Source: a virus. From it: a stretch of 50,568 nucleotides of DNA. Made by a program: the position numbers and the translations under genes. Each line of letters begins with the position of its first letter. Within the stretch, counting starts at the first letter, position 1. Location of the stretch: IMG/VR virus record IMGVR_UViG_3300047548_001036, positions 64,001 through 114,568 of that record, one strand, 5' to 3'. This document shows, one piece after another, positions 1 through 50,568 of this stretch. The notes below the pieces were generated by a model. That model was not told where the DNA came from. It did not search any database and saw only the letters and a list, made by a program, of their open reading frames with translations.

Positions 1-423
1 GCAGTTACTGATAACGGCAACACAACCAACGATGACATACAGCTAAATGGATCTTCGTTAGCTCTTGCACCAGCTACTACCGCCAAGATTTGGAAAAAAG
101 CAATTGCGTTTACATTGAACGTAAACGATGGCAGTCTTGCTGCTGATACGTGGGATAAAACAGTATATCGCTCTGCCAAGTATTATATTCAGGCCACACA
201 GGGTACCAAGTATTATTCATCAGAAATTAACGTCATACACGATGGTACAACTGCATATATGACTGAGTTCTCTGTTCTTGAAAATAATGCAATGTCATGG
301 GATGCAACCACATGGTGGGCTGCTACGATTAGTGGAAACAATTTATCAATATATCCGAAGATTACCGATGCTGCTTCAACAAATGTATCGTTCATCATAG
401 AAAGAACTTTATTTGCTGTCTGA
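1..423 (+). CDS. C-terminal part of a virion structural / fibre protein (5' truncated)
   Basis: The reading frame is open from base 1 to the TGA at 421-423, so the gene begins outside the window and about 140 C-terminal residues are visible. The segment is rich in Thr, Ser, Asn and aromatic residues and has beta-type patterning (motifs such as KYYIQATQGTKYYSSEINV and SFIIERTLFAV). From memory this kind of end is common on T4-like phage fibre or baseplate-decorating proteins. An internal TTG at 115 is not a convincing start because the frame continues upstream. It is followed by a terminator and then by three LamG genes, which supports a place in a tail-fibre cluster. The exact role is not recognised. 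Confidence 0.6.
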   Translation, partial: AVTDNGNTTNDDIQLNGSSLALAPATTAKIWKKAIAFTLNVNDGSLAADTWDKTVYRSAKYYIQATQGTKYYSSEINVIHDGTTAYMTEFSVLENNAMSWDATTWWAATISGNNLSIYPKITDAASTNVSFIIERTLFAV

Positions 424-439
424 ACAGTCTAATAACAAC

Positions 440-445
440 TAAATA
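440..445 (+). promoter_or_regulatory. TAAATA late-promoter-like motif
   Basis: CTAAATAC lies just after the stop of the first gene and just before a terminator hairpin. The TAAATA core matches the last six bases of the T4 late promoter TATAAATA and recurs before many genes in this window. Here the hairpin that follows makes its use as a promoter uncertain. Confidence 0.35.
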
Positions 446-448
446 CAA

Positions 449-474
449 GGGAGTCAGAGCACTCCCTTTTTTAT
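449..474 (+). terminator. Rho-independent terminator
   Basis: GGGAGT (449-454), loop CAGAGC, ACTCCC (461-466), then six T. It separates the first structural gene from the LamG genes. Confidence 0.8.
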
Positions 475-504
475 TGGGTACTAACGTATAAGGCAATTTT
501 ATAC

Positions 505-1203
505 ATGGGAATTTCATACAATACAACTACAGTACGATCTGGATTAGTACTGCACCTTGATGCCGCAAATCCAAAGAGTTATACTGGATCTGGAACTACT
601 TGGAAAGATTTGAGCGGTCAAGGTAATAACAGTATCTTAGTCAACGGTGTTGGATATACCACATCTAACAATGGTAGCATGGTGTTTGACGGGGCCAATG
701 ATTATGCCACTATTAGCAGACCTAGCTCCATTGTTACTGGGGGGTCTTTGACAGTTTGTGTAATGGCTAAATGGACAACCGTTGGGACTAGCGTCAGTAA
801 TATTCAAGCCTTAGTAGATAATAATCATAGTGCGGCACCTATGCAGGGGTTTATTCTACAGGATAGACCAGATTTAAATAAAGCACTGACCTTTTCCGTG
901 CGACCGTCCTCAAGTGGCACAGTTATTTCCACATTTCAAGTAGGGGATGGAAAATGGCATTACATAGTTGGTACAAATGATGGCGCCATGTCTAAACTAT
1001 ACATAGATGGTGTATTTAACGCGCAATATGCAGAAGCCGGATTGGCAAGTGTGCAGCCGGTTGTATCAATAGGGTATTGGCAATTTGCTCCTGGTAGATA
1101 CCTAACCGGTAACATACCACTTGTACAGCTTTATAATCGAGCGCTCACTGCTCAAGAAGTACGACAAAACTTTGAAGCAGTTCGCGGGAGGTATTCGATA
1201 TGA
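505..1203 (+). CDS. LamG-like (concanavalin A fold) virion protein 1
   Basis: A 232-residue protein that looks like a single laminin-G/concanavalin-A-like lectin domain, a fold phages use on fibres to bind host surface glycans. The N-terminal LVLHLDAANPKSYTGSGTTW, the central MVFDGANDYATI and DGKWHYIVG strands and the C-terminal LYNRALTAQEVRQNFEAVRG are the usual LamG landmarks. Start ATG 505 has only a weak Shine-Dalgarno (AAGG about 12 bases upstream). It is the first of three tandem paralogues. Its stop overlaps the next start as ATGA (1200-1203), so the two are probably translationally coupled. The ligand cannot be told from sequence. Confidence 0.8.
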   Translation: MGISYNTTTVRSGLVLHLDAANPKSYTGSGTTWKDLSGQGNNSILVNGVGYTTSNNGSMVFDGANDYATISRPSSIVTGGSLTVCVMAKWTTVGTSVSNIQALVDNNHSAAPMQGFILQDRPDLNKALTFSVRPSSSGTVISTFQVGDGKWHYIVGTNDGAMSKLYIDGVFNAQYAEAGLASVQPVVSIGYWQFAPGRYLTGNIPLVQLYNRALTAQEVRQNFEAVRGRYSI

Positions 1204-1892
1204 GTTTAGGTCACGGATCCAGTATAGTGCGAAACGGACTCGTCTTGCACCTTGACGCTGCCAATCCAAAGAGCTATACTGGCAGTGGCACAGCTGTAAC
1301 AGATATAAGCTCTAATAACAACAATAGTGTTCTAACAAACGGCGTAGCATACTCGTCTGCAAATAGGGGGTATTTTGTGTTTGATGGAACGAATGACACC
1401 ATTGACTGCGGACCAGTCCCTCAAATAGGCGCATCTCTTACAGGATTAACTGTGTCAGTGTGGTTGAATTCAACCACTAGAGCCGTAAAATGTATATTAG
1501 AAAACGGAACCGCTCATACAACAAATACGTTCTATATGTTTCAGGAAAATACAAACTATTTTACGTTTGAAGTTTTTGGTGACGGCAATTATGATGCAGT
1601 TTTTGCTAATTATGTGTATCAATTAAATGTTTGGTACAACCTAGTGGGAGTATGGTCTAGTGGGAATCGAGTAGATATGTACACCAACGGAGTGTTATCT
1701 AACGGTTCTAGGATTGGCGCCGTTAGAAATAATGTAATAAGTGGAAACACCAACATGTTTGTAGGTGCTAGAGCTGGCACAAGTTATCAATTTGCCGGGA
1801 ATATTAGCGATGTCAAATTATACAATAAAGCGCTATCTGCAGCAGAAATCCAGCAAAACTTCGAAGCCCTGCGCGGGCGTTACGGGATCTAA
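1200..1892 (+). CDS. LamG-like virion protein 2
   Basis: A 230-residue paralogue of the preceding gene. The first 30 residues are almost identical (HLDAANPKSYTGSG) and the ending LYNKALSAAEIQQNFEALRG is very close, while the middle has diverged. The pair also match closely at the DNA level around the N-terminal motif, which points to a fairly recent duplication. FVFDGTNDTIDCG and the following beta strands fit a concanavalin-A-like fold. The ATGA overlap with gene 1 decides the start. Divergence in the middle with conserved ends would fit a conserved attachment and a variable binding face, but that is inference. Confidence 0.8.
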   Translation: MSLGHGSSIVRNGLVLHLDAANPKSYTGSGTAVTDISSNNNNSVLTNGVAYSSANRGYFVFDGTNDTIDCGPVPQIGASLTGLTVSVWLNSTTRAVKCILENGTAHTTNTFYMFQENTNYFTFEVFGDGNYDAVFANYVYQLNVWYNLVGVWSSGNRVDMYTNGVLSNGSRIGAVRNNVISGNTNMFVGARAGTSYQFAGNISDVKLYNKALSAAEIQQNFEALRGRYGI

Positions 1893-1894
1893 CA

Positions 1895-2533
1895 ATGGCA
1901 ATATATTCTGGTATTACAAAGCAATGGATGCAGCAAGAACCTGATGGTCGAAGGCATATGACAAAAAAACTAATAGTTCAGGACGGTCTTATTGCAAGTT
2001 ACGACATGGGTGCTACTACGAGTGCTATCTCGAACACTATACCCGATATAGTAAACGGACAATATAATGCGACTGTATATAATGGACCGCAGTACCAAGA
2101 ATCCCAAAACGGGAACCTAACGTTTGATGGTACAAATGACTTCATGAAGACTCCTTCGATAAGCAATTTCAGAATGATCTGCATATTCGGGATGAAAAAC
2201 GACTCGGGAATGTCGCAATGGCGATACTTAGTTGATGCTAGACCAGGTAAGTCCGATGGATATATTGCAAATGGCATGGGCGGATGGACCTTATATCTAA
2301 ATGGTGGGAATTTAGTAACTAATAGCTGGGGTAGTATACCGACAGATCAATGGTTTTATTTGTGCGCCGATGCAAATGCAACCTATACGTCCACTATCAA
2401 TTTCATGAGCCGGGTAAGTGACAATGAGTGTTTACCGGGGAAGATTGGAAGTATCCAGATATACAACAGAGCGCTCACCGTATCTGAAATGAACATTAAC
2501 TATAAAGCAATACGAGCAAGACACGGAGTATAA
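1895..2533 (+). CDS. LamG-like virion protein 3
   Basis: A 212-residue third member of the LamG set, more distant than the first two. It keeps LIVQDGLIASYDMG near residue 26, LTFDGTNDFMKT in the middle and the C-terminal IYNRALTVSEMNINYKAIRA. It begins two bases after the stop of gene 2 (TAACAATG). The N-terminus has an extra ~20 residues (MAIYSGITKQWMQQEPDGRR) compared with its neighbours. Probably a surface-exposed binding protein in the same structure as its paralogues. Family assignment is good; role is inferred. Confidence 0.75.
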   Translation: MAIYSGITKQWMQQEPDGRRHMTKKLIVQDGLIASYDMGATTSAISNTIPDIVNGQYNATVYNGPQYQESQNGNLTFDGTNDFMKTPSISNFRMICIFGMKNDSGMSQWRYLVDARPGKSDGYIANGMGGWTLYLNGGNLVTNSWGSIPTDQWFYLCADANATYTSTINFMSRVSDNECLPGKIGSIQIYNRALTVSEMNINYKAIRARHGV

Positions 2534-2536
2534 CAA

Positions 2537-2797
2537 ATGTACGAAAATAGAACCTACGTAATTTTTGATGTTGCAGAACTAGACAAAATCAATTTCAACG
2601 AAGTGCTAGAAACCTCAGCAGAAACCGTAAGAAAATCAGTAGATGGAACAAAAACTTTCGTCAAATGGGAAGATGGCGGATCAGTACCTGCATCCGTCGA
2701 AACATTGATGACAAAGGGCGCATATCTAACCCATGAAGAGATACTTGATATACTTGCAACACCTGCTTGGGCTGCGCCGCCCGAATCCATGGTTTGA
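2537..2797 (+). CDS. Small conserved-looking phage protein, function unknown
   Basis: An 86-residue acidic protein starting MYENRTYVIFDVAELDKINF, three bases after the last LamG gene and so in the same transcript. The N-terminal half looks like a small alpha/beta domain, with a strand (TYVIFDV) followed by a helix. I do not recognise a family. It sits between the LamG genes and the first giant fibre, so a structural or assembly role in the tail fibre is plausible. The stop TGA is fused to a TAAATA motif (TGATAAATA) that probably drives the next gene. Confidence 0.6.
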   Translation: MYENRTYVIFDVAELDKINFNEVLETSAETVRKSVDGTKTFVKWEDGGSVPASVETLMTKGAYLTHEEILDILATPAWAAPPESMV

Positions 2798-2803
2798 TAA
2801 ATA
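2798..2803 (+). promoter_or_regulatory. TAAATA late-promoter-like motif before giant fibre 1
   Basis: GATAAATAAC directly follows the stop codon of the upstream gene and lies 43 bases before the GTG start at 2846. It matches the T4 late promoter core. Confidence 0.5.
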
Positions 2804-2845
2804 ACATAATTAGAACTTTTTAAAGCTTACTGGGGAAAGTGAACC

Positions 2846-5800
2846 GTGGCAAACAATAAATTCGTAGTCAAGAATGGACTACTAACTCAAGACATTGAAT
2901 TCGTATCACCGAATCGTCAACATACTATTTCAATCGACATGCTGGACACCGATACGCTTAGTATATCTGGCAACAGCGGTCAATTATTTTCAATTACCGA
3001 TAATTTAACTGGCACAATTTTTGCAGTTAACGATATATCCGGGGTTCCTAGTATTGAAGTATTCGATACTGGCAAAATTCAGCTAGCCGAAACATTCGGT
3101 AATGTGTTAATCGGCACCAGCACAGATAATGGTACTGATAAACTTCAGGTAAATGGATACATTTCGGCAACTGGGTATATCGGTACTGGCACAGGGTTAA
3201 CGAACCTTAATGCATCAAACTTAACCACTGGTACGGTTTCTACTGCACGACTAGGCTCTGGTACCGCAAACACTACTACTTGGCTTCGTGGAGACGGTAC
3301 TTGGCAAGTAGGACCATTAGGATATACCGGGTCTCAAGGTACTACAGGGTACACCGGATCCACAGGGTATACTGGCAGTCAAGGTGTAATCGGTTATACT
3401 GGATCTACTGGCTATACCGGATCAAAAGGAGATATTGGCTACACTGGATCTACTGGCTATACCGGATCAAAAGGCGATGTTGGATATACTGGTAGCAAGG
3501 GCGACATAGGATATACTGGTTCAAAAGGCGATATTGGTTATACTGGGTCTGTTGGCTACACTGGATCAAAAGGCGATATTGGATATACTGGTAGCAAGGG
3601 AGATATTGGTTATACTGGATCTACCGGCGCTGGCTATACAGGTAGCAAGGGAGATATTGGTTATACTGGATCAAAAGGCGATATAGGCTACACTGGGTCC
3701 ACCGGTGTTCAGGAAATTGCACGGATTGGTAGAAATATTTACAGCAGTCAAGCAGGCACTGGAGGAACTGGTCTAGATAACTTCTTTGCTGGAAAGTATG
3801 CTGGACTTTGCAATACTACCGGCAGCAACAACTTTTTTGTAGGGTTATATGCAGGAGTCTGCAACACACACGGATCCAATAATACATTTATAGGAACGCG
3901 GGCCGGTCAGACTAATACTACCGGGTGTCATAATAATTTCATTGGCAATCAAGCCGGTCGGTATAACACATTTGGTAATGGTAATAACTTCTTCGGGCAG
4001 TTTGCTGGGATTTTTAATACGACAGGATCCCACAACTTCTTTGCCGGATCTTATGTCGGATATTGCAATACTACTGGCAGCAACAACTTCTTTGCTGGAC
4101 GATGTGCTGGTTACAAGAATACCACCGCTACTAATAATATTTTTATAGGAGACGGTGCAGGCTATTCGAACACTACCGGTAACCATAATTTCTTCGCTGG
4201 ATCGGTTGCAGGGTATTGCAACACTACCGGGCGTAATAACGTTTTTATCGGTTCGAGCGCAGGTTGTGCTAACACTACCGGTACTTGCAATATTTTTATC
4301 GGTCCAGGCGCAGGCGAAAGAAATACACGCGGCTCGCAAAACATATTTTTAGGTAGAGCCGGGCTGTATAATAGCACTGGTAACGACAACATTTTCTTTG
4401 GTTGTTATGCAGGGCGTAGCAACACTACCGGAACTAACAATATTTTCTTTGGTCCAGAGTCAGGCTGCCTTAATACAGTCGGATCTTGGAACCATTTCTT
4501 TGGAGCACATGCTGGTCGCGCAAACCTTACTGGTGATGCCAATATTTTCATCGGAGGATGTGCTGGATGTTCTAACGTTTCTGGTAATGCTAACGTCTTT
4601 ATTGGAATACGTGCAGGATGCTGCAATACAGCCGGATGTTATAACGTATTCATTGGACAGGACACCGGGATATCAAATACTACAGGTAAAGATAATACGT
4701 TCATCGGTCGTAGTGCTGGTCGATGCAATACTACCGGCATTGATAATACATTCATCGGCCGCAGTGCTGGATTTTTCAATACCACCGGGTCTAATAATAC
4801 TTTTATTGGTGGACAGGCTGGCGCTTCTAACACCTCCGGACAAGACAACTTCTTTGCCGGACAGTGTGCCGGTTATTCGAACACCACAGGCGGAGGTAAT
4901 AATTTCTTTGGGTATCAAGCCGGTCTATGTAATACTTCCGGTTACTATAACAATTTCTTTGGATATCGAGCTGGATGCAGCAATACTACCGGAAATAATA
5001 ACACCTTTATCGGTGTCAATGCCGGTCGTTGTAATACTATAGGATGTAGTAACACATTTATAGGCTTGAGCGCCGGTTTTAAAAATGTCAGCGGAAAATA
5101 TAACACATTTATCGGAGAATCTGCAGGCCGCGGAAATATTAACGGTAATAGCAATATAGCGGCAGGGTACGCTGCTTTATATCTAAACACTACTGGTAGC
5201 TGCAATATAGTATTTGGAGAGAGCGCAGGATTTTCAAATACTACCGGATCTCACAATTTCTTCGCCGGGCTGTGTGCCGGATATAGTAATACTGTTGGCA
5301 GCAACAACTTCTTTGCTGGATCTTGTGCTGGTTACTCGAACACCACCGGCAACTACAATAACTTCTTTGGCAACTTCGCAGGATATGCAAACACCACCGG
5401 CAACAATAACACCTTCTTTGGTTGTAATGCAGGCTGTGCAGTAACTACAGGATCAAATAACATTATTATCGGTTCTGTAAATGGAACCAGTAATTTAACC
5501 AGCACAGTAATTTTAGCGACTGGTACAACTGAAAGACTAAAAGTTGACGCCGTAGGACTTACTGTTAACTCCTCATTGTACGGAGTATCTGTACTTAAAG
5601 CATCGACTACTAACGGTACCGCAACAGTACTAACCACAGATGGCGCAGCTGCAGGTGCTGATAATCAAATTATACTACCTAACGACTCTACTTATGCATT
5701 TAAGGTTTTAGTTGCAGCACGCAGAACCGATGCAGACGGAGAATCAGCGGGTTATGAGTTCAGCGGTGTTATAGATCGTAATACCAACGCTGCATCCACA

Positions 5801-5971
5801 GCTGTAGTCGGCTCTGTTACAAAGACTTTATTAGCTGAAGATTCTGCTGCGTGGGATGCGACAGTTACAGCAGATACAACTAACGGTGGAATAAAGATTG
5901 AAGTAACAGGTGAAACATCTAAAACTATTAGCTGGGTGGCAACTATATGGACTTCTAGAGTTACAGGATAA
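2846..5971 (+). CDS. Giant collagen-like / beta-roll tail fibre 1
   Basis: A 1041-residue fibre. Start GTG 2846 has GGGGAAAG upstream and gives [12 protein letters not shown], a common start for T4-like fibre proteins. Domains in order: N-terminal beta region with [19 protein letters not shown] (about 1-155); collagen-like GYTGSKGDI repeats (159-287); about 33 beta-roll repeats of the form NNTFIGxxAGxxNTTGS, 16-18 residues each (312-880); then [14 protein letters not shown] and a C-terminal domain (about 910-1041) shared with the protein at 15360. Collagen-like and YadA-head-like repeats both form trimers, so a long trimeric host-binding fibre is expected. Unusually many repeats carry a cysteine ([16 protein letters not shown]). 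Confidence 0.85.
3320..3706 (+). repeat. Collagen-like repeat region in fibre 1
   Basis: Encodes residues 159-287, runs of Gly-x-y triplets built on [20 protein letters not shown] and GYTGSQGVI units. The DNA is an imperfect tandem repeat of 9- and 18-base units. Similar tracts recur in fibre 2. Confidence 0.9.
3779..5485 (+). repeat. 51-base tandem repeats coding beta-roll units, fibre 1
   Basis: About 33 imperfect repeats of 48-54 bases encode NNxFxGxxAGxxNTTGx units. Spacing is set by the protein repeat (16-18 residues), and synonymous differences show long selection on the protein. The long open frames on the other strand and frames here are shadows of this periodicity. Confidence 0.9.
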
Positions 5972-6003
5972 TACACTATGATTTTTAAACAATATGTTTT
6001 AGT

Positions 6004-6009
6004 TAAATA
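6004..6009 (+). promoter_or_regulatory. TAAATA late-promoter-like motif before giant fibre 2
   Basis: GTTAAATACT lies 33 bases before the start of fibre 2, with a good Shine-Dalgarno (AGGAG, 6031-6035) in between. This is the usual spacing for a late promoter and leader. Confidence 0.55.
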
Positions 6010-6041
6010 CTACAGTAATCTTTCTTTTGTAGGAGTAGTCA

Positions 6042-9000
6042 ATGGCGATTAATTTTGATCATAGTGGTGCCGGTAATGTAACTTTAAAATCCCCTGCTAA
6101 CGGTAACGCTATAATGGTGTTACCTGCTGACAACGGAAGTGCAGGGCAAGCATTAATCACTGATGGTTCTGGAAATTTATCTTACTCGTCCAACGTTGGC
6201 TATACCGGATCAAAAGGTGATATTGGATATACTGGCAGTCGTGGTGATACTGGATATGCTGGGTCAAAGGGGGATGTAGGATACACCGGATCTACTGGTG
6301 CTGGTTATACTGGTTCAAAAGGAGATATTGGTTATACTGGGTCAAAAGGAGATATTGGTTATACTGGCTCTACTGGTGTACAGGAAATTGCACTTAATGG
6401 TACTACGATCTACAGCAGCCAGGCAGGAAATGGCGGTACCGGAAACTTCTTTGTTGGAGAGCTAGCCGGGGCCGTGACCACCAGCGGTACGAATAACGTA
6501 TTTTTTGGATGTCGGACAGGATGGGCTAATATTTCAGGATCTAACAATATGTTTATTGGCTACCAAGCCGGATATTGTAACTCATTTGGAAGTAATAACT
6601 TCTTTGCTGGATTGTGTAGTGGTTATAAAAATACCACTGGTTCAAACAACGTTTTTATAGGTTGTTGGTCTGGGTATAACAACACTGTTGGATGTAAAAA
6701 TATTTTAATTGGTGATGGTTCCGGTGCTGAAGTATCCACCGGATCAAACAACGTCATCATTGGAAGTGTTGCTGGATCTGCTGGGTTGTGTAATACGGTT
6801 ATTCTTGCAGCAGGTGCTACCGAGAGATTAAAAGTTGATGCTACTGGACTGTTTATCAACGGTGTTGCATTTACTGCCGGAGTAGGCTATACTGGTAGTA
6901 TTGGATATACAGGCAGTCAAGGTGCAACTGGTTATACTGGATCAAGTGGAGACATTGGATATACCGGTAGTATTGGCTATGCAGGTAGTGTAGGGTATAC
7001 TGGATCCGTTGGATATACTGGTAGCCAAGGAGTAATTGGTTATACTGGATCTACTGGTGCTGGATATACAGGCAGTCAGGGTGTAATTGGTTATACTGGC
7101 AGTAAGGGAGACATTGGTTATACTGGATCTGTTGGTGTACAAGAAATTGCACGTACTGGTACTAATATCTACAGCAGTCAAGCAGGCACTGGTAGTACTG
7201 GTACTTATAATTTCTTTGTTGGGTGTCGAGCAGGTGCATGTAACAGCACTGGAGCATATAATAACTTTTTCGGAAGATGCGCTGGATTCAAAAATACTGC
7301 AGGAAGCAGCAATAACTTTTTTGGTGATCGATCCGGGTTTTGCAATACTACCGGATGTCATAACTTCTTTGCTGGAGATCGAGCGGGTAGAGCAAATACT
7401 ACAGGTGGTTATAATACTTTCATCGGATATCAGGCCGGCGACTCGAACACTACTGGTAACTTCAATACATTCATTGGAAGATGGACCGGATATTCAAATA
7501 CTTACGGTAATAACAATACGTTCATTGGACGTAGTGCCGGGTTCATAAATGGTACCGGTAGCAATAACTTATTTTTCGGTTATTATGCCGGCCATTTAAA
7601 TAGCACAGGATCTTATAATTTATTCTTAGGATCACAATCCGGATATAGTAATACTTCTGGATGTGGTAACATCTTTACTGGTCGATGTGCTGGATACAGT
7701 AACATTTCCGGATGCCATAACTTCTTTTCTGGCGCCAATGCCGGATTATGCAACATTAGCGGCAGCTACAATACATTCATTGGAGTGGGTGCTGGTATGT
7801 GCAATACCACTGGAAATCACAACATATTTGTTGGAATGTGGTCCGGGTGTTCGAACACATTTGGTAGCAATAATACTTTCTTTGGATGTTGTGCAGGTGC
7901 ATGTAACACTACTGGTACCGGTAATACATTCATAGGACAACTTGCTGGGTCATGTACCACATTTGGTAATAACAACTTCTTTGCTGGAACCAGTGCAGGA
8001 ACTAGTAATGCTACGGGTAATAACAATACATTTATCGGCAACCTCGCCGGCTGGGCCAACCGTAGCGGATGTAACAATACCTTTATAGGATGCCAATCAG
8101 GATATGCTAATCAAGCTGGATGCGACAATACCTTTATCGGACTTTGCTCTGGACAACTAAACTCTGCCGGAAATAACAACACATTTATTGGGAGATGTGC
8201 TGGCAGATCAAATACAACTGGAAGTAACAACACATTTATCGGACAACATGCTGGATACAATAACACGACTGGAGTTCAAAATATATTTATTGGATGCTAT
8301 GCCGGTTATAATTCTACCTACGGCAATTATAATTTCTTCCTCGGTTATAAGTCTGGATGTACAAGTAGCAACAGTTATAGTAATATCTTCATCGGAAAGT
8401 ATAGTGGAAAGGCAGTTACAACCGGTAGCTATAATATATTCTTCGGAAATTCTTCCGGTGCATTAACTACAACCGGTAATAACAACATATTTTTTGGGTG
8501 CGGCGCCGGTTATTCTACAAACACTGGAGTTCATAATACTATCTTTGGCAGCGCTGCTGGATTTTCGAATACTACTGGCAGTCATAATACATTCTTTGGC
8601 TGGTGCGCCGGAGTATCAAATACTACTGGATCCAATAATACATTTATCGGATGCAGGGCAGGATGTGCAGTAACTACTGGATCAAACAACATCATTATAG
8701 GAAGTGTGGTTGGATCATCTGACTTATCTAATACAGTTATTCTTGCTGCTGGTACCACCGAAAGATTAAAAGTTAATGCAACTGGGTTGTTTATCAACGG
8801 AACTGCATTTACCGGTGGAGCAGGTGTATTTAGTGTTTGTAATACCACAAGCATTGTTAGTTGTCTAGGTGGCACCAGTGGAACTGGCACACATAACTTC
8901 TTTGCTGGGTATTGCTCGGGTCGATCAAATACTACTGGTAATTACAACACTTTTATTGGAGCCGAAGCAGGATGTTCAACTACATTCGGACATAATAACT

Positions 9001-9788
9001 TTTTTGTCGGAAATAAATCTGGATTCTGTAACGTTACCGGGGAACATAATACCTTTATAGGATACTATTCAGGACTAAGTAACACTGGCGGTGCATTTAA
9101 TACATTTATTGGACAACGTGCTGGGTTCAGTAATACCACAGGAAGTTACAATATTTTTAACGGGGCGTGCGCGGGTCGAGCAAATACTACCGGTAATACG
9201 AACATAATGCTTGGCACCAGGGCAGGGTTTAACGCAACCACAGGGTCTTCTAATATTCTCATTGGATATAACTCAGGATGTTCGATAACTACCGGTGCTA
9301 ATAACGTTATTATAGGAAGTATAGTCGGTTCAGCTGGCTTATGTGATACCGTTATTATTGCAGCGGGTACAACTGAGAGAATAAAAGTTGATACCACTGG
9401 ATTATACATTAACGGTTCTCCATTTACAGGATCTCAATCATCTGCTGTGCCTACTGTATTAAACGACATTTCTACGCAGTTTGATGGAGAGAAAACTGTC
9501 TTTAATTTATTGGTAGACCAAACAAGTATAAATACTATAGTTGATTCAAAGGATTTAGAAGTAATCGTCAATGGACGGAGGTTAACACCGTATGTAGATA
9601 CCTTACATTATCCATGGATTTCTGTCTACGATTCTTTTAAAGGATTCAGAGTAGTAGGCGATAAAATTTTAATTTATAACGCACCGGAGGCTGGTGATTC
9701 TGCATTTATTTCACTAACACAAGTCTCTACCACAAGACAAAAAAGAAAATACCCGTTTAGTGCAACAACAATTGCATTAGGAGATTAA
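6042..9788 (+). CDS. Giant collagen-like / beta-roll tail fibre 2
   Basis: A 1248-residue fibre paralogous to fibre 1. After a short N-terminal part it has collagen-like repeats (53-112), a short beta-roll block (about 135-250), the connector [19 protein letters not shown], more collagen (282-364), a long beta-roll block (390-890), a second TERLKVNATGLF connector, a third beta-roll block (951-1095), a third connector, and a C-terminal domain of about 120 residues (FDGEKTVFNLLV to FSATTIALGD). The connector repeats mark an internal triplication. It is expected to be a trimeric host-recognition fibre. Start ATG 6042 has AGGAG seven bases away. Several repeats end in Cys, as in fibre 1. Confidence 0.85.
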   Translation: MAINFDHSGAGNVTLKSPANGNAIMVLPADNGSAGQALITDGSGNLSYSSNVGYTGSKGDIGYTGSRGDTGYAGSKGDVGYTGSTGAGYTGSKGDIGYTGSKGDIGYTGSTGVQEIALNGTTIYSSQAGNGGTGNFFVGELAGAVTTSGTNNVFFGCRTGWANISGSNNMFIGYQAGYCNSFGSNNFFAGLCSGYKNTTGSNNVFIGCWSGYNNTVGCKNILIGDGSGAEVSTGSNNVIIGSVAGSAGLCNTVILAAGATERLKVDATGLFINGVAFTAGVGYTGSIGYTGSQGATGYTGSSGDIGYTGSIGYAGSVGYTGSVGYTGSQGVIGYTGSTGAGYTGSQGVIGYTGSKGDIGYTGSVGVQEIARTGTNIYSSQAGTGSTGTYNFFVGCRAGACNSTGAYNNFFGRCAGFKNTAGSSNNFFGDRSGFCNTTGCHNFFAGDRAGRANTTGGYNTFIGYQAGDSNTTGNFNTFIGRWTGYSNTYGNNNTFIGRSAGFINGTGSNNLFFGYYAGHLNSTGSYNLFLGSQSGYSNTSGCGNIFTGRCAGYSNISGCHNFFSGANAGLCNISGSYNTFIGVGAGMCNTTGNHNIFVGMWSGCSNTFGSNNTFFGCCAGACNTTGTGNTFIGQLAGSCTTFGNNNFFAGTSAGTSNATGNNNTFIGNLAGWANRSGCNNTFIGCQSGYANQAGCDNTFIGLCSGQLNSAGNNNTFIGRCAGRSNTTGSNNTFIGQHAGYNNTTGVQNIFIGCYAGYNSTYGNYNFFLGYKSGCTSSNSYSNIFIGKYSGKAVTTGSYNIFFGNSSGALTTTGNNNIFFGCGAGYSTNTGVHNTIFGSAAGFSNTTGSHNTFFGWCAGVSNTTGSNNTFIGCRAGCAVTTGSNNIIIGSVVGSSDLSNTVILAAGTTERLKVNATGLFINGTAFTGGAGVFSVCNTTSIVSCLGGTSGTGTHNFFAGYCSGRSNTTGNYNTFIGAEAGCSTTFGHNNFFVGNKSGFCNVTGEHNTFIGYYSGLSNTGGAFNTFIGQRAGFSNTTGSYNIFNGACAGRANTTGNTNIMLGTRAGFNATTGSSNILIGYNSGCSITTGANNVIIGSIVGSAGLCDTVIIAAGTTERIKVDTTGLYINGSPFTGSQSSAVPTVLNDISTQFDGEKTVFNLLVDQTSINTIVDSKDLEVIVNGRRLTPYVDTLHYPWISVYDSFKGFRVVGDKILIYNAPEAGDSAFISLTQVSTTRQKRKYPFSATTIALGD
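6198..6378 (+). repeat. Collagen-like repeat, fibre 2 block 1
   Basis: Encodes GYTGSKGDI-type Gly-x-y repeats, residues 53-112, with the same units and similar DNA as in fibre 1. Confidence 0.85.
6444..6790 (+). repeat. Beta-roll repeats, fibre 2 block 1
   Basis: About seven units of the NNxFIGxxAGxxNTTG type, closed by SNNVIIGSVAGSAG and a VILAAGATERLKVD connector. Confidence 0.85.
6885..7134 (+). repeat. Collagen-like repeat, fibre 2 block 2
   Basis: Encodes residues 282-364: GYTGSIGYTGSQG and related Gly-x-y repeats between two beta-roll blocks. Confidence 0.85.
7209..8712 (+). repeat. Beta-roll repeats, fibre 2 block 2
   Basis: About 29 imperfect 51-base units, residues 390-890, ending again in [13 protein letters not shown] and a [13 protein letters not shown] connector. 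Confidence 0.85.
8892..9325 (+). repeat. Beta-roll repeats, fibre 2 block 3
   Basis: About eight units, residues 951-1095, ending in ANNVIIGSIVGSAG and a VIIAAGTTERIKV connector. There is no collagen-like tract before this block. Confidence 0.85.
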
Positions 9789-9793
9789 AAAAA

Positions 9794-12700
9794 ATGGCAA
9801 AAAAAGTAGTCGAAGCACAATACACATTTACTGCGAGCACTCGCACAATAGTAATTAATAGATTTATTAGACAAGAAAATCTTCTACTAATTACCAACGT
9901 CACTAAAGGGACCGTAATCTTCAATTTTAGCGATCCTGACCTTAAAGCAACTAGCTATGTGACTAACTCAGCAAACGTACAGCAAGGTGCTACACCTCAA
10001 ACTACCACAGTTGTATTAAACTATAATACTACAGCAATGAGTAATACTGATAAATTACTCATAATGGTAGAAGAAGAATCAGAAACGTTTACTCCGTCGG
10101 ATGTATTTACAGACCCAGTACAAAAATTACGTGTAAGTCAGCCGCAGGCACTAATTGATACTGACTTTGAATACTCTCTACAACCTAGTAAATGGGAATT
10201 TTTACCGCTAGTTCAATACTACCCTAGTTTTTATAGCAGGGGAACCGGAGGTAACAGCCTAGCAATTTCTACAATTAGCGGCGGTGGACAAAGTCCTAGA
10301 TCTACCATAACAGTCACTACAAGTGCCACCCATTCTCTGGTACTAGGAGATATTGTAACTGTTCAAGAAACTACCAATCAATTGGCAGACGGTACTTTTG
10401 CAGTAACTAGCGTACCTAATACTAACACATTTACCTACGTTGCCAAAGGCGTAGTTAGCGGTAGTATCTTAGATTCAGGTTCTACAGCTAGCTATGGCGG
10501 GGGGCTTTATGATTTTTCTTCCATTGCAGTATCTGGAATAACATCTAACGGAGCTACCCCATCAGTTATTACAGTGACCACTGGTAACACACACGGCCTA
10601 TTACCAGGTACTCCTGTTGTTATTGCCGGTGCAACAATCTCTACATCATTAAACGGAAATTGGGTTATTACCACTGTCCCAACTCCTACCACATTTACGT
10701 TTACCGCATCTGGATTGATTACAACTGGTTCCCAGAACATATCGGGTGTAAGATTAACAGTAAGCCCAGAAGCTTACGCAATTCATAGGTCTACTGACGG
10801 CGGGGTTTCTATTACTCCGGGTGGTAACTTTGTCGGAGTCCAAGCAATTCGTCAAACACGTCGCTACTTCCGTTATCAATCTGGCAAGGGAATCCAATTT
10901 TCAACCGGCGCAAAATTTACTCCAACCCATGACATTGATATTGCGACATCTTCGGGCACAACTTGCACCATTACTACACAGCAGGATCATAACTTGCAAG
11001 TAGGAGCAACTATTTTGGTTGAAGGACTAACTGTTACTAGCGGCACAAACTTTTATAACGGGTCATTCGTTGTAGCGAGTGTAACTGGAACAAAGACATT
11101 TACTTATACGATGTCCGGAATTCCTTCGGATACTGCTCCGGTTGGGTATGCAGTAGTGACTTCTACTGCATGGAGAGGTGCTAGCTGCCGCCTCGGGCTG
11201 TTTGATGATCAAAATGGATTCTTTTTTGAGTACGACGGAAAAACATTATTTGCTTGCCGTAAACAGGGAATTAAAGAACTGTACGGAAAAATTTCAGCAA
11301 CTAATAACAGCAATACTATCACGGGAACTAGTACTAGATTTAGACGTCAGCTAGTGGTTGGAGATAAAATAATTATTAAAGGATCAACCTACGAAGTTCA
11401 GCAAATTGATACTGACACACAGATGAGAATTACTCCAGCATTTAGAGGACCCACAACTGCATCAACCAGATATTTAAAAGTTGAAGTTTTTAAAGTTCCT
11501 CAGAATCAATGGAACATCGATAAGCTCGATGGAACCGGTGCTAGTGGGTATAGCCTCGACATTAGCAAAATGCAAATGGCATACATTGATTACACGTGGT
11601 ACGGAGCAGGGCATATACGATTTGGATTCCGAGGTGTCAACGGAGAAATTGTCTACTGCCACAGAATGCCTAATAATAACGTAAACCATTCTGCTTACAT
11701 GCGTTCAGGTAATTTACCTGCAAGATTTGAAATAGAAAATTACGGTTACTATAGCAAACTAGTCGCAGGTGCAGCAGGAACCAAAGGTAGTGCATTGGCG
11801 TCTTCAGATACCACATTATACGTTGAAGATGCTAGCTTATGGCCAACTCCTAGCGCAAGTTTACCAGGTGCAGTGCTTCTTAGAGACGGCACTAATTGCG
11901 AATTAGTTACTTACACTGGCATCGGAGCCTACAATGCCACTGCTGGCGGGTATCCGTTAACCGGGTGTACTCGCAGAACTACCATTGGGATTGCGGGTGT
12001 TAATAGCGTAGGAGCATGGAGTTCATCTGCATATGTTTTGGGGGGAACAACTAGTACCGTTACGTTTACACCTGATCCAAGTGTGGGCGGAAGTGGTACA
12101 AGTCAAGTCAGTGTTCAAGAAATTCGCAACACCTGCGCGCCTATTGTAAGTCATTGGGGAGTTAGCGTAATAATGGATGGGCGATATGATAATGATAAGG
12201 AAATTAGATTTACAGCCGGTATGCTTCGATACCTAACTGTTGCAGCAGGTGCACAGCGCCCTTTACTAATGATACGAATCTCCCCTAGCGTTGATTCTGG
12301 AAATGCCCGTAACTTTGCTATACGTGAATTAGTTAACCGTATGCAACTAACTTTAAAAGAGCTAGGAGTATATAGCCAAGGACAGTTTCTAATAGAAGGT
12401 ATTCTGAATCCAAACACTATTAGCGGTGGAGGGTGGTCAAACGCTTCTAGTTGGACCACAACTGCAGTAGGATCTGGATCGTTGGCCCAGGTATTTTATT
12501 TTGATGGGACTGGTGCTTCAGGAGGTGCGGTATCTGCTTCGGGCACATTTACTGGAGGTGATCGTATTTTTGGTGCGTACACTGAAAACTCTGGAGGCAC
12601 AAACTACTCTACAACAAGAGTTGAATTACAAGAAGTTCGAGATCTGGGCACTAGCATTCTTAGTGGAGACGGGTCTTCGACAAACTGGGGATTCCCAAAT

Positions 12701-12796
12701 GGTCCTGATATATTGTTGATTTCTGCCAGAAGTTTGGCTACAACTGGTACTAATAATATCGCATGTCGAATTTCTTGGACAGAAGCACAGGCTTAA
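9794..12796 (+). CDS. Large virion structural protein (1000 aa), paralogue of the protein at 24134
   Basis: A 1000-residue beta-rich protein. Residues 1-130 form a T4-like structural N-terminus ending QKLRVSQPQALIDTDFEY. Three similar modules (about 170-225, 255-315 and 385-445) follow the pattern T-x-HGL-x-G followed by NGxWxxT-x-V-x-TFTF, typical of small beta domains repeated in phage tail proteins. The core AIRQTRRYFRYQSGKGIQF, then FDDQNGFFFEYDG, WNIDKLDGTGASG and LPARFEIEN is shared with the 446-residue protein at 24134, so the two are paralogues. It starts six bases after fibre 2. Baseplate or fibre-connector is likely, but no specific T4 counterpart is recognised. Confidence 0.7.
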   Translation: MAKKVVEAQYTFTASTRTIVINRFIRQENLLLITNVTKGTVIFNFSDPDLKATSYVTNSANVQQGATPQTTTVVLNYNTTAMSNTDKLLIMVEEESETFTPSDVFTDPVQKLRVSQPQALIDTDFEYSLQPSKWEFLPLVQYYPSFYSRGTGGNSLAISTISGGGQSPRSTITVTTSATHSLVLGDIVTVQETTNQLADGTFAVTSVPNTNTFTYVAKGVVSGSILDSGSTASYGGGLYDFSSIAVSGITSNGATPSVITVTTGNTHGLLPGTPVVIAGATISTSLNGNWVITTVPTPTTFTFTASGLITTGSQNISGVRLTVSPEAYAIHRSTDGGVSITPGGNFVGVQAIRQTRRYFRYQSGKGIQFSTGAKFTPTHDIDIATSSGTTCTITTQQDHNLQVGATILVEGLTVTSGTNFYNGSFVVASVTGTKTFTYTMSGIPSDTAPVGYAVVTSTAWRGASCRLGLFDDQNGFFFEYDGKTLFACRKQGIKELYGKISATNNSNTITGTSTRFRRQLVVGDKIIIKGSTYEVQQIDTDTQMRITPAFRGPTTASTRYLKVEVFKVPQNQWNIDKLDGTGASGYSLDISKMQMAYIDYTWYGAGHIRFGFRGVNGEIVYCHRMPNNNVNHSAYMRSGNLPARFEIENYGYYSKLVAGAAGTKGSALASSDTTLYVEDASLWPTPSASLPGAVLLRDGTNCELVTYTGIGAYNATAGGYPLTGCTRRTTIGIAGVNSVGAWSSSAYVLGGTTSTVTFTPDPSVGGSGTSQVSVQEIRNTCAPIVSHWGVSVIMDGRYDNDKEIRFTAGMLRYLTVAAGAQRPLLMIRISPSVDSGNARNFAIRELVNRMQLTLKELGVYSQGQFLIEGILNPNTISGGGWSNASSWTTTAVGSGSLAQVFYFDGTGASGGAVSASGTFTGGDRIFGAYTENSGGTNYSTTRVELQEVRDLGTSILSGDGSSTNWGFPNGPDILLISARSLATTGTNNIACRISWTEAQA

Positions 12797-12809
12797 TAGG
12801 AGAAACAGT

Positions 12810-13535
12810 GTGGCATCCAGGGATTTTTTAAAACACACTGTTTCGTCAGCCGCGCCAATAAACAGCGCAGTTGGTGACGAATGGTATGATCCTATAGCTA
12901 ATAAACTTTATAAGAAAGTTGTAGTTAACGGAACACTTGTTCAATACAAAGAAGTTTCGTTAACTAATATTATATCCGATACCGCTCCAATTTCTCCGAG
13001 TCCAGGAACATTGTGGTGGGATTCTACAAGTGGTAGCCTTAAAATATACTATGTAGATGAAGATTCATCGCAGTGGGTGGAGGCAAATACAGCAACTGGT
13101 CCGGTCGGACCAGTTGGACCAATTGGTCCAACTGGATATACAGGATCTGCAGGACAGGTTGATTTAACTACTCCGCAGACTATGTCAAACAAGACATTTT
13201 CTAATTCAACATTTTTAGGTTACACGGAAACTCAGTATTCTACAAATGCTAGCACTTCAATAACATTAAGTTTAGACAATGGAACAATTCAGTATTTAAC
13301 ATTAACTGGTAATACAACAATTAGTATGCCTACGGTTGCTTCCGGTAAATCTTTTGTTATGTACTTAAAACAAGATGCAACTGGTTCAAGGACAGTTACA
13401 TGGTCGACCGTAAAATGGGCAGGATCCACTGCTCCTACTATTACTGCAACAGCATCAAAGATGGATATATTTAGTTTCTTTTCTGACGGGGTAAACTGGT
13501 ACGGCGCTGTCATAGGACAAAATTATACACCGTAA
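12810..13535 (+). CDS. Short tail-fibre protein with collagen-like segment
   Basis: A 241-residue protein. GTG start 12810 is preceded by AGGAGAAA and gives MASRDFLKHTVSSAAP. The N-terminal half has DEWYDPIANKLYKK and GTLWWDSTSGSLKIYY, repeated short beta motifs common at the attachment end of phage fibres. A short collagen-like run GPVGPVGPIGPTGYTGSAG (about residues 94-112) follows, then a Thr/Ser-rich beta domain with TLTGNTTISMP and FSFFSDGVNWYGAVIG near the C-terminus. The C-terminal region resembles fibre tip domains. Probably a minor fibre co-transcribed with its neighbours. Confidence 0.7.
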   Translation: MASRDFLKHTVSSAAPINSAVGDEWYDPIANKLYKKVVVNGTLVQYKEVSLTNIISDTAPISPSPGTLWWDSTSGSLKIYYVDEDSSQWVEANTATGPVGPVGPIGPTGYTGSAGQVDLTTPQTMSNKTFSNSTFLGYTETQYSTNASTSITLSLDNGTIQYLTLTGNTTISMPTVASGKSFVMYLKQDATGSRTVTWSTVKWAGSTAPTITATASKMDIFSFFSDGVNWYGAVIGQNYTP

Positions 13536-13548
13536 GGAATTATAGTTT

Positions 13549-14718
13549 ATGTTTTCATCAACTAAAACCGGTACTGTTGTTATTCCACAATCGTTAGCCA
13601 ATGTTGTTATTATTCCCGTTGTTACGATAGCAGGATCTACCACATACTTAATCCTAATAAGCCGCTCGGGAAGTGTTCTTGCAAGGATTGCATTTCCAAG
13701 TAGCATTAGCAACGGGGCAGTAACGTACCATCGATACGGACAATTTTTATATGTAATACCCAGCGGTGCTCTTTCAATTTTTAAATTTGACTTAAGTTCT
13801 CTTACTGCATCGACAATTTCAGCGCCTTATGATCATCGTGCGACGTCTTGGGTAAGATATTCTGCAACTCAACTAATACGTGTAGGAATTCCAGATAGTA
13901 CTTATAAGGTACTAGATATGACTACTGGAAATATAACCAGCACTTCTTACACCGCAGCATCGACTACTGGGTGGACGGGCTCGGTAGGCATAACTGGGTT
14001 TTATGATAAAACCGTGGGTGGCTTAACTAATTTCGGTAATAGACTTTACTGGGAAGGAGCAACCGGAGTTTCTTTTAATGGTGAAGTTAACGTTGCTAGC
14101 ATATCTGGCGGTGCTCTAGGAACAAGAACTGCACTGGTTACTAATATTAGCAACTATTCTAGGTCATGGGGGGCTATTGGTAATAGTTCCACGGCAATGG
14201 TTACAAATAGTTGGGGGATGTATAAAGTGTCTAATGCTAGTAATTCTGCTGCATTGTGGAATCTAGCCAGCAATAACATAACCTATAACTCAAATAGCTA
14301 TGGTCAAAATAATGACGGTCAAAGCCCGTTAACTGCAAGTTGTCTGACTTCTAATTTGCGAATGTACCAATCATTTGGGTGGTACAACAATTCTACATCT
14401 ACCTATCAGTTTGTGTTAGGAACTTACGACTTTTCCCAGAATACAGGAACTCAAACTCCCACGTTTGTATTGGCATTTCCTGTTAAAACTGGTAACTATA
14501 GTTTGCAAACCACTACGTGTGTCCAAGTTTCATCTGACGGTAAGGTGGCAGTGTTATATCAGGACCCGTCAAGTAATTATATATTTAAACTTGCAACAAT
14601 TAGTGGTTCTACAGTGATTTCAACAGTTACCGTAGATGTAGGGTCAGCCTACTCATCTGGTGTTTACGAATTTTGTAGCACTCCGATATCGGAACTTGGT
14701 ATATACGACGCTACTTAG
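13549..14718 (+). CDS. Beta-rich virion-associated protein, possible propeller
   Basis: A 389-residue protein with no signal peptide and no recognised catalytic motif. It is a long succession of short strands with repeated aromatic-Gly turns (TGWTGSVGITGFYD, YSRSWGAIGNSS, YQSFGWYNNSTS), a pattern consistent with a beta-propeller or stacked beta fold. It starts 13 bases after the previous fibre gene with a GGAAT-type weak Shine-Dalgarno. Position among fibre genes suggests an adhesin or surface-exposed virion protein. Function is not recognised. Confidence 0.55.
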   Translation: MFSSTKTGTVVIPQSLANVVIIPVVTIAGSTTYLILISRSGSVLARIAFPSSISNGAVTYHRYGQFLYVIPSGALSIFKFDLSSLTASTISAPYDHRATSWVRYSATQLIRVGIPDSTYKVLDMTTGNITSTSYTAASTTGWTGSVGITGFYDKTVGGLTNFGNRLYWEGATGVSFNGEVNVASISGGALGTRTALVTNISNYSRSWGAIGNSSTAMVTNSWGMYKVSNASNSAALWNLASNNITYNSNSYGQNNDGQSPLTASCLTSNLRMYQSFGWYNNSTSTYQFVLGTYDFSQNTGTQTPTFVLAFPVKTGNYSLQTTTCVQVSSDGKVAVLYQDPSSNYIFKLATISGSTVISTVTVDVGSAYSSGVYEFCSTPISELGIYDAT

Positions 14719-14726
14719 GAAAAAAA

Positions 14727-15344
14727 ATGTTTGTACGTGAAATTAATAATAATATTGTTGAATATAATTTAGCTCAATTAAGTGTAGACTACCCAAATAC
14801 GAGCTTTCCGTTTCCTCTTACTACACAAGCATTAGAAGAGTACGGAATATTTGAATGTGAAGTTGAGCCATATCCTGCATTTAATCAAGTCATTGAAAAA
14901 GTAATTCCTGGACCTATTCTAAAACGTAATAACCTCTATAAACAAACATGGATTGTTACCAGCAAATTTACAGAATATATCGAGGTGGACGGAACTACAC
15001 ATACCGTTGAAGATCAAATACAGGCTGCACTTACTGAAGATGCCAAATATCGTACTAGCTTAGTAAGAGACCAGCTAGTAAAATTAGTTCAATTAAGACT
15101 TGATAATTTTGCGCAAACTCGTAACTACGACGGTATTTTAAGCTTATGTACTTATGCATTAGATCCGTCCTCGGAATTTAGGACCGAAGCTGAATATGGT
15201 ATAAGCATTCGAAGTGCAACATGGTCAAAGTTTTATTCTATTTTAGAAGAAGTTGATAATGGCATTCGCCCACTTCCAACTAGCTTCGCTGACATCGAAA
15301 TGGAATTACCAGCATTAGAATGGCCTTCACAACAACCCGAATAA
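14727..15344 (+). CDS. Probable tail-fibre assembly protein (DUF4376-like)
   Basis: A 205-residue acidic protein. The N-terminal part (MFVREINNNIVEYNLAQL, YKQTWIVTSKF) resembles small proteins placed after phage fibre genes. The C-terminal part (RDQLVKLVQLRLDNFAQTRN, GILSLCTYA) matches my memory of the DUF4376 helical domain found in tail-assembly chaperone-like proteins. It begins eight bases after the preceding gene with GGAAAAAAA as ribosome site. It is likely to help fold or attach one of the surrounding fibres and not to be part of the virion. The family call is from memory. Confidence 0.55.
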   Translation: MFVREINNNIVEYNLAQLSVDYPNTSFPFPLTTQALEEYGIFECEVEPYPAFNQVIEKVIPGPILKRNNLYKQTWIVTSKFTEYIEVDGTTHTVEDQIQAALTEDAKYRTSLVRDQLVKLVQLRLDNFAQTRNYDGILSLCTYALDPSSEFRTEAEYGISIRSATWSKFYSILEEVDNGIRPLPTSFADIEMELPALEWPSQQPE

Positions 15345-15359
15345 CAAGGAAAATAAAAT

Positions 15360-15878
15360 ATGGCAATCAACTTTCCAAGCTCTCCTGCGATAGGAAGTAC
15401 ATTTAATGCAGGGTCCAGGACATGGCAATGGGACGGGACTGCATGGGTTGGTAGTAGCAGTAGTGGGGGATCGACTACTACCCTAGATAATATGTTTTTA
15501 TTGAGTGGAATTACAACCAACGGAGCCGCTCTAGTCTTAACCACCAACGGCGGTACAGCAGGCGCAAGCAATCAGGTTACACTAAGTAACGATACAACTG
15601 CCACGTTTGATATCTCGATTGTTGCCAGAAGAACTGACGCTGACAATGAAAGCGCCGGGTTTCAGTTTTTTGGTGTGATTGATAGAAATACCAACGAAGC
15701 TAGTACTGCAATTATTGGAAGTGTTGTTAAAAACGTCCTAGCCGAAGATTCGGTAGCATGGGATGCCAATGTGTCTGCAGATACAACTTATGGCGGCATT
15801 AAAGTAGAAGTTACCGGAGAAGCAGCCAAAACTATTAGTTGGTCTGCAACTGTTTGGATAACAAAAATAACAGGTTGA
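15360..15878 (+). CDS. Short fibre protein sharing its C-terminal domain with giant fibre 1
   Basis: A 172-residue protein. MAINFPSSPAIGSTF followed by GSRTWQWDGTAWVGS is a frequent N-terminus of T4-like structural proteins. From about residue 50 to the end it aligns throughout with the last ~130 residues of giant fibre 1 (shared [30 protein letters not shown]). That domain therefore occurs as a separable module, perhaps a capping or trimerising head-binding unit. SD is AAGGAAAA. It lies between a likely assembly factor and the glycine-rich adhesin. Confidence 0.7.
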   Translation: MAINFPSSPAIGSTFNAGSRTWQWDGTAWVGSSSSGGSTTTLDNMFLLSGITTNGAALVLTTNGGTAGASNQVTLSNDTTATFDISIVARRTDADNESAGFQFFGVIDRNTNEASTAIIGSVVKNVLAEDSVAWDANVSADTTYGGIKVEVTGEAAKTISWSATVWITKITG

Positions 15879-15896
15879 CTATATTTAAGGATTAAA

Positions 15897-16952
15897 ATGT
15901 CTATTAGTATTAATCATCAAACAAATAACATCACTTCTTCTGGAAATATTGTTATATCCGGTAGTGGGGCTCTGACAATACCGCTAGGAACCACAGCAGA
16001 ACGACCGGCTAGTCCATCAAATGGCATGCTTCGCTATAATACAACATTAAATGTTTATGAAGTATATTCAACAGTAACTAGTAGCTGGAGATTTACCCCA
16101 TTAGGAGATGTTATCGTTCAGGCAGCAACTAACGGTGAGCAAGTATATACTAACCCGGGAAGTTATAGTTGGGTATGCCCTGCTGGAGTCACTGCGGTAT
16201 GCGTGCTAGTAGTCGGTGCAGGGGGAGGAGGCGTTGGATATTCACAATACTCAGGTGCAGGGGGAGGGGGCGGACTAGCATATTTAAATAATATTCCAGT
16301 AACCCCAGGAAACAGCTATACTGTAGTAGTCGGGGCTGGAGGGAATGCGGCCGTAGGCGTTGCCAGCAATGCCGGTAGTGGTGGGACTAGTTATTTTATA
16401 AACACTTCTACAATATATGCCACAGGCGGATCTGGAGGTCAGTACCAAGGTACCGCGGCATCAGGTGGAACTGGATTTTATATTTCAAGCATCTATGGGT
16501 CTGGTGCTGCAAATACCGGCGGAAGTGGTGGGTACGCGGTGGGTACCACCGCTGGCGCGGCAGGCGGCGGAGGGGCTGCAGGCTATAGTGGCCCGGGTGG
16601 AAACGGTGGTAGTATTATTGCATCGGGCAATGGCACCTCCGCTAGCGCAGGATCCGGGGGGGGAGGTGGAGGCGGTGGCTTCACCACCACTAACACTTTA
16701 TCCGGCGGGGGAGGAGGAGGAGTAGGAATATACGGACTCGGTACGAGTGGAGCTGCCGCATCAGCGATGGGCGCCGGTGGTGGTGGTGGAAGCGGTGGAA
16801 GCAGCGGGTCCGGAACTGTACCTGGAGCTTACGGAGGGGGCGGAGGGGCAAGTGATGCTTTAGGGGGCGCCGCGCCTGGTGCCGATGGCGTTGTACGAAT
16901 CATCTGGGGACCAAATAGAGCATTCCCATCAACTAATACAGGAGCACTGTAA
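15897..16952 (+). CDS. Glycine-rich tip adhesin
   Basis: A 351-residue protein. Residues 1-80 hold a fibre-type N-terminus (GTTAERPASPSNGMLRYNTT, a motif common in phage fibres). From about 85 on, the protein is extremely glycine-rich with GGGG runs separated by short loops (VVGAGGGGVGYSQYSGAGGG), ending DGVVRIIWG. Polyglycine motifs with variable loops are known for the gp38-type tip adhesins of T-even phages, where glycine runs form a polyglycine-helix sandwich. By analogy this is likely a receptor-binding tip. GC content rises locally because of GGN codons. Its stop overlaps the next gene. Confidence 0.7.
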   Translation: MSISINHQTNNITSSGNIVISGSGALTIPLGTTAERPASPSNGMLRYNTTLNVYEVYSTVTSSWRFTPLGDVIVQAATNGEQVYTNPGSYSWVCPAGVTAVCVLVVGAGGGGVGYSQYSGAGGGGGLAYLNNIPVTPGNSYTVVVGAGGNAAVGVASNAGSGGTSYFINTSTIYATGGSGGQYQGTAASGGTGFYISSIYGSGAANTGGSGGYAVGTTAGAAGGGGAAGYSGPGGNGGSIIASGNGTSASAGSGGGGGGGGFTTTNTLSGGGGGGVGIYGLGTSGAAASAMGAGGGGGSGGSSGSGTVPGAYGGGGGASDALGGAAPGADGVVRIIWGPNRAFPSTNTGAL

Positions 16953-17329
16953 TGATAGAACTTTATAGTTACAAAGGAGCTTACCCTTACCCGCTTCCCG
17001 AGGATATGTCTAACTATCTACTAGAAGACTTTGTGTTAGCACCAAGTAAACCAGATCTTTTAATTGACGAATTTCTAGACTGGGATGGTAGCAACTGGAT
17101 TGTTCGCAAAGCGAATGCTTCGGAAACCTCAATAAAAGGACAAGAAGTACGAGATTTTAGAAATTTACTGTTAGATAAATCCGACATAGATATTATACAG
17201 TCATACGAAAAGTCCTTAACAGGACAATCCGTAGATGCAACTAGTTTGATTATTTACCGTCAACAGCTAAGAGACATAACAACTCAACCGGGATTTCCTT
17301 GGGAAATAGTTTGGCCTGAAAAACCCTAA
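16952..17329 (+). CDS. Probable phage tail-assembly chaperone
   Basis: A 125-residue protein overlapping the adhesin stop by one base (TAATG). The central FLDWDGSNWIVRKA and the C-terminal YRQQLRDITTQPGFPWEIVW resemble the Phage_tail_APC family, which ends in a conserved R-Q-x-L-R-D...WP pattern. Such proteins help fold or attach the fibre encoded just upstream, here the glycine-rich adhesin. The gene is the last of the fibre block; a sigma70-like promoter for the next block starts about 20 bases later. Confidence 0.6.
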   Translation: MIELYSYKGAYPYPLPEDMSNYLLEDFVLAPSKPDLLIDEFLDWDGSNWIVRKANASETSIKGQEVRDFRNLLLDKSDIDIIQSYEKSLTGQSVDATSLIIYRQQLRDITTQPGFPWEIVWPEKP

Positions 17330-17350
17330 AATTAAAAATAGCAATTAAAC

Positions 17351-17379
17351 TTGACTTCATATTAAACTTGCTGTAAAAT
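17351..17379 (+). promoter_or_regulatory. Sigma70-like promoter of the glycan cassette
   Basis: TTGACT (17351-17356), 17-base spacer, TAAAAT (17374-17379). The predicted start near 17386 leaves a leader of only about 11 bases before ATG 17397, without a Shine-Dalgarno. Confidence 0.6.
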
Positions 17380-17396
17380 GTCAATTTTATACTATT

Positions 17397-18038
17397 ATGA
17401 AGAAGATTTTAATTGCTACACCCTGCCTTGATCAAAAGGTAGATGCGTATTTTGTGCACAGTCTTTGTGAATCAATAAAACTAGGATTAAAGCACAATCT
17501 TGATATAAGGTGTGTGTTCCTAGCCAACGAAAGTATCTTGCCCATGGCCAGAAACGAACTGTTTGATCTTGCCTATAAAGAACAGTACGACGTCATGGTT
17601 TTTATCGACGATGACGAATACTGGAAAGAAGATTACCTAATCGAAATTATTAAATCAGAGAAGGATGTCGTTTGTTTACCCGTTGTTAACAAAGGAGACA
17701 AACAGATTGGATTTAATATTCTTTCGGATCTTACTGATCGAGACCCAGCAGACGGATATTATCAAACAAAAAAGGTAGGTGCCGGGTTCTTAAAGCTATC
17801 AAGAAAAGTTGTGGTCGATCTATGGGAATCAAATACTGAGCTATCATTTCGCAATAAAAAAATAAAAAATATTTGCGAATATACATATGCTAGTGGTTCG
17901 TTTGTGGGCGAAGACATTACATTATCTAATAAGATTAGAGAGCTAGGTTATACAATTTGGATTAATCCAAATCATACCGTTAGCCATATTGGTAATAAAA
18001 TGTATACTGGCGATTTTATCAAATCTCAAAATCTATGA
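17397..18038 (+). CDS. Glycosyltransferase, GT-A fold
   Basis: A 213-residue protein. MKKILIATPCLDQKVD starts a Rossmann-like GT-A domain. VFIDDDEYW (Asp71-73) is the DxD-type metal/nucleotide-sugar site. GEDITLSNKIRELGYTIWIN near residue 180 is the usual acceptor/GED region, and NHTVSHIGNKMYTGDF ends the protein. It would transfer a sugar from a nucleotide sugar, probably in the cytoplasm. The acceptor is unknown. It heads a row of sugar-modifying genes after its own promoter, so phage-directed change of host surface glycans or of virion proteins is likely. The next gene overlaps it by ATGA. Confidence 0.75.
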   Translation: MKKILIATPCLDQKVDAYFVHSLCESIKLGLKHNLDIRCVFLANESILPMARNELFDLAYKEQYDVMVFIDDDEYWKEDYLIEIIKSEKDVVCLPVVNKGDKQIGFNILSDLTDRDPADGYYQTKKVGAGFLKLSRKVVVDLWESNTELSFRNKKIKNICEYTYASGSFVGEDITLSNKIRELGYTIWINPNHTVSHIGNKMYTGDFIKSQNL

Positions 18039-19318
18039 GTAAAATCGATATAATTATTCCTACCATGTGGGCTCCAGCATCTGCGTTAGATGCAATTACG
18101 CATTACTGCCAATCTACAATAATTAATAAAATAATTATCATAGACAATAATCGAGCAGCTAGACCTAAAGATCCTATCTTTAATCAAGATAAGATAGAAA
18201 TTGTAGATTACGGGAGAAATATCTATGTCAATCCTGCATGGAACGAAGGAGTTGCCCGAGCGACTTCTGACTTAGTGTGCATTTTAAATGATGACATATT
18301 CGTTTCAAATGAAATATTTGAGATGATAGCTCAGCAGAACTTCGATGCCATTGACTTAATTGGTGTGAACCTTAGAGGTGCTCACGACAATTACACCATT
18401 ACCGATCATGAAGATAATACTGATCGGCTTGTTCGTTTAAATTACGATATAAACAGACCCATTGGGGGGCAGGCGTGGGCATTTGGTATTTGCATGTTTA
18501 TGCAGAGGAAAAAGTATTCCATAATTCCCAGTCTATATCAAGTATGGTACGGTGATGACTACATTGCACAGCGATCTACTAATATATACGCACTTAATAC
18601 CAATAAGATCAAAGGTAAAATTTCGGCTACGTTAACAAAACACTCGTCTCCAAACAGCGATATTTCTAAACGTGTCGAACTCGATTCGAAGAATTTTATT
18701 CGCTTCGGTCACTTCAGAAATGGGAACAGCTGGGACATTGCACAAAATACTATCAAAAGACTTGAATCAGAAAGAAAAATGGAATCAATATTTCCTAATG
18801 AATATCATCTAGCAAAAACAACGCCTAGCGATATAAATGAAAACGTACATATTCTTTATGAGTTAGCGACCCAATGCGATTCAGTTGTAGAAATGGGTGT
18901 GAGAACCGGAGTAAGTACCAGAGCATTTTTGAACACCGATGTTAAACTAACCTCTTACGATATTGCATTAGACAACAAAGTCGGGCAATTATTTGGTATT
19001 GCAAAACACCTGGGCAAAAATGTAAATTACATACAAGCAAATGTCTTAGACATCGAAATTGAAGAGTGTGATTTGTTGTTTATTGATACGTTACATACAT
19101 ATAAACAATTAAGCACTGAACTAAAGCTACACGGTAATAAAGCTAAACGATACATTGCATTTCACGATACACACACATTTGGATTAAGAGACGAAGTTAG
19201 TAATGAAAACAACGGACTCTTACCTGCAATAATTGAATTCATGATCATTAATCCTCATTGGCGGTTTAAGATATATAAAACAAATAATAACGGGTTAACC
19301 GTTTTGGAGAGACAATGA
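18035..19318 (+). CDS. Two-domain glycosyltransferase-methyltransferase fusion
   Basis: A 427-residue protein. Residues 1-240 form a family-2-like glycosyltransferase (IDIIIPTMWAP, ILNDDIFVSNE as the DxD-like site, GGQAWAFGICMFMQRKKY). Residues 265-427 form a class I SAM-dependent methyltransferase of the type with VVEMGVRTGVST (motif I, 283-294) and DLLFIDTLHTYKQL (near 345) followed by YIAFHDTHTFG. A sugar transferred by the first domain could be methylated by the second. ATGA overlap with the upstream gene and a four-base overlap with the downstream one show an operon. Substrates are unknown. Confidence 0.75.
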   Translation: MSKIDIIIPTMWAPASALDAITHYCQSTIINKIIIIDNNRAARPKDPIFNQDKIEIVDYGRNIYVNPAWNEGVARATSDLVCILNDDIFVSNEIFEMIAQQNFDAIDLIGVNLRGAHDNYTITDHEDNTDRLVRLNYDINRPIGGQAWAFGICMFMQRKKYSIIPSLYQVWYGDDYIAQRSTNIYALNTNKIKGKISATLTKHSSPNSDISKRVELDSKNFIRFGHFRNGNSWDIAQNTIKRLESERKMESIFPNEYHLAKTTPSDINENVHILYELATQCDSVVEMGVRTGVSTRAFLNTDVKLTSYDIALDNKVGQLFGIAKHLGKNVNYIQANVLDIEIEECDLLFIDTLHTYKQLSTELKLHGNKAKRYIAFHDTHTFGLRDEVSNENNGLLPAIIEFMIINPHWRFKIYKTNNNGLTVLERQ

Positions 19319-20214
19319 AATATAGTATTTTTCACGTACAAGGTGGAATTGGAAAACATGTTGCTGCAACAGCGGTAGCCAAAGCAATCAAAAATAATCA
19401 TCCTGATCGTAAACTAATCGTGGTGTGTGCATATCCGGATATTTTTAATAATTTAGAGTTCGTAGACCGTGTTTACACCATAGGTAAAACTTCATACTTT
19501 TATCAAAATTATATTCAGGATAAGGATTCAGTGGTTTTTCATCACGAGCCCTACTATACCACGGATCATATTCACAAAAGATTGCCATTAATTCAAAACT
19601 GGTGTAAGTTATATGGGTTAACCTATAATAATGAAGCACCGGTTGTTAAATTTAATAAATTGCAGTATGATCTTTCCAAGAAATACTGGGTTAATCAATC
19701 CAAACCCATTATGGTATTACATACTAATGGTGGTATGATGACCACTGACGCTAAACCCTATGCATGGACCCGAGATATGCCGGAAGATATAGCGCAGGCA
19801 TTGGTAGATCATTACAAAAAAGACTATTGTATCTACCAAGTTACGAAAATGAACTCTCCCAAACTTACAGGAGCAAGGCATGTTTTTGCCACCCCCGAAC
19901 ATTCGCTATCCATGATGGAGTTCTTTAGTATACTGCTACACAGTAAAAAGAGAATTTTAATTGATTCTTCTCTTCAGCACGTAGCTGCAGCACTTAAACG
20001 CCCTTCCACAGTTCTGTGGAATGGGACTTCCCCAACAGTGTTTGGTTATGATTTACATACTAATATATGTACAAAAGTACCATACAATTTTAAATTGCCG
20101 GGCAGTTACCTTTTTGACTTTGACTTTAACGGCAATGAAGTTGAATACCCGTTTACAGAAGATCAGAAGCTATTTGATTTAGAAGAAATTATTAAATCAG
20201 TTGATGCACAATAA
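19315..20214 (+). CDS. Heptosyltransferase-like glycosyltransferase (GT9/GT-B)
   Basis: A 299-residue protein. HVQGGIGKHVAATAVAKAI at the N-terminus and DRKLIVVCAYPDIF, VDRVYTIG recall the ADP-heptose:LPS heptosyltransferase family. The C-terminal half has MVLHTNGGM and DSSLQHVAAALKRPSTVLWN with SPTVFGYDLHTNI, matching the second Rossmann domain and its nucleotide-sugar loop. Family enzymes add heptose to lipopolysaccharide core; here the real donor is not known. It overlaps the upstream gene by four bases. In a phage it could reshape host LPS against superinfection or decorate the virion. Confidence 0.7.
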   Translation: MKYSIFHVQGGIGKHVAATAVAKAIKNNHPDRKLIVVCAYPDIFNNLEFVDRVYTIGKTSYFYQNYIQDKDSVVFHHEPYYTTDHIHKRLPLIQNWCKLYGLTYNNEAPVVKFNKLQYDLSKKYWVNQSKPIMVLHTNGGMMTTDAKPYAWTRDMPEDIAQALVDHYKKDYCIYQVTKMNSPKLTGARHVFATPEHSLSMMEFFSILLHSKKRILIDSSLQHVAAALKRPSTVLWNGTSPTVFGYDLHTNICTKVPYNFKLPGSYLFDFDFNGNEVEYPFTEDQKLFDLEEIIKSVDAQ

Positions 20215-20223
20215 GGAAAAACA

Positions 20224-21159
20224 ATGAAGAAAAAATATTATTTTATGGCAGGACTGCCGCGTAGTGGCAGCACAATGCTATCTGCAATTCTTAACCAGAA
20301 TCCTAGATTCTACTCGGGACCTAGTTCTCCTGTTGTACCAACTATGTTAGCAATTGAACAATCGCTAGGACAGGATGAACTTTTTAATGCATTTCCAAAA
20401 ATGGAGTTTGCCAGTAACCTTATCAAATCCGTACTGGAGCAATATTATTCCGATACAGATAAACCAGTAATTTTTGAAAAAAATAGAAGCTGGGTTAATA
20501 GAATGGAATACATTCGAGGATATTTTGGTATTGAAAACGCCAAAGTACTATATCCAGTCAGGGATATTTCAGAAATATTGGCATCATTTATATCCATGAT
20601 AAAACGAAACCCAACCATTGTTAATGGAAGGTTAAACTTTATCGACCAAGCACTGGTACAGCAAGGCATTCCATTGACAGACGAAAATCGTTGCAAAGCA
20701 CTGGCAAATGGTGGAATACTAGGACAATCATACGAAGGTTTGAAAAAGGCATTAACTGAAGGGTACCGCAATAACATTCACTTTATTGAATATAAAGATT
20801 TGGTCAATAACCCAAGAGAGACTATGAAAAAAGTCTACGAGTTTCTTGGAGAGTCCTACTATCATCATGATTTTAAGAACTTAAAAAATATTCACCAAGA
20901 GGATGATGCAAGGATTTACGGATTTAACGACATGCACACGGTTAGGCCCTTAGTTAAATCTACTGCAGAATCTCCCGAAGATGTATTGCCTATGTCTATA
21001 ATTGAGGCTTCACGTGGTACTGAATTCTGGAGAGAATTCGTGGATACACCCCTGACCGAAGAAACTGATACTGTGGAGTCTGAAGTAACCAGTACGATAA
21101 ATAAACAGATGTTTTTCGGTGAAGTTATCGAAGACTTAAATGATTCTAGATTTATTTAA
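20224..21159 (+). CDS. PAPS-dependent sulfotransferase
   Basis: A 311-residue protein. MAGLPRSGSTMLSAILNQNP (P-loop-like 5'-phosphosulfate loop, residues 8-27) and VLYPVRDISEILASFISM (3'-phosphate site around 110-127) are the two signature motifs of sulfotransferases. IHFIEYKDLVNNPRETMKKV and VYEFLGE near 205 are also typical of the family. It would move sulfate from PAPS to a hydroxyl on a glycan or protein. It has an AAGGAAAA ribosome site nine bases after the GT9 gene. An APS-kinase-like gene two genes downstream could supply PAPS. Confidence 0.8.
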   Translation: MKKKYYFMAGLPRSGSTMLSAILNQNPRFYSGPSSPVVPTMLAIEQSLGQDELFNAFPKMEFASNLIKSVLEQYYSDTDKPVIFEKNRSWVNRMEYIRGYFGIENAKVLYPVRDISEILASFISMIKRNPTIVNGRLNFIDQALVQQGIPLTDENRCKALANGGILGQSYEGLKKALTEGYRNNIHFIEYKDLVNNPRETMKKVYEFLGESYYHHDFKNLKNIHQEDDARIYGFNDMHTVRPLVKSTAESPEDVLPMSIIEASRGTEFWREFVDTPLTEETDTVESEVTSTINKQMFFGEVIEDLNDSRFI

Positions 21160-21173
21160 CAAGGAGATTTAAA

Positions 21174-21449
21174 ATGGAAGAAACAAGACAGCGTACTTTA
21201 GAAGAAATTCAAGGAACTATTAGAGCAGCACGAGACAGTGTCTGGGTTGTCAACGATACACTTGCTAAACTTGCTGAAGGTGCCGCATCCAATAACGAAT
21301 TAAAGGGTAACCTTGAGCGTAATGTTGGTCATTTAAAACTAGTAGTAGCTGATCCAGAAATTATCGCGTCAAACGAAGATATAGCAGACTTACATACAGC
21401 TATAGCAGCTGGCGAAGCTAAACTAGCTGAAGCAATTTGGCCTGCATAA
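21174..21449 (+). CDS. Small helical protein, function unknown
   Basis: A 91-residue acidic protein (METRQ-like start, LEEIQGTIRAARDSVWVVND, LHTAIAAGEAKLAEAIWPA). It seems almost wholly alpha-helical with heptad-like spacing and no membrane segment. A strong AAGGAG precedes ATG 21174. I do not recognise the family. It sits between the sulfotransferase and the APS-kinase-like gene and may be a partner or simply a co-transcribed virion protein. Confidence 0.6.
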   Translation: MEETRQRTLEEIQGTIRAARDSVWVVNDTLAKLAEGAASNNELKGNLERNVGHLKLVVADPEIIASNEDIADLHTAIAAGEAKLAEAIWPA

Positions 21450-21467
21450 TCATAATTACTTTAATAT

Positions 21468-21980
21468 ATGAGCGAACGAATCTTAATTATGGGGCTGCCC
21501 GGAGCAGGTAAAACTTTTTTTGCAGAAAGGCTCAAGAAGTACATAGAAACATACTCTGTAAACTATGACTTTCCCTTACATTTAAAAGTTACGCAAGAGA
21601 TGCCGGTTTTACATAAATGGGAAGCCACGGTGAAATGGTTTAATGCTGATGAGATTCGTAAAGAGTATAATGATTGGGACTTCAGCAACGAAGGGCGTAT
21701 TCGACAAAGTTTGCGTATGTTTAACTTTGCAATGAAGTCCACCACAGACTACGTCATCTGCGACTTCGTTGCTCCTCTTACTGAGATGAGAAATAATTTT
21801 AAAGCAGATTGGACTATTTGGATTGACACCATCAAACAAAGCCGGTTTGAAGATACGAACAAAGTTTTCGAGCCTCCTTCCAAGTATGACTTTAGAATTA
21901 CTGAACAAAATGCAGATAAATGGGTACCAATCGTAGCCAACTACATATTAAGTAATCAAAGGCCTAACATTCAGAGTTAA
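21468..21980 (+). CDS. Adenylylsulfate kinase-like P-loop protein
   Basis: A 170-residue P-loop kinase of the CysC-like type. GLPGAGKT (residues 9-16) is Walker A. WFNADEIRKEYNDWDFS corresponds to the family's DGDNxR region, RIRQSLRMF follows, and ICDFVAPLTEMRNNF matches the FISP-type motif. WIDTIKQSRFEDTNKVFEPP is the lid/substrate loop seen in phage and bacterial homologues. APS kinase makes PAPS, the donor used by sulfotransferases, one of which is encoded just upstream. The usual DGDN is changed to NADE, so substrate use should be checked. No clear Shine-Dalgarno before ATG 21468. Confidence 0.65.
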   Translation: MSERILIMGLPGAGKTFFAERLKKYIETYSVNYDFPLHLKVTQEMPVLHKWEATVKWFNADEIRKEYNDWDFSNEGRIRQSLRMFNFAMKSTTDYVICDFVAPLTEMRNNFKADWTIWIDTIKQSRFEDTNKVFEPPSKYDFRITEQNADKWVPIVANYILSNQRPNIQS

Positions 21981-22022
21981 AAACCTGTACTGATGTTAGT
22001 CTAGATACCTCAACCTATGCTT

Positions 22023-22028
22023 TAAATA
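22023..22028 (+). promoter_or_regulatory. TAAATA late-promoter-like motif
   Basis: TTTAAATACT lies 48 bases before the protease gene, but a terminator hairpin (22034-22059) sits between them, so use as a promoter is uncertain. Confidence 0.3.
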
Positions 22029-22033
22029 CTTTA

Positions 22034-22059
22034 GGACTGCAATGCAGTCCTTTATTTTT
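22034..22059 (+). terminator. Rho-independent terminator after the glycan cassette
   Basis: GGACTGCAATGCAGTCC hairpin followed by TTTATTTTT. It closes the transcript that begins at 17.35 kb. Confidence 0.8.
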
Positions 22060-22075
22060 GGCGTAAGGAATTTCC

Positions 22076-23572
22076 ATGGAGATATTAAAAGAATATGTTA
22101 TAACCCTTTATCATTTGAGCGAATTAGAGGAATTCTATAATGATATGGAAACTCTTCGACCAACTCTTTATAACTGTATGCCCGAAAGGTCAATAGTCAT
22201 AGCCTTAAGAAGGCCCTTAAGTCGAAATACACACTACTGGCTATATGATTACGAAGTAGAAGGACTAAGAAAGGATCCTAGAATTGCTGCGATAAATTTA
22301 AAACCCGTAGAACTAGGAATGAAGGTTCGCCGATTATGGACGGAGACCAGTGACGAGTGGAATAAATCTAGTACCGTCAAAGCCAGTCACAAAAATTGGG
22401 GATTACTGCGAGTAATTGAAGGAGCACAAAGAGAAGGATGGGGTTCCGATAATATCCCAAATCAATCTGCAAGTATATCCCTAACAGAAGAAGGACGAAA
22501 TGTTGATATAATCATTGTCGACGGACACATTGATCCAGAACATCCAGAATTTGATAATCGTGTTAAACAGTTAGACTGGAATACTTTAACGGCAGATGTG
22601 TTAGGCATAGACAATGACTTTGCTGGAGGGTTAAGCAGTAAATATGTGTACGCATTTTATACCGGAAAAGAAGATAATAATCATGCAACACATGTTGCGG
22701 GGATTGCTGCGGGTAATAGCCAGGGGTGGGCAAGAAGTGCAAATATCTATAACATTAGTCCATATGATAGTAATCCCAATAAAGTAAGCGAACTAATCAT
22801 AATGGATTATATACGAGCGTTTCATAGAAATAAAGAAATAAATCCAGACACAGGATATAAAACCCCCACTATTGTCAATAACAGTTGGGGATATAACTAT
22901 GAAATTTACTTGGATAATGATCCTGTTTTAAATGTAATATATCAAGGTAACTATATAGAAGGACCATTTACAGAGTATGAGTTACAAAATTACGGAATAT
23001 TCATAGATAATGGTGTATGTTATGCGCCGGCTTCGTATATTGCTGTCGACGCCGATGTTGAAGATGCTATCTCCGAAGGGATTATTGTGGTAGGGGCAGC
23101 TGGAAACGAAGGTACTAAAATTGATTTACACGGTGGCATTGATTACAACAATTGCTTCACCACCAAAAAAGTAGGCACTGTATTTTATAATAGAGGAAGC
23201 AGTCCCGGTAAAGCAGTAGGTAGCATATGTGTAGGTAGCATCGATGCACTAAGTACAGAATACAAAGCAATATATAGTAATTGCGGTCCTAGAGTTGATA
23301 TATTTGCACCTGGAACAAACATTATTAGCAGTACGATAAGCGGCGGAGTTCCTGACCCTAGAGGTAACGGATTTTTAGACAAATACAGCGGCACTAGCAT
23401 GGCGTGCCCACAAGTATGTGGTCTATTGGCTTGTGCATTAGAACTAAATCCAACTATGACACCTGAAGGCGCATTGAATTATTTAATTGAGCATTCAAAA
23501 CATAATCAAATCACAGACGACACCTATCTCAGAAGCCTTCAAGGTGCACCTAATAGATACCTGGCACGGTAA
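22076..23572 (+). CDS. Subtilisin-like serine protease (S8), virion-associated type
   Basis: A 498-residue S8-family protease. Residues 1-95 resemble an inhibitor-I9-like prodomain (YVITLYHLSELEEFYNDM, GLRKDPRIAAIN). The catalytic triad is visible as IIVDGHIDPEHPEFD (Asp149), NNHATHVAG (His203) and GTSMACPQVCG (Ser441), with the oxyanion Asn in GAAGNEG (Asn344). From memory, close relatives occur in T4-like cyanophages as structural proteins. There is no secretion signal, so it probably acts in or on the virion, for example in maturing fibres or at the host surface. ATG 22076 has AAGGA upstream. Confidence 0.8.
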   Translation: MEILKEYVITLYHLSELEEFYNDMETLRPTLYNCMPERSIVIALRRPLSRNTHYWLYDYEVEGLRKDPRIAAINLKPVELGMKVRRLWTETSDEWNKSSTVKASHKNWGLLRVIEGAQREGWGSDNIPNQSASISLTEEGRNVDIIIVDGHIDPEHPEFDNRVKQLDWNTLTADVLGIDNDFAGGLSSKYVYAFYTGKEDNNHATHVAGIAAGNSQGWARSANIYNISPYDSNPNKVSELIIMDYIRAFHRNKEINPDTGYKTPTIVNNSWGYNYEIYLDNDPVLNVIYQGNYIEGPFTEYELQNYGIFIDNGVCYAPASYIAVDADVEDAISEGIIVVGAAGNEGTKIDLHGGIDYNNCFTTKKVGTVFYNRGSSPGKAVGSICVGSIDALSTEYKAIYSNCGPRVDIFAPGTNIISSTISGGVPDPRGNGFLDKYSGTSMACPQVCGLLACALELNPTMTPEGALNYLIEHSKHNQITDDTYLRSLQGAPNRYLAR

Positions 23573-23585
23573 ATATCGTTAAGTC

Positions 23586-23593
23586 TATAAATA
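23586..23593 (+). promoter_or_regulatory. Perfect TATAAATA late promoter
   Basis: An exact copy of the T4 late promoter consensus, five bases before ATG 23599. With T4 spacing, transcription would start at the A of the start codon. Confidence 0.65.
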
Positions 23594-23598
23594 AACAT

Positions 23599-23928
23599 AT
23601 GAGAGCAAACGAAATTATTAGAGGCTTATTGGACCTTTTAGATGCTATTGATGGGACAAATGACCACGAATTAGATTCTGAAAGTGGAATTGCTGTTATA
23701 GAGCCGCAGCCCATGTCGTTAGATTCTGAAATTAACAGATTCAAGCAAATAGCTGGAATATTAAGTCACGAACCAGAGTGTGCAGATTTTGCCAATGAAC
23801 CAGACGAAGTGTACTTAAATATTAGTTCAGTTACAACAAATGCTGGCGGAGGTATTAATGGTCCTAAACATCCCACTGATCTTAGAGTAAAAGATCCTAG
23901 CATTTACCCTAATCAACAGGAGTTTTAA
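23599..23928 (+). CDS. Small acidic phage protein with MRANEIIRG start
   Basis: A 109-residue acidic protein (MRANEIIRGLLDLLDAIDGT). Its start resembles the N-termini of several proteins further on (M-[KR]-x-[NR]-[ED]-[LI]-[LI]) but has no nearby [L/I]-x-E. The C-terminus (SSVTTNAGGGINGPKHPTDL, RVKDPSIYP) looks like an exposed tail. It has no Shine-Dalgarno; a perfect TATAAATA sits five bases before its ATG. AGGAG for the next gene lies inside its last codons. Function unknown; structural or head-associated is plausible. Confidence 0.6.
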   Translation: MRANEIIRGLLDLLDAIDGTNDHELDSESGIAVIEPQPMSLDSEINRFKQIAGILSHEPECADFANEPDEVYLNISSVTTNAGGGINGPKHPTDLRVKDPSIYPNQQEF

Positions 23929-23930
23929 TT

Positions 23931-24134
23931 ATGGCTGCAAATGGCATCAGTACATTGCCTACCAAGCAAGATCGTCAAGAAGCAAAGTTGGCATTGGCTG
24001 CAACCAAGCGTGCAGCAAACGGACGTAGGGCTACCCTTGATCTTACACAATTGCCTACCGTGTATCAAGGCAATACAGTAATAGATAACCCTAATAGTTC
24101 AGGGTTGATAACCGGCAGACCGTGGGTTGAATAA
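23931..24134 (+). CDS. Small virion-type protein, function unknown
   Basis: A 67-residue basic protein (MAANGISTLPTKQDRQEAKL, AATKRAANGRRATLDLTQLP). A helical, Lys/Arg-rich first half is followed by an extended Pro/Asn/Gly-rich end (NPNSSGLITGRPWVE). Two bases separate it from the upstream gene and it shares the last A with the next start (TAATG). SD is AGGAG at 23919-23923. Its position between head/tail genes suggests a structural accessory. No family recognised. Confidence 0.6.
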   Translation: MAANGISTLPTKQDRQEAKLALAATKRAANGRRATLDLTQLPTVYQGNTVIDNPNSSGLITGRPWVE

Positions 24135-25474
24135 TGGGTGTTAGAAATCGTAACTCTACTAACTATGTGCATGTAGATGAATCTAATCTATTGAACCTGC
24201 ACAAGGCCATGGACTATAACGCAGCAGGGCAGCCTATTCTTAGAACATCCAGTCAGTTCAATGGTGCAACAGTAGATGCATTTAATAGATTAAGGGTTAG
24301 TAATCCTGCTACACTTTTTGATAGTCAACAAATTCATGTCGAAAGTCACGAATTTACAACAGTTCTAACTGGTGGCGCTACCAAAGTTTACAATCCAAAT
24401 GAAAGCGCAGTTCTTTTAACAACCGGAACTGCAGTGGGTGATCAAGCAGTTCGCCAAACTGACCGTGTAATGCCTTACCAGCCAGGTAAGAGCTTATTGG
24501 TATTCAATACATTTGTATTTAACACACCTAAATCAGGACTCAGGCAGCGTGCTGGATATTTTGATGAAGATAATGGCATTTATTTAGAATCAGACGGCAC
24601 AACTATTTACATTGTTTTACGTAGTAAAACTTCTGGGACTGTAGTAGAGCGTAGGGTAGAGCAGTCAGATTGGAACGTGGATAAATTTGACGGCACTGGC
24701 TTGAGTGCTAATGCTACTGATAGAGGTAAGGATATTCCTACACTTGACATTAGTAAAACTAATATCATGTGGATGGATATCGAATGGTTAGGAGTGGGCG
24801 ATGTGCGTGTTGGGTTCGTTGTCGATGGTGCACCTATGGTGGCACATATATTCCACAATGACAATCGAAATACCGCAGTTTATATGCAAACAGCCTGTTT
24901 GCCGTTACGCTTTGAAATTACAAATGTAACAGCACAGTCTACATCAAGCACTATGAAACAAATCTGTGCATCAGTGATGTCTGAGGGCGGGTTTAACTTG
25001 CAAGGTCCTATAGCAGGATGCGGTAGGGGATTTACTATAGCAACGGCCTATAACTTATCAGCCGCAGGAACAGAATATCCTGTTATTGCATTTAGACTAA
25101 GAGAAGACAGAAAGTACAGTGTGGTTATCCCTAAATCTTTTACCATATTTGCTCCAGGAAACAAGTCAGTATCTTATCGAGTTTGGATCGGAGCAACAGT
25201 TACCGGCGGAACTTGGGAGTCTAGACCTAGTGATAGTGCTGTAGAATTTAATATAGGTGTAACTGATATGAATACTACTAACGGACGTTTGGTACAAGGC
25301 GGTTTTGTTGTTAATGCATCATCGGAAGCTGTGGGAACTGGAAATATTGACAATTTACACTATCAATTACAATACCATCAAGACGGCACACGGCCTATAA
25401 TACTGTTATCAGCTATACCAACTGAAAACAATGTGGGTATTTTAAGCAAAGCAGATTGGGTAGAATTAGTATGA
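24134..25474 (+). CDS. Virion structural protein, paralogue of the 1000-aa protein at 9794
   Basis: A 446-residue protein. Its core AVRQTDRVMPYQPGKSLLVF, RAGYFDEDNGIYLESDGTTI, WNVDKFDGTG, IEWLGVGDVRVGF and ACLPLRFEI aligns block by block with the second half of the 1000-residue protein (RQTRRYFRYQSGKG, FDDQNGFFFEYDG, WNIDKLDGTG, LPARFEIEN). It begins NRNSTNYVHVDESNLLNLH and has FDSQQIHVESHEF near residue 75. From memory this fold is conserved in T4-like cyanophages as a structural protein. It is probably a baseplate or neck/fibre-associated component. It overlaps the previous gene by one base and the next by ATGA. Confidence 0.7.
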   Translation: MGVRNRNSTNYVHVDESNLLNLHKAMDYNAAGQPILRTSSQFNGATVDAFNRLRVSNPATLFDSQQIHVESHEFTTVLTGGATKVYNPNESAVLLTTGTAVGDQAVRQTDRVMPYQPGKSLLVFNTFVFNTPKSGLRQRAGYFDEDNGIYLESDGTTIYIVLRSKTSGTVVERRVEQSDWNVDKFDGTGLSANATDRGKDIPTLDISKTNIMWMDIEWLGVGDVRVGFVVDGAPMVAHIFHNDNRNTAVYMQTACLPLRFEITNVTAQSTSSTMKQICASVMSEGGFNLQGPIAGCGRGFTIATAYNLSAAGTEYPVIAFRLREDRKYSVVIPKSFTIFAPGNKSVSYRVWIGATVTGGTWESRPSDSAVEFNIGVTDMNTTNGRLVQGGFVVNASSEAVGTGNIDNLHYQLQYHQDGTRPIILLSAIPTENNVGILSKADWVELV

Positions 25475-25896
25475 CATACAGAAAATACATTACCATTGTT
25501 GAAGCAGCCAACAAAGGATGTCCCATTGCTACCTATGACATAGATATTAATTTAAAGAATAGACAAAAAGCCATAGACGACTATCACTATGGCCCTGCAA
25601 ACCCTGATAAACCTGGAAGCTATTGGAAAGATGCTGCTAAAGTCTGGAGCATTGACGGAAAAACTGCTCAAACAATGCGTTGCGGAAACTGTTCTGCATT
25701 TGATGTTTCAGACAAGATGTGGAAATGTATCGAAGACGGTATCAAAGGCACTGAGGCATCGGTGGACGGTCTGGCTAGTATTCACAAAGCGGATCTAGGA
25801 TACTGTAATTTCTTACATTTTAAATGTGCAGGAACTCGCAGTTGCAAAGCCTGGATACACGGCGGATCAATTGACAATAAGGATCGTACAAAATGA
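25471..25896 (+). CDS. Cysteine-rich protein with possible capsid-targeting N-terminus
   Basis: A 141-residue protein starting at ATG 25471 (ATGA overlap with the upstream stop); an in-frame TTG at 25456 is less likely. Seven cysteines occur: MRCGNCSAFD, WKCIEDG, LGYCNFLHFKCAGTRSCKAW and one near residue 17. The CxxC and paired-Cys spacing suggests a zinc or iron-sulfur site. The start MTYRKYITIVE-AANKG contains I-V-E followed by Ala, matching the [L/I]-x-E cleavage rule of the T4 prohead protease. Next gene overlaps by ATGA. Function not recognised. Confidence 0.6.
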   Translation: MTYRKYITIVEAANKGCPIATYDIDINLKNRQKAIDDYHYGPANPDKPGSYWKDAAKVWSIDGKTAQTMRCGNCSAFDVSDKMWKCIEDGIKGTEASVDGLASIHKADLGYCNFLHFKCAGTRSCKAWIHGGSIDNKDRTK

Positions 25897-26447
25897 GACT
25901 GAGAGAACTTATAGAAGGGCAGTTTCGATCAAAAGACATAGAAGAGTTTAAACCTTCTAACAACGATCTAGACGAGTTAAAGTCAAAATACCTGCCAGAT
26001 TGGGAAATGTTAGACCATAGGGATATACAGGCCAAATATGTCGCCAAGGATCATCGCCACGCAGAAAAGTTTGTTATCTGGATCAACAGACTTAGCGAAA
26101 AAATGGATCACTTTGCCGAAGTCACACAAGACGTAGCAGAAGTTACTGTAAAAACTAGTACATTTGATGTTAAAGGGCTAACTATTTTAGATTTTCAACT
26201 AGCTCTATATGTTGATGCATATGCTGAAAAAAATGATATAGAACAAGTTAGAATGTCTGGAAATTTTGGAATGCATGAAAATTTTGCAGACGGCAAGAAA
26301 CCTGGAAGGAAAGGACTAGCAAAGCGTAGCGGAGTGAACTGTAAAGCCAGTGTAACCCAACTTAGAAAAGTTGCTAAAAATAGCAGCGGGGAACGTCAAA
26401 GAATGGCGCACCAGTGCGCCAATATGAAATCGGGGAAAAGAAAATGA
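25893..26447 (+). CDS. Carbinolamine-dehydratase-like domain plus basic tail
   Basis: A 184-residue protein. Residues 1-9 (MRLRELIEG) look like a capsid-targeting start with L-I-E before Gly. Residues 35-125 resemble pterin-4a-carbinolamine dehydratase (KYVAKDHRHAEKFVIWINRL, TVKTSTFDVKGLTILDFQLA). The family motif E-x3-H-H-P appears here as EKMDHFAE (His73), so the second His and the Pro are missing and activity is doubtful. The C-terminal basic tail RKGLAKRSGVNCKASVTQLR, SSGERQRMAHQCANMKSG recurs, from memory, in other marine phage proteins and may bind nucleic acid. ATGA overlaps on both sides. Confidence 0.6.
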   Translation: MRLRELIEGQFRSKDIEEFKPSNNDLDELKSKYLPDWEMLDHRDIQAKYVAKDHRHAEKFVIWINRLSEKMDHFAEVTQDVAEVTVKTSTFDVKGLTILDFQLALYVDAYAEKNDIEQVRMSGNFGMHENFADGKKPGRKGLAKRSGVNCKASVTQLRKVAKNSSGERQRMAHQCANMKSGKRK

Positions 26448-27418
26448 GACTCAGAGATTTAATTCTAGAAGATTGGCAAAAAGCCAATAAAAGCGATAAG
26501 ACTGATGGTATGAGCCAAAAAGCAGTCGATACCTATCGTCGAGAAAATCCAGGTAGCAAACTAAAAACTGCAGTTACCAAAGATCCTAGTAAATTGAAAA
26601 AAGGAAGCAAGGATGCTAAACGTCGTAGTAGCTTTTGTGCTAGATCAAACGGGCAGCGTAAGATGCATAATATCGATTGCTCCAAGACCCCAGACAAAGC
26701 TATATGCAAGGCACGTAGTCGTTGGAATTGCGAAGAAAGTATTCAAATTTCAGAGGGTCCGGATATTAGATCAACCTTGGCTGCAGTATTAAATGATATT
26801 GGTGAACCTGTGCAACTACTGTATGTTACACTAAAAAATATGGCGGAAAAATATGTAGAAAATAACGGAGAACTAGAAGGATTTGGTCTGGTTGCCGGTG
26901 GCGCAGCAAAACGCTGGTACGACCAATTCTACTTTAACAGGTTGGGTAAAGAGCTAAGACACTTAACGCAACAAGCACCTAAATATAGCGCACCACTTAA
27001 CAATTTCTTATCAGGAATGCCTAAAAACTTTTCAGCAATTGCAAAAGAACTGCCGGAAATACTAATGGCCATGGGCAAGAAAATGGGCAATAAAGAGTTA
27101 GAAGAAAAGGCGGCTGCATGGATTCGAACAAAAGCACAATATGAAAGGTTCTTAGCTAATTTAGAAAGCCAGGGAGACGACGACGATAATGTTTCTGCTG
27201 TCAGATCCAAGGAAAAGGATAGTAAAGCAACAGTCGGCGCGCAGGCAGATCAAGCAGAAAAGTTAGTAGCTGATATACTAAAATCTTTACCAGGTAGTGT
27301 TGCTGGCGAAATTAGAAATGCCATAGCCCGTAGTCCGAATAAGTTACTTGCGTTACAACAAGAGCTTGCCAAACGTAAGCTTACTCCTAAATTCGAAGGA
27401 ATTAAACGTTTAAAATAA
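26444..27418 (+). CDS. Basic, head-cargo-like protein with Cys-containing motif
   Basis: A 324-residue protein from ATG 26444 (ATGA overlap with the upstream stop; a GTG at 26414 is less likely). It begins MRLRDLILEDWQKA, very like the previous gene, with I-L-E before Asp. Residues 40-100 are strongly basic with KLKKGSKDAKRRSSFCARSN, KMHNIDCSKTPDKAICKARS, RWNCEE, a four-Cys motif seen, from memory, in other T4-like phages. The rest is helical (QQAPKYSAPLNNFLSGMPKN, AAAWIRTKAQYERFLANLES) with an acidic DDDDN stretch. Possibly a packaged DNA-associated protein; no firm family. Confidence 0.55.
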   Translation: MRLRDLILEDWQKANKSDKTDGMSQKAVDTYRRENPGSKLKTAVTKDPSKLKKGSKDAKRRSSFCARSNGQRKMHNIDCSKTPDKAICKARSRWNCEESIQISEGPDIRSTLAAVLNDIGEPVQLLYVTLKNMAEKYVENNGELEGFGLVAGGAAKRWYDQFYFNRLGKELRHLTQQAPKYSAPLNNFLSGMPKNFSAIAKELPEILMAMGKKMGNKELEEKAAAWIRTKAQYERFLANLESQGDDDDNVSAVRSKEKDSKATVGAQADQAEKLVADILKSLPGSVAGEIRNAIARSPNKLLALQQELAKRKLTPKFEGIKRLK

Positions 27419-27420
27419 CC

Positions 27421-27426
27421 TAAATA
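27421..27426 (+). promoter_or_regulatory. TAAATA late-promoter-like motif
   Basis: CCTAAATAAC lies nine bases before ATG 27436. T4 spacing predicts a start near 27432, a four-base leader without Shine-Dalgarno. Confidence 0.5.
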
Positions 27427-27435
27427 ACTTTTAAA

Positions 27436-28053
27436 ATGTTTAAGAGAAAAGATTATAAATTTATATCTAACCCCACTTGCACAAAAGCAGTTGACAATTT
27501 GGTATCAGAAGACTTCAGATGGTATGATAAAGACGGATTTGAACTCAACGACGCCGAACATCAGTATTATCATGCCATGCATTATCCGGTAGATTATGGC
27601 ATTTTAAATCACACCAGTTGGCAAGAACCATGGTTTGAAATCGAAGAAAACGATCATTTGATATTGGATCATAGTACATTTTTATGTAGATGTAACTATG
27701 GGGGCGCTGCATTAGATCAACTGAGAGAATTAGGCAATACCATACCTAACGCTAAATGGTTATCCAATACGAAAGTTAAATGGGGGTTTGACTTTGCACT
27801 AGATGCAGTCGCTGATAAACAAATATACGAAGTATTACATATCGAATACGATTCTAGAAACTTTGATCAGTTTAGCGAAGAAATTATTAGAACAGAGTAC
27901 GTGATACGCCATACTGACTGGGAAGATGCTGCCGCTAGAGTATGGAATCAACGTAATCACTGGCAAGGATTATCAGGATTTGCGCAAAATCACTGGAAAG
28001 CAAAATACCTACTAGGTTGGAACCTTTCTGAGGTTACTGAAAAATCAATCTAA
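27436..28053 (+). CDS. Conserved-looking phage protein, function unknown
   Basis: A 205-residue acidic protein rich in Trp, Tyr and His (FRWYDKDGFELNDAEHQYYH, FEIEENDHLILDHSTFLCRC, WEDAAARVWNQRNHWQGLSG). It has no membrane segment or known catalytic motif. The alternation of aromatic residues suggests a compact alpha/beta domain. It is alone between a late-promoter-like motif and a bidirectional terminator, so it is a single-gene transcript. It does not share the capsid-targeting-like start of its neighbours. Function not recognised. Confidence 0.6.
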   Translation: MFKRKDYKFISNPTCTKAVDNLVSEDFRWYDKDGFELNDAEHQYYHAMHYPVDYGILNHTSWQEPWFEIEENDHLILDHSTFLCRCNYGGAALDQLRELGNTIPNAKWLSNTKVKWGFDFALDAVADKQIYEVLHIEYDSRNFDQFSEEIIRTEYVIRHTDWEDAAARVWNQRNHWQGLSGFAQNHWKAKYLLGWNLSEVTEKSI

Positions 28054-28059
28054 GAAAAA

Positions 28060-28087
28060 GGCACTCTTCGGAGTGCCTTTCCTTTAT
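28060..28087 (+). terminator. Bidirectional terminator with TTCG tetraloop
   Basis: GGCACTC-TTCG-GAGTGCC (28060-28077), then TTTCCTTT on the plus strand. On the minus strand the stem is followed by TTTTTC. It lies between convergent genes and can serve both. Confidence 0.85.
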
Positions 28088-28114
28088 ATAAGGCCTTATA
28101 GGCGATAAATTATA

Positions 28115-28408
28115 TTATTTTTTTGTATTTTGATTAACAAATGCATAAAACTTTTCAGCAGCCGCTAGTACCTGGTCAACACCGGGAACAGTCGGCATTT
28201 CAACCTTAGTAACAACTTCTTGACCTTCTTTGCTGATAGAAGTGTAAAATGCACCCCATTTAGCTTGGTAGTCTTGCCAAAGTTGATTCTGAGCCATTTC
28301 AAGCATGTGTGCTCGGATCTCATAACCATTTTTATTAAAACTAACTTGCGGAACAAGCTGCTTCATTTTTTCTGCGGTATCATTAAATTGCTTAGTAAAA
28401 TCAGTCAT
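28115..28408 (-). CDS. Small helical protein, function unknown
   Basis: A 97-residue minus-strand protein (MTDFTKQFNDTAEKMKQLVP ... VLAAAEKFYAFVNQNTKK) with a good TAGGAG ribosome site before ATG 28408. It looks mostly helical with amphipathic segments and faintly recalls phasin-like proteins, but that is not a firm call. It has its own promoter (28458-28486) overlapping an inverted repeat, and the bidirectional terminator behind it. A regulated early gene is possible because it points against the late genes around it. Confidence 0.65.
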   Translation of the reverse strand: MTDFTKQFNDTAEKMKQLVPQVSFNKNGYEIRAHMLEMAQNQLWQDYQAKWGAFYTSISKEGQEVVTKVEMPTVPGVDQVLAAAEKFYAFVNQNTKK

Positions 28409-28434
28409 ATTTTTCTCCTATGTGTGTGTATGAC

Positions 28435-28455
28435 ATACTGTAATTAGTACAGTAT
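28435..28455. repeat. Perfect inverted repeat at the minus-strand promoter
   Basis: ATACTGTA-ATTAG-TACAGTAT. It lies just downstream of the TATAAT box of the minus-strand promoter, covering the predicted transcription start (about 28451). It could be an operator or a 5' RNA hairpin. Confidence 0.6.
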
Positions 28456-28457
28456 CT

Positions 28458-28486
28458 ATTATATATCCTTTTACGCTAAATGTATA
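28458..28486 (-). promoter_or_regulatory. Sigma70-like promoter for the minus-strand gene at 28115
   Basis: Read on the minus strand: TATACA (28486-28481), 17 bases, TATAAT (28463-28458). The -10 is perfect and the -35 matches four of six bases. It overlaps the 3' end of the acetyltransferase gene. Confidence 0.55.
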
Positions 28487-29031
28487 GCGGTTTTGAGCAT
28501 TTTATTTGCTCTTTTTGCCATCCAATCTAGTACCGCTAAATTTTGATCGGTGGCTTCGGAAATAAACGTGTCTATTCCGGCATGCTCGAACTCAAACTTA
28601 GCCAAAACTTCCCCATGCGCTTGATTCATTTTCATACCATATTTTTTGCAGAGGTGACGGATAGCTCTGTTAGAGGATAGGCAGATCATATTGCCATGTA
28701 AGACACCATGTGTCCTGCACCATTGTATGCACCGACGCATTAACATGTTACCTATACCTTGACCTTGATGTTGCTTTAGAACACTGAATGCTAGCTCCAT
28801 CTCATCAGACAGTGCAATGTGACCAACTGCTAAAAATTCTAGATCATCTCCTTCTATACAAAATAGAATATGATGGTCTTTATCCGATTCAATGTTATCA
28901 TATATTCGATCTATGGCATCGTCGGTTACAAAAGACCCAAATCTAAGATATTTAGAATCAGTATCTAAAGCTTTCAGATGCGTTCTATATTTTGCGTATT
29001 CGTGCGGTAACACTCTTCGAACAATATGCAT
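28471..29031 (-). CDS. GNAT-family N-acetyltransferase
   Basis: A 186-residue minus-strand protein. The acetyl-CoA pyrophosphate loop is clear in FSVLKQHQGQGIGNMLMRRC (QxxGxG type), after the beta4 strand GHIALSDEMELA, and the region CLSSNRAIRHLCKKYGMKMN is the typical C-terminal GNAT helix. The protein likely acetylates an amine on a small molecule or protein; the substrate is unknown. It follows a 33-residue gene with only one base between, so the two share a transcript. Phage GNATs may modify host or phage proteins during infection, but that is inference. Confidence 0.75.
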   Translation of the reverse strand: MHIVRRVLPHEYAKYRTHLKALDTDSKYLRFGSFVTDDAIDRIYDNIESDKDHHILFCIEGDDLEFLAVGHIALSDEMELAFSVLKQHQGQGIGNMLMRRCIQWCRTHGVLHGNMICLSSNRAIRHLCKKYGMKMNQAHGEVLAKFEFEHAGIDTFISEATDQNLAVLDWMAKRANKMLKTAIHLA

Positions 29032-29032
29032 A

Positions 29033-29134
29033 TTAGTACCAGTATCCTCGATAATTATTTAATCGAGCGTGTCGGGCTCTAAGTTCTCCGGCTTCTTCCA
29101 ATTTATTCCAAATGTAAGTAAAAAACTTTCTCAT
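29033..29134 (-). CDS. 33-residue basic small protein
   Basis: A short minus-strand gene: MRKFFTYIWNKLEEAGELRA followed by RHARLNNYRGYWY and TAA. The ribosome site AAAGGA is 8 bases before its ATG, and it ends one base before the acetyltransferase start, which supports real translation. The peptide is an amphipathic helix with a Tyr/Trp-rich end, a composition shared with short DUF1127-type peptides, but length and similarity are too small for a firm family. It may act with the acetyltransferase or simply precede it. Confidence 0.5.
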   Translation of the reverse strand: MRKFFTYIWNKLEEAGELRARHARLNNYRGYWY

Positions 29135-29147
29135 GATAATTATCCTT

Positions 29148-29153
29148 TAAATA
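29148..29153 (+). promoter_or_regulatory. TAAATA motif, plus strand
   Basis: TTTAAATACG lies 110 bases before the plus-strand gene at 29263, in the divergent intergenic region. A second copy at 29238 is better placed. Confidence 0.25.
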
Positions 29154-29177
29154 CGTAGATCAATGTGTTCTACCAAG

Positions 29178-29184
29178 TATTTAT
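29178..29184 (-). promoter_or_regulatory. ATAAATA late-promoter-like motif, minus strand
   Basis: Read on the minus strand as CATAAATACT, 43 bases before the start of the 33-residue gene. Seven of eight bases match TATAAATA. Confidence 0.45.
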
Positions 29185-29237
29185 GCTGCGGTGCAACATC
29201 AACGGAAATCATATTTTAGTTCATTGGCAAAAATAGG

Positions 29238-29243
29238 TAAATA
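29238..29243 (+). promoter_or_regulatory. TAAATA late-promoter-like motif
   Basis: GGTAAATATA lies 19 bases before ATG 29263, with AAAGGAAC between as ribosome site. Confidence 0.5.
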
Positions 29244-29262
29244 TAAAAAAGGAACTCTGTAA

Positions 29263-29523
29263 ATGAAAAAGACTACGAGATCTATCTTACAAGAATTAAG
29301 CGAGCTTAGTATTAATCGCAACAAGGATCTTGTGATTGAAAGCCGCGGCACCAACTTAATTGAGAGTGCCATTAACCTGCTGGCGTTAATCAGAGAGCAA
29401 TACGATATAGAAACAGCATCTGAATTGGAACGAAGATTTATAAATTCTATAAGAACGTCAGATACTGCAAAATTTAAACGAAGTATTAAAAAAATACAAG
29501 AGTCTCGAAATGAAAATAAATGA
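29263..29523 (+). CDS. Small conserved-looking helical phage protein
   Basis: An 86-residue basic protein. MKKTTRSILQELSELSINRN, DLVIESRGTNLIESAINLLA and ETASELERRFINSIRTSDTA are helical. From memory, homologues with the RGTNxIESAINLL motif are common in T4-like marine phages and are unnamed. L-Q-E before Leu near residue 11 matches the prohead-protease rule. It overlaps the start of the lysozyme-like gene by 14 bases, so the two are co-expressed. Function unknown. Confidence 0.6.
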   Translation: MKKTTRSILQELSELSINRNKDLVIESRGTNLIESAINLLALIREQYDIETASELERRFINSIRTSDTAKFKRSIKKIQESRNENK

Positions 29524-30289
29524 AATAATAGACCCAACTCTTGAAGAAGGATGGAAAGAAAAGTTAGCAACTTTGGGCCTGGCTGGGGCAATGGGCATTG
29601 GGGGAGCCGCATATGATTATGCAAAGAATCCAGAAACTGGACCCAAGATTATTAAATCTTTAGTGGGCAAGAAGTCAGTTGCCAACACACCAGAACCCGT
29701 ACCAAATACACCACCAAGTGCCAAAGCTGCGCCTAAAATACAAAAGCCCACGGTAGCTGCTAAAAAAATAGACGTATCAAGATTAAGTGAGGTTCTTCCT
29801 AATTCGGCAAAAATATTAAAAAAACATGCATTAGAAGCAGGGATAACTGGAACTGAACTAATACAGTTACTGGCACAGGCGCAACACGAAACTGCAAACT
29901 TTACACGCACAGAAGAAATAGGGAATAAACATCATTTTAAAAAATATGATCCAAAATTTAATCCACGTAAAGCAAAAACACTTGGTAACATAAAGCCAGG
30001 AGACGGAGAAAAATATAAAGGACGGGGGTTCCTACAAATTACTGGACGCTGGAATTATCGAGAGGCTGGAAAGGCATTGGGATTGCCTTTAGAGGCACAA
30101 CCGGAATTATTAAATCGACCGGAGATTGCTGCCAAAGTTAGTATCTGGTTTTGGAATACTGTAGTTAAGCCAAACGTTAATAATTTTAAAGACGTTAAGC
30201 ATGTTACTAAAAAAATTAATCCTGGATTAGCCGGACTCAATGATCGAATTCAAAAGTTCCAAGACTTAATGAAAGCCGCGGTTATATGA
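29510..30289 (+). CDS. GH19-type muralytic enzyme with capsid-targeting-like N-terminus
   Basis: A 259-residue protein. Residues 1-13 (MKINEIIDPTLEE) resemble the T4 capsid-targeting sequence. An Ala/Gly-rich segment follows (LATLGLAGAMGIGGAAYDYA, about 20-39), then a Pro/Lys-rich linker (to about 90). The C-terminal catalytic domain is GH19-like: AQAQHETANFTRTEE carries the general acid Glu127, KYKGRGFLQITGRWNYREAG the conserved YxGRGxxQxTG loop, and NPGLAGLNDR closes it. It should cleave chitin-like or peptidoglycan glycans. It could be an endolysin, or head-packaged if the N-terminus is cleaved. It overlaps both neighbours. Confidence 0.7.
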   Translation: MKINEIIDPTLEEGWKEKLATLGLAGAMGIGGAAYDYAKNPETGPKIIKSLVGKKSVANTPEPVPNTPPSAKAAPKIQKPTVAAKKIDVSRLSEVLPNSAKILKKHALEAGITGTELIQLLAQAQHETANFTRTEEIGNKHHFKKYDPKFNPRKAKTLGNIKPGDGEKYKGRGFLQITGRWNYREAGKALGLPLEAQPELLNRPEIAAKVSIWFWNTVVKPNVNNFKDVKHVTKKINPGLAGLNDRIQKFQDLMKAAVI

Positions 30290-30879
30290 TGAAGTTTGTT
30301 AAAGAGCTGTACGAAGCACGACTTATCCGCACCAAGGATGACCTAAAGTACAGTTACAGCGAAGTATGTGAATATCTATATCTTACCGTGTTAACTCTAG
30401 ACTTCCTAAGTCGTATAAAAGAAGGCAAAGACATAGCAGAAAAATATGCTCGCCTAACTTCTAGTTATATTAACTATACAGAATTCAGAACAAGTGCAAC
30501 CGATCTATACAATTTAATATATTTTGTTCAAGAAGATCCGGATAATGTAGAGAAAATATTTGGAAGCGAAGATAGTAAAAAGCTTAGACTAATGACTCAG
30601 CTACCTCGTATGGAATTAAATCGTTGGTTAATTAAGCTTAGAGATCCCAATAGTCGAGAGTTATATTTTTTTGTAAAGCTAGAACAAGCACTCAATGTCA
30701 AAAATACCGAACTTAAAGACCTCAGAAGATTACTGTCCGTTAAAAACCCGTCTAATCAAGAGTTAACTATTATCTCTTACCGGATATTAAACTTTTTTAG
30801 ACAAAAAATGCCATTGTTTGATCTTAAGCCTGATATAGAAAATGTATTAAGTCAGGGAAAATACACCTATATCAAATGA
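30286..30879 (+). CDS. Helical phage protein with capsid-targeting-like N-terminus
   Basis: A 197-residue protein starting MMKFVKELYEARLIRTKDDL, with L-Y-E before Ala. The rest is helical (YSYSEVCEYLYLTVLTLDFL, SREL, DLRRLLSVKNPSNQELT) without a recognised domain. It overlaps the GH19 gene by ATGA (30286-30289). Either ATG (30286 or 30289) could serve as start. Function unknown; co-transcription with the GH19 gene and the shared N-terminal pattern suggest a packaged or head-associated protein. Confidence 0.55.
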   Translation: MMKFVKELYEARLIRTKDDLKYSYSEVCEYLYLTVLTLDFLSRIKEGKDIAEKYARLTSSYINYTEFRTSATDLYNLIYFVQEDPDNVEKIFGSEDSKKLRLMTQLPRMELNRWLIKLRDPNSRELYFFVKLEQALNVKNTELKDLRRLLSVKNPSNQELTIISYRILNFFRQKMPLFDLKPDIENVLSQGKYTYIK

Positions 30880-30883
30880 TTTT

Positions 30884-30891
30884 GCTAAATA
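30884..30891 (+). promoter_or_regulatory. GCTAAATA late-promoter-like motif
   Basis: The predicted start near 30897 is downstream of an ATG at 30893, so translation must begin at ATG 30941, which has a strong AAGGAGAAA. Confidence 0.55.
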
Positions 30892-30940
30892 AATGTATGA
30901 AACTCATAATAAAGAGTTCAAAATTCTAAGGAGAAATATT

Positions 30941-31459
30941 ATGCCAAGTTTAATCGGTTCAGTAATCGCAGGTAGCGGCGGTGTTGAGTTAACAGAACAC
31001 TATCTACGTGTTCGTCAAAGCCCAGGTGCTGCTTATGCAGATAAGGACGGTAACGTTATCGTTTCTGCTCCGTTACTAACATTCAACACACCTAACCTAC
31101 AAATGTTCAAAGTTGTAGTTGAAGGTGTTGACCTAACTACTAGCGCAAGCGTTTCTAACAGTGCATGGTCCAAGGCTATTCGTGCTATTCAAGTAACCAG
31201 CGAAGTGTTTGCAGTTTTTGCACCAGCAGAAGCTGCTGGTGATAGCACTTTCTGCTACTTAGCTCCTGACTTCAATACTAACACTGGTGATGTCAGTGCT
31301 AAAGGCGATGTACAAGCCGCTGTTGCAGAGCGTGGTGGTAACTTCAGTATTGTTGAAAAGGCAATTGCTGATGCACTAGGGGTTGCTACTGGTAATGTTA
31401 CTGTTATCCGCGCAATGGTTGTTGGCGGTGCTGTTGTTAACGAAGTTGATCCAGTTTAA
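30941..31459 (+). CDS. Probable abundant virion protein
   Basis: A 172-residue protein from ATG 30941, chosen because AAGGAG precedes it and the late-promoter-like motif lies downstream of any earlier start. MPSLIGSVIAGSGGVELTEH and the beta-rich, Ala/Val-rich body (FAVFAPAEAAGDSTFCYLAP, VTVIRAMVVGGAVVNEVDPV) are typical of small capsid-decorating or tail proteins. It is a single-gene transcript with its own promoter and terminator and a strong ribosome site, all expected of an abundant late product. Family not recognised. Confidence 0.6.
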   Translation: MPSLIGSVIAGSGGVELTEHYLRVRQSPGAAYADKDGNVIVSAPLLTFNTPNLQMFKVVVEGVDLTTSASVSNSAWSKAIRAIQVTSEVFAVFAPAEAAGDSTFCYLAPDFNTNTGDVSAKGDVQAAVAERGGNFSIVEKAIADALGVATGNVTVIRAMVVGGAVVNEVDPV

Positions 31460-31492
31460 TTACTGAAACTAGAAACTACTAGAAACTAAAAA

Positions 31493-31516
31493 CCTTGCAT
31501 AATGCAAGGTTTTTTT
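31493..31516 (+). terminator. Rho-independent terminator
   Basis: CCTTGCAT-A-ATGCAAGG followed by seven T, 34 bases after the stop of the preceding gene. Confidence 0.85.
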
Positions 31517-31556
31517 ATGGATTAATGTAGCCATATTAGTACTAACCCGAATAGTT

Positions 31557-31562
31557 TAAATA
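31557..31562 (+). promoter_or_regulatory. TAAATA late-promoter-like motif, leaderless geometry
   Basis: GTTTAAATAA lies five bases before ATG 31568. T4 spacing places the transcription start at the A of the ATG. Confidence 0.5.
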
Positions 31563-31567
31563 ATAGT

Positions 31568-31888
31568 ATGCAATCCAAACAAGATTACTCAGACACCAAA
31601 CTCAAAGAAATTAAGCTGTGGGCATGGGCTGCCACAGTATTGCCTATAACCGGACTTGCCGGTGTATTTTTTGCATGGATTCTAGGATTCGACAACTGGT
31701 TTCATACTATTATTACCATAGGAGCAACGGCCATGTTCGCAGTTGCGGTCTTTTGGTGGTGGTGGGTAATGTGGACCGTAGCAAAAATTATAAAAAAAGA
31801 GCAAAAGGTGGTTAAAGAACTAAAAGATACAAATAGCTACATCAAAGAGTTAAAAACGGTAATTATCAAAAATGTCAAAAACAACTAA
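31568..31888 (+). CDS. Two-helix membrane protein
   Basis: A 106-residue protein with two hydrophobic segments: LWAWAATVLPITGLAGVFFA (about 17-39) and TIITIGATAMFAVAVFWWWW (about 46-68), then a charged helix KEQKVVKELKDTNSYIKELK. Small two-helix membrane proteins with a charged C-terminus are candidates for holins or lysis regulators, but nothing identifies it as one. No Shine-Dalgarno; a late-promoter-like motif five bases upstream suggests a leaderless mRNA. The next gene also encodes a membrane-anchored coiled-coil protein, which supports a lysis or envelope role for the pair. Confidence 0.6.
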   Translation: MQSKQDYSDTKLKEIKLWAWAATVLPITGLAGVFFAWILGFDNWFHTIITIGATAMFAVAVFWWWWVMWTVAKIIKKEQKVVKELKDTNSYIKELKTVIIKNVKNN

Positions 31889-31891
31889 ATA
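31886..31891 (+). promoter_or_regulatory. TAAATA motif fused to a stop codon
   Basis: The stop TAA of the preceding gene is the first half of TAAATAA. The next start (31939) is 47 bases away. Confidence 0.4.
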
Positions 31892-31938
31892 ATTTATTAT
31901 AAAGGTTTACTGTTCCTTTACCCATTCTGGAGATGTTT

Positions 31939-32178
31939 ATGAGTTTGCCAACTACAAGCCTAGAAAAAGAGAGCTTAGAAGCACACGTTGACATGTGTGC
32001 GTTGAGATACGGTCAATTAGATCAGAGATTGACAAATCTCGAAGAAAAAGTCGACAACATTCATAAAGATATTGTCGAAGGTCAAAAAAGTTTAAGTAAA
32101 GTTATTATAGGAACTGCGGGAACCATAATAGCAGGTGTAATTAGTGTAACAGTAACATTATTAATGAAAATGAATTAA
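31939..32178 (+). CDS. XhlA-like coiled-coil protein with C-terminal membrane anchor
   Basis: A 79-residue protein. ATG 31939 is preferred to 31933 because GGAG (31929-31932) is then six bases away. MSLPTTSLEKESLEAHVDMC is followed by a coiled coil (LDQRLTNLEEKVDNIHKDIV) and a single C-terminal membrane helix (VIIGTAGTIIAGVISVTVTL). This layout is that of hemolysin XhlA-type holin partners and is, from memory, common in T4-like cyanophages. It probably helps in lysis or envelope handling. It ends before a terminator. Confidence 0.65.
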   Translation: MSLPTTSLEKESLEAHVDMCALRYGQLDQRLTNLEEKVDNIHKDIVEGQKSLSKVIIGTAGTIIAGVISVTVTLLMKMN

Positions 32179-32194
32179 CTCGAATACGTAGAGT

Positions 32195-32217
32195 AAAGGC
32201 TCTCTGAGCCTTTTTTT
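32195..32217 (+). terminator. Rho-independent terminator
   Basis: AAAGGCTC-TCT-GAGCC followed by seven T. It ends the membrane-protein transcript. Confidence 0.8.
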
Positions 32218-32223
32218 GCGAGT

Positions 32224-32229
32224 TAAATA
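32224..32229 (+). promoter_or_regulatory. TAAATA late-promoter-like motif, leaderless geometry
   Basis: GTTAAATACC lies four bases before ATG 32234 and just after the upstream terminator; the transcript would start at or one base after the A of ATG. Confidence 0.5.
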
Positions 32230-32233
32230 CCGT

Positions 32234-32638
32234 ATGCGTTACAAACTTTATACATTGGTAGATATTACACATACTGGGCAGGCTAGGCCCGAATACGGTA
32301 AAGAAGATCTACATTACAAAGAACAAAATTTCAATACTGTATTACAAACCCTGGGGTTACGAAGTAATATTTGGTATGCTCATGGCCCTATTACCATGGA
32401 AGTTAAGGGCAGATTAGTTGGGTTTAACACCGATCAAATTATCAGAGTATGGAGATTTGACTGGAGCACTGATAGAGAGGACCTGTATCTAAGTAAAGGA
32501 GACCCGTTAGCTTTTTTAAAAGAAGATTTTCACCTAGTTCCTTACATAAAAGGATTGGATGAAAAGATGGAGCAACATTACGCCATGTTTGTGACTAGCA
32601 TTGATAATTCTAATATTGTTTTCCATTTAACGGAATAA
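32234..32638 (+). CDS. Phage protein, function unknown
   Basis: A 134-residue protein (MRYKLYTLVDITHTGQARPE ... FVTSIDNSNIVFHLTE). ATG 32234 is preferred to a TTG at 32216, which lies inside the terminator T-tract. The first 40 residues form a compact region with GKEDLHYKEQNFNTVLQTLG, and WRFDWSTDRED recurs, from memory, in phage proteins of unknown function. No motif of a known enzyme. A leaderless or near-leaderless mRNA is predicted from the TAAATA motif four bases upstream. Confidence 0.6.
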   Translation: MRYKLYTLVDITHTGQARPEYGKEDLHYKEQNFNTVLQTLGLRSNIWYAHGPITMEVKGRLVGFNTDQIIRVWRFDWSTDREDLYLSKGDPLAFLKEDFHLVPYIKGLDEKMEQHYAMFVTSIDNSNIVFHLTE

Positions 32639-32641
32639 ATA
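32636..32641 (+). promoter_or_regulatory. TAAATA late-promoter-like motif
   Basis: GAATAAATAT overlaps the stop codon (32636-32638) and lies 17 bases before ATG 32659, with AAAGGAAC as ribosome site. Confidence 0.5.
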
Positions 32642-32658
32642 TTATAAAGGAACGCATA

Positions 32659-32958
32659 ATGAAGTGTAACGAGATTTTAGAAGGTATGGGCAAGCGTAAG
32701 AAGGTTAAGGAAATGACTCCTTCAGGAACAACACAACCTGCCAAAGTACAAAAGGTAAATCCGGATGGGACCGCTGATATTGTAGATACCAAAGGTACTG
32801 TAACTAAAGTAGATCAAAAATCTATAGCGCCCGATGCCAATGATCCCACCAAGCTAACTGTTAACATTCCTAAGCCTAAAATACAACCGGGCACCAGTAT
32901 TAATATGACGGCTGAACAAATAGAATTTAATTATTTAAAGAAGCTGGCAGGCATATGA
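32659..32958 (+). CDS. Small basic protein with capsid-targeting-like N-terminus
   Basis: A 99-residue protein beginning MKCNEILEGMGKRKKVKEMT. I-L-E before Gly matches the T4 prohead protease rule. The rest has a beta hairpin-like segment (AKVQKVNPDGTADIVDTKGT) and ends FNYLKKLAGI. A short KOW/SH3-like fold is possible. It overlaps the following gene by four bases, whose own start (MKINELLQG) has the same pattern. Function unknown; a head-packaged protein is the working idea. Confidence 0.55.
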   Translation: MKCNEILEGMGKRKKVKEMTPSGTTQPAKVQKVNPDGTADIVDTKGTVTKVDQKSIAPDANDPTKLTVNIPKPKIQPGTSINMTAEQIEFNYLKKLAGI

Positions 32959-33155
32959 AAATAAATGAGCTACTACAAGGGTTTTCTATATATACATCGT
33001 TAGAAGAAGAACGAGTTCTTAAAAAGTTAACCACTCCAGCCTATCTTAGCGACTTTAATGAAAGAGACCAGGTTATTATCGAAGGCATGGTTAGGAAATC
33101 CTTGGTAATTAAGATCGGGAGTAAAAATCCCAAGGTAGTTGTCAATGAATTTTAA
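32955..33155 (+). CDS. Small protein with MKINELLQG start
   Basis: A 66-residue protein (MKINELLQGFSIYTSLEEER ... VIKIGSKNPKVVVNEF). Its start closely matches the neighbouring capsid-targeting-like N-termini but has Gln at the place where Glu is expected. ATGA overlap with the upstream gene and an 11-base overlap with the downstream one place it in a compact operon. No domain recognised. Confidence 0.5.
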   Translation: MKINELLQGFSIYTSLEEERVLKKLTTPAYLSDFNERDQVIIEGMVRKSLVIKIGSKNPKVVVNEF

Positions 33156-33576
33156 GAAACAAGCATATCAATTAGAAAAATTTTTAGAAGATGAGCTAAT
33201 AAAAAAGCCTCCAATAACAGTATTATCTAACGGGTCTTTAGTATATAATAATTTTATTATTGATAAAACATCAATAGAATCTTGGTCATTAAAAAGGCGT
33301 GGCGGTAATCTTTTAGATACGTTTAATTTAAAAGCCAGTGCCATTGCTGCTGCAAATTTATACAGTCGCAATAATTTTAAAAACTATAGCAGCCTTAAAA
33401 TATTGGACGAAATGTACTTTAAACATAGTACAGACGCTAACAGATACAAAAATAGATATCAAACAACAAACGACCTAGATCTTAGAGATTTATTTATTTC
33501 AAGATATATGGAATCTAAAGAGCGTGCCGATTATGCTAAACAGCAAATAGTCACTCAGTTCAGAACGATGTTTTGA
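33145..33576 (+). CDS. Helical phage protein, function unknown
   Basis: A 143-residue basic protein starting at ATG 33145 (a TTG at 33139 is less likely). MNFKKQAYQLEKFLEDELIK is followed by an extended part (GSLVYNNFIIDKTSIESW) and a long helical region (KASAIAAANLYSRNNFKNYS, RYMESKERADYAKQQIVTQF). The alternation of Lys/Asp in helices suggests a protein-protein interface. The stop TGA is fused to TAAATA. No known family. Confidence 0.55.
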   Translation: MNFKKQAYQLEKFLEDELIKKPPITVLSNGSLVYNNFIIDKTSIESWSLKRRGGNLLDTFNLKASAIAAANLYSRNNFKNYSSLKILDEMYFKHSTDANRYKNRYQTTNDLDLRDLFISRYMESKERADYAKQQIVTQFRTMF

Positions 33577-33582
33577 TAAATA
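33577..33582 (+). promoter_or_regulatory. TAAATA late-promoter-like motif
   Basis: TTGATAAATAAAG directly follows the stop of the preceding gene, 29 bases before ATG 33612. Confidence 0.5.
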
Positions 33583-33611
33583 AAGAATAACAAGTCATTA
33601 GGAACCCTAAT

Positions 33612-34526
33612 ATGCAAATCAGAGATTTATCAGGTAAAATAACCAGTCAAACACTAAATGAAAGTTTAGCTAAAAAGTTCGGCTATCGCTTACAGTTAGA
33701 CAAATTCACCGAATCACAATTATCAAAAGTTCAGCAAAAACTTGCCGAGCAAGTGTCGGAGTTTGAGCGCACTAACAGTTTCGATAGCGTAATCGAGAAT
33801 CACGAATATCAGAAAAATCGTGCAATGCTAGATGTTGTGCGCCAAGCTATTAAAGAGCGTGCTTTAAGCCCTGAAGAAAAAACAAAGCGTGAAAAGTATG
33901 TTAAAGGCATGAAGAAAGCCAAAGGCGAATTTAAAAAGCGTTACGGCAAACGAGGCGAAGAAGTTATGTACGCTACTGCTAGCAAAATGGCTAAGAAAGA
34001 GTCTATCGACGAAGCTATGGCAATTCTGCGTGGGGTATTGAGCGAGCGCACACTAACTGAAGGCGAAGAAGAAAAGGCAGCACTAATCATGTCTTCGAGA
34101 GACATGGTAGATAAGATTACTGGATGGTTGGAAGACGTTTCCAGTATGAAGGCCGAAACGATGTTAGATCTCGTAGACTCTATAAGAGATGAATTAGGCA
34201 GTGAAACAGCTGAGCAATTTTCTAGTACCGTGAAACCTGCGTTAGAAGATTTATATAAGAATTTAGAACAACATCGAACAACAATGGCACAGGCTGTTAG
34301 CATTTTAACAGGCGAAGAAGGCCCGCATGGAGCACCAGGAAACGTTGGCGTTGCAGGAATGCCTAGTGGTGATGAACTTGGTGCTGAAATAGGCGCAGAA
34401 GGTCCTCCCGCAGCAGGTGGAGAAGAGATACCCGAAATGCCACCGGAAGCCGAAGTTCGTATGAAGCGTGAAAGCATTGAGTACAGCCGTAAACTAGGCA
34501 CAATTTTAAGTTCAAAAAAAAGATAA
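33612..34526 (+). CDS. Coiled-coil, Glu/Lys-rich head-type protein (possible frameshifted longer form)
   Basis: A 304-residue charged protein. MQIRDLSGKITSQTLNESLA has L-N-E before Ser. Residues 25-95 and 150-235 are helical. The segment KAKGEFKKRYGKRGEEVMYA, TASKMAKKE (about 105-135) is, from memory, a motif repeated in many T4-like phage proteins of unknown function. A Gly/Pro-rich linker (GAPGNVGVAGMPSGDELGAE) precedes the end. The last codons form an A8 run (34514-34521). A -1 shift there would add 116 residues, giving about 419 in all. Scaffold or packaged core protein is plausible. Confidence 0.6.
   Translation: MQIRDLSGKITSQTLNESLAKKFGYRLQLDKFTESQLSKVQQKLAEQVSEFERTNSFDSVIENHEYQKNRAMLDVVRQAIKERALSPEEKTKREKYVKGMKKAKGEFKKRYGKRGEEVMYATASKMAKKESIDEAMAILRGVLSERTLTEGEEEKAALIMSSRDMVDKITGWLEDVSSMKAETMLDLVDSIRDELGSETAEQFSSTVKPALEDLYKNLEQHRTTMAQAVSILTGEEGPHGAPGNVGVAGMPSGDELGAEIGAEGPPAAGGEEIPEMPPEAEVRMKRESIEYSRKLGTILSSKKR
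34514..34521 (+). other. A8 slippery run, possible -1 frameshift site
   Basis: Codons TCA AAA AAA AGA TAA contain the heptamer A_AAA_AAA just before the stop. The -1 frame continues open for 116 codons into the ORF annotated at 34628. Confidence 0.5.
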
Positions 34527-34588
34527 ATGAGAGCGAAGATCCTTTACTGAATCTTTTAGCTTCTCAGCAAGCTCGCGCCTTAAGTAAA

Positions 34589-34620
34589 AATAGCCCTTCA
34601 AGTTTTTCTTGGAGGGCTAT
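34589..34620 (+). promoter_or_regulatory. Stable RNA hairpin enclosing a Shine-Dalgarno sequence
   Basis: ATAGCCCTTCAAG, loop TTTTT, CTTGGAGGGCTAT: a 13-bp stem with one G-U. GGAGGG at 34611-34616 lies within the 3' arm, 11 bases before ATG 34628. No T-tract follows, so it is not a normal terminator. Confidence 0.55.
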
Positions 34621-34627
34621 CGCATCT

Positions 34628-34870
34628 ATGTACCGTGACCTCACTGGTCGTAACATTGACGGACAAAACTTATATGCTGAGTTTGAAAGAAAATACAATA
34701 AAAATAAAGAGTCATTCGATAAAATAATTGGAAACTTTGACCAAAACGGCGTTGAGCTTAAAGCAGCCGAAGAGGAAGAAGTGGCTAATCCTGAAAAAGC
34801 TTCTGCTAAGAAAAAAGTTGATAGCATGGCAAAACGTGCAAGTACCAAGCTGCTGAAAAAGAAAACTTGA
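34628..34870 (+). CDS. C-terminal extension domain or separate small protein
   Basis: From ATG 34628 this is 80 residues (MYRDLTGRNIDGQNLYAEFE ... VDSMAKRASTKLLKKKT). The frame is open and protein-like upstream to 34493: NESEDPLLNLLASQQARALS, NSPSSFSWRAIA. From memory, phage homologues begin around that upstream part, so the true product is longer. No ATG, GTG or TTG exists upstream in this frame. Options are a -1 frameshift from the preceding gene at the A8 run, a sequencing error in that run, or a start at 34628 controlled by the hairpin. Ends in a Lys-rich tail. Confidence 0.5.
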   Translation: MYRDLTGRNIDGQNLYAEFERKYNKNKESFDKIIGNFDQNGVELKAAEEEEVANPEKASAKKKVDSMAKRASTKLLKKKT

Positions 34871-34895
34871 CACTATACAGAAATAGCTACATAAT
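34867..34895 (+). promoter_or_regulatory. Strong sigma70-like promoter, leaderless geometry
   Basis: TTGACA (34867-34872), 17-base spacer, CATAAT (34890-34895): 11 of 12 consensus bases. The expected start (seven bases on) is 34902, the A of the start codon. Confidence 0.65.
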
Positions 34896-34901
34896 AGTAG
34901 T

Positions 34902-35591
34902 ATGTCACTACTAAAACCTAAATTTAAATACGAAAAACTAACTAGGGACGAAAGTTCGGGAAAACGTCTATATGCTACTCCAACCGGACATAAAGTCCCT
35001 AGTGTCACGACTGTATTAGACAAGACCAAACCAGCAGAAGCACGAGAGGCCTTGGCTAATTGGCGTCGAGCAGTAGGGGAACAAAAAGCGCAGGCTATCA
35101 CTACCGAGGCTGCAAACCGTGGAACACGAATGCACAAGTTTCTAGAAGACTATGTAAACGGTATTCCATTAAACGAAAATATCTCCAATCCTTATGCACA
35201 GCAAAGTCTCAAAATGGCTAAAACTGTGATCACCCATGGTATGGCATTCGTTGATGAAGTTTGGGGCAGTGAAGTTCCACTATATTTTCCAGAGCTATAC
35301 GCAGGCACTACGGACTGTGTAGGTGTGCATCAGGGAGAACCTGCTATTCTGGATTTTAAACAAACTAATAAGCCTAAAAAGCGAGAACACATAGACGATT
35401 ACTTTTTACAGCTGACAGCATATGCACTTGCACATAACGAAGTACATGGAACTGATATTCGAAAAGGTGTTATTCTTATGTGCAGTAAAGATTACGAGTA
35501 TCAAGAGTTCATTCTTGAACCAAAAGATTTCGATTACTGGACTGAACGATGGTGCGAACGGGTTAGCCAGTACTACAGACTACCTAATTAA
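34902..35591 (+). CDS. PD-(D/E)XK nuclease (RecB/Cas4-like)
   Basis: A 229-residue nuclease. VPSVTTVLDKTKPAEAREAL and ANRGTRMHKFLEDYV form the N-terminal helical part, with HKFLE a conserved RecB-like motif. The active site is AGTTDCVGV (Asp138) with AILDFKQ (Asp151, Lys153), and QLTAYALAHNEVHG is the following QxxxY motif. Such enzymes digest or process DNA ends; in T4-like phages they take part in replication/recombination or host DNA breakdown. It has its own strong promoter suggesting early or middle expression. No Shine-Dalgarno, in keeping with a leaderless start. Confidence 0.8.
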   Translation: MSLLKPKFKYEKLTRDESSGKRLYATPTGHKVPSVTTVLDKTKPAEAREALANWRRAVGEQKAQAITTEAANRGTRMHKFLEDYVNGIPLNENISNPYAQQSLKMAKTVITHGMAFVDEVWGSEVPLYFPELYAGTTDCVGVHQGEPAILDFKQTNKPKKREHIDDYFLQLTAYALAHNEVHGTDIRKGVILMCSKDYEYQEFILEPKDFDYWTERWCERVSQYYRLPN

Positions 35592-35594
35592 TGA

Positions 35595-35600
35595 TAAATA
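35595..35600 (+). promoter_or_regulatory. TAAATA late-promoter-like motif
   Basis: ATGATAAATATCC lies 21 bases before ATG 35622 with AGAGGAT as ribosome site between. Confidence 0.55.
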
Positions 35601-35621
35601 TCCTATATAGAGGATAATTTC

Positions 35622-37160
35622 ATGGCAGTAGTGCAAATTTCGAAAATTCAAATTAGAAGAGGCAGAAAGAAAACCGATACAGGAATGCCGCAGCTTGCCA
35701 GTGGCGAATTAGCATGGGCAATAGATACGCAAGAATTGTTTGTTGGTAATGGTAGTGTCAGCGAGGGTGCGCCGTATGTTGGAAACACCAGGGTACTAAC
35801 AGAACACGACAATCTTTTAGAGCTGCTAAGACAGTATCAATATAAGGCACTTGACACCAGTGTGCAAACTGGTACTGATCCTAACTTTCCTATAAAACGG
35901 ACACTACAGGATCGTCTGGATGAAGGATCGGTTAATGCACTTAGTTTTGGTATTGTTCCAATTCCCTACCCCGCTGGTGAAACCATTAGTACACAGACCC
36001 AAAGGATTAAGCATGCTCTCACTCAAATTGCAGGGAAGGCAACCTTAGAGTTTGAACCAGGGGTTTATCAATTCAATGATAAAATTGAAGTTTTTTCAAA
36101 TACTATTTTAAAGGGTGCTGGCAAGGGAAGAACTATATTCGAGTTTTTAATCGTAGGCTCCAATATCTCAACAGCTATACAAACAATACCAAATTCATCG
36201 TATATCTCGATAAGTGGAGTCACAGTCAAGCTACCGATTGATTCTATTGGGTTGGGTATAGATAACACTACTGCCTCTACATTTAAAAGCATAGAATTTA
36301 CCTACGGAACCGGAGTCCCTGTTCTTGGGTCTACTGAAAACATTACTGGAATTGTAATAACACAAAACTCAGCATCCAGTACTCTAACATCACAAAACTT
36401 ATTTGAAGATGTTGATTTCCGAGGACTAACTTATGCTGTTGATTCATCCGGAGAAGTTCGTTATAATTTTTTTAAGAACTGTGTTTTTAGAAATTTATTC
36501 CAAGGTGTTCGATTAGGTATCGATACCTTAGCAACATACAACACTATTACAGATAGCGTATTTGATACCATACTAGAACAGGCAATAACCATCAAAGGAT
36601 ACGGTAATAGGTCCAGAGGAAACACGTTTATTAATGTCGGTAACAATAACGGCGGAACTAACGCAACACACAGCATTATTAAATTCTTAACTCCGGGCAA
36701 TAGCAGTTACCAAGATTATTTCGAAAGAACTAGTCAGTTAACCACGGCTGATTTAACGCTTGACTATATTCCAGAGATTGAAGGTCCGGTGTATCGAGAA
36801 GAAGTATTCACGAATGTTATTAGTCTACCTAATACTCTGGTGCCAACAGAGATTATTAGATTGCCGATTTCAGACTCTACTAGCTTAGAAGTAAACTACA
36901 TATTTACTAGCAGTACATTCCAACAAGTAAGAAAAGGTACAATTCACCTAGTAGTAGATAAACTGACAGATAGCCTTCAACTAGTTGACGACTACGAATA
37001 TAGTGGTCCAGACTTAGGAGAAGATGCTATTATCTTTACCGCAGAAGTTAAGGTACCCAACGGTAGCTCGACTGTCAAGTCTGTTGTAATTAGCTACATT
37101 AATCAAAACGTAACAGTTGATACTAACTCATTCACTTATACATTTACCATAACTAGTTAA
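35622..37160 (+). CDS. Tailspike-like protein with parallel beta-helix
   Basis: A 512-residue protein. IQIRRGRKKTDTGMPQLASG, ELAWAIDTQELFVGNG is the N-terminal attachment motif common in T4-like fibres. Residues 110-380 look like a right-handed parallel beta-helix: TLEFEPGVYQFNDKIEVFSN, LKGAGKGRTIFEF, then repeated N/S turns (YNFFKNCVFRNLFQGV, NTITDSVFDTILEQAITIKG). A C-terminal beta domain closes it. Such spikes bind or degrade surface polysaccharide; catalytic acids cannot be assigned. It lies apart from the main fibre block. It shares one base with the next start (TAATG). Confidence 0.7.
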   Translation: MAVVQISKIQIRRGRKKTDTGMPQLASGELAWAIDTQELFVGNGSVSEGAPYVGNTRVLTEHDNLLELLRQYQYKALDTSVQTGTDPNFPIKRTLQDRLDEGSVNALSFGIVPIPYPAGETISTQTQRIKHALTQIAGKATLEFEPGVYQFNDKIEVFSNTILKGAGKGRTIFEFLIVGSNISTAIQTIPNSSYISISGVTVKLPIDSIGLGIDNTTASTFKSIEFTYGTGVPVLGSTENITGIVITQNSASSTLTSQNLFEDVDFRGLTYAVDSSGEVRYNFFKNCVFRNLFQGVRLGIDTLATYNTITDSVFDTILEQAITIKGYGNRSRGNTFINVGNNNGGTNATHSIIKFLTPGNSSYQDYFERTSQLTTADLTLDYIPEIEGPVYREEVFTNVISLPNTLVPTEIIRLPISDSTSLEVNYIFTSSTFQQVRKGTIHLVVDKLTDSLQLVDDYEYSGPDLGEDAIIFTAEVKVPNGSSTVKSVVISYINQNVTVDTNSFTYTFTITS

Positions 37161-37594
37161 TGTTTAAAACTCCAGAAAAACAAACCGAACATAGACTTGC
37201 TGCCTGGAGACAACTCAGGCAGCATCTAGAAACTAGCAAAACTCCATTTGACGATGTAGTTAACTTTTTTAATCAATTTCCCAAAGCCAAAGTTTATACT
37301 GATCCATACGATCAAACAACTTGGCCAACTGCCTGGGAGTTAATTGAAGAGAATCAATATTGCCCATTTAACTTGATACTAGGCATCTGCTATACGTTGC
37401 AATTATGCGAACGTTTTCAAGATATAAAACCAAAGATTACCATTACAATAGACAAAACTAGTAATTGCGTGTATTATTTACTTATTGTAGACTCTATAAT
37501 CTACGGGTTTGAAGATAGTGCGTGGACCACACTTAAAGACTTACCGAAGTCATTGAAAAATATAAAGATTTATCATATGCCTGAGCTCCACTAA
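37160..37594 (+). CDS. Conserved-looking phage protein, function unknown
   Basis: A 144-residue protein (MFKTPEKQTEHRLAAWRQLR). DPYDQTTWPTAWELIEENQY, CPFNLILGICYTLQLCERF is a compact motif that, from memory, is conserved in many T4-like cyanophages without a known function. The C-terminal half has strands (KITITIDKTSNCVYYLLIVD, GFEDSAWTTL). One-base overlap with the spike gene suggests a chaperone or assembly partner, but position is the only reason. Stop TAA begins a TAAATA motif. Confidence 0.6.
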   Translation: MFKTPEKQTEHRLAAWRQLRQHLETSKTPFDDVVNFFNQFPKAKVYTDPYDQTTWPTAWELIEENQYCPFNLILGICYTLQLCERFQDIKPKITITIDKTSNCVYYLLIVDSIIYGFEDSAWTTLKDLPKSLKNIKIYHMPELH

Positions 37595-37597
37595 ATA
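37592..37597 (+). promoter_or_regulatory. TAAATA motif fused to a stop codon
   Basis: CACTAAATACT: the stop TAA is the start of TAAATA. The nrdA start is 46 bases away. Confidence 0.35.
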
Positions 37598-37643
37598 CTA
37601 CCTAATCCGTAAATTTTAAGAGTTAGTATCGAGAATAAGAAAT

Positions 37644-39974
37644 ATGACCAATATTACAGTAACTAAAAGGAGCGGCAAAAAAGAGCCGCTAATGATCGAA
37701 AAATGGCAGGCTCAAATTGCTAAAGTATGTAGTGGGATCGCCGATGTCAGTCAAAGTATGATTGAAATTAAAAGTCAACCACACTTTTACAATGGTATCA
37801 CTACTAGAGAGGTCGATGAAATCACGCTACGTGCAATCGTAGACCTTATCGATGTAGAATCTAATCCCGAAATAGGTCACACAAACTATCAATTTGTTGC
37901 CGGCAAACAACGTGTTAGCATGTTGCGTAAAGATGTATATGGTGATTATCAACCGTCCCGTCTTTATGATACCGTTAAACGAAATGTAGAAGTAGGATTA
38001 TATACTCCAGAACTTCTAGAATGGTACACCGAATCTGACTGGAATAAAATGGAGGAATTTATTGATCATGAAAAAGATGAACAATACAGCTATGCTGCGA
38101 TTGAACAACTGATCGAAAAATACCTTGTTAAAAATCGTGCTACCAAAGAAATTTATGAAACCCCACAGGTTCGTTATATGGTCGCCGCAGCTACTATCTT
38201 CCACAAAGAAGAGCCTAACAGCGCCCGCATGCGCTACATCAAGGAATATTACAATGCTGCTAGCGACGGCCTCTTTACTCTTGCAACTCCTGTTTTGGCC
38301 GGCCTTGGTACTCCAACTAAGCAATTTAGTTCTTGTGTGCTTATTCGTTCAGACGATGATCTTGATAGCATCTTTGCTAGTGGCGAAATGATGGCTAAGT
38401 ATGCTAGCAAACGTGCCGGCATCGGATTAGAAATTGGGCGTCTACGCCCGCTAGGCGCTCCCATTCGTGGTGGCGAAATCATGCACACTGGTATGATTCC
38501 GTTCCTTAAGAAATGGTTTGGAGACCTGCGTAGTTGCAGCCAAGGTGGCATCCGTAATGCTAGTGCCACTATTACCTACCCGATTTGGCATTATCAGTTT
38601 GAAGATCTTATTGTTCTTAAAAATAATCAAGGTACGGAAGAAACTCGTGTTCGATTTATGGACTACAGTGTTGTGTTGAGCAAGTTCTTCTGGCGTCGCT
38701 TTAAGAATAAGGAAAATATTACGTTCTTTGATCCCAACGAAGTCCCAGACATGTACGAGGCATTCTATCGTGATAGCGCACTATTTGAAAAAATGTATGT
38801 AGAGAACGAAGCTCGATCTGATCTTCGTAAAAAAGTAATGTCAGCAGAAGATGTTTTTAAAGGCGGCATTCTTAAAGAAAGAACTGACACCGGTCGCATT
38901 TACATTGTGTTTATCGATAACGTGCAAAAGCAAGGCCCATTTGACACACTCGTTGACCCCATCTATCAAAGCAACCTTTGCCAGGAAATACTTCTGCCAA
39001 CTCGAGCGTTCAAACGCCTCGACGACGACGAAGGCCGAATTGCATTGTGTACTCTAGGCAGCATGAACTGGGGTGCATTCCGTAATCCTGAAGATATGCG
39101 TCGAGCTTGCCGTATTCTACATCGCAGCCTTAATAACATTCTTGATTATCAGGATTTCTTGAGTATTCAAAGTAAATTAAGTAACGAAGAAATTAGACCG
39201 TTAGGTATTGGTGTTACTAACCTTGCCTATTGGCATGCCAAACGAGGGTTTAAGTACGGAGATAACGATTCACTTGCAGAGGTCAAAAGCTGGCAGGAAC
39301 ACCAAAGCTTCTATCTCACAGAAGCTAGTGTTGAACTAGCCAAAGAACGAGGAAAGTGCTTGCACAGTGATCGTACTCGTTATGGCCAAGGCATATTCCC
39401 CTGGGAACTACGAGCAGAAGGTGTCAATGAACTGGTTGACTTTACTCCCGAACTCGACTGGGAACCACTACGTGCTGAAATGATCAGACACGGGGTACGT
39501 AATGCCACGGTCGGTGCAATTGCCCCTGTCGAATCCAGTAGCGTTGTTATCAATAGTACTAACGGTATTGAAATGCCTATGAGTTTAATTAGTACCAAAG
39601 AAAGCAAAGCAGGATCATTTACCCAAGTTGTTCCAGATTATCAAAATCCTAAGGTACGCAAGAACTATCAACTAATGTGGGAACAAAAAGATTGCGATTC
39701 TTATCTAAAAACTGCTGCGGTTCTAGCTGCGTATACTGATCAAAGTATCAGCACAAACACATTCTACAATCCTGCGCACTTTCCTGGACGTAAGATCCCT
39801 ACTACCCTAATTGCCGGTAATCTAATGAAAGCACATAACTGGGGTATAAAAACCATATACTACAGTCTCGTGAACAAAAAAGGTAGTAAGGCAAATACCG
39901 AAGAAGTACAAGCCACATCTTTAGAAAAAATAGATTTTGACAGCGAAGATTCCTGCGAATCTTGCAAATTATAA
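37644..39974 (+). CDS. nrdA: Class Ia ribonucleoside-diphosphate reductase, alpha subunit
   Basis: A 776-residue catalytic subunit that makes dNDPs for phage DNA synthesis. An ATP-cone is at the N-terminus (ITVTKRSGKKEPLMIEKWQA). Active-site parts are clear: FSSCVL (Cys231) and ALCTLGSMNW (Cys469) form the redox pair; NLCQEI gives the radical Cys446 and Glu448, with the same 23-residue spacing to Cys469 as between E. coli C439 and C462; KTIYYSL near the end holds the two radical-relay tyrosines. The tail SCESCKL carries the shuttle cysteines reduced by glutaredoxin. nrdB and a glutaredoxin follow downstream. Full length; no intron or intein. Confidence 0.95.
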   Translation: MTNITVTKRSGKKEPLMIEKWQAQIAKVCSGIADVSQSMIEIKSQPHFYNGITTREVDEITLRAIVDLIDVESNPEIGHTNYQFVAGKQRVSMLRKDVYGDYQPSRLYDTVKRNVEVGLYTPELLEWYTESDWNKMEEFIDHEKDEQYSYAAIEQLIEKYLVKNRATKEIYETPQVRYMVAAATIFHKEEPNSARMRYIKEYYNAASDGLFTLATPVLAGLGTPTKQFSSCVLIRSDDDLDSIFASGEMMAKYASKRAGIGLEIGRLRPLGAPIRGGEIMHTGMIPFLKKWFGDLRSCSQGGIRNASATITYPIWHYQFEDLIVLKNNQGTEETRVRFMDYSVVLSKFFWRRFKNKENITFFDPNEVPDMYEAFYRDSALFEKMYVENEARSDLRKKVMSAEDVFKGGILKERTDTGRIYIVFIDNVQKQGPFDTLVDPIYQSNLCQEILLPTRAFKRLDDDEGRIALCTLGSMNWGAFRNPEDMRRACRILHRSLNNILDYQDFLSIQSKLSNEEIRPLGIGVTNLAYWHAKRGFKYGDNDSLAEVKSWQEHQSFYLTEASVELAKERGKCLHSDRTRYGQGIFPWELRAEGVNELVDFTPELDWEPLRAEMIRHGVRNATVGAIAPVESSSVVINSTNGIEMPMSLISTKESKAGSFTQVVPDYQNPKVRKNYQLMWEQKDCDSYLKTAAVLAAYTDQSISTNTFYNPAHFPGRKIPTTLIAGNLMKAHNWGIKTIYYSLVNKKGSKANTEEVQATSLEKIDFDSEDSCESCKL

Positions 39975-39989
39975 AAATAGTGTTATACT
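39962..39989 (+). promoter_or_regulatory. Sigma70-like promoter for nrdB
   Basis: TTGCAA (39962-39967), 16-base spacer, TATACT (39984-39989), overlapping the end of nrdA. Predicted start near 39996. Confidence 0.5.
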
Positions 39990-40002
39990 ATTAAACTAAC
40001 CT

Positions 40003-40040
40003 TAGCCCGTAAAAATATTTTTGAGTATTTAAGCGGGCTA
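40003..40040 (+). promoter_or_regulatory. Structured leader in the nrdA-nrdB gap
   Basis: TAGCCCG and CGGGCTA enclose 24 bases that include the self-complementary AAAAATATTTTT. It could fold into a nested hairpin in the nrdB leader. No T-tract follows, so not a plain terminator; no known riboswitch matches. Confidence 0.4.
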
Positions 40041-40065
40041 CTTACCCTTATCAACATATCGATCA

Positions 40066-40170
40066 ATGTTAACTATGATACTACCTATTTGCTCTAAATG
40101 CCAAACCAGGCATAGCCCATCCGAGGCATGCCCAACCGATTTCAGCGACGGAGAACAATGCCATGAGTAA
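40066..40170 (+). CDS. Possible small four-Cys peptide before nrdB
   Basis: A 34-residue frame (or 31 from ATG 40075) in the nrdA-nrdB gap: MLTMILPICSKCQTRHSPSE, ACPTDFSDGEQCHE. It has CxxC, a third Cys and a terminal Cys-His, a zinc-knuckle-like layout. The stop overlaps the nrdB start (ATGAGTAA), suggesting translational coupling. No strong ribosome site is seen. It may be a leader peptide or chance. Confidence 0.35.
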   Translation: MLTMILPICSKCQTRHSPSEACPTDFSDGEQCHE

Positions 40171-41263
40171 AGCACAATACAATCTCACAACTAAAACAGA
40201 TTATCTTAATCGTAAGATGTTTTTGGATCCCGCTGGACCAGTTACTATTCAGCGTTTTGAAGAATGTAAATATCCAAAAATTGCTGATTTTGAAACTACG
40301 GCTCGTGGATTCTTTTGGGTTCCAGAAGAAATCAGTTTGACAAAAGACGCGCAGGATCACAAAGAAGCAACGGAAGCAATCAAGCACATTTTTACCAGTA
40401 ACTTACTGAGGCAAACTGCTTTAGATAGTTTGCAGGGGCGAGGTCCTAGCCAAGTGTTTACTCCAGTTGTGAGTTTGCCTGAATTAGAAGCGCTAGTTTA
40501 TAACTGGTCATTTTTTGAAACAAATATCCATAGCCGTAGCTACAGCCACATTATTCGTAACGTGTATAACGTTCCTAAAGAAATGTTTAACACAATTCAC
40601 GATACCAAACCTATCATTGATATGGCTGCAAGTATTGGGCGATACTACGATGCATTGCATGTACTCAACTGCATGAAAGAAGCGGGCATTGAAGTTAGTG
40701 AACACGAACATGTTAAAGCCATTTGGTTAGCATTGCACGCAAGTTATGCGCTAGAAGCGTTTCGCTTTATGGTTAGCTTTGCAACTAGTCTTGCTATGGT
40801 TGAGAATAAGATTTATATTGGAAACGGTAATATTATTAGCCTAATTTTACAAGACGAGATATTGCATAAAGGCTGGACTGCGTATATAATTAACCAAGTC
40901 GTTAAGGATGATCCGCGTTTTGCAGCAATAAAGCTTGAATGTGTTGACGAAGTAAATCAAATCTATCGAGAAGTTATTAAAGAAGAAAAAGAATGGGCTG
41001 ACTACTTGTTCCAAAAGGGACCAGTTATCGGACTTAATGCTAATATTCTTAAAGACTTTGTAGATTATACTGCTGTTGGTGCATTAAAGGACATCGGTAT
41101 TAAGTACTGGAATCCTGCTCCTAAAAATACACCAATTCCGTGGTTTAATAAGCATGTATCTACGGATAAAAAGCAAACTGCACTACAAGAATCAGAATCA
41201 ACAAATTATGTTATCGGAATTATGAGCGATCAACTCGACTACGATGCATTACCGAACATTTAA
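40163..41263 (+). CDS. nrdB: Class Ia ribonucleoside-diphosphate reductase, beta subunit
   Basis: A 366-residue radical-generating subunit. TALDSLQGRGPS (Asp88), FFETNIHSRSYSHI (Glu119, His123 and radical Tyr127), LEAFRFMVSFATS (Glu) and QDEILHKG (Glu-x-x-His) supply the di-iron ligands and tyrosine. By my alignment with E. coli NrdB (E115-T-I-H118) there is one extra residue between the first Glu and His (E-T-N-I-H), while spacing from Asp88 to Glu119 (31) and His123 to Tyr127 (4) is unchanged. Together with NrdA it reduces ribonucleotides. Small genes and glutaredoxin follow. Confidence 0.93.
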   Translation: MSKAQYNLTTKTDYLNRKMFLDPAGPVTIQRFEECKYPKIADFETTARGFFWVPEEISLTKDAQDHKEATEAIKHIFTSNLLRQTALDSLQGRGPSQVFTPVVSLPELEALVYNWSFFETNIHSRSYSHIIRNVYNVPKEMFNTIHDTKPIIDMAASIGRYYDALHVLNCMKEAGIEVSEHEHVKAIWLALHASYALEAFRFMVSFATSLAMVENKIYIGNGNIISLILQDEILHKGWTAYIINQVVKDDPRFAAIKLECVDEVNQIYREVIKEEKEWADYLFQKGPVIGLNANILKDFVDYTAVGALKDIGIKYWNPAPKNTPIPWFNKHVSTDKKQTALQESESTNYVIGIMSDQLDYDALPNI

Positions 41264-41273
41264 GGAAAAGAAC

Positions 41274-41441
41274 ATGGCAAAACTACATGAAGAAGTAATT
41301 ATTTTAAAAGTTACCAAGCTTATTAAAGACACTGATGAAATGTCTGAACCACTAGTTGGTGATAGCTTGTTGTCTGCACTTGAAGATGTAGCTGCAGAAC
41401 TAATCGGCCAAGGTGCCGTAATCGAAACAGAAAGGGCTTAA
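41274..41441 (+). CDS. Small acidic protein between nrdB and glutaredoxin
   Basis: A 55-residue acidic protein (MAKLHEEVIILKVTKLIKDT ... GQGAVIETERA). ATG 41274 with AAGGAAAAG is preferred to an in-frame earlier start inside nrdB. A strand (EVIILKVTKLI) and a helix (LLSALEDVAAELIGQG) suggest a small alpha/beta unit. It may take part in ribonucleotide reductase function by its position, but no family is known to me. Confidence 0.6.
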   Translation: MAKLHEEVIILKVTKLIKDTDEMSEPLVGDSLLSALEDVAAELIGQGAVIETERA

Positions 41442-41442
41442 A

Positions 41443-41679
41443 ATGAATGCAATTGTTTGGAGTAAAGAAAACTGTATGTTTTGCGATCAAGCCAAAACAT
41501 TACTCAATCAAAAGGGCATTGCGTTTGAAGAACGTAAAATTGGAGGGAATTGGTCTAAAGAACAGCTACTAGAAGCGGTGCCTACGGCTCGCACAGTACC
41601 TCAAATTTTCTTAAACGATCAGTATATCGGAGGATTTACTGAATTAAATAAATATTTAAAAGAAACGAGCACACAATGA
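41443..41679 (+). CDS. Glutaredoxin
   Basis: A 78-residue glutaredoxin. The active site is NCMFC (Cys11, Cys14). TVPQIFL carries the cis-proline, and YIGGFTELNKYL the glutathione-binding GG motif. It would reduce the C-terminal cysteines of the phage ribonucleotide reductase, which is encoded just upstream, as NrdC does in T4. It follows the small acidic gene by one base and overlaps the next gene by ATGA. Confidence 0.9.
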   Translation: MNAIVWSKENCMFCDQAKTLLNQKGIAFEERKIGGNWSKEQLLEAVPTARTVPQIFLNDQYIGGFTELNKYLKETSTQ

Positions 41680-41966
41680 TTATTGACAAAGGGGTTTCCG
41701 CTGGGGAAGTTGTTACATTTAAACTGACTTCAGGAGAAGAGCTAGTTGCTCGATTGGTTGAAGAAACCGATACTCACTATAAAGTATCAAAACCGAATGT
41801 CATAGGAATGAGCCCGAAAGGGCCTGCACTGATGCCCTATTTGTTTACTGTTGATCCCAGTAAAGAAATTAAACTAAACAAAGGTGTGGTTGCAGTTGCA
41901 GTTGCTTCGGATAAAGAATTTGCTAGCCAGTACGTTCAAAGTACAACTGGCATTGCTCTAGCGTAA
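41676..41966 (+). CDS. Sm-like fold phage protein
   Basis: A 96-residue protein (MIIDKGVSAGEVVTFKLTSG, EELVARLVEETDTHYKVSKP). The opening strand pattern GEVVTFKLTSGEELVARL is what LSm/Hfq-like small barrels show (Sm1-like), with an extended second half. From memory, such proteins are widespread in T4-like marine phages. An RNA-binding or structural role is possible but unproved. ATGA overlap with glutaredoxin. Confidence 0.55.
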   Translation: MIIDKGVSAGEVVTFKLTSGEELVARLVEETDTHYKVSKPNVIGMSPKGPALMPYLFTVDPSKEIKLNKGVVAVAVASDKEFASQYVQSTTGIALA

Positions 41967-41978
41967 AGGAAATATAAT

Positions 41979-42287
41979 ATGCCACTGGTTGCACGAGGAA
42001 ATGGTGTCGATATCGTAAATACTGGTCATCCAGTGTGCATATCTCCTGGACAAATAGCTACTGATACATGTTCAGGAAATGTTTTTATAGAAAATGTTGG
42101 AGTTCATCGAGAGTCGGATTTAAATGTGCCTCATACACATTGTCCTCCGGTGTACGGCACACCGGTAGTCACATTTAGTCCGAATGTCTATGTTAATAAT
42201 CTACATGTAGCTAGGCAGGGCGACAAGTATAGCTGCGATGCATTTGTTGAAACTGTAACGCAATCAACCGTCTACGCAAATAGTTGA
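41979..42287 (+). CDS. PAAR-like spike-tip protein
   Basis: A 102-residue protein. MPLVARGNGVDIVNTGHPVC and the series of short repeats with His/Cys (NVGVHRESDLNVPHTHCPPV, NVYVNNLHVARQGDKYSCDA) match PAAR-repeat proteins, which form a cone with a metal ion at the tip of the baseplate spike (T4 gp5.4). It would sharpen the tail needle for membrane piercing. AAAGGAAAT precedes ATG 41979. It lies in the metabolic block and not with other tail genes, as can be the case in T4-like marine phages. Confidence 0.75.
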   Translation: MPLVARGNGVDIVNTGHPVCISPGQIATDTCSGNVFIENVGVHRESDLNVPHTHCPPVYGTPVVTFSPNVYVNNLHVARQGDKYSCDAFVETVTQSTVYANS

Positions 42288-42312
42288 CTAAGTGTGTATT
42301 CTATGTAATAAT
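42284..42312 (+). promoter_or_regulatory. Sigma70-like promoter, leaderless geometry
   Basis: TTGACT (42284-42289), 17-base spacer, AATAAT (42307-42312; with 16 bases TAATAA). The expected start at 42319 is the A of the ATG. Confidence 0.5.
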
Positions 42313-42318
42313 AGATAC

Positions 42319-42921
42319 ATGAACAAGCTAATACTTACAGACGCAGACGGCGTTTTACTTAATTGGGAATGGGCATTCCGATGCTGGATGACCGAACACG
42401 GGTACAGGTTCAACGAGGACGGTCGAAAGAGCTACTACCTTACTCATCATTATAAAGACACCGATACTGATGAGATTATTCGGCAAATTAAAACCTTTAA
42501 CGAAAGTGCGGCAATCGGGTTCCTTCCGGCGCTTCGAGATGCAACACATTATGTTAAGCGACTTCACGAAGAACACGGGTATCAGTTTCGTGTAATTACT
42601 AGCTTGAGCACCGATAAAAATGCTGCACGGTTGCGGGAAATGAACCTTAAAAAGATTTTCGGCACTGCAATCGAAAGTGTCATATGCATTGCAACCAATG
42701 CACCAAAAGACGACGTACTTCTACCATATAAAGATAGCCAGTTGTACTGGATCGAAGATAAGGTTGAAAACGCCGATACCGGACACAATCTCGGATTGCG
42801 AACAATACTAATGGAGCATGGGCATAATATGGATCACCAATGCAGTTATCCTATAGTTAAAAACTGGAAAGAGATCTTTGATATCGTAACAACTTCCAAC
42901 TATTCCATCAAAGGAGTTTAA
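42319..42921 (+). CDS. HAD-superfamily phosphatase, likely nucleotidase
   Basis: A 200-residue protein. LILTDADGVLLNWE (Asp8, Asp10) is HAD motif I, FRVITSLSTD motif II and YWIEDKVENADTGHNLGLRT motif IV with the metal-binding acids. Size and cap resemble 5'(3')-deoxyribonucleotidases, fitting with the nearby reductase. ATG 42319 is chosen over a GTG at 42292, which lies inside the promoter. No Shine-Dalgarno. The gene ends with AAGGAG serving the next small gene. Substrate is inferred from context only. Confidence 0.7.
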   Translation: MNKLILTDADGVLLNWEWAFRCWMTEHGYRFNEDGRKSYYLTHHYKDTDTDEIIRQIKTFNESAAIGFLPALRDATHYVKRLHEEHGYQFRVITSLSTDKNAARLREMNLKKIFGTAIESVICIATNAPKDDVLLPYKDSQLYWIEDKVENADTGHNLGLRTILMEHGHNMDHQCSYPIVKNWKEIFDIVTTSNYSIKGV

Positions 42922-42922
42922 A

Positions 42923-43006
42923 ATGGGTCGAATTCTTAGAAAACGTGCAGCAAAAACTAAAGCAGCTAGTCGAGCTCGGACCACTAAACGAAGTAAATGT
43001 TACTAA
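42923..43006 (+). CDS. 27-residue highly basic peptide
   Basis: MGRILRKRAAKTKAASRART followed by TKRSKCY and a TAA. Twelve of 27 residues are Lys or Arg. AAGGAG (42911-42916) stands seven bases before the ATG, an excellent ribosome site. It lies one base after the HAD gene and so in the same transcript. Likely nucleic-acid binding or a small head protein; no homologue recalled. Confidence 0.6.
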   Translation: MGRILRKRAAKTKAASRARTTKRSKCY

Positions 43007-43029
43007 TATACAATAAATAAATTGTATAT
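43006..43029. repeat. Inverted repeat enclosing a TAAATA motif
   Basis: ATATACAAT-AAATAA-ATTGTATAT, a 9-bp perfect palindrome just after the basic peptide gene and 12 bases before the next start. TAAATA (43014-43019) forms the centre. It could be an operator over a late promoter or an RNA hairpin. Confidence 0.55.
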
Positions 43030-43041
43030 GGATTATTTACT

Positions 43042-43371
43042 ATGAAATACTGGTCTAGAGACGATACTAAAGAGTGGGTGATTCAATTAGAGCACCGTGT
43101 TAAAGATTTACAGTTTTATCTCTCTAGATCAGTTGAATGGTGTGAAGAAAACGAAATACATAACGAGCGTGCTGTACTAATGTGCAGTATTGTTTCTTTA
43201 ATATGGGTAAGCCATCTTCGCAATGAACCAATTAGCATACACGAAATGTTTGAAATATTGGGCATTGTTAATTGGGAAGACGCGAATGATGCAGTATTCG
43301 AATTTAATCCCGAATATGCATCCATGGAGCTTGAAGAACTACTTCGTATCATTGTCGACTCGTTCTTGTAG
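43042..43371 (+). CDS. Phage protein, function unknown
   Basis: A 109-residue acidic helical protein (MKYWSRDDTKEWVIQLEHRV ... ELLRIIVDSFL). It has a hydrophobic helix (AVLMCSIVSLIWVSHLR) that is too mixed for a clear membrane segment. Its promoter region contains the inverted repeat around TAAATA, which would give a leader of about 17 bases without a Shine-Dalgarno. No recognised family. Confidence 0.55.
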   Translation: MKYWSRDDTKEWVIQLEHRVKDLQFYLSRSVEWCEENEIHNERAVLMCSIVSLIWVSHLRNEPISIHEMFEILGIVNWEDANDAVFEFNPEYASMELEELLRIIVDSFL

Positions 43372-43397
43372 ACTTTGAACTAAAAATACTGTATAAT
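43369..43397 (+). promoter_or_regulatory. Sigma70-like promoter
   Basis: TAGACT (43369-43374), 17-base spacer, TATAAT (43392-43397); predicted start about 43404, a leader of roughly 25 bases before ATG 43429. Confidence 0.55.
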
Positions 43398-43428
43398 ATA
43401 GTTACTTTCAACTACTGGATATAACTAT

Positions 43429-43821
43429 ATGAGTATGCACCTTCATCACGCTAGTCTGAGTCTTAACGGTAAGAGCAAGGCTAAGAAAAAGTTCCGCAAT
43501 GCAGAAGAAGCAAGACGAGCTCGTGAATTGGAAGATTCTTGGGAAAAGCTCCAAAAGAAATGGGATGTAAAACCTGCTGCTAAAAAAGCAACTCGTACAA
43601 CCTCTAAAGATTCTAATTGGAGTTACAATTTATCGGTTCCCACTGATCGTAACACTAAACATATTCCTAGTTTGAATAGCGGGGCAGGAGTTGCTACTAA
43701 AGCAGAGCCCAAGCAATATACTGGAACTAAAGTGATTGGCGTTACTGTATTGCATAAAAGTTGTCTGCAACCTGTGTTTAACGAACAGGCTGCTAAAGAC
43801 GCAGCTTCTATGCGTAGATAA
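43429..43821 (+). CDS. Conserved-looking phage protein, basic
   Basis: A 130-residue basic protein. MSMHLHHASLSLNGKSKAKK, KFRNAEEARRARELEDSWEK form a charged helix; the rest is extended with NLSVPTDRNTKHIPSLNSG and GTKVIGVTVLHKSCLQPVFN. From memory, homologues with the YTGxKVIGI-x-HKSxxxPVFN motif are found in many phages as proteins of unknown function. ATG 43429 and 43435 are both possible. The gene ends in a TAAATA motif and terminator. Confidence 0.65.
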   Translation: MSMHLHHASLSLNGKSKAKKKFRNAEEARRARELEDSWEKLQKKWDVKPAAKKATRTTSKDSNWSYNLSVPTDRNTKHIPSLNSGAGVATKAEPKQYTGTKVIGVTVLHKSCLQPVFNEQAAKDAASMRR

Positions 43822-43824
43822 ATA
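43819..43824 (+). promoter_or_regulatory. TAAATA motif fused to a stop codon
   Basis: AGATAAATAAAT: the stop TAA is part of the motif. A terminator hairpin follows at 43842. Confidence 0.3.
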
Positions 43825-43841
43825 AATTTTATTTTTGATTT

Positions 43842-43873
43842 TTGTACCTCATCGGGTTGAGGTACAATTTTTG
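43842..43873 (+). terminator. Rho-independent terminator
   Basis: TTGTACCTCA-TCGGGT-TGAGGTACAA followed by TTTTT, a 10-bp stem. The remaining bases to 43953 hold no gene, only two AAAGGAG sites. Confidence 0.85.
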
Positions 43874-43953
43874 GCTTTTTGCATAAAGGAGTGTTTTAAG
43901 AGCCGTACAAAGAGGGGCCTAGCAAATCCCTTATCCAGCGTAAAGGAGATTAT

Positions 43954-44475
43954 ATGATACGCATCATAACCAAGGCACGACTAGTGGCCTTATCAATACT
44001 AGTCAGCGTGAGTTGTTTACAGGTGACCAAAGCCGAGGACAATGTAGAAAATTCCGCAACACTAGAAACAACATTGCAAGAAAAGGAAGTTCAGTGTCTT
44101 GCAAAAAATATCTACTTCGAGTCCAGAGGTGAACCTAAAGAAGGTATGGTGGCGGTGGGCATTGTTACTCTTAACAGAGCAGATCACCCAAATTACCCCG
44201 ATTCTATTTGTGGAGTAGTACATCATAAAACTAAGATGTCAAACGGAAAAACTGTTTGTCAATTTAGCTGGGCTTGTAAGAAGTCTCGTCAACCTAAAAA
44301 ATCAGATCCACTTTGGGAAGAATCTGTTAGGATTGCTAAACAGCTACTGACTGGCAAGTTTGAGTTTTGGCAAACAAAGTATGAAAATGCACACTCGTTT
44401 CATAGCACAAGTGTATCGCCTAGATGGAATCTCAAAAGAGTTGCCCGTGTAGGCAGGCATATATTTTATCGTTGA
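43954..44475 (+). CDS. Cell wall hydrolase, SleB-like, with signal peptide
   Basis: A 173-residue protein. Residues 1-27 (RIITKARLVALSILVSVSC, then LQVTKA) look like a secretion signal or signal-arrest-release segment. The catalytic domain is of the SleB/Hydrolase_2 type: CLAKNIYFESRGEPKEGMVA (catalytic Glu56), AVGIVTLNRADHPNYPDSIC, VCQFSWACKK. It would hydrolyse peptidoglycan and is the better candidate for an endolysin than the GH19 protein because of its export signal. AAAGGAG lies before ATG 43954. Confidence 0.75.
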   Translation: MIRIITKARLVALSILVSVSCLQVTKAEDNVENSATLETTLQEKEVQCLAKNIYFESRGEPKEGMVAVGIVTLNRADHPNYPDSICGVVHHKTKMSNGKTVCQFSWACKKSRQPKKSDPLWEESVRIAKQLLTGKFEFWQTKYENAHSFHSTSVSPRWNLKRVARVGRHIFYR

Positions 44476-44481
44476 TAAATA
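44476..44481 (+). promoter_or_regulatory. TAAATA late-promoter-like motif
   Basis: TTGATAAATAC follows the stop of the hydrolase; the next start is 24 bases away with AAGGAT between. Confidence 0.5.
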
Positions 44482-44505
44482 CAAAATAACATAAGGATTG
44501 CGATT

Positions 44506-45102
44506 ATGCCATCAGGATTTCAACAAGATATAAACCAACTACAAACTAACTTTTACAGAGTAGCAATTGACCTAACAGGGTATCCTACTGCTGACGGTAA
44601 TACTAACGGGGGAGTCACACCCAATAGTTCCGATAGCTTTAGCACAGCTAATCTACCGACCACACTGGTCAAAGGTAAGCAACGTGCTCGTGGTAATATG
44701 CGTTTTAGAAACATCATTAACAGACTATCTGGATTAGCAGACTGCCAGCTTCTGGATGTTACTATTACCGAAGCCAACGGAGATGCCCAGGCTACTGCTT
44801 TAGCATTTACTGTTAAATTTGAGAGGGATGCATTCATCGCTCTAACTGGAGCAAAACAGGGATCTGGTACTGTAGGGAACGATGTACAAGGTAATGCCAT
44901 GGATACTATTGCTAAGTGCGTTAAAAATGCAGTAGTACAAGGAATATTAGATCAAACTACTTCTAGCGCCCGCGTCTATAATGGAGATGACGGTACCGAC
45001 AATCAGCTAAGTATTACGGTTGCGGCTCCAGATACACAAGCAAATGTGTATGCTGATGTCACTGTAACTCAAAATACAGATACAACATTAATTAATAGTT
45101 AA
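44506..45102 (+). CDS. Virion structural protein
   Basis: A 198-residue protein. MPSGFQQDINQLQTNFYRVA, ADGNTNGGVTPNSSDSF and DAQATALAFTVKFERDAFIA match, from memory, a structural protein conserved in many T4-like cyanophages. It is beta-rich with Thr/Asp/Asn. Its promoter-like motif and AAGGAT site suggest a late, fairly abundant product. The exact place in the virion is not known. Confidence 0.65.
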   Translation: MPSGFQQDINQLQTNFYRVAIDLTGYPTADGNTNGGVTPNSSDSFSTANLPTTLVKGKQRARGNMRFRNIINRLSGLADCQLLDVTITEANGDAQATALAFTVKFERDAFIALTGAKQGSGTVGNDVQGNAMDTIAKCVKNAVVQGILDQTTSSARVYNGDDGTDNQLSITVAAPDTQANVYADVTVTQNTDTTLINS

Positions 45103-45106
45103 ACAA

Positions 45107-46270
45107 ATGATTTTAGGAATTCTATTGCTCTTGGCAGGGCTCACTATCTCTGCAGTTGCAATCTATTATTCAGTTTTAGGCCTAGCTGCAATATTTGCAG
45201 CTGCAACTATTCCCATATACATTATGGGAGGAGCACTAGAAGTTTCAAAATTAATAGCAGCCAGTTGGCTCAAAGCCAACTGGCATCGAGCCACAGGACT
45301 AATCAAATATTATATGTTAGTCGCGGTGACCATACTAATGATTATTACCAGTATGGGTATCTTTGGCTTTTTAAGCAAAGCTCACTTAGACCAAAGTGTT
45401 CCAGCAGGCGACGTTGCTGCGCAAGTTGCATTGCTTGACGAAAAAATTAAAATCCAAAAAGATAACATAGATTCTGCAAGACGAGCATTAGAGCAGATGG
45501 ATTCTCAGGTTAACCAACGGCTAGCCGGCAATAATGCACAGCAATCCGCAGAGCGTAGTGTTCAAATTCGTAGGGCACAGGCTAAGGAAAGAGCAGCATT
45601 GCAGTCCGAAATTACAACAGCACAACAAACTATTTCAAAACTAAATGAAGAACGTGCTCCTATCGCTAGTCAGCTTCGTAAAGTAGAAGCCGAGGTCGGT
45701 CCGATTAAATACATTGCACAGTTTGTTTATGGACAAGAAGCTGATCAGGGGCTTTTAGAAAAATCTGTAACCTGGGTTATTATTTTAATTGTTTTAGTAT
45801 TTGACCCATTAGCAATTGTTATGCTTCTTGCAGCTCAAATGACATTTAATTGGTATAAAAAGGACAAGGAGCAAAAAAATGATATTATCAATACAATTGA
45901 TGATACTGAGCACAGTGATAATAAAAACGCTGATAGCGGACTTTTATTGGTTCCTGAACCCTCAGCTGAACCCGTTGATGAACCAGTGGTTGAATCCAAG
46001 GTAACAGACATACAACCTGTATCTATCTTGTCTAAACACCCATATTTAGAAAAACCGTTCTCACACTTTAAGAATCTAACACCTTTAGTTAGCAAAACTA
46101 ACAAAAAAGAAGAAATACCTACACCAGAGATTGAAGTGCCGGTAACTGAAGATGTAGATTCTACCGAAGGTAAAAAGTATAAGCTTTTACCCGAACTACA
46201 AGAAGAAACCCAAAAAAAAAAGTTTATAATCAAGACTCAGGGACAACAGTTAACACGAACAACGAAATAG
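45107..46270 (+). CDS. Membrane/coiled-coil protein (possible frameshifted longer form)
   Basis: A 387-residue protein. Residues 1-30, 33-53 and 66-92 are hydrophobic helices (ILLLLAGLTISAVAIYYSVL, YYMLVAVTILMIITSMGIFG). Residues 105-200 form a coiled coil (DEKIKIQKDNIDSARRALEQ, AERSVQIRRAQAKERAALQS). Another membrane helix (WVIILIVLVFDPLAIVMLLA) lies at about 222-242, followed by a charged tail. From memory, proteins of this shape are conserved in T4-like marine phages. An A10 run (46212-46221) near the end could shift ribosomes into a 105-codon -1 frame, giving about 476 residues. Confidence 0.6.
   Translation: MILGILLLLAGLTISAVAIYYSVLGLAAIFAAATIPIYIMGGALEVSKLIAASWLKANWHRATGLIKYYMLVAVTILMIITSMGIFGFLSKAHLDQSVPAGDVAAQVALLDEKIKIQKDNIDSARRALEQMDSQVNQRLAGNNAQQSAERSVQIRRAQAKERAALQSEITTAQQTISKLNEERAPIASQLRKVEAEVGPIKYIAQFVYGQEADQGLLEKSVTWVIILIVLVFDPLAIVMLLAAQMTFNWYKKDKEQKNDIINTIDDTEHSDNKNADSGLLLVPEPSAEPVDEPVVESKVTDIQPVSILSKHPYLEKPFSHFKNLTPLVSKTNKKEEIPTPEIEVPVTEDVDSTEGKKYKLLPELQEETQKKKFIIKTQGQQLTRTTK
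46212..46221 (+). other. A10 slippery run, possible -1 frameshift site
   Basis: CAA AAA AAA AAG contains A_AAA_AAA. The -1 frame is open and protein-like to 46536. Confidence 0.5.
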
Positions 46271-46329
46271 GCTATATACAAAACGCAGAGCAGCAAGAAA
46301 CTAGTCTGTGGAATCAAGTCAGAACTTAT

Positions 46330-46536
46330 GTGTCTGATGAGTTTAAACCAAAAGATTACTTGCTGGTGGTGTTTTCTAAAGGACAGTTTGAAGACTTTCA
46401 ATATGACCCAATAGTAGACATCGAGTTAGATAAATTTATAAAAGACATTAAAGAAGGTAATTCTAGTTTTGGAGATTACCCGCATGAACAACTAAACACA
46501 TTTGCAAGAAGGATATATGAACTTCGGAAAAATTAA
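46330..46536 (+). CDS. C-terminal extension domain or separate small protein
   Basis: From GTG 46330 this is 68 residues (MSDEFKPKDYLLVVFSKGQF ... NTFARRIYELRKN). The frame is open upstream to the A10 run and reads as protein: VYNQDSGTTVNTNNEIGYIQ, NAEQQETSLWNQVRTYVS. There is no ATG or Shine-Dalgarno in frame, so a -1 frameshift from the membrane protein is a likely source. A sequencing error in the A run would give the same picture. It overlaps the next gene by 20 bases. Confidence 0.45.
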   Translation: MSDEFKPKDYLLVVFSKGQFEDFQYDPIVDIELDKFIKDIKEGNSSFGDYPHEQLNTFARRIYELRKN

Positions 46537-46939
46537 CTTAATCACACCACCGGATAGTTTGTTTAATACAAATATTAGCTATCTTTTAGTGAAGCCAAGT
46601 ACTAAATTAAAAATTCAATTTCAAACTATACTGAGTGCGATTGACGAAGAAATTAATGTATACGTTTACGATTCAGATACAATCGATGTACAGTGGATGT
46701 TAAATGCTGCGAATAACGTCGATATTATTATTGTAGATATTGATAACTGCGATCCTGTTACTAAAAATTTCGTTAGCATACTATTATCTCTTCCAATTAC
46801 GCATTGGATTACTGAGGACGAACTCACTCCTTGGGGGTTAATTAGTAGGAATAGGATATATAACTTAGACTGGCTCGTAGACCAAATTAAAGCTGAGCTA
46901 GAATCAGAAGATGACGATGAGGACACCGATGAGGGATAA
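46517..46939 (+). CDS. Phage protein, function unknown
   Basis: A 140-residue acidic protein from ATG 46517 (AAGGA just upstream; a TTG at 46502 is less likely). INLITPPDSLFNTNISYLLV, VYVYDSDTIDVQWMLNAANN, VDIIIVDIDNC and SLPITHWITEDELTPWGLIS suggest an alpha/beta Rossmann-like or receiver-like fold; the C-terminus is strongly acidic (ESEDDDEDTDEG). No catalytic motif identified. It overlaps the start of the bS21 gene. Confidence 0.55.
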   Translation: MNFGKINLITPPDSLFNTNISYLLVKPSTKLKIQFQTILSAIDEEINVYVYDSDTIDVQWMLNAANNVDIIIVDIDNCDPVTKNFVSILLSLPITHWITEDELTPWGLISRNRIYNLDWLVDQIKAELESEDDDEDTDEG

Positions 46940-47177
46940 ACAAGAAAACAAAACAAAGCTATATGGTAGCACAGTATTTTTACGTGAGGGCGAAGACGTT
47001 AATAGAGCATTACGTAAACTCAAAAATAAAATTGAAGACGGCGGAAAGCTTAAAGATCTTCAGAAAAAAGAGTTTTACGAAAAACCTACCACCGCCAGAA
47101 AACGCAAAGCAGGTGCTGCTAAGGCCCGCTGGAAGAAGAAGTTGCGCGACCAAGAGCTTCCCCCAAGGCTCTTTTAA
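46929..47177 (+). CDS. rpsU: Ribosomal protein bS21 homologue
   Basis: An 82-residue basic protein. FLREGEDVNRALRKLKNKIE and the bS21 signature KKEFYEKPTTARKRKAGAAK are unmistakable, followed by a basic tail RWKKKLRDQELPPRLF. bS21 sits in the small ribosomal subunit near the mRNA 3'-end pairing region and affects initiation. Phage copies are known and may bias host ribosomes to phage mRNA. ATG 46929 with GAGG (46919-46922) is preferred; ATG 46911 and 46917 are also in frame. It ends before a strong terminator. The tail is longer than the 71-residue E. coli form. Confidence 0.88.
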   Translation: MRDKQENKTKLYGSTVFLREGEDVNRALRKLKNKIEDGGKLKDLQKKEFYEKPTTARKRKAGAAKARWKKKLRDQELPPRLF

Positions 47178-47193
47178 TTAAACAACAACTCAT

Positions 47194-47199
47194 TAAATA
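47194..47199 (+). promoter_or_regulatory. TAAATA motif inside a terminator
   Basis: CATTAAATACAG is partly the 5' arm of the following hairpin, so it is more likely part of the terminator than a promoter. Confidence 0.2.
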
Positions 47200-47226
47200 C
47201 AGCAAGATTACTTGCTGTATTTTTTT
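47195..47226 (+). terminator. Rho-independent terminator after bS21
   Basis: AAATACAGCAAG-ATTA-CTTGCTGTATTT followed by TTTT, a 12-bp stem. Confidence 0.85.
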
Positions 47227-47237
47227 ATCTATTGCAG

Positions 47238-47266
47238 TTGCATGTCACTGAAACTTATGTTATAAT
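47238..47266 (+). promoter_or_regulatory. Sigma70-like promoter
   Basis: TTGCAT (47238-47243), 17-base spacer, TATAAT (47261-47266); predicted start about 47273. AAAGGA then precedes ATG 47291. Confidence 0.6.
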
Positions 47267-47290
47267 ATCAAAAATTTAAAGGAACAACAC

Positions 47291-47866
47291 ATGAATTCTG
47301 ACATAATGGTCGACCTTGAGACTCTGGCAACATCATCAGATGCCGCAGTTCTTACCATTGGTGCAGTAAAATTCGATCCATTTGGCGATGAGCTCAACGA
47401 TAACAAAATGCAGAGCTTTTACGCTAAAATCGATGTAGATAGCTGCGATAGGTTGGGATTAGTTACCAGCGACAGTACCATAGAATGGTGGAGTAAGCAG
47501 AGCCCAGAAGCACAAGAAGAAGCATTTAGCACTGATGGCAGAGTTGACATAGTTGATGCTATGAACGACTTTTATAAATTCTGTTGGGGTTCAAAGCGTA
47601 TTTGGAGTCACGGAGCAGGTTTCGACGTAGTTATTTTGGAAACTATTTTCCGAAGAATTAACAAAGCATACCCCTGGCAGTATTGGGGTGTTCGAGACAC
47701 ACGTACTCTATTTGATATGGGCATTGATCCTAAGCGTCCTCCTGTACTAGCACACCATGCACTGCAAGATGCATGGAATCAAGCTGTAGGTGTGCAAAAC
47801 GTATGCCGTGAACTACGCAACCGAGGTGTAGAAATGTTTAAGGATTTACGCAATGAATCCGCATGA
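47291..47866 (+). CDS. DEDD-type 3'-5' exonuclease (DexA-like)
   Basis: A 191-residue exonuclease. IMVDLETLAT (Asp8, Glu10), IGAVKFDPFGDEL, TIEWWSKQSPEAQ, WSHGAGFDVVILE (second Asp) and HHALQDAWNQA (catalytic His and last Asp) are the DEDDh core. RDTRTLFDMG is typical of the T4 DexA/exonuclease-VIII-like family. It would trim 3' ends of DNA or RNA. It follows its own promoter and overlaps the next gene by 14 bases. Confidence 0.82.
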   Translation: MNSDIMVDLETLATSSDAAVLTIGAVKFDPFGDELNDNKMQSFYAKIDVDSCDRLGLVTSDSTIEWWSKQSPEAQEEAFSTDGRVDIVDAMNDFYKFCWGSKRIWSHGAGFDVVILETIFRRINKAYPWQYWGVRDTRTLFDMGIDPKRPPVLAHHALQDAWNQAVGVQNVCRELRNRGVEMFKDLRNESA

Positions 47867-48149
47867 TCAAATGATGGAGGCTCTTAGCATCCTCCAAGAA
47901 GAGTGTGCCGAAACCATCGTTGTTATAAGCAAAATACGTAGATTCGGATTAGACACAGAATACCTTAGGGGAGAGGGCACTAAACGAGATGCACTTGTAC
48001 AAGAACTAGGGGACATGCTGGCTATGATCGGAGTGCTCGTTAAACAAGGTGTTATTGATCCAGAAGCCATGGAAACTGCATCACAAAATAAAATCGAAAA
48101 GCTAAAAGAATTTTCAAATCTTAGAAATTTAGACAACGTTCTGAGATAA
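47853..48149 (+). CDS. MazG-like NTP pyrophosphohydrolase domain protein
   Basis: A 98-residue all-helical protein. QEECAETIVVISKIRRFG with QELGDMLAMIGVLVKQGV and NKIEKLKEF matches the MazG/HisE-type fold, in which the acids in EECAE and ELGD bind Mg-NTP. It could clean non-canonical NTPs or lower (p)ppGpp-related signals, as proposed for other phage MazG proteins. It overlaps the exonuclease gene by 14 bases. Substrate unknown. Confidence 0.7.
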   Translation: MNPHDQMMEALSILQEECAETIVVISKIRRFGLDTEYLRGEGTKRDALVQELGDMLAMIGVLVKQGVIDPEAMETASQNKIEKLKEFSNLRNLDNVLR

Positions 48150-48152
48150 ATA
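48147..48152 (+). promoter_or_regulatory. TAAATA motif fused to a stop codon, before dnaK
   Basis: AGATAAATAAAT overlaps the stop of the MazG-like gene, 78 bases before dnaK. No heat-shock type promoter was seen in the gap. Confidence 0.4.
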
Positions 48153-48230
48153 AATTTGTAGAACGCCATACGGGTTTTACATCGGGCAAAGTCCCAAATC
48201 ATAAATCTTGCTTAATAAGGAGAAAAAATC

Positions 48231-50102
48231 ATGAGTAAAGTTATCGGTATTGACTTAGGTACCACCAATAGTTGCGTTGCTGTTTTAGAAAATGGCGTTG
48301 CTAAAATTATCGAAAACAGCGAAGGCGCAAGAACTACCCCTTCAATTATCGCATACACTGCCGACGAAGTACTAGTTGGCGCAAGTGCCAAGCGACAATC
48401 AGTTACTAACCCCAAAAATACCATTTATGCAGCTAAACGACTGATTGGTCGTAAATTTAAAGAAGAAGCTGTACAAAAAGACATCGATCTTATGCCTTAT
48501 GAAATCATGGAGGCTAAAAATGGCGATGCCTGGGTTAAAGCACAAGGAAAAGAACTGGCTCCGCCACAAATCAGTGCAGAAGTGTTACGTAAAATGAAGC
48601 AAACTGCCGAGGACTATCTTGGCAATCCTGTTACACAAGCTGTTATCACAGTTCCTGCTTATTTCAACGATAGCCAGCGTCAGGCTACCAAAGATGCCGG
48701 GAAAATCGCAGGGCTAGAAGTTCTTCGTATTATCAACGAACCCACTGCTGCAGCTCTTGCCTACGGTGTGGATAAGACTGACAAATCTGATCGTAAAATT
48801 GCAGTGTATGACCTTGGTGGCGGTACATTTGACGTCAGTATTATTGAAATTGCCAATGTCGACGGAGACAAGCAAATCGAAGTGTTAAGCACTAACGGAG
48901 ATACTTTCCTTGGCGGGGAGGATTTTGACCAACGTATCATGGATTATCTCTGCGACGAATTCAAGAAAGAACAAGGTATTGATCTTAAAAAAGACATGCT
49001 AGCACTTCAGCGCCTAAAAGAGGCTGCAGAGCGTGCAAAAATTGAATTGTCTAGTAGTACGCAAACAGACGTTAACTTACCGTATGTTACAGCAGATGCT
49101 ACGGGTCCCAAGCATCTTAATATCAGGCTAACCCGTGCTAAATTTGAGGCAATGGTGGAAGATCTTATTGAACGAAGCTTGACTCCTTGCCGTACTGCTA
49201 TGAAAGACGCAGGAGTTAGTGCCAGCGAGATCGACGAAATTATTCTTGTCGGTGGTCAAACTCGCATGCCTAAAGTACAAGAGGCTGTGGAAAAGCTGTT
49301 TGGAAAAACTCCACGCAAAGACGTTAACCCAGATGAAGCAGTTGCTGCAGGTGCAGCTATTCAAGGCGCTGTATTAAGCGGAGATCGTAAAGACGTATTG
49401 CTATTAGATGTTACCCCACTAAGTCTGGGTATTGAAACTATGGGCGGTGTCTTTACTAAGATCATTCAGAAGAATACCACTATTCCTACCAAGGCAAGTC
49501 AGGTATTCTCTACAGCTGAAGACAATCAGCCTGCAGTTACAATTAAAGTCGGACAAGGTGAACGAGACATTTTCCAGTATAACAAGCTACTAGGAGAGTT
49601 CAACTTAGATGGTATTGCTCCTGCACCACGCGGTACTCCACAAATAGAAGTTACATTTGACATTGACGCCAACGGCATTATGAATATTAGTGCAAAGGAT
49701 AAAGGTACTGGCAAAGAGAACAAGATTACTATCAAGAGTGATAGCGGTCTGAGTAAAGATCAGATTGAAAAAATGATCCAAGAAGCAGAAGCCAATGCCG
49801 AATCTGATCGAAAACAAAAAGAGCTAATTGAAGCTCGTAATCAGGCTGAAGCAACGATTCATAAGGTAAAAACTGATATGAAAGAAGCTAGTGATGCCCT
49901 AGCAGAGGATGTTAAAATCAAGGTTAACTCTGCAATTTCAGATGTGGAAACTGCGATGTCGGGAGATGATGTATCTGCAATTCAAGAGACTATTGGTAAA
50001 CTGTTTGAAGCCAGTCAGGCGATTTTAGAAGCAAAGTCTAAGTCTACAAAAACTGAAAACAGCGACGATGTAATTGACGCAGAAGTTAAGGAAACTGCTT
50101 AA
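48231..50102 (+). CDS. dnaK: Full-length Hsp70 chaperone
   Basis: A 623-residue Dna[15 protein letters not shown] (phosphate 1), [46 protein letters not shown] (phosphate 2) and [15 protein letters not shown] (adenosine) are intact, so ATPase activity is expected. The linker [15 protein letters not shown] leads to the substrate domain, then a helical lid ending [12 protein letters not shown]. It is close, from memory, to betaproteobacterial DnaK ([18 protein letters not shown]). No dnaJ or grpE is in the window, so host partners would be used. Strong AAGGAG. A terminator and Hsp20 follow. Confidence 0.95.
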
Positions 50103-50111
50103 TTTTACTTG

Positions 50112-50143
50112 GTGCAGTGCTTATGTAAGGCTGCACTTTTATT
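50112..50143 (+). terminator. Terminator-like hairpin between dnaK and hsp20
   Basis: GTGCAG...CTTA-TG-TAAG...CTGCAC followed by TTTTATT. It could end or lower read-through into the Hsp20 gene. Confidence 0.65.
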
Positions 50144-50165
50144 CTTGCTTTAAAGGAGAAATAAA

Positions 50166-50568
50166 ATGAATAATTTAACACGTTTTGATCCAAATGCCTT
50201 AAATCGGGCCCTGATCGGATTTGATCGTTTATTCGACGATATCGAACGTCGATTTGCAAACTCTACTAATAACTACCCACCGTATAACATTATCCAGCAT
50301 AATGACAATTCATATGAGATTGAAATCGCAGTAGCTGGGTTTAATCGAGAAAATGTTTCTGTTGAAGTTGACCAAGATCAACTTCGAATTACAGGTAAAC
50401 AGCCAAGCCGTGATGAAACCACTAAGTATATACATAGAGGACTGGCAGCTAGAGACTTTGAGCGAGTGTTTACCCTAGCAGATCACATGGAAGTGGGTGA
50501 AGCAGAAATGACAGATGGCATTTTACGTGTTATAATTACACGTATAATTCCAGAAGAATTAAAACCTC
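50166..50568 (+). CDS. Hsp20 small heat-shock protein (3' truncated by window end)
   Basis: At least 134 residues, open to the window end. MNNLTRFDPNALNRALIGFD, RLFDDIERRF is the N-terminal arm of IbpA-type proteins. The alpha-crystallin domain follows: NSYEIEIAVAGFNRENVSVE, LRITGKQP, RDFERVFTLADHMEVGEAEM and DGILRVIITRIIPEE. Hsp20 binds unfolded proteins and passes them to DnaK. T4-like cyanophages also carry Hsp20 and it is thought to help virion assembly. AAAGGAG stands before ATG 50166. The end of the gene is not in the window. Confidence 0.9.
   Translation, partial: MNNLTRFDPNALNRALIGFDRLFDDIERRFANSTNNYPPYNIIQHNDNSYEIEIAVAGFNRENVSVEVDQDQLRITGKQPSRDETTKYIHRGLAARDFERVFTLADHMEVGEAEMTDGILRVIITRIIPEELKP

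Follow-up and report, generated by a model that had tools for sequence, protein, structure and literature searches.

A six-gene phage operon between tail-fibre and neck genes

We analyzed a window of 50,568 nucleotides (bases 64001-114568 of a 114,568-base IMG/VR virus record) that derives from a freshwater phage. An earlier note had read six of its genes as one phage cassette; we confirmed all six ORFs on the plus strand, with unchanged coordinates, and found them packed as one operon, with 4-base overlaps between genes 1 and 2 and between genes 2 and 3, and gaps of 9-18 bases thereafter. The operon, which is common to other lake and marine phages, encodes a GT2-like (GT-A) glycosyltransferase of 213 aa (17397..18038), a GT2-methyltransferase fusion of 427 aa (18035..19318), a GT9/heptosyltransferase-like glycosyltransferase of 299 aa (19315..20214), a predicted PAPS-dependent sulfotransferase of 311 aa (20224..21159), a small protein of 91 aa (21174..21449) and an APS-kinase-like P-loop kinase of 170 aa in a single-domain form (21468..21980).

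The analysis supports a phage origin of the cassette, and the operon adjoins tail-fibre genes. Upstream, also on the plus strand, lie genes for a glycine-rich tail-fibre-like protein (15897..16952; Gly_rich_2 2e-10; phrog_4474 3e-52) and a tail fibre assembly chaperone-like protein (16952..17329; Phage_tail_APC 1e-11). Directly past the operon terminator is a subtilase gene (window 22076-23572; Peptidase_S8 2e-32; phrog_9158), and the module as a whole occupies a position between tail-fibre and neck genes in the late region. Megablast of the 15-kb neighbourhood returned no close phage record, and an Rfam search of the region gave no matches.

The proposed promoter corresponds to the best plus-strand match in the region, TTGACT-17-TAAAAT at 17351..17379 (10/12 consensus). 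Such matches are no commoner there than in shuffled sequence, however (26 versus 22.6 +/- 4), so this promoter is plausible only. The T4-type late promoter TATAAATA showed no excess in the region and did not occur ahead of the operon. The terminator-like hairpin on the plus strand (22033..22051), an 8-pair stem followed by a T-rich run, looks real (z -3.4), but it lies just outside the end that had been assigned to the operon.

Family and fold assignment of the glycosyltransferases

Family assignments previously made from motifs held. The first gene product, which is conserved in the cassette, is GT2-like, with a weak match to PF00535 (E 0.005) and a match to phrog_1574 (7e-15). The second combines PF00535 (5e-5) with PF13578 (Methyltransf_24, 2e-5), as expected of a glycosyltransferase-methyltransferase fusion, and several relatives keep the glycosyltransferase half alone. 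Its sequence profile found one weak glycosyltransferase structure match (E 0.0056), and the profiles of the GT9 protein and the 213-aa glycosyltransferase matched no solved structure.

By sequence, the third gene product is a marginal GT9 member (Glyco_transf_9 7e-4), scoring 19.4 bits against a Pfam gathering cut-off of 22. Its AF2 model (pLDDT 85.6), in contrast, matched 3tov over the whole length (Z 23.0, 269 aligned, rmsd 2.9), followed by WaaF (Z 20.5), the protein heptosyltransferase TibC (19.6) and WaaC (18.9), with all unrelated structure classes below Z 12. The GT9-type GT-B fold is thus confirmed at the level of a predicted structure, and the heptosyltransferase-like call stands. The protein shares this whole-length fold with WaaF, WaaC and TibC (Z 19-23), but is only 10-14% identical to them and under the Pfam GT9 cut-off. 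The 91-aa protein had no family match in profile searches; it was seen only in these cassettes, where it is conserved between sulfotransferase and kinase.

The sulfotransferase carries both PAPS motifs

The fourth gene product belongs clearly to the Sulfotransfer_3 family (7e-18; 66.1 bits versus a Pfam gathering cut-off of 27). It has the 5'-phosphosulfate loop, GLPRSGST, and R113 and S121, which occupy the place of the 3'-phosphate site, are invariant in 44 rows of relatives. With both PAPS motifs present, the enzyme is predicted to depend on PAPS, as the earlier note had held. Phage sulfotransferases are common, with more than 600 pattern matches in IMG/VR. Proteins of the same family, 34-36% identical, are encoded by cyanophages S-SKS1 and S-SRM01 and by OM43 phages, in which PF13469 was reported and its function called unclear (PMC10580990). 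Those reports concern single genes, whereas here a conserved GT9-sulfotransferase module occurs together with a kinase.

The cassette recurs, with the kinase as an optional member

The same gene order was found in about twelve viral contigs from environmental samples, with proteins 50-83% identical (L006, L007, L025, L058, L178, L179, L180, L184, L189, L197 and L198, for example), some of which are near-copies and three of which (L007, L025 and L058) have an extra gene inside. The cassette genes do occur together, so the refuting condition of the earlier note, that close relatives are found singly and never as a set, does not hold. The small gene is missing in L070/L072, and cassettes L181, L183, L186, L187 and L192 have no kinase within the sequence stretch examined.

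In 55 of the 79 closest sulfotransferase loci, a GT9 gene lies within 1.5 kb of the sulfotransferase gene, downstream in 34 and upstream in 21. Because both gene orders occur, the pair has remained linked despite rearrangement. A tail-fibre-like family was present in 51/79 of these loci, and a kinase within 8 kb of the sulfotransferase in 9/79. The core of the cassette is the sulfotransferase and GT9, and the kinase is optional. A protein of about 560 aa, by eye a NodU-like carbamoyltransferase, lies beside the sulfotransferase-GT9 pair in 27/79 loci (L207-L233, other marine loci).

Viewed from the kinase side, sulfotransferase was the commonest neighbour family (27/83 kinase loci); the other 56 loci have no sulfotransferase nearby and represent other modification or replication contexts, some with 7-deazaguanine or carbamoyltransferase genes. 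Sulfotransfer_3 was found in 14/42 kinase-bearing records of at least 28 kb and in 0/37 control records, which were kinase-free but had the structural gene that adjoins the kinase in other records (Fisher p 4e-5, without control for kinship); for records of at least 50 kb, p was 0.012. On the kinase tree, parsimony required at least 15 changes in the state of having a sulfotransferase neighbour, four of them forced by well-supported branches, and the label remained slightly more clustered than after shuffling. The repeated placement of different kinase lineages beside sulfotransferases favours a functional link between the two, whereas the majority of kinase loci without a sulfotransferase and the cassettes without a kinase speak against one.

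The kinase resembles APS kinase

The kinase gene product has a Walker A P-loop (GLPGAGKT) and exceeds the Pfam APS_kinase cut-off (PF01583 2e-5; 24.9 versus 21.1 bits). In an alignment with E. coli CysC, four of five APS contacts are kept (D61, R64, F72 and R77) and the contact Asn is replaced by Gln; the contact roles are those of the residues in the Penicillium enzyme. Canonical CysC was matched by a profile of 111 kinase relatives (96.9% probability, E 1.5e-10). In the model of a two-domain relative from L070 (pLDDT 75.8), ranks 1-18 were all APS kinases (Z 10.2-11.3); this came from per-domain realignment, the only informative comparison, as a Foldseek search with both domains together had no hit at E <= 0.001.

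Three features set the cassette kinase apart from CysC and the kinase domain of PAPS synthases, with which it otherwise shares P-loop, four contacts, fold (via the relative) and profile: the contact Asn is Gln, it scored 15.6 bits against the NCBIfam apsK equivalog cut-off of 138.7, a wide margin, and the lid KGLYKKARxG...FTG is absent from the alignment with CysC. The protein probably works like an APS kinase. Since fold, profile and four of five contacts fit but the equivalog cut-off was missed and the lid is absent, we retain the earlier designation "APS-kinase-like" and do not file it as an APS kinase.

The window kinase belongs to a two-domain family

Nearly all close relatives of the kinase are about 285 aa long and consist of the kinase domain followed by a second domain of about 115 aa, whose motifs (GRWQPWHxGH, NPF, GRxVGY and ISATKIR) are those of a HIGH-type adenylyltransferase. 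Among known families, archaeal NMN adenylyltransferase comes closest by sequence and PPAT by fold; comparisons of the second-domain profile with Sat, CoaD and NadD were all near chance. The window protein ends at the domain junction and is thus the one-domain form. Six-frame searches of the record, which may be incomplete, found no copy of the second domain (positive controls scored at least 200 bits). Truncation by a recent frameshift was rejected, because no second-domain remnant follows the stop codon or occurs elsewhere in the record; for the same reason, we regard the window kinase as an older single-domain form. It is a member of the two-domain family that has lost its second domain.

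The architecture of the relatives recalls human PAPSS1, a bifunctional PAPS synthase, in that an APS-kinase-like domain and a HIGH-type adenylyltransferase are fused, with the domain order unchanged. Their second domain differs, however, being only about 115 aa long, NMNAT/PPAT-like and not recognised as an ATP sulfurylase, and the one-domain window protein does not have the architecture of a kinase joined to a sulfate-adenylylating domain.

Two-domain kinases were seen in several other phage contexts. In one phage group (L010-L016, L019, L033 and L044), the gene lies in a cluster of the order FolE, cytidylyltransferase, kinase, PTPS and QueE-like protein, which suggests 7-deazaguanine modification. 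In L017-L022, L078 and L084 it follows a carbamoyltransferase gene, and in Sanovirus isolates (phage Bhz60, L092:5565-6741) it overlaps the NADAR-domain gene immediately upstream of it. A protein of about 320 aa (L049:2299-3249 and L057:7013-7996; family in 8 loci), encoded directly upstream of a real kinase, is kinase-like in its C-terminal part with a degenerate P-loop (GLPESSKN), and may be a pseudokinase.

Chromosomal relatives in marine bacteria

When 84,980 species genomes were scanned for the two-domain protein, it was found as a fused chromosomal gene in SAR11 (L260-L285), and both domains were found as adjacent chromosomal genes in SAR86 (L287-L336). The second domain occurred alone in SAR116 (L327/L333) and Marinoscillum (L288). 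We then surveyed sulfate-activation enzymes in 20 genomes with the pair or the second domain, several of them incomplete single-cell or metagenome assemblies. Sulfotransferase PF00685 was present in 18/20, including all eight SAR86 genomes. CysD was found in none of the 20, and ATP sulfurylase was present in four genomes, all outside SAR86. Canonical apsK passed the cut-off only in the three genomes with the second domain alone, and in none of the 17 with the kinase. A dephospho-CoA kinase, which together with a PPAT would make a CoA synthase, is an unlikely identity for the kinase, as 17/20 of the genomes have canonical CoaE.

A tblastn search of CP097973.1, a complete SAR86 chromosome, detected CysQ and found no CysC, CysD, CysH, CysI or CysJ. 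CysQ is also useful for the PAP released by holo-ACP synthase, so its presence lends weak support to PAPS production. SAR11 has been reported to have lost sulfate assimilation (cysDN, sat and cysHIJ), with cysC and cysQ appearing in the table of that study (PMC5069961). Neighbours of the kinase pair in SAR11 are largely glycan genes, with sulfotransferases making up 6/113 ORFs.

Because sulfotransferases are present and canonical APS kinase and ATP sulfurylase are absent, the pair is the best candidate for a PAPS synthase in the tested SAR86. The simplest reading is that the bacterial pair makes PAPS and that its adenylyltransferase takes the part of ATP sulfurylase. We tentatively suggest, as a possibility somewhat short of probable, that the full-length family (fused in phages and SAR11, encoded by adjacent genes in SAR86) represents a minimal PAPS synthase not described before, in which the adenylyltransferase replaces ATP sulfurylase. 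It would supply the sulfotransferases of ocean bacteria lacking sulfate assimilation and would have been recruited repeatedly by phages beside their own sulfotransferases. Searches of open-access literature turned up nothing relevant on a phage PAPS synthase or a SAR86 sulfotransferase, and the two-domain enzyme is the part of this work that could be new. The kinase makes a question testable, namely the source of PAPS in SAR86 and SAR11, which carry sulfotransferases but no canonical sulfate-assimilation enzymes.

Proposed function of the operon and alternatives

The genes and their families, two predicted folds (that of the kinase through a relative), the PAPS motifs and the repeated co-occurrence are observed here, whereas the substrates, the order of steps and the target are inferred. 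On balance we think it probable that the operon serves to make a sulfated glycan, carried by the tail fibre or the host surface. The two GT2-type enzymes (17397 and 18035) and the GT9 enzyme (19315) would assemble or decorate a sugar, to which the sulfotransferase (20224) would transfer sulfate from PAPS. The kinase (21468) would raise PAPS by phosphorylating APS supplied by the host or, in the relatives, by the second domain; such a boost of PAPS is its most likely role. The position of the module between the tail-fibre and neck genes makes tail fibres or the host envelope the most likely place for the sulfated product. Conserved and located beside tail fibres, the GT9-sulfotransferase module leads to the hypothesis that a glycan of the fibre or of the host surface is sulfated by phages.

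Sulfation of rhizobial Nod factors, with donor synthesis by NodPQ and the sulfotransferases NodH and NoeE, offers an analogy only: there, too, genes for donor synthesis and the sulfotransferase occur together with glycan genes. The cassette sulfotransferase gave a weak match to the NoeE model, but the cassette contains neither a homologous acceptor nor an ATP sulfurylase.

Alternatively, the glycan and sulfation genes might act as proposed and the kinase be no more than a passenger, with some general role in phages (in NAD or ribosyl salvage, for example), that ends the operon by chance. Most kinase loci indeed have no sulfotransferase, isolate phages have the kinase beside NADAR or oxygenase genes, the relatives' second domain has archaeal NMN adenylyltransferase as its nearest family in sequence, and NadD passed the cut-off in six SAR11 genomes and one SAR116 genome and in no SAR86. 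However, CP097973.1 encodes a separate 372-aa protein whose C-terminal half reads as NadD-like, and SAR11 has NadD, which weakens NMN adenylyltransferase as an alternative for the two-domain family. Given also that the kinase domain resembles APS kinase specifically, both in fold and in contact residues, and was repeatedly placed beside sulfotransferases, we consider a passenger kinase unlikely.

ADP-heptose is the donor used by GT9 enzymes, and in SAR11 L265-L267 SIS-domain genes and glycosyltransferases adjoin the kinase. The two-domain relatives could accordingly make a nucleotide-activated sugar for GT9, by kinase action and then adenylyl or cytidylyl transfer as in HldE, and not PAPS. The APS-site residues of the kinase argue against this, as do the window form, which has no transferase domain although GT9 is kept, and cassettes with GT9 but no kinase; we regard it as improbable. 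A role of the glycosyltransferases and sulfotransferase in modifying the bases of phage DNA, in place of a surface glycan, is very improbable. Phage glycosyltransferases can act on hypermodified bases, and some kinase relatives lie in FolE/QueD/QueE clusters, but most loci have tail-fibre-like genes next to the sulfotransferase-GT9 pair, those GT9 relatives whose function is known modify LPS or a protein, and the operon contains no base-modification gene.

Other genes in the same record

A second glycan locus lies near other structural genes of the same record, where the minus strand encodes a 1071-aa protein with GT1- and GT2-type domains (L004:16079-19294) and an FkbM methyltransferase (L004:13753-15012). 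A PLP enzyme on the minus strand (L004:7727-8914; record 47727-48914; Aminotran_1_2 1e-67) resembles 5-aminolevulinate synthase by eye. Near the end of the window, the phage encodes a full-length DnaK (Hsp70, 2e-262; window 48231-50102), followed by an ORF that reads as a small heat-shock protein and is cut by the record end (window 50166-50568).
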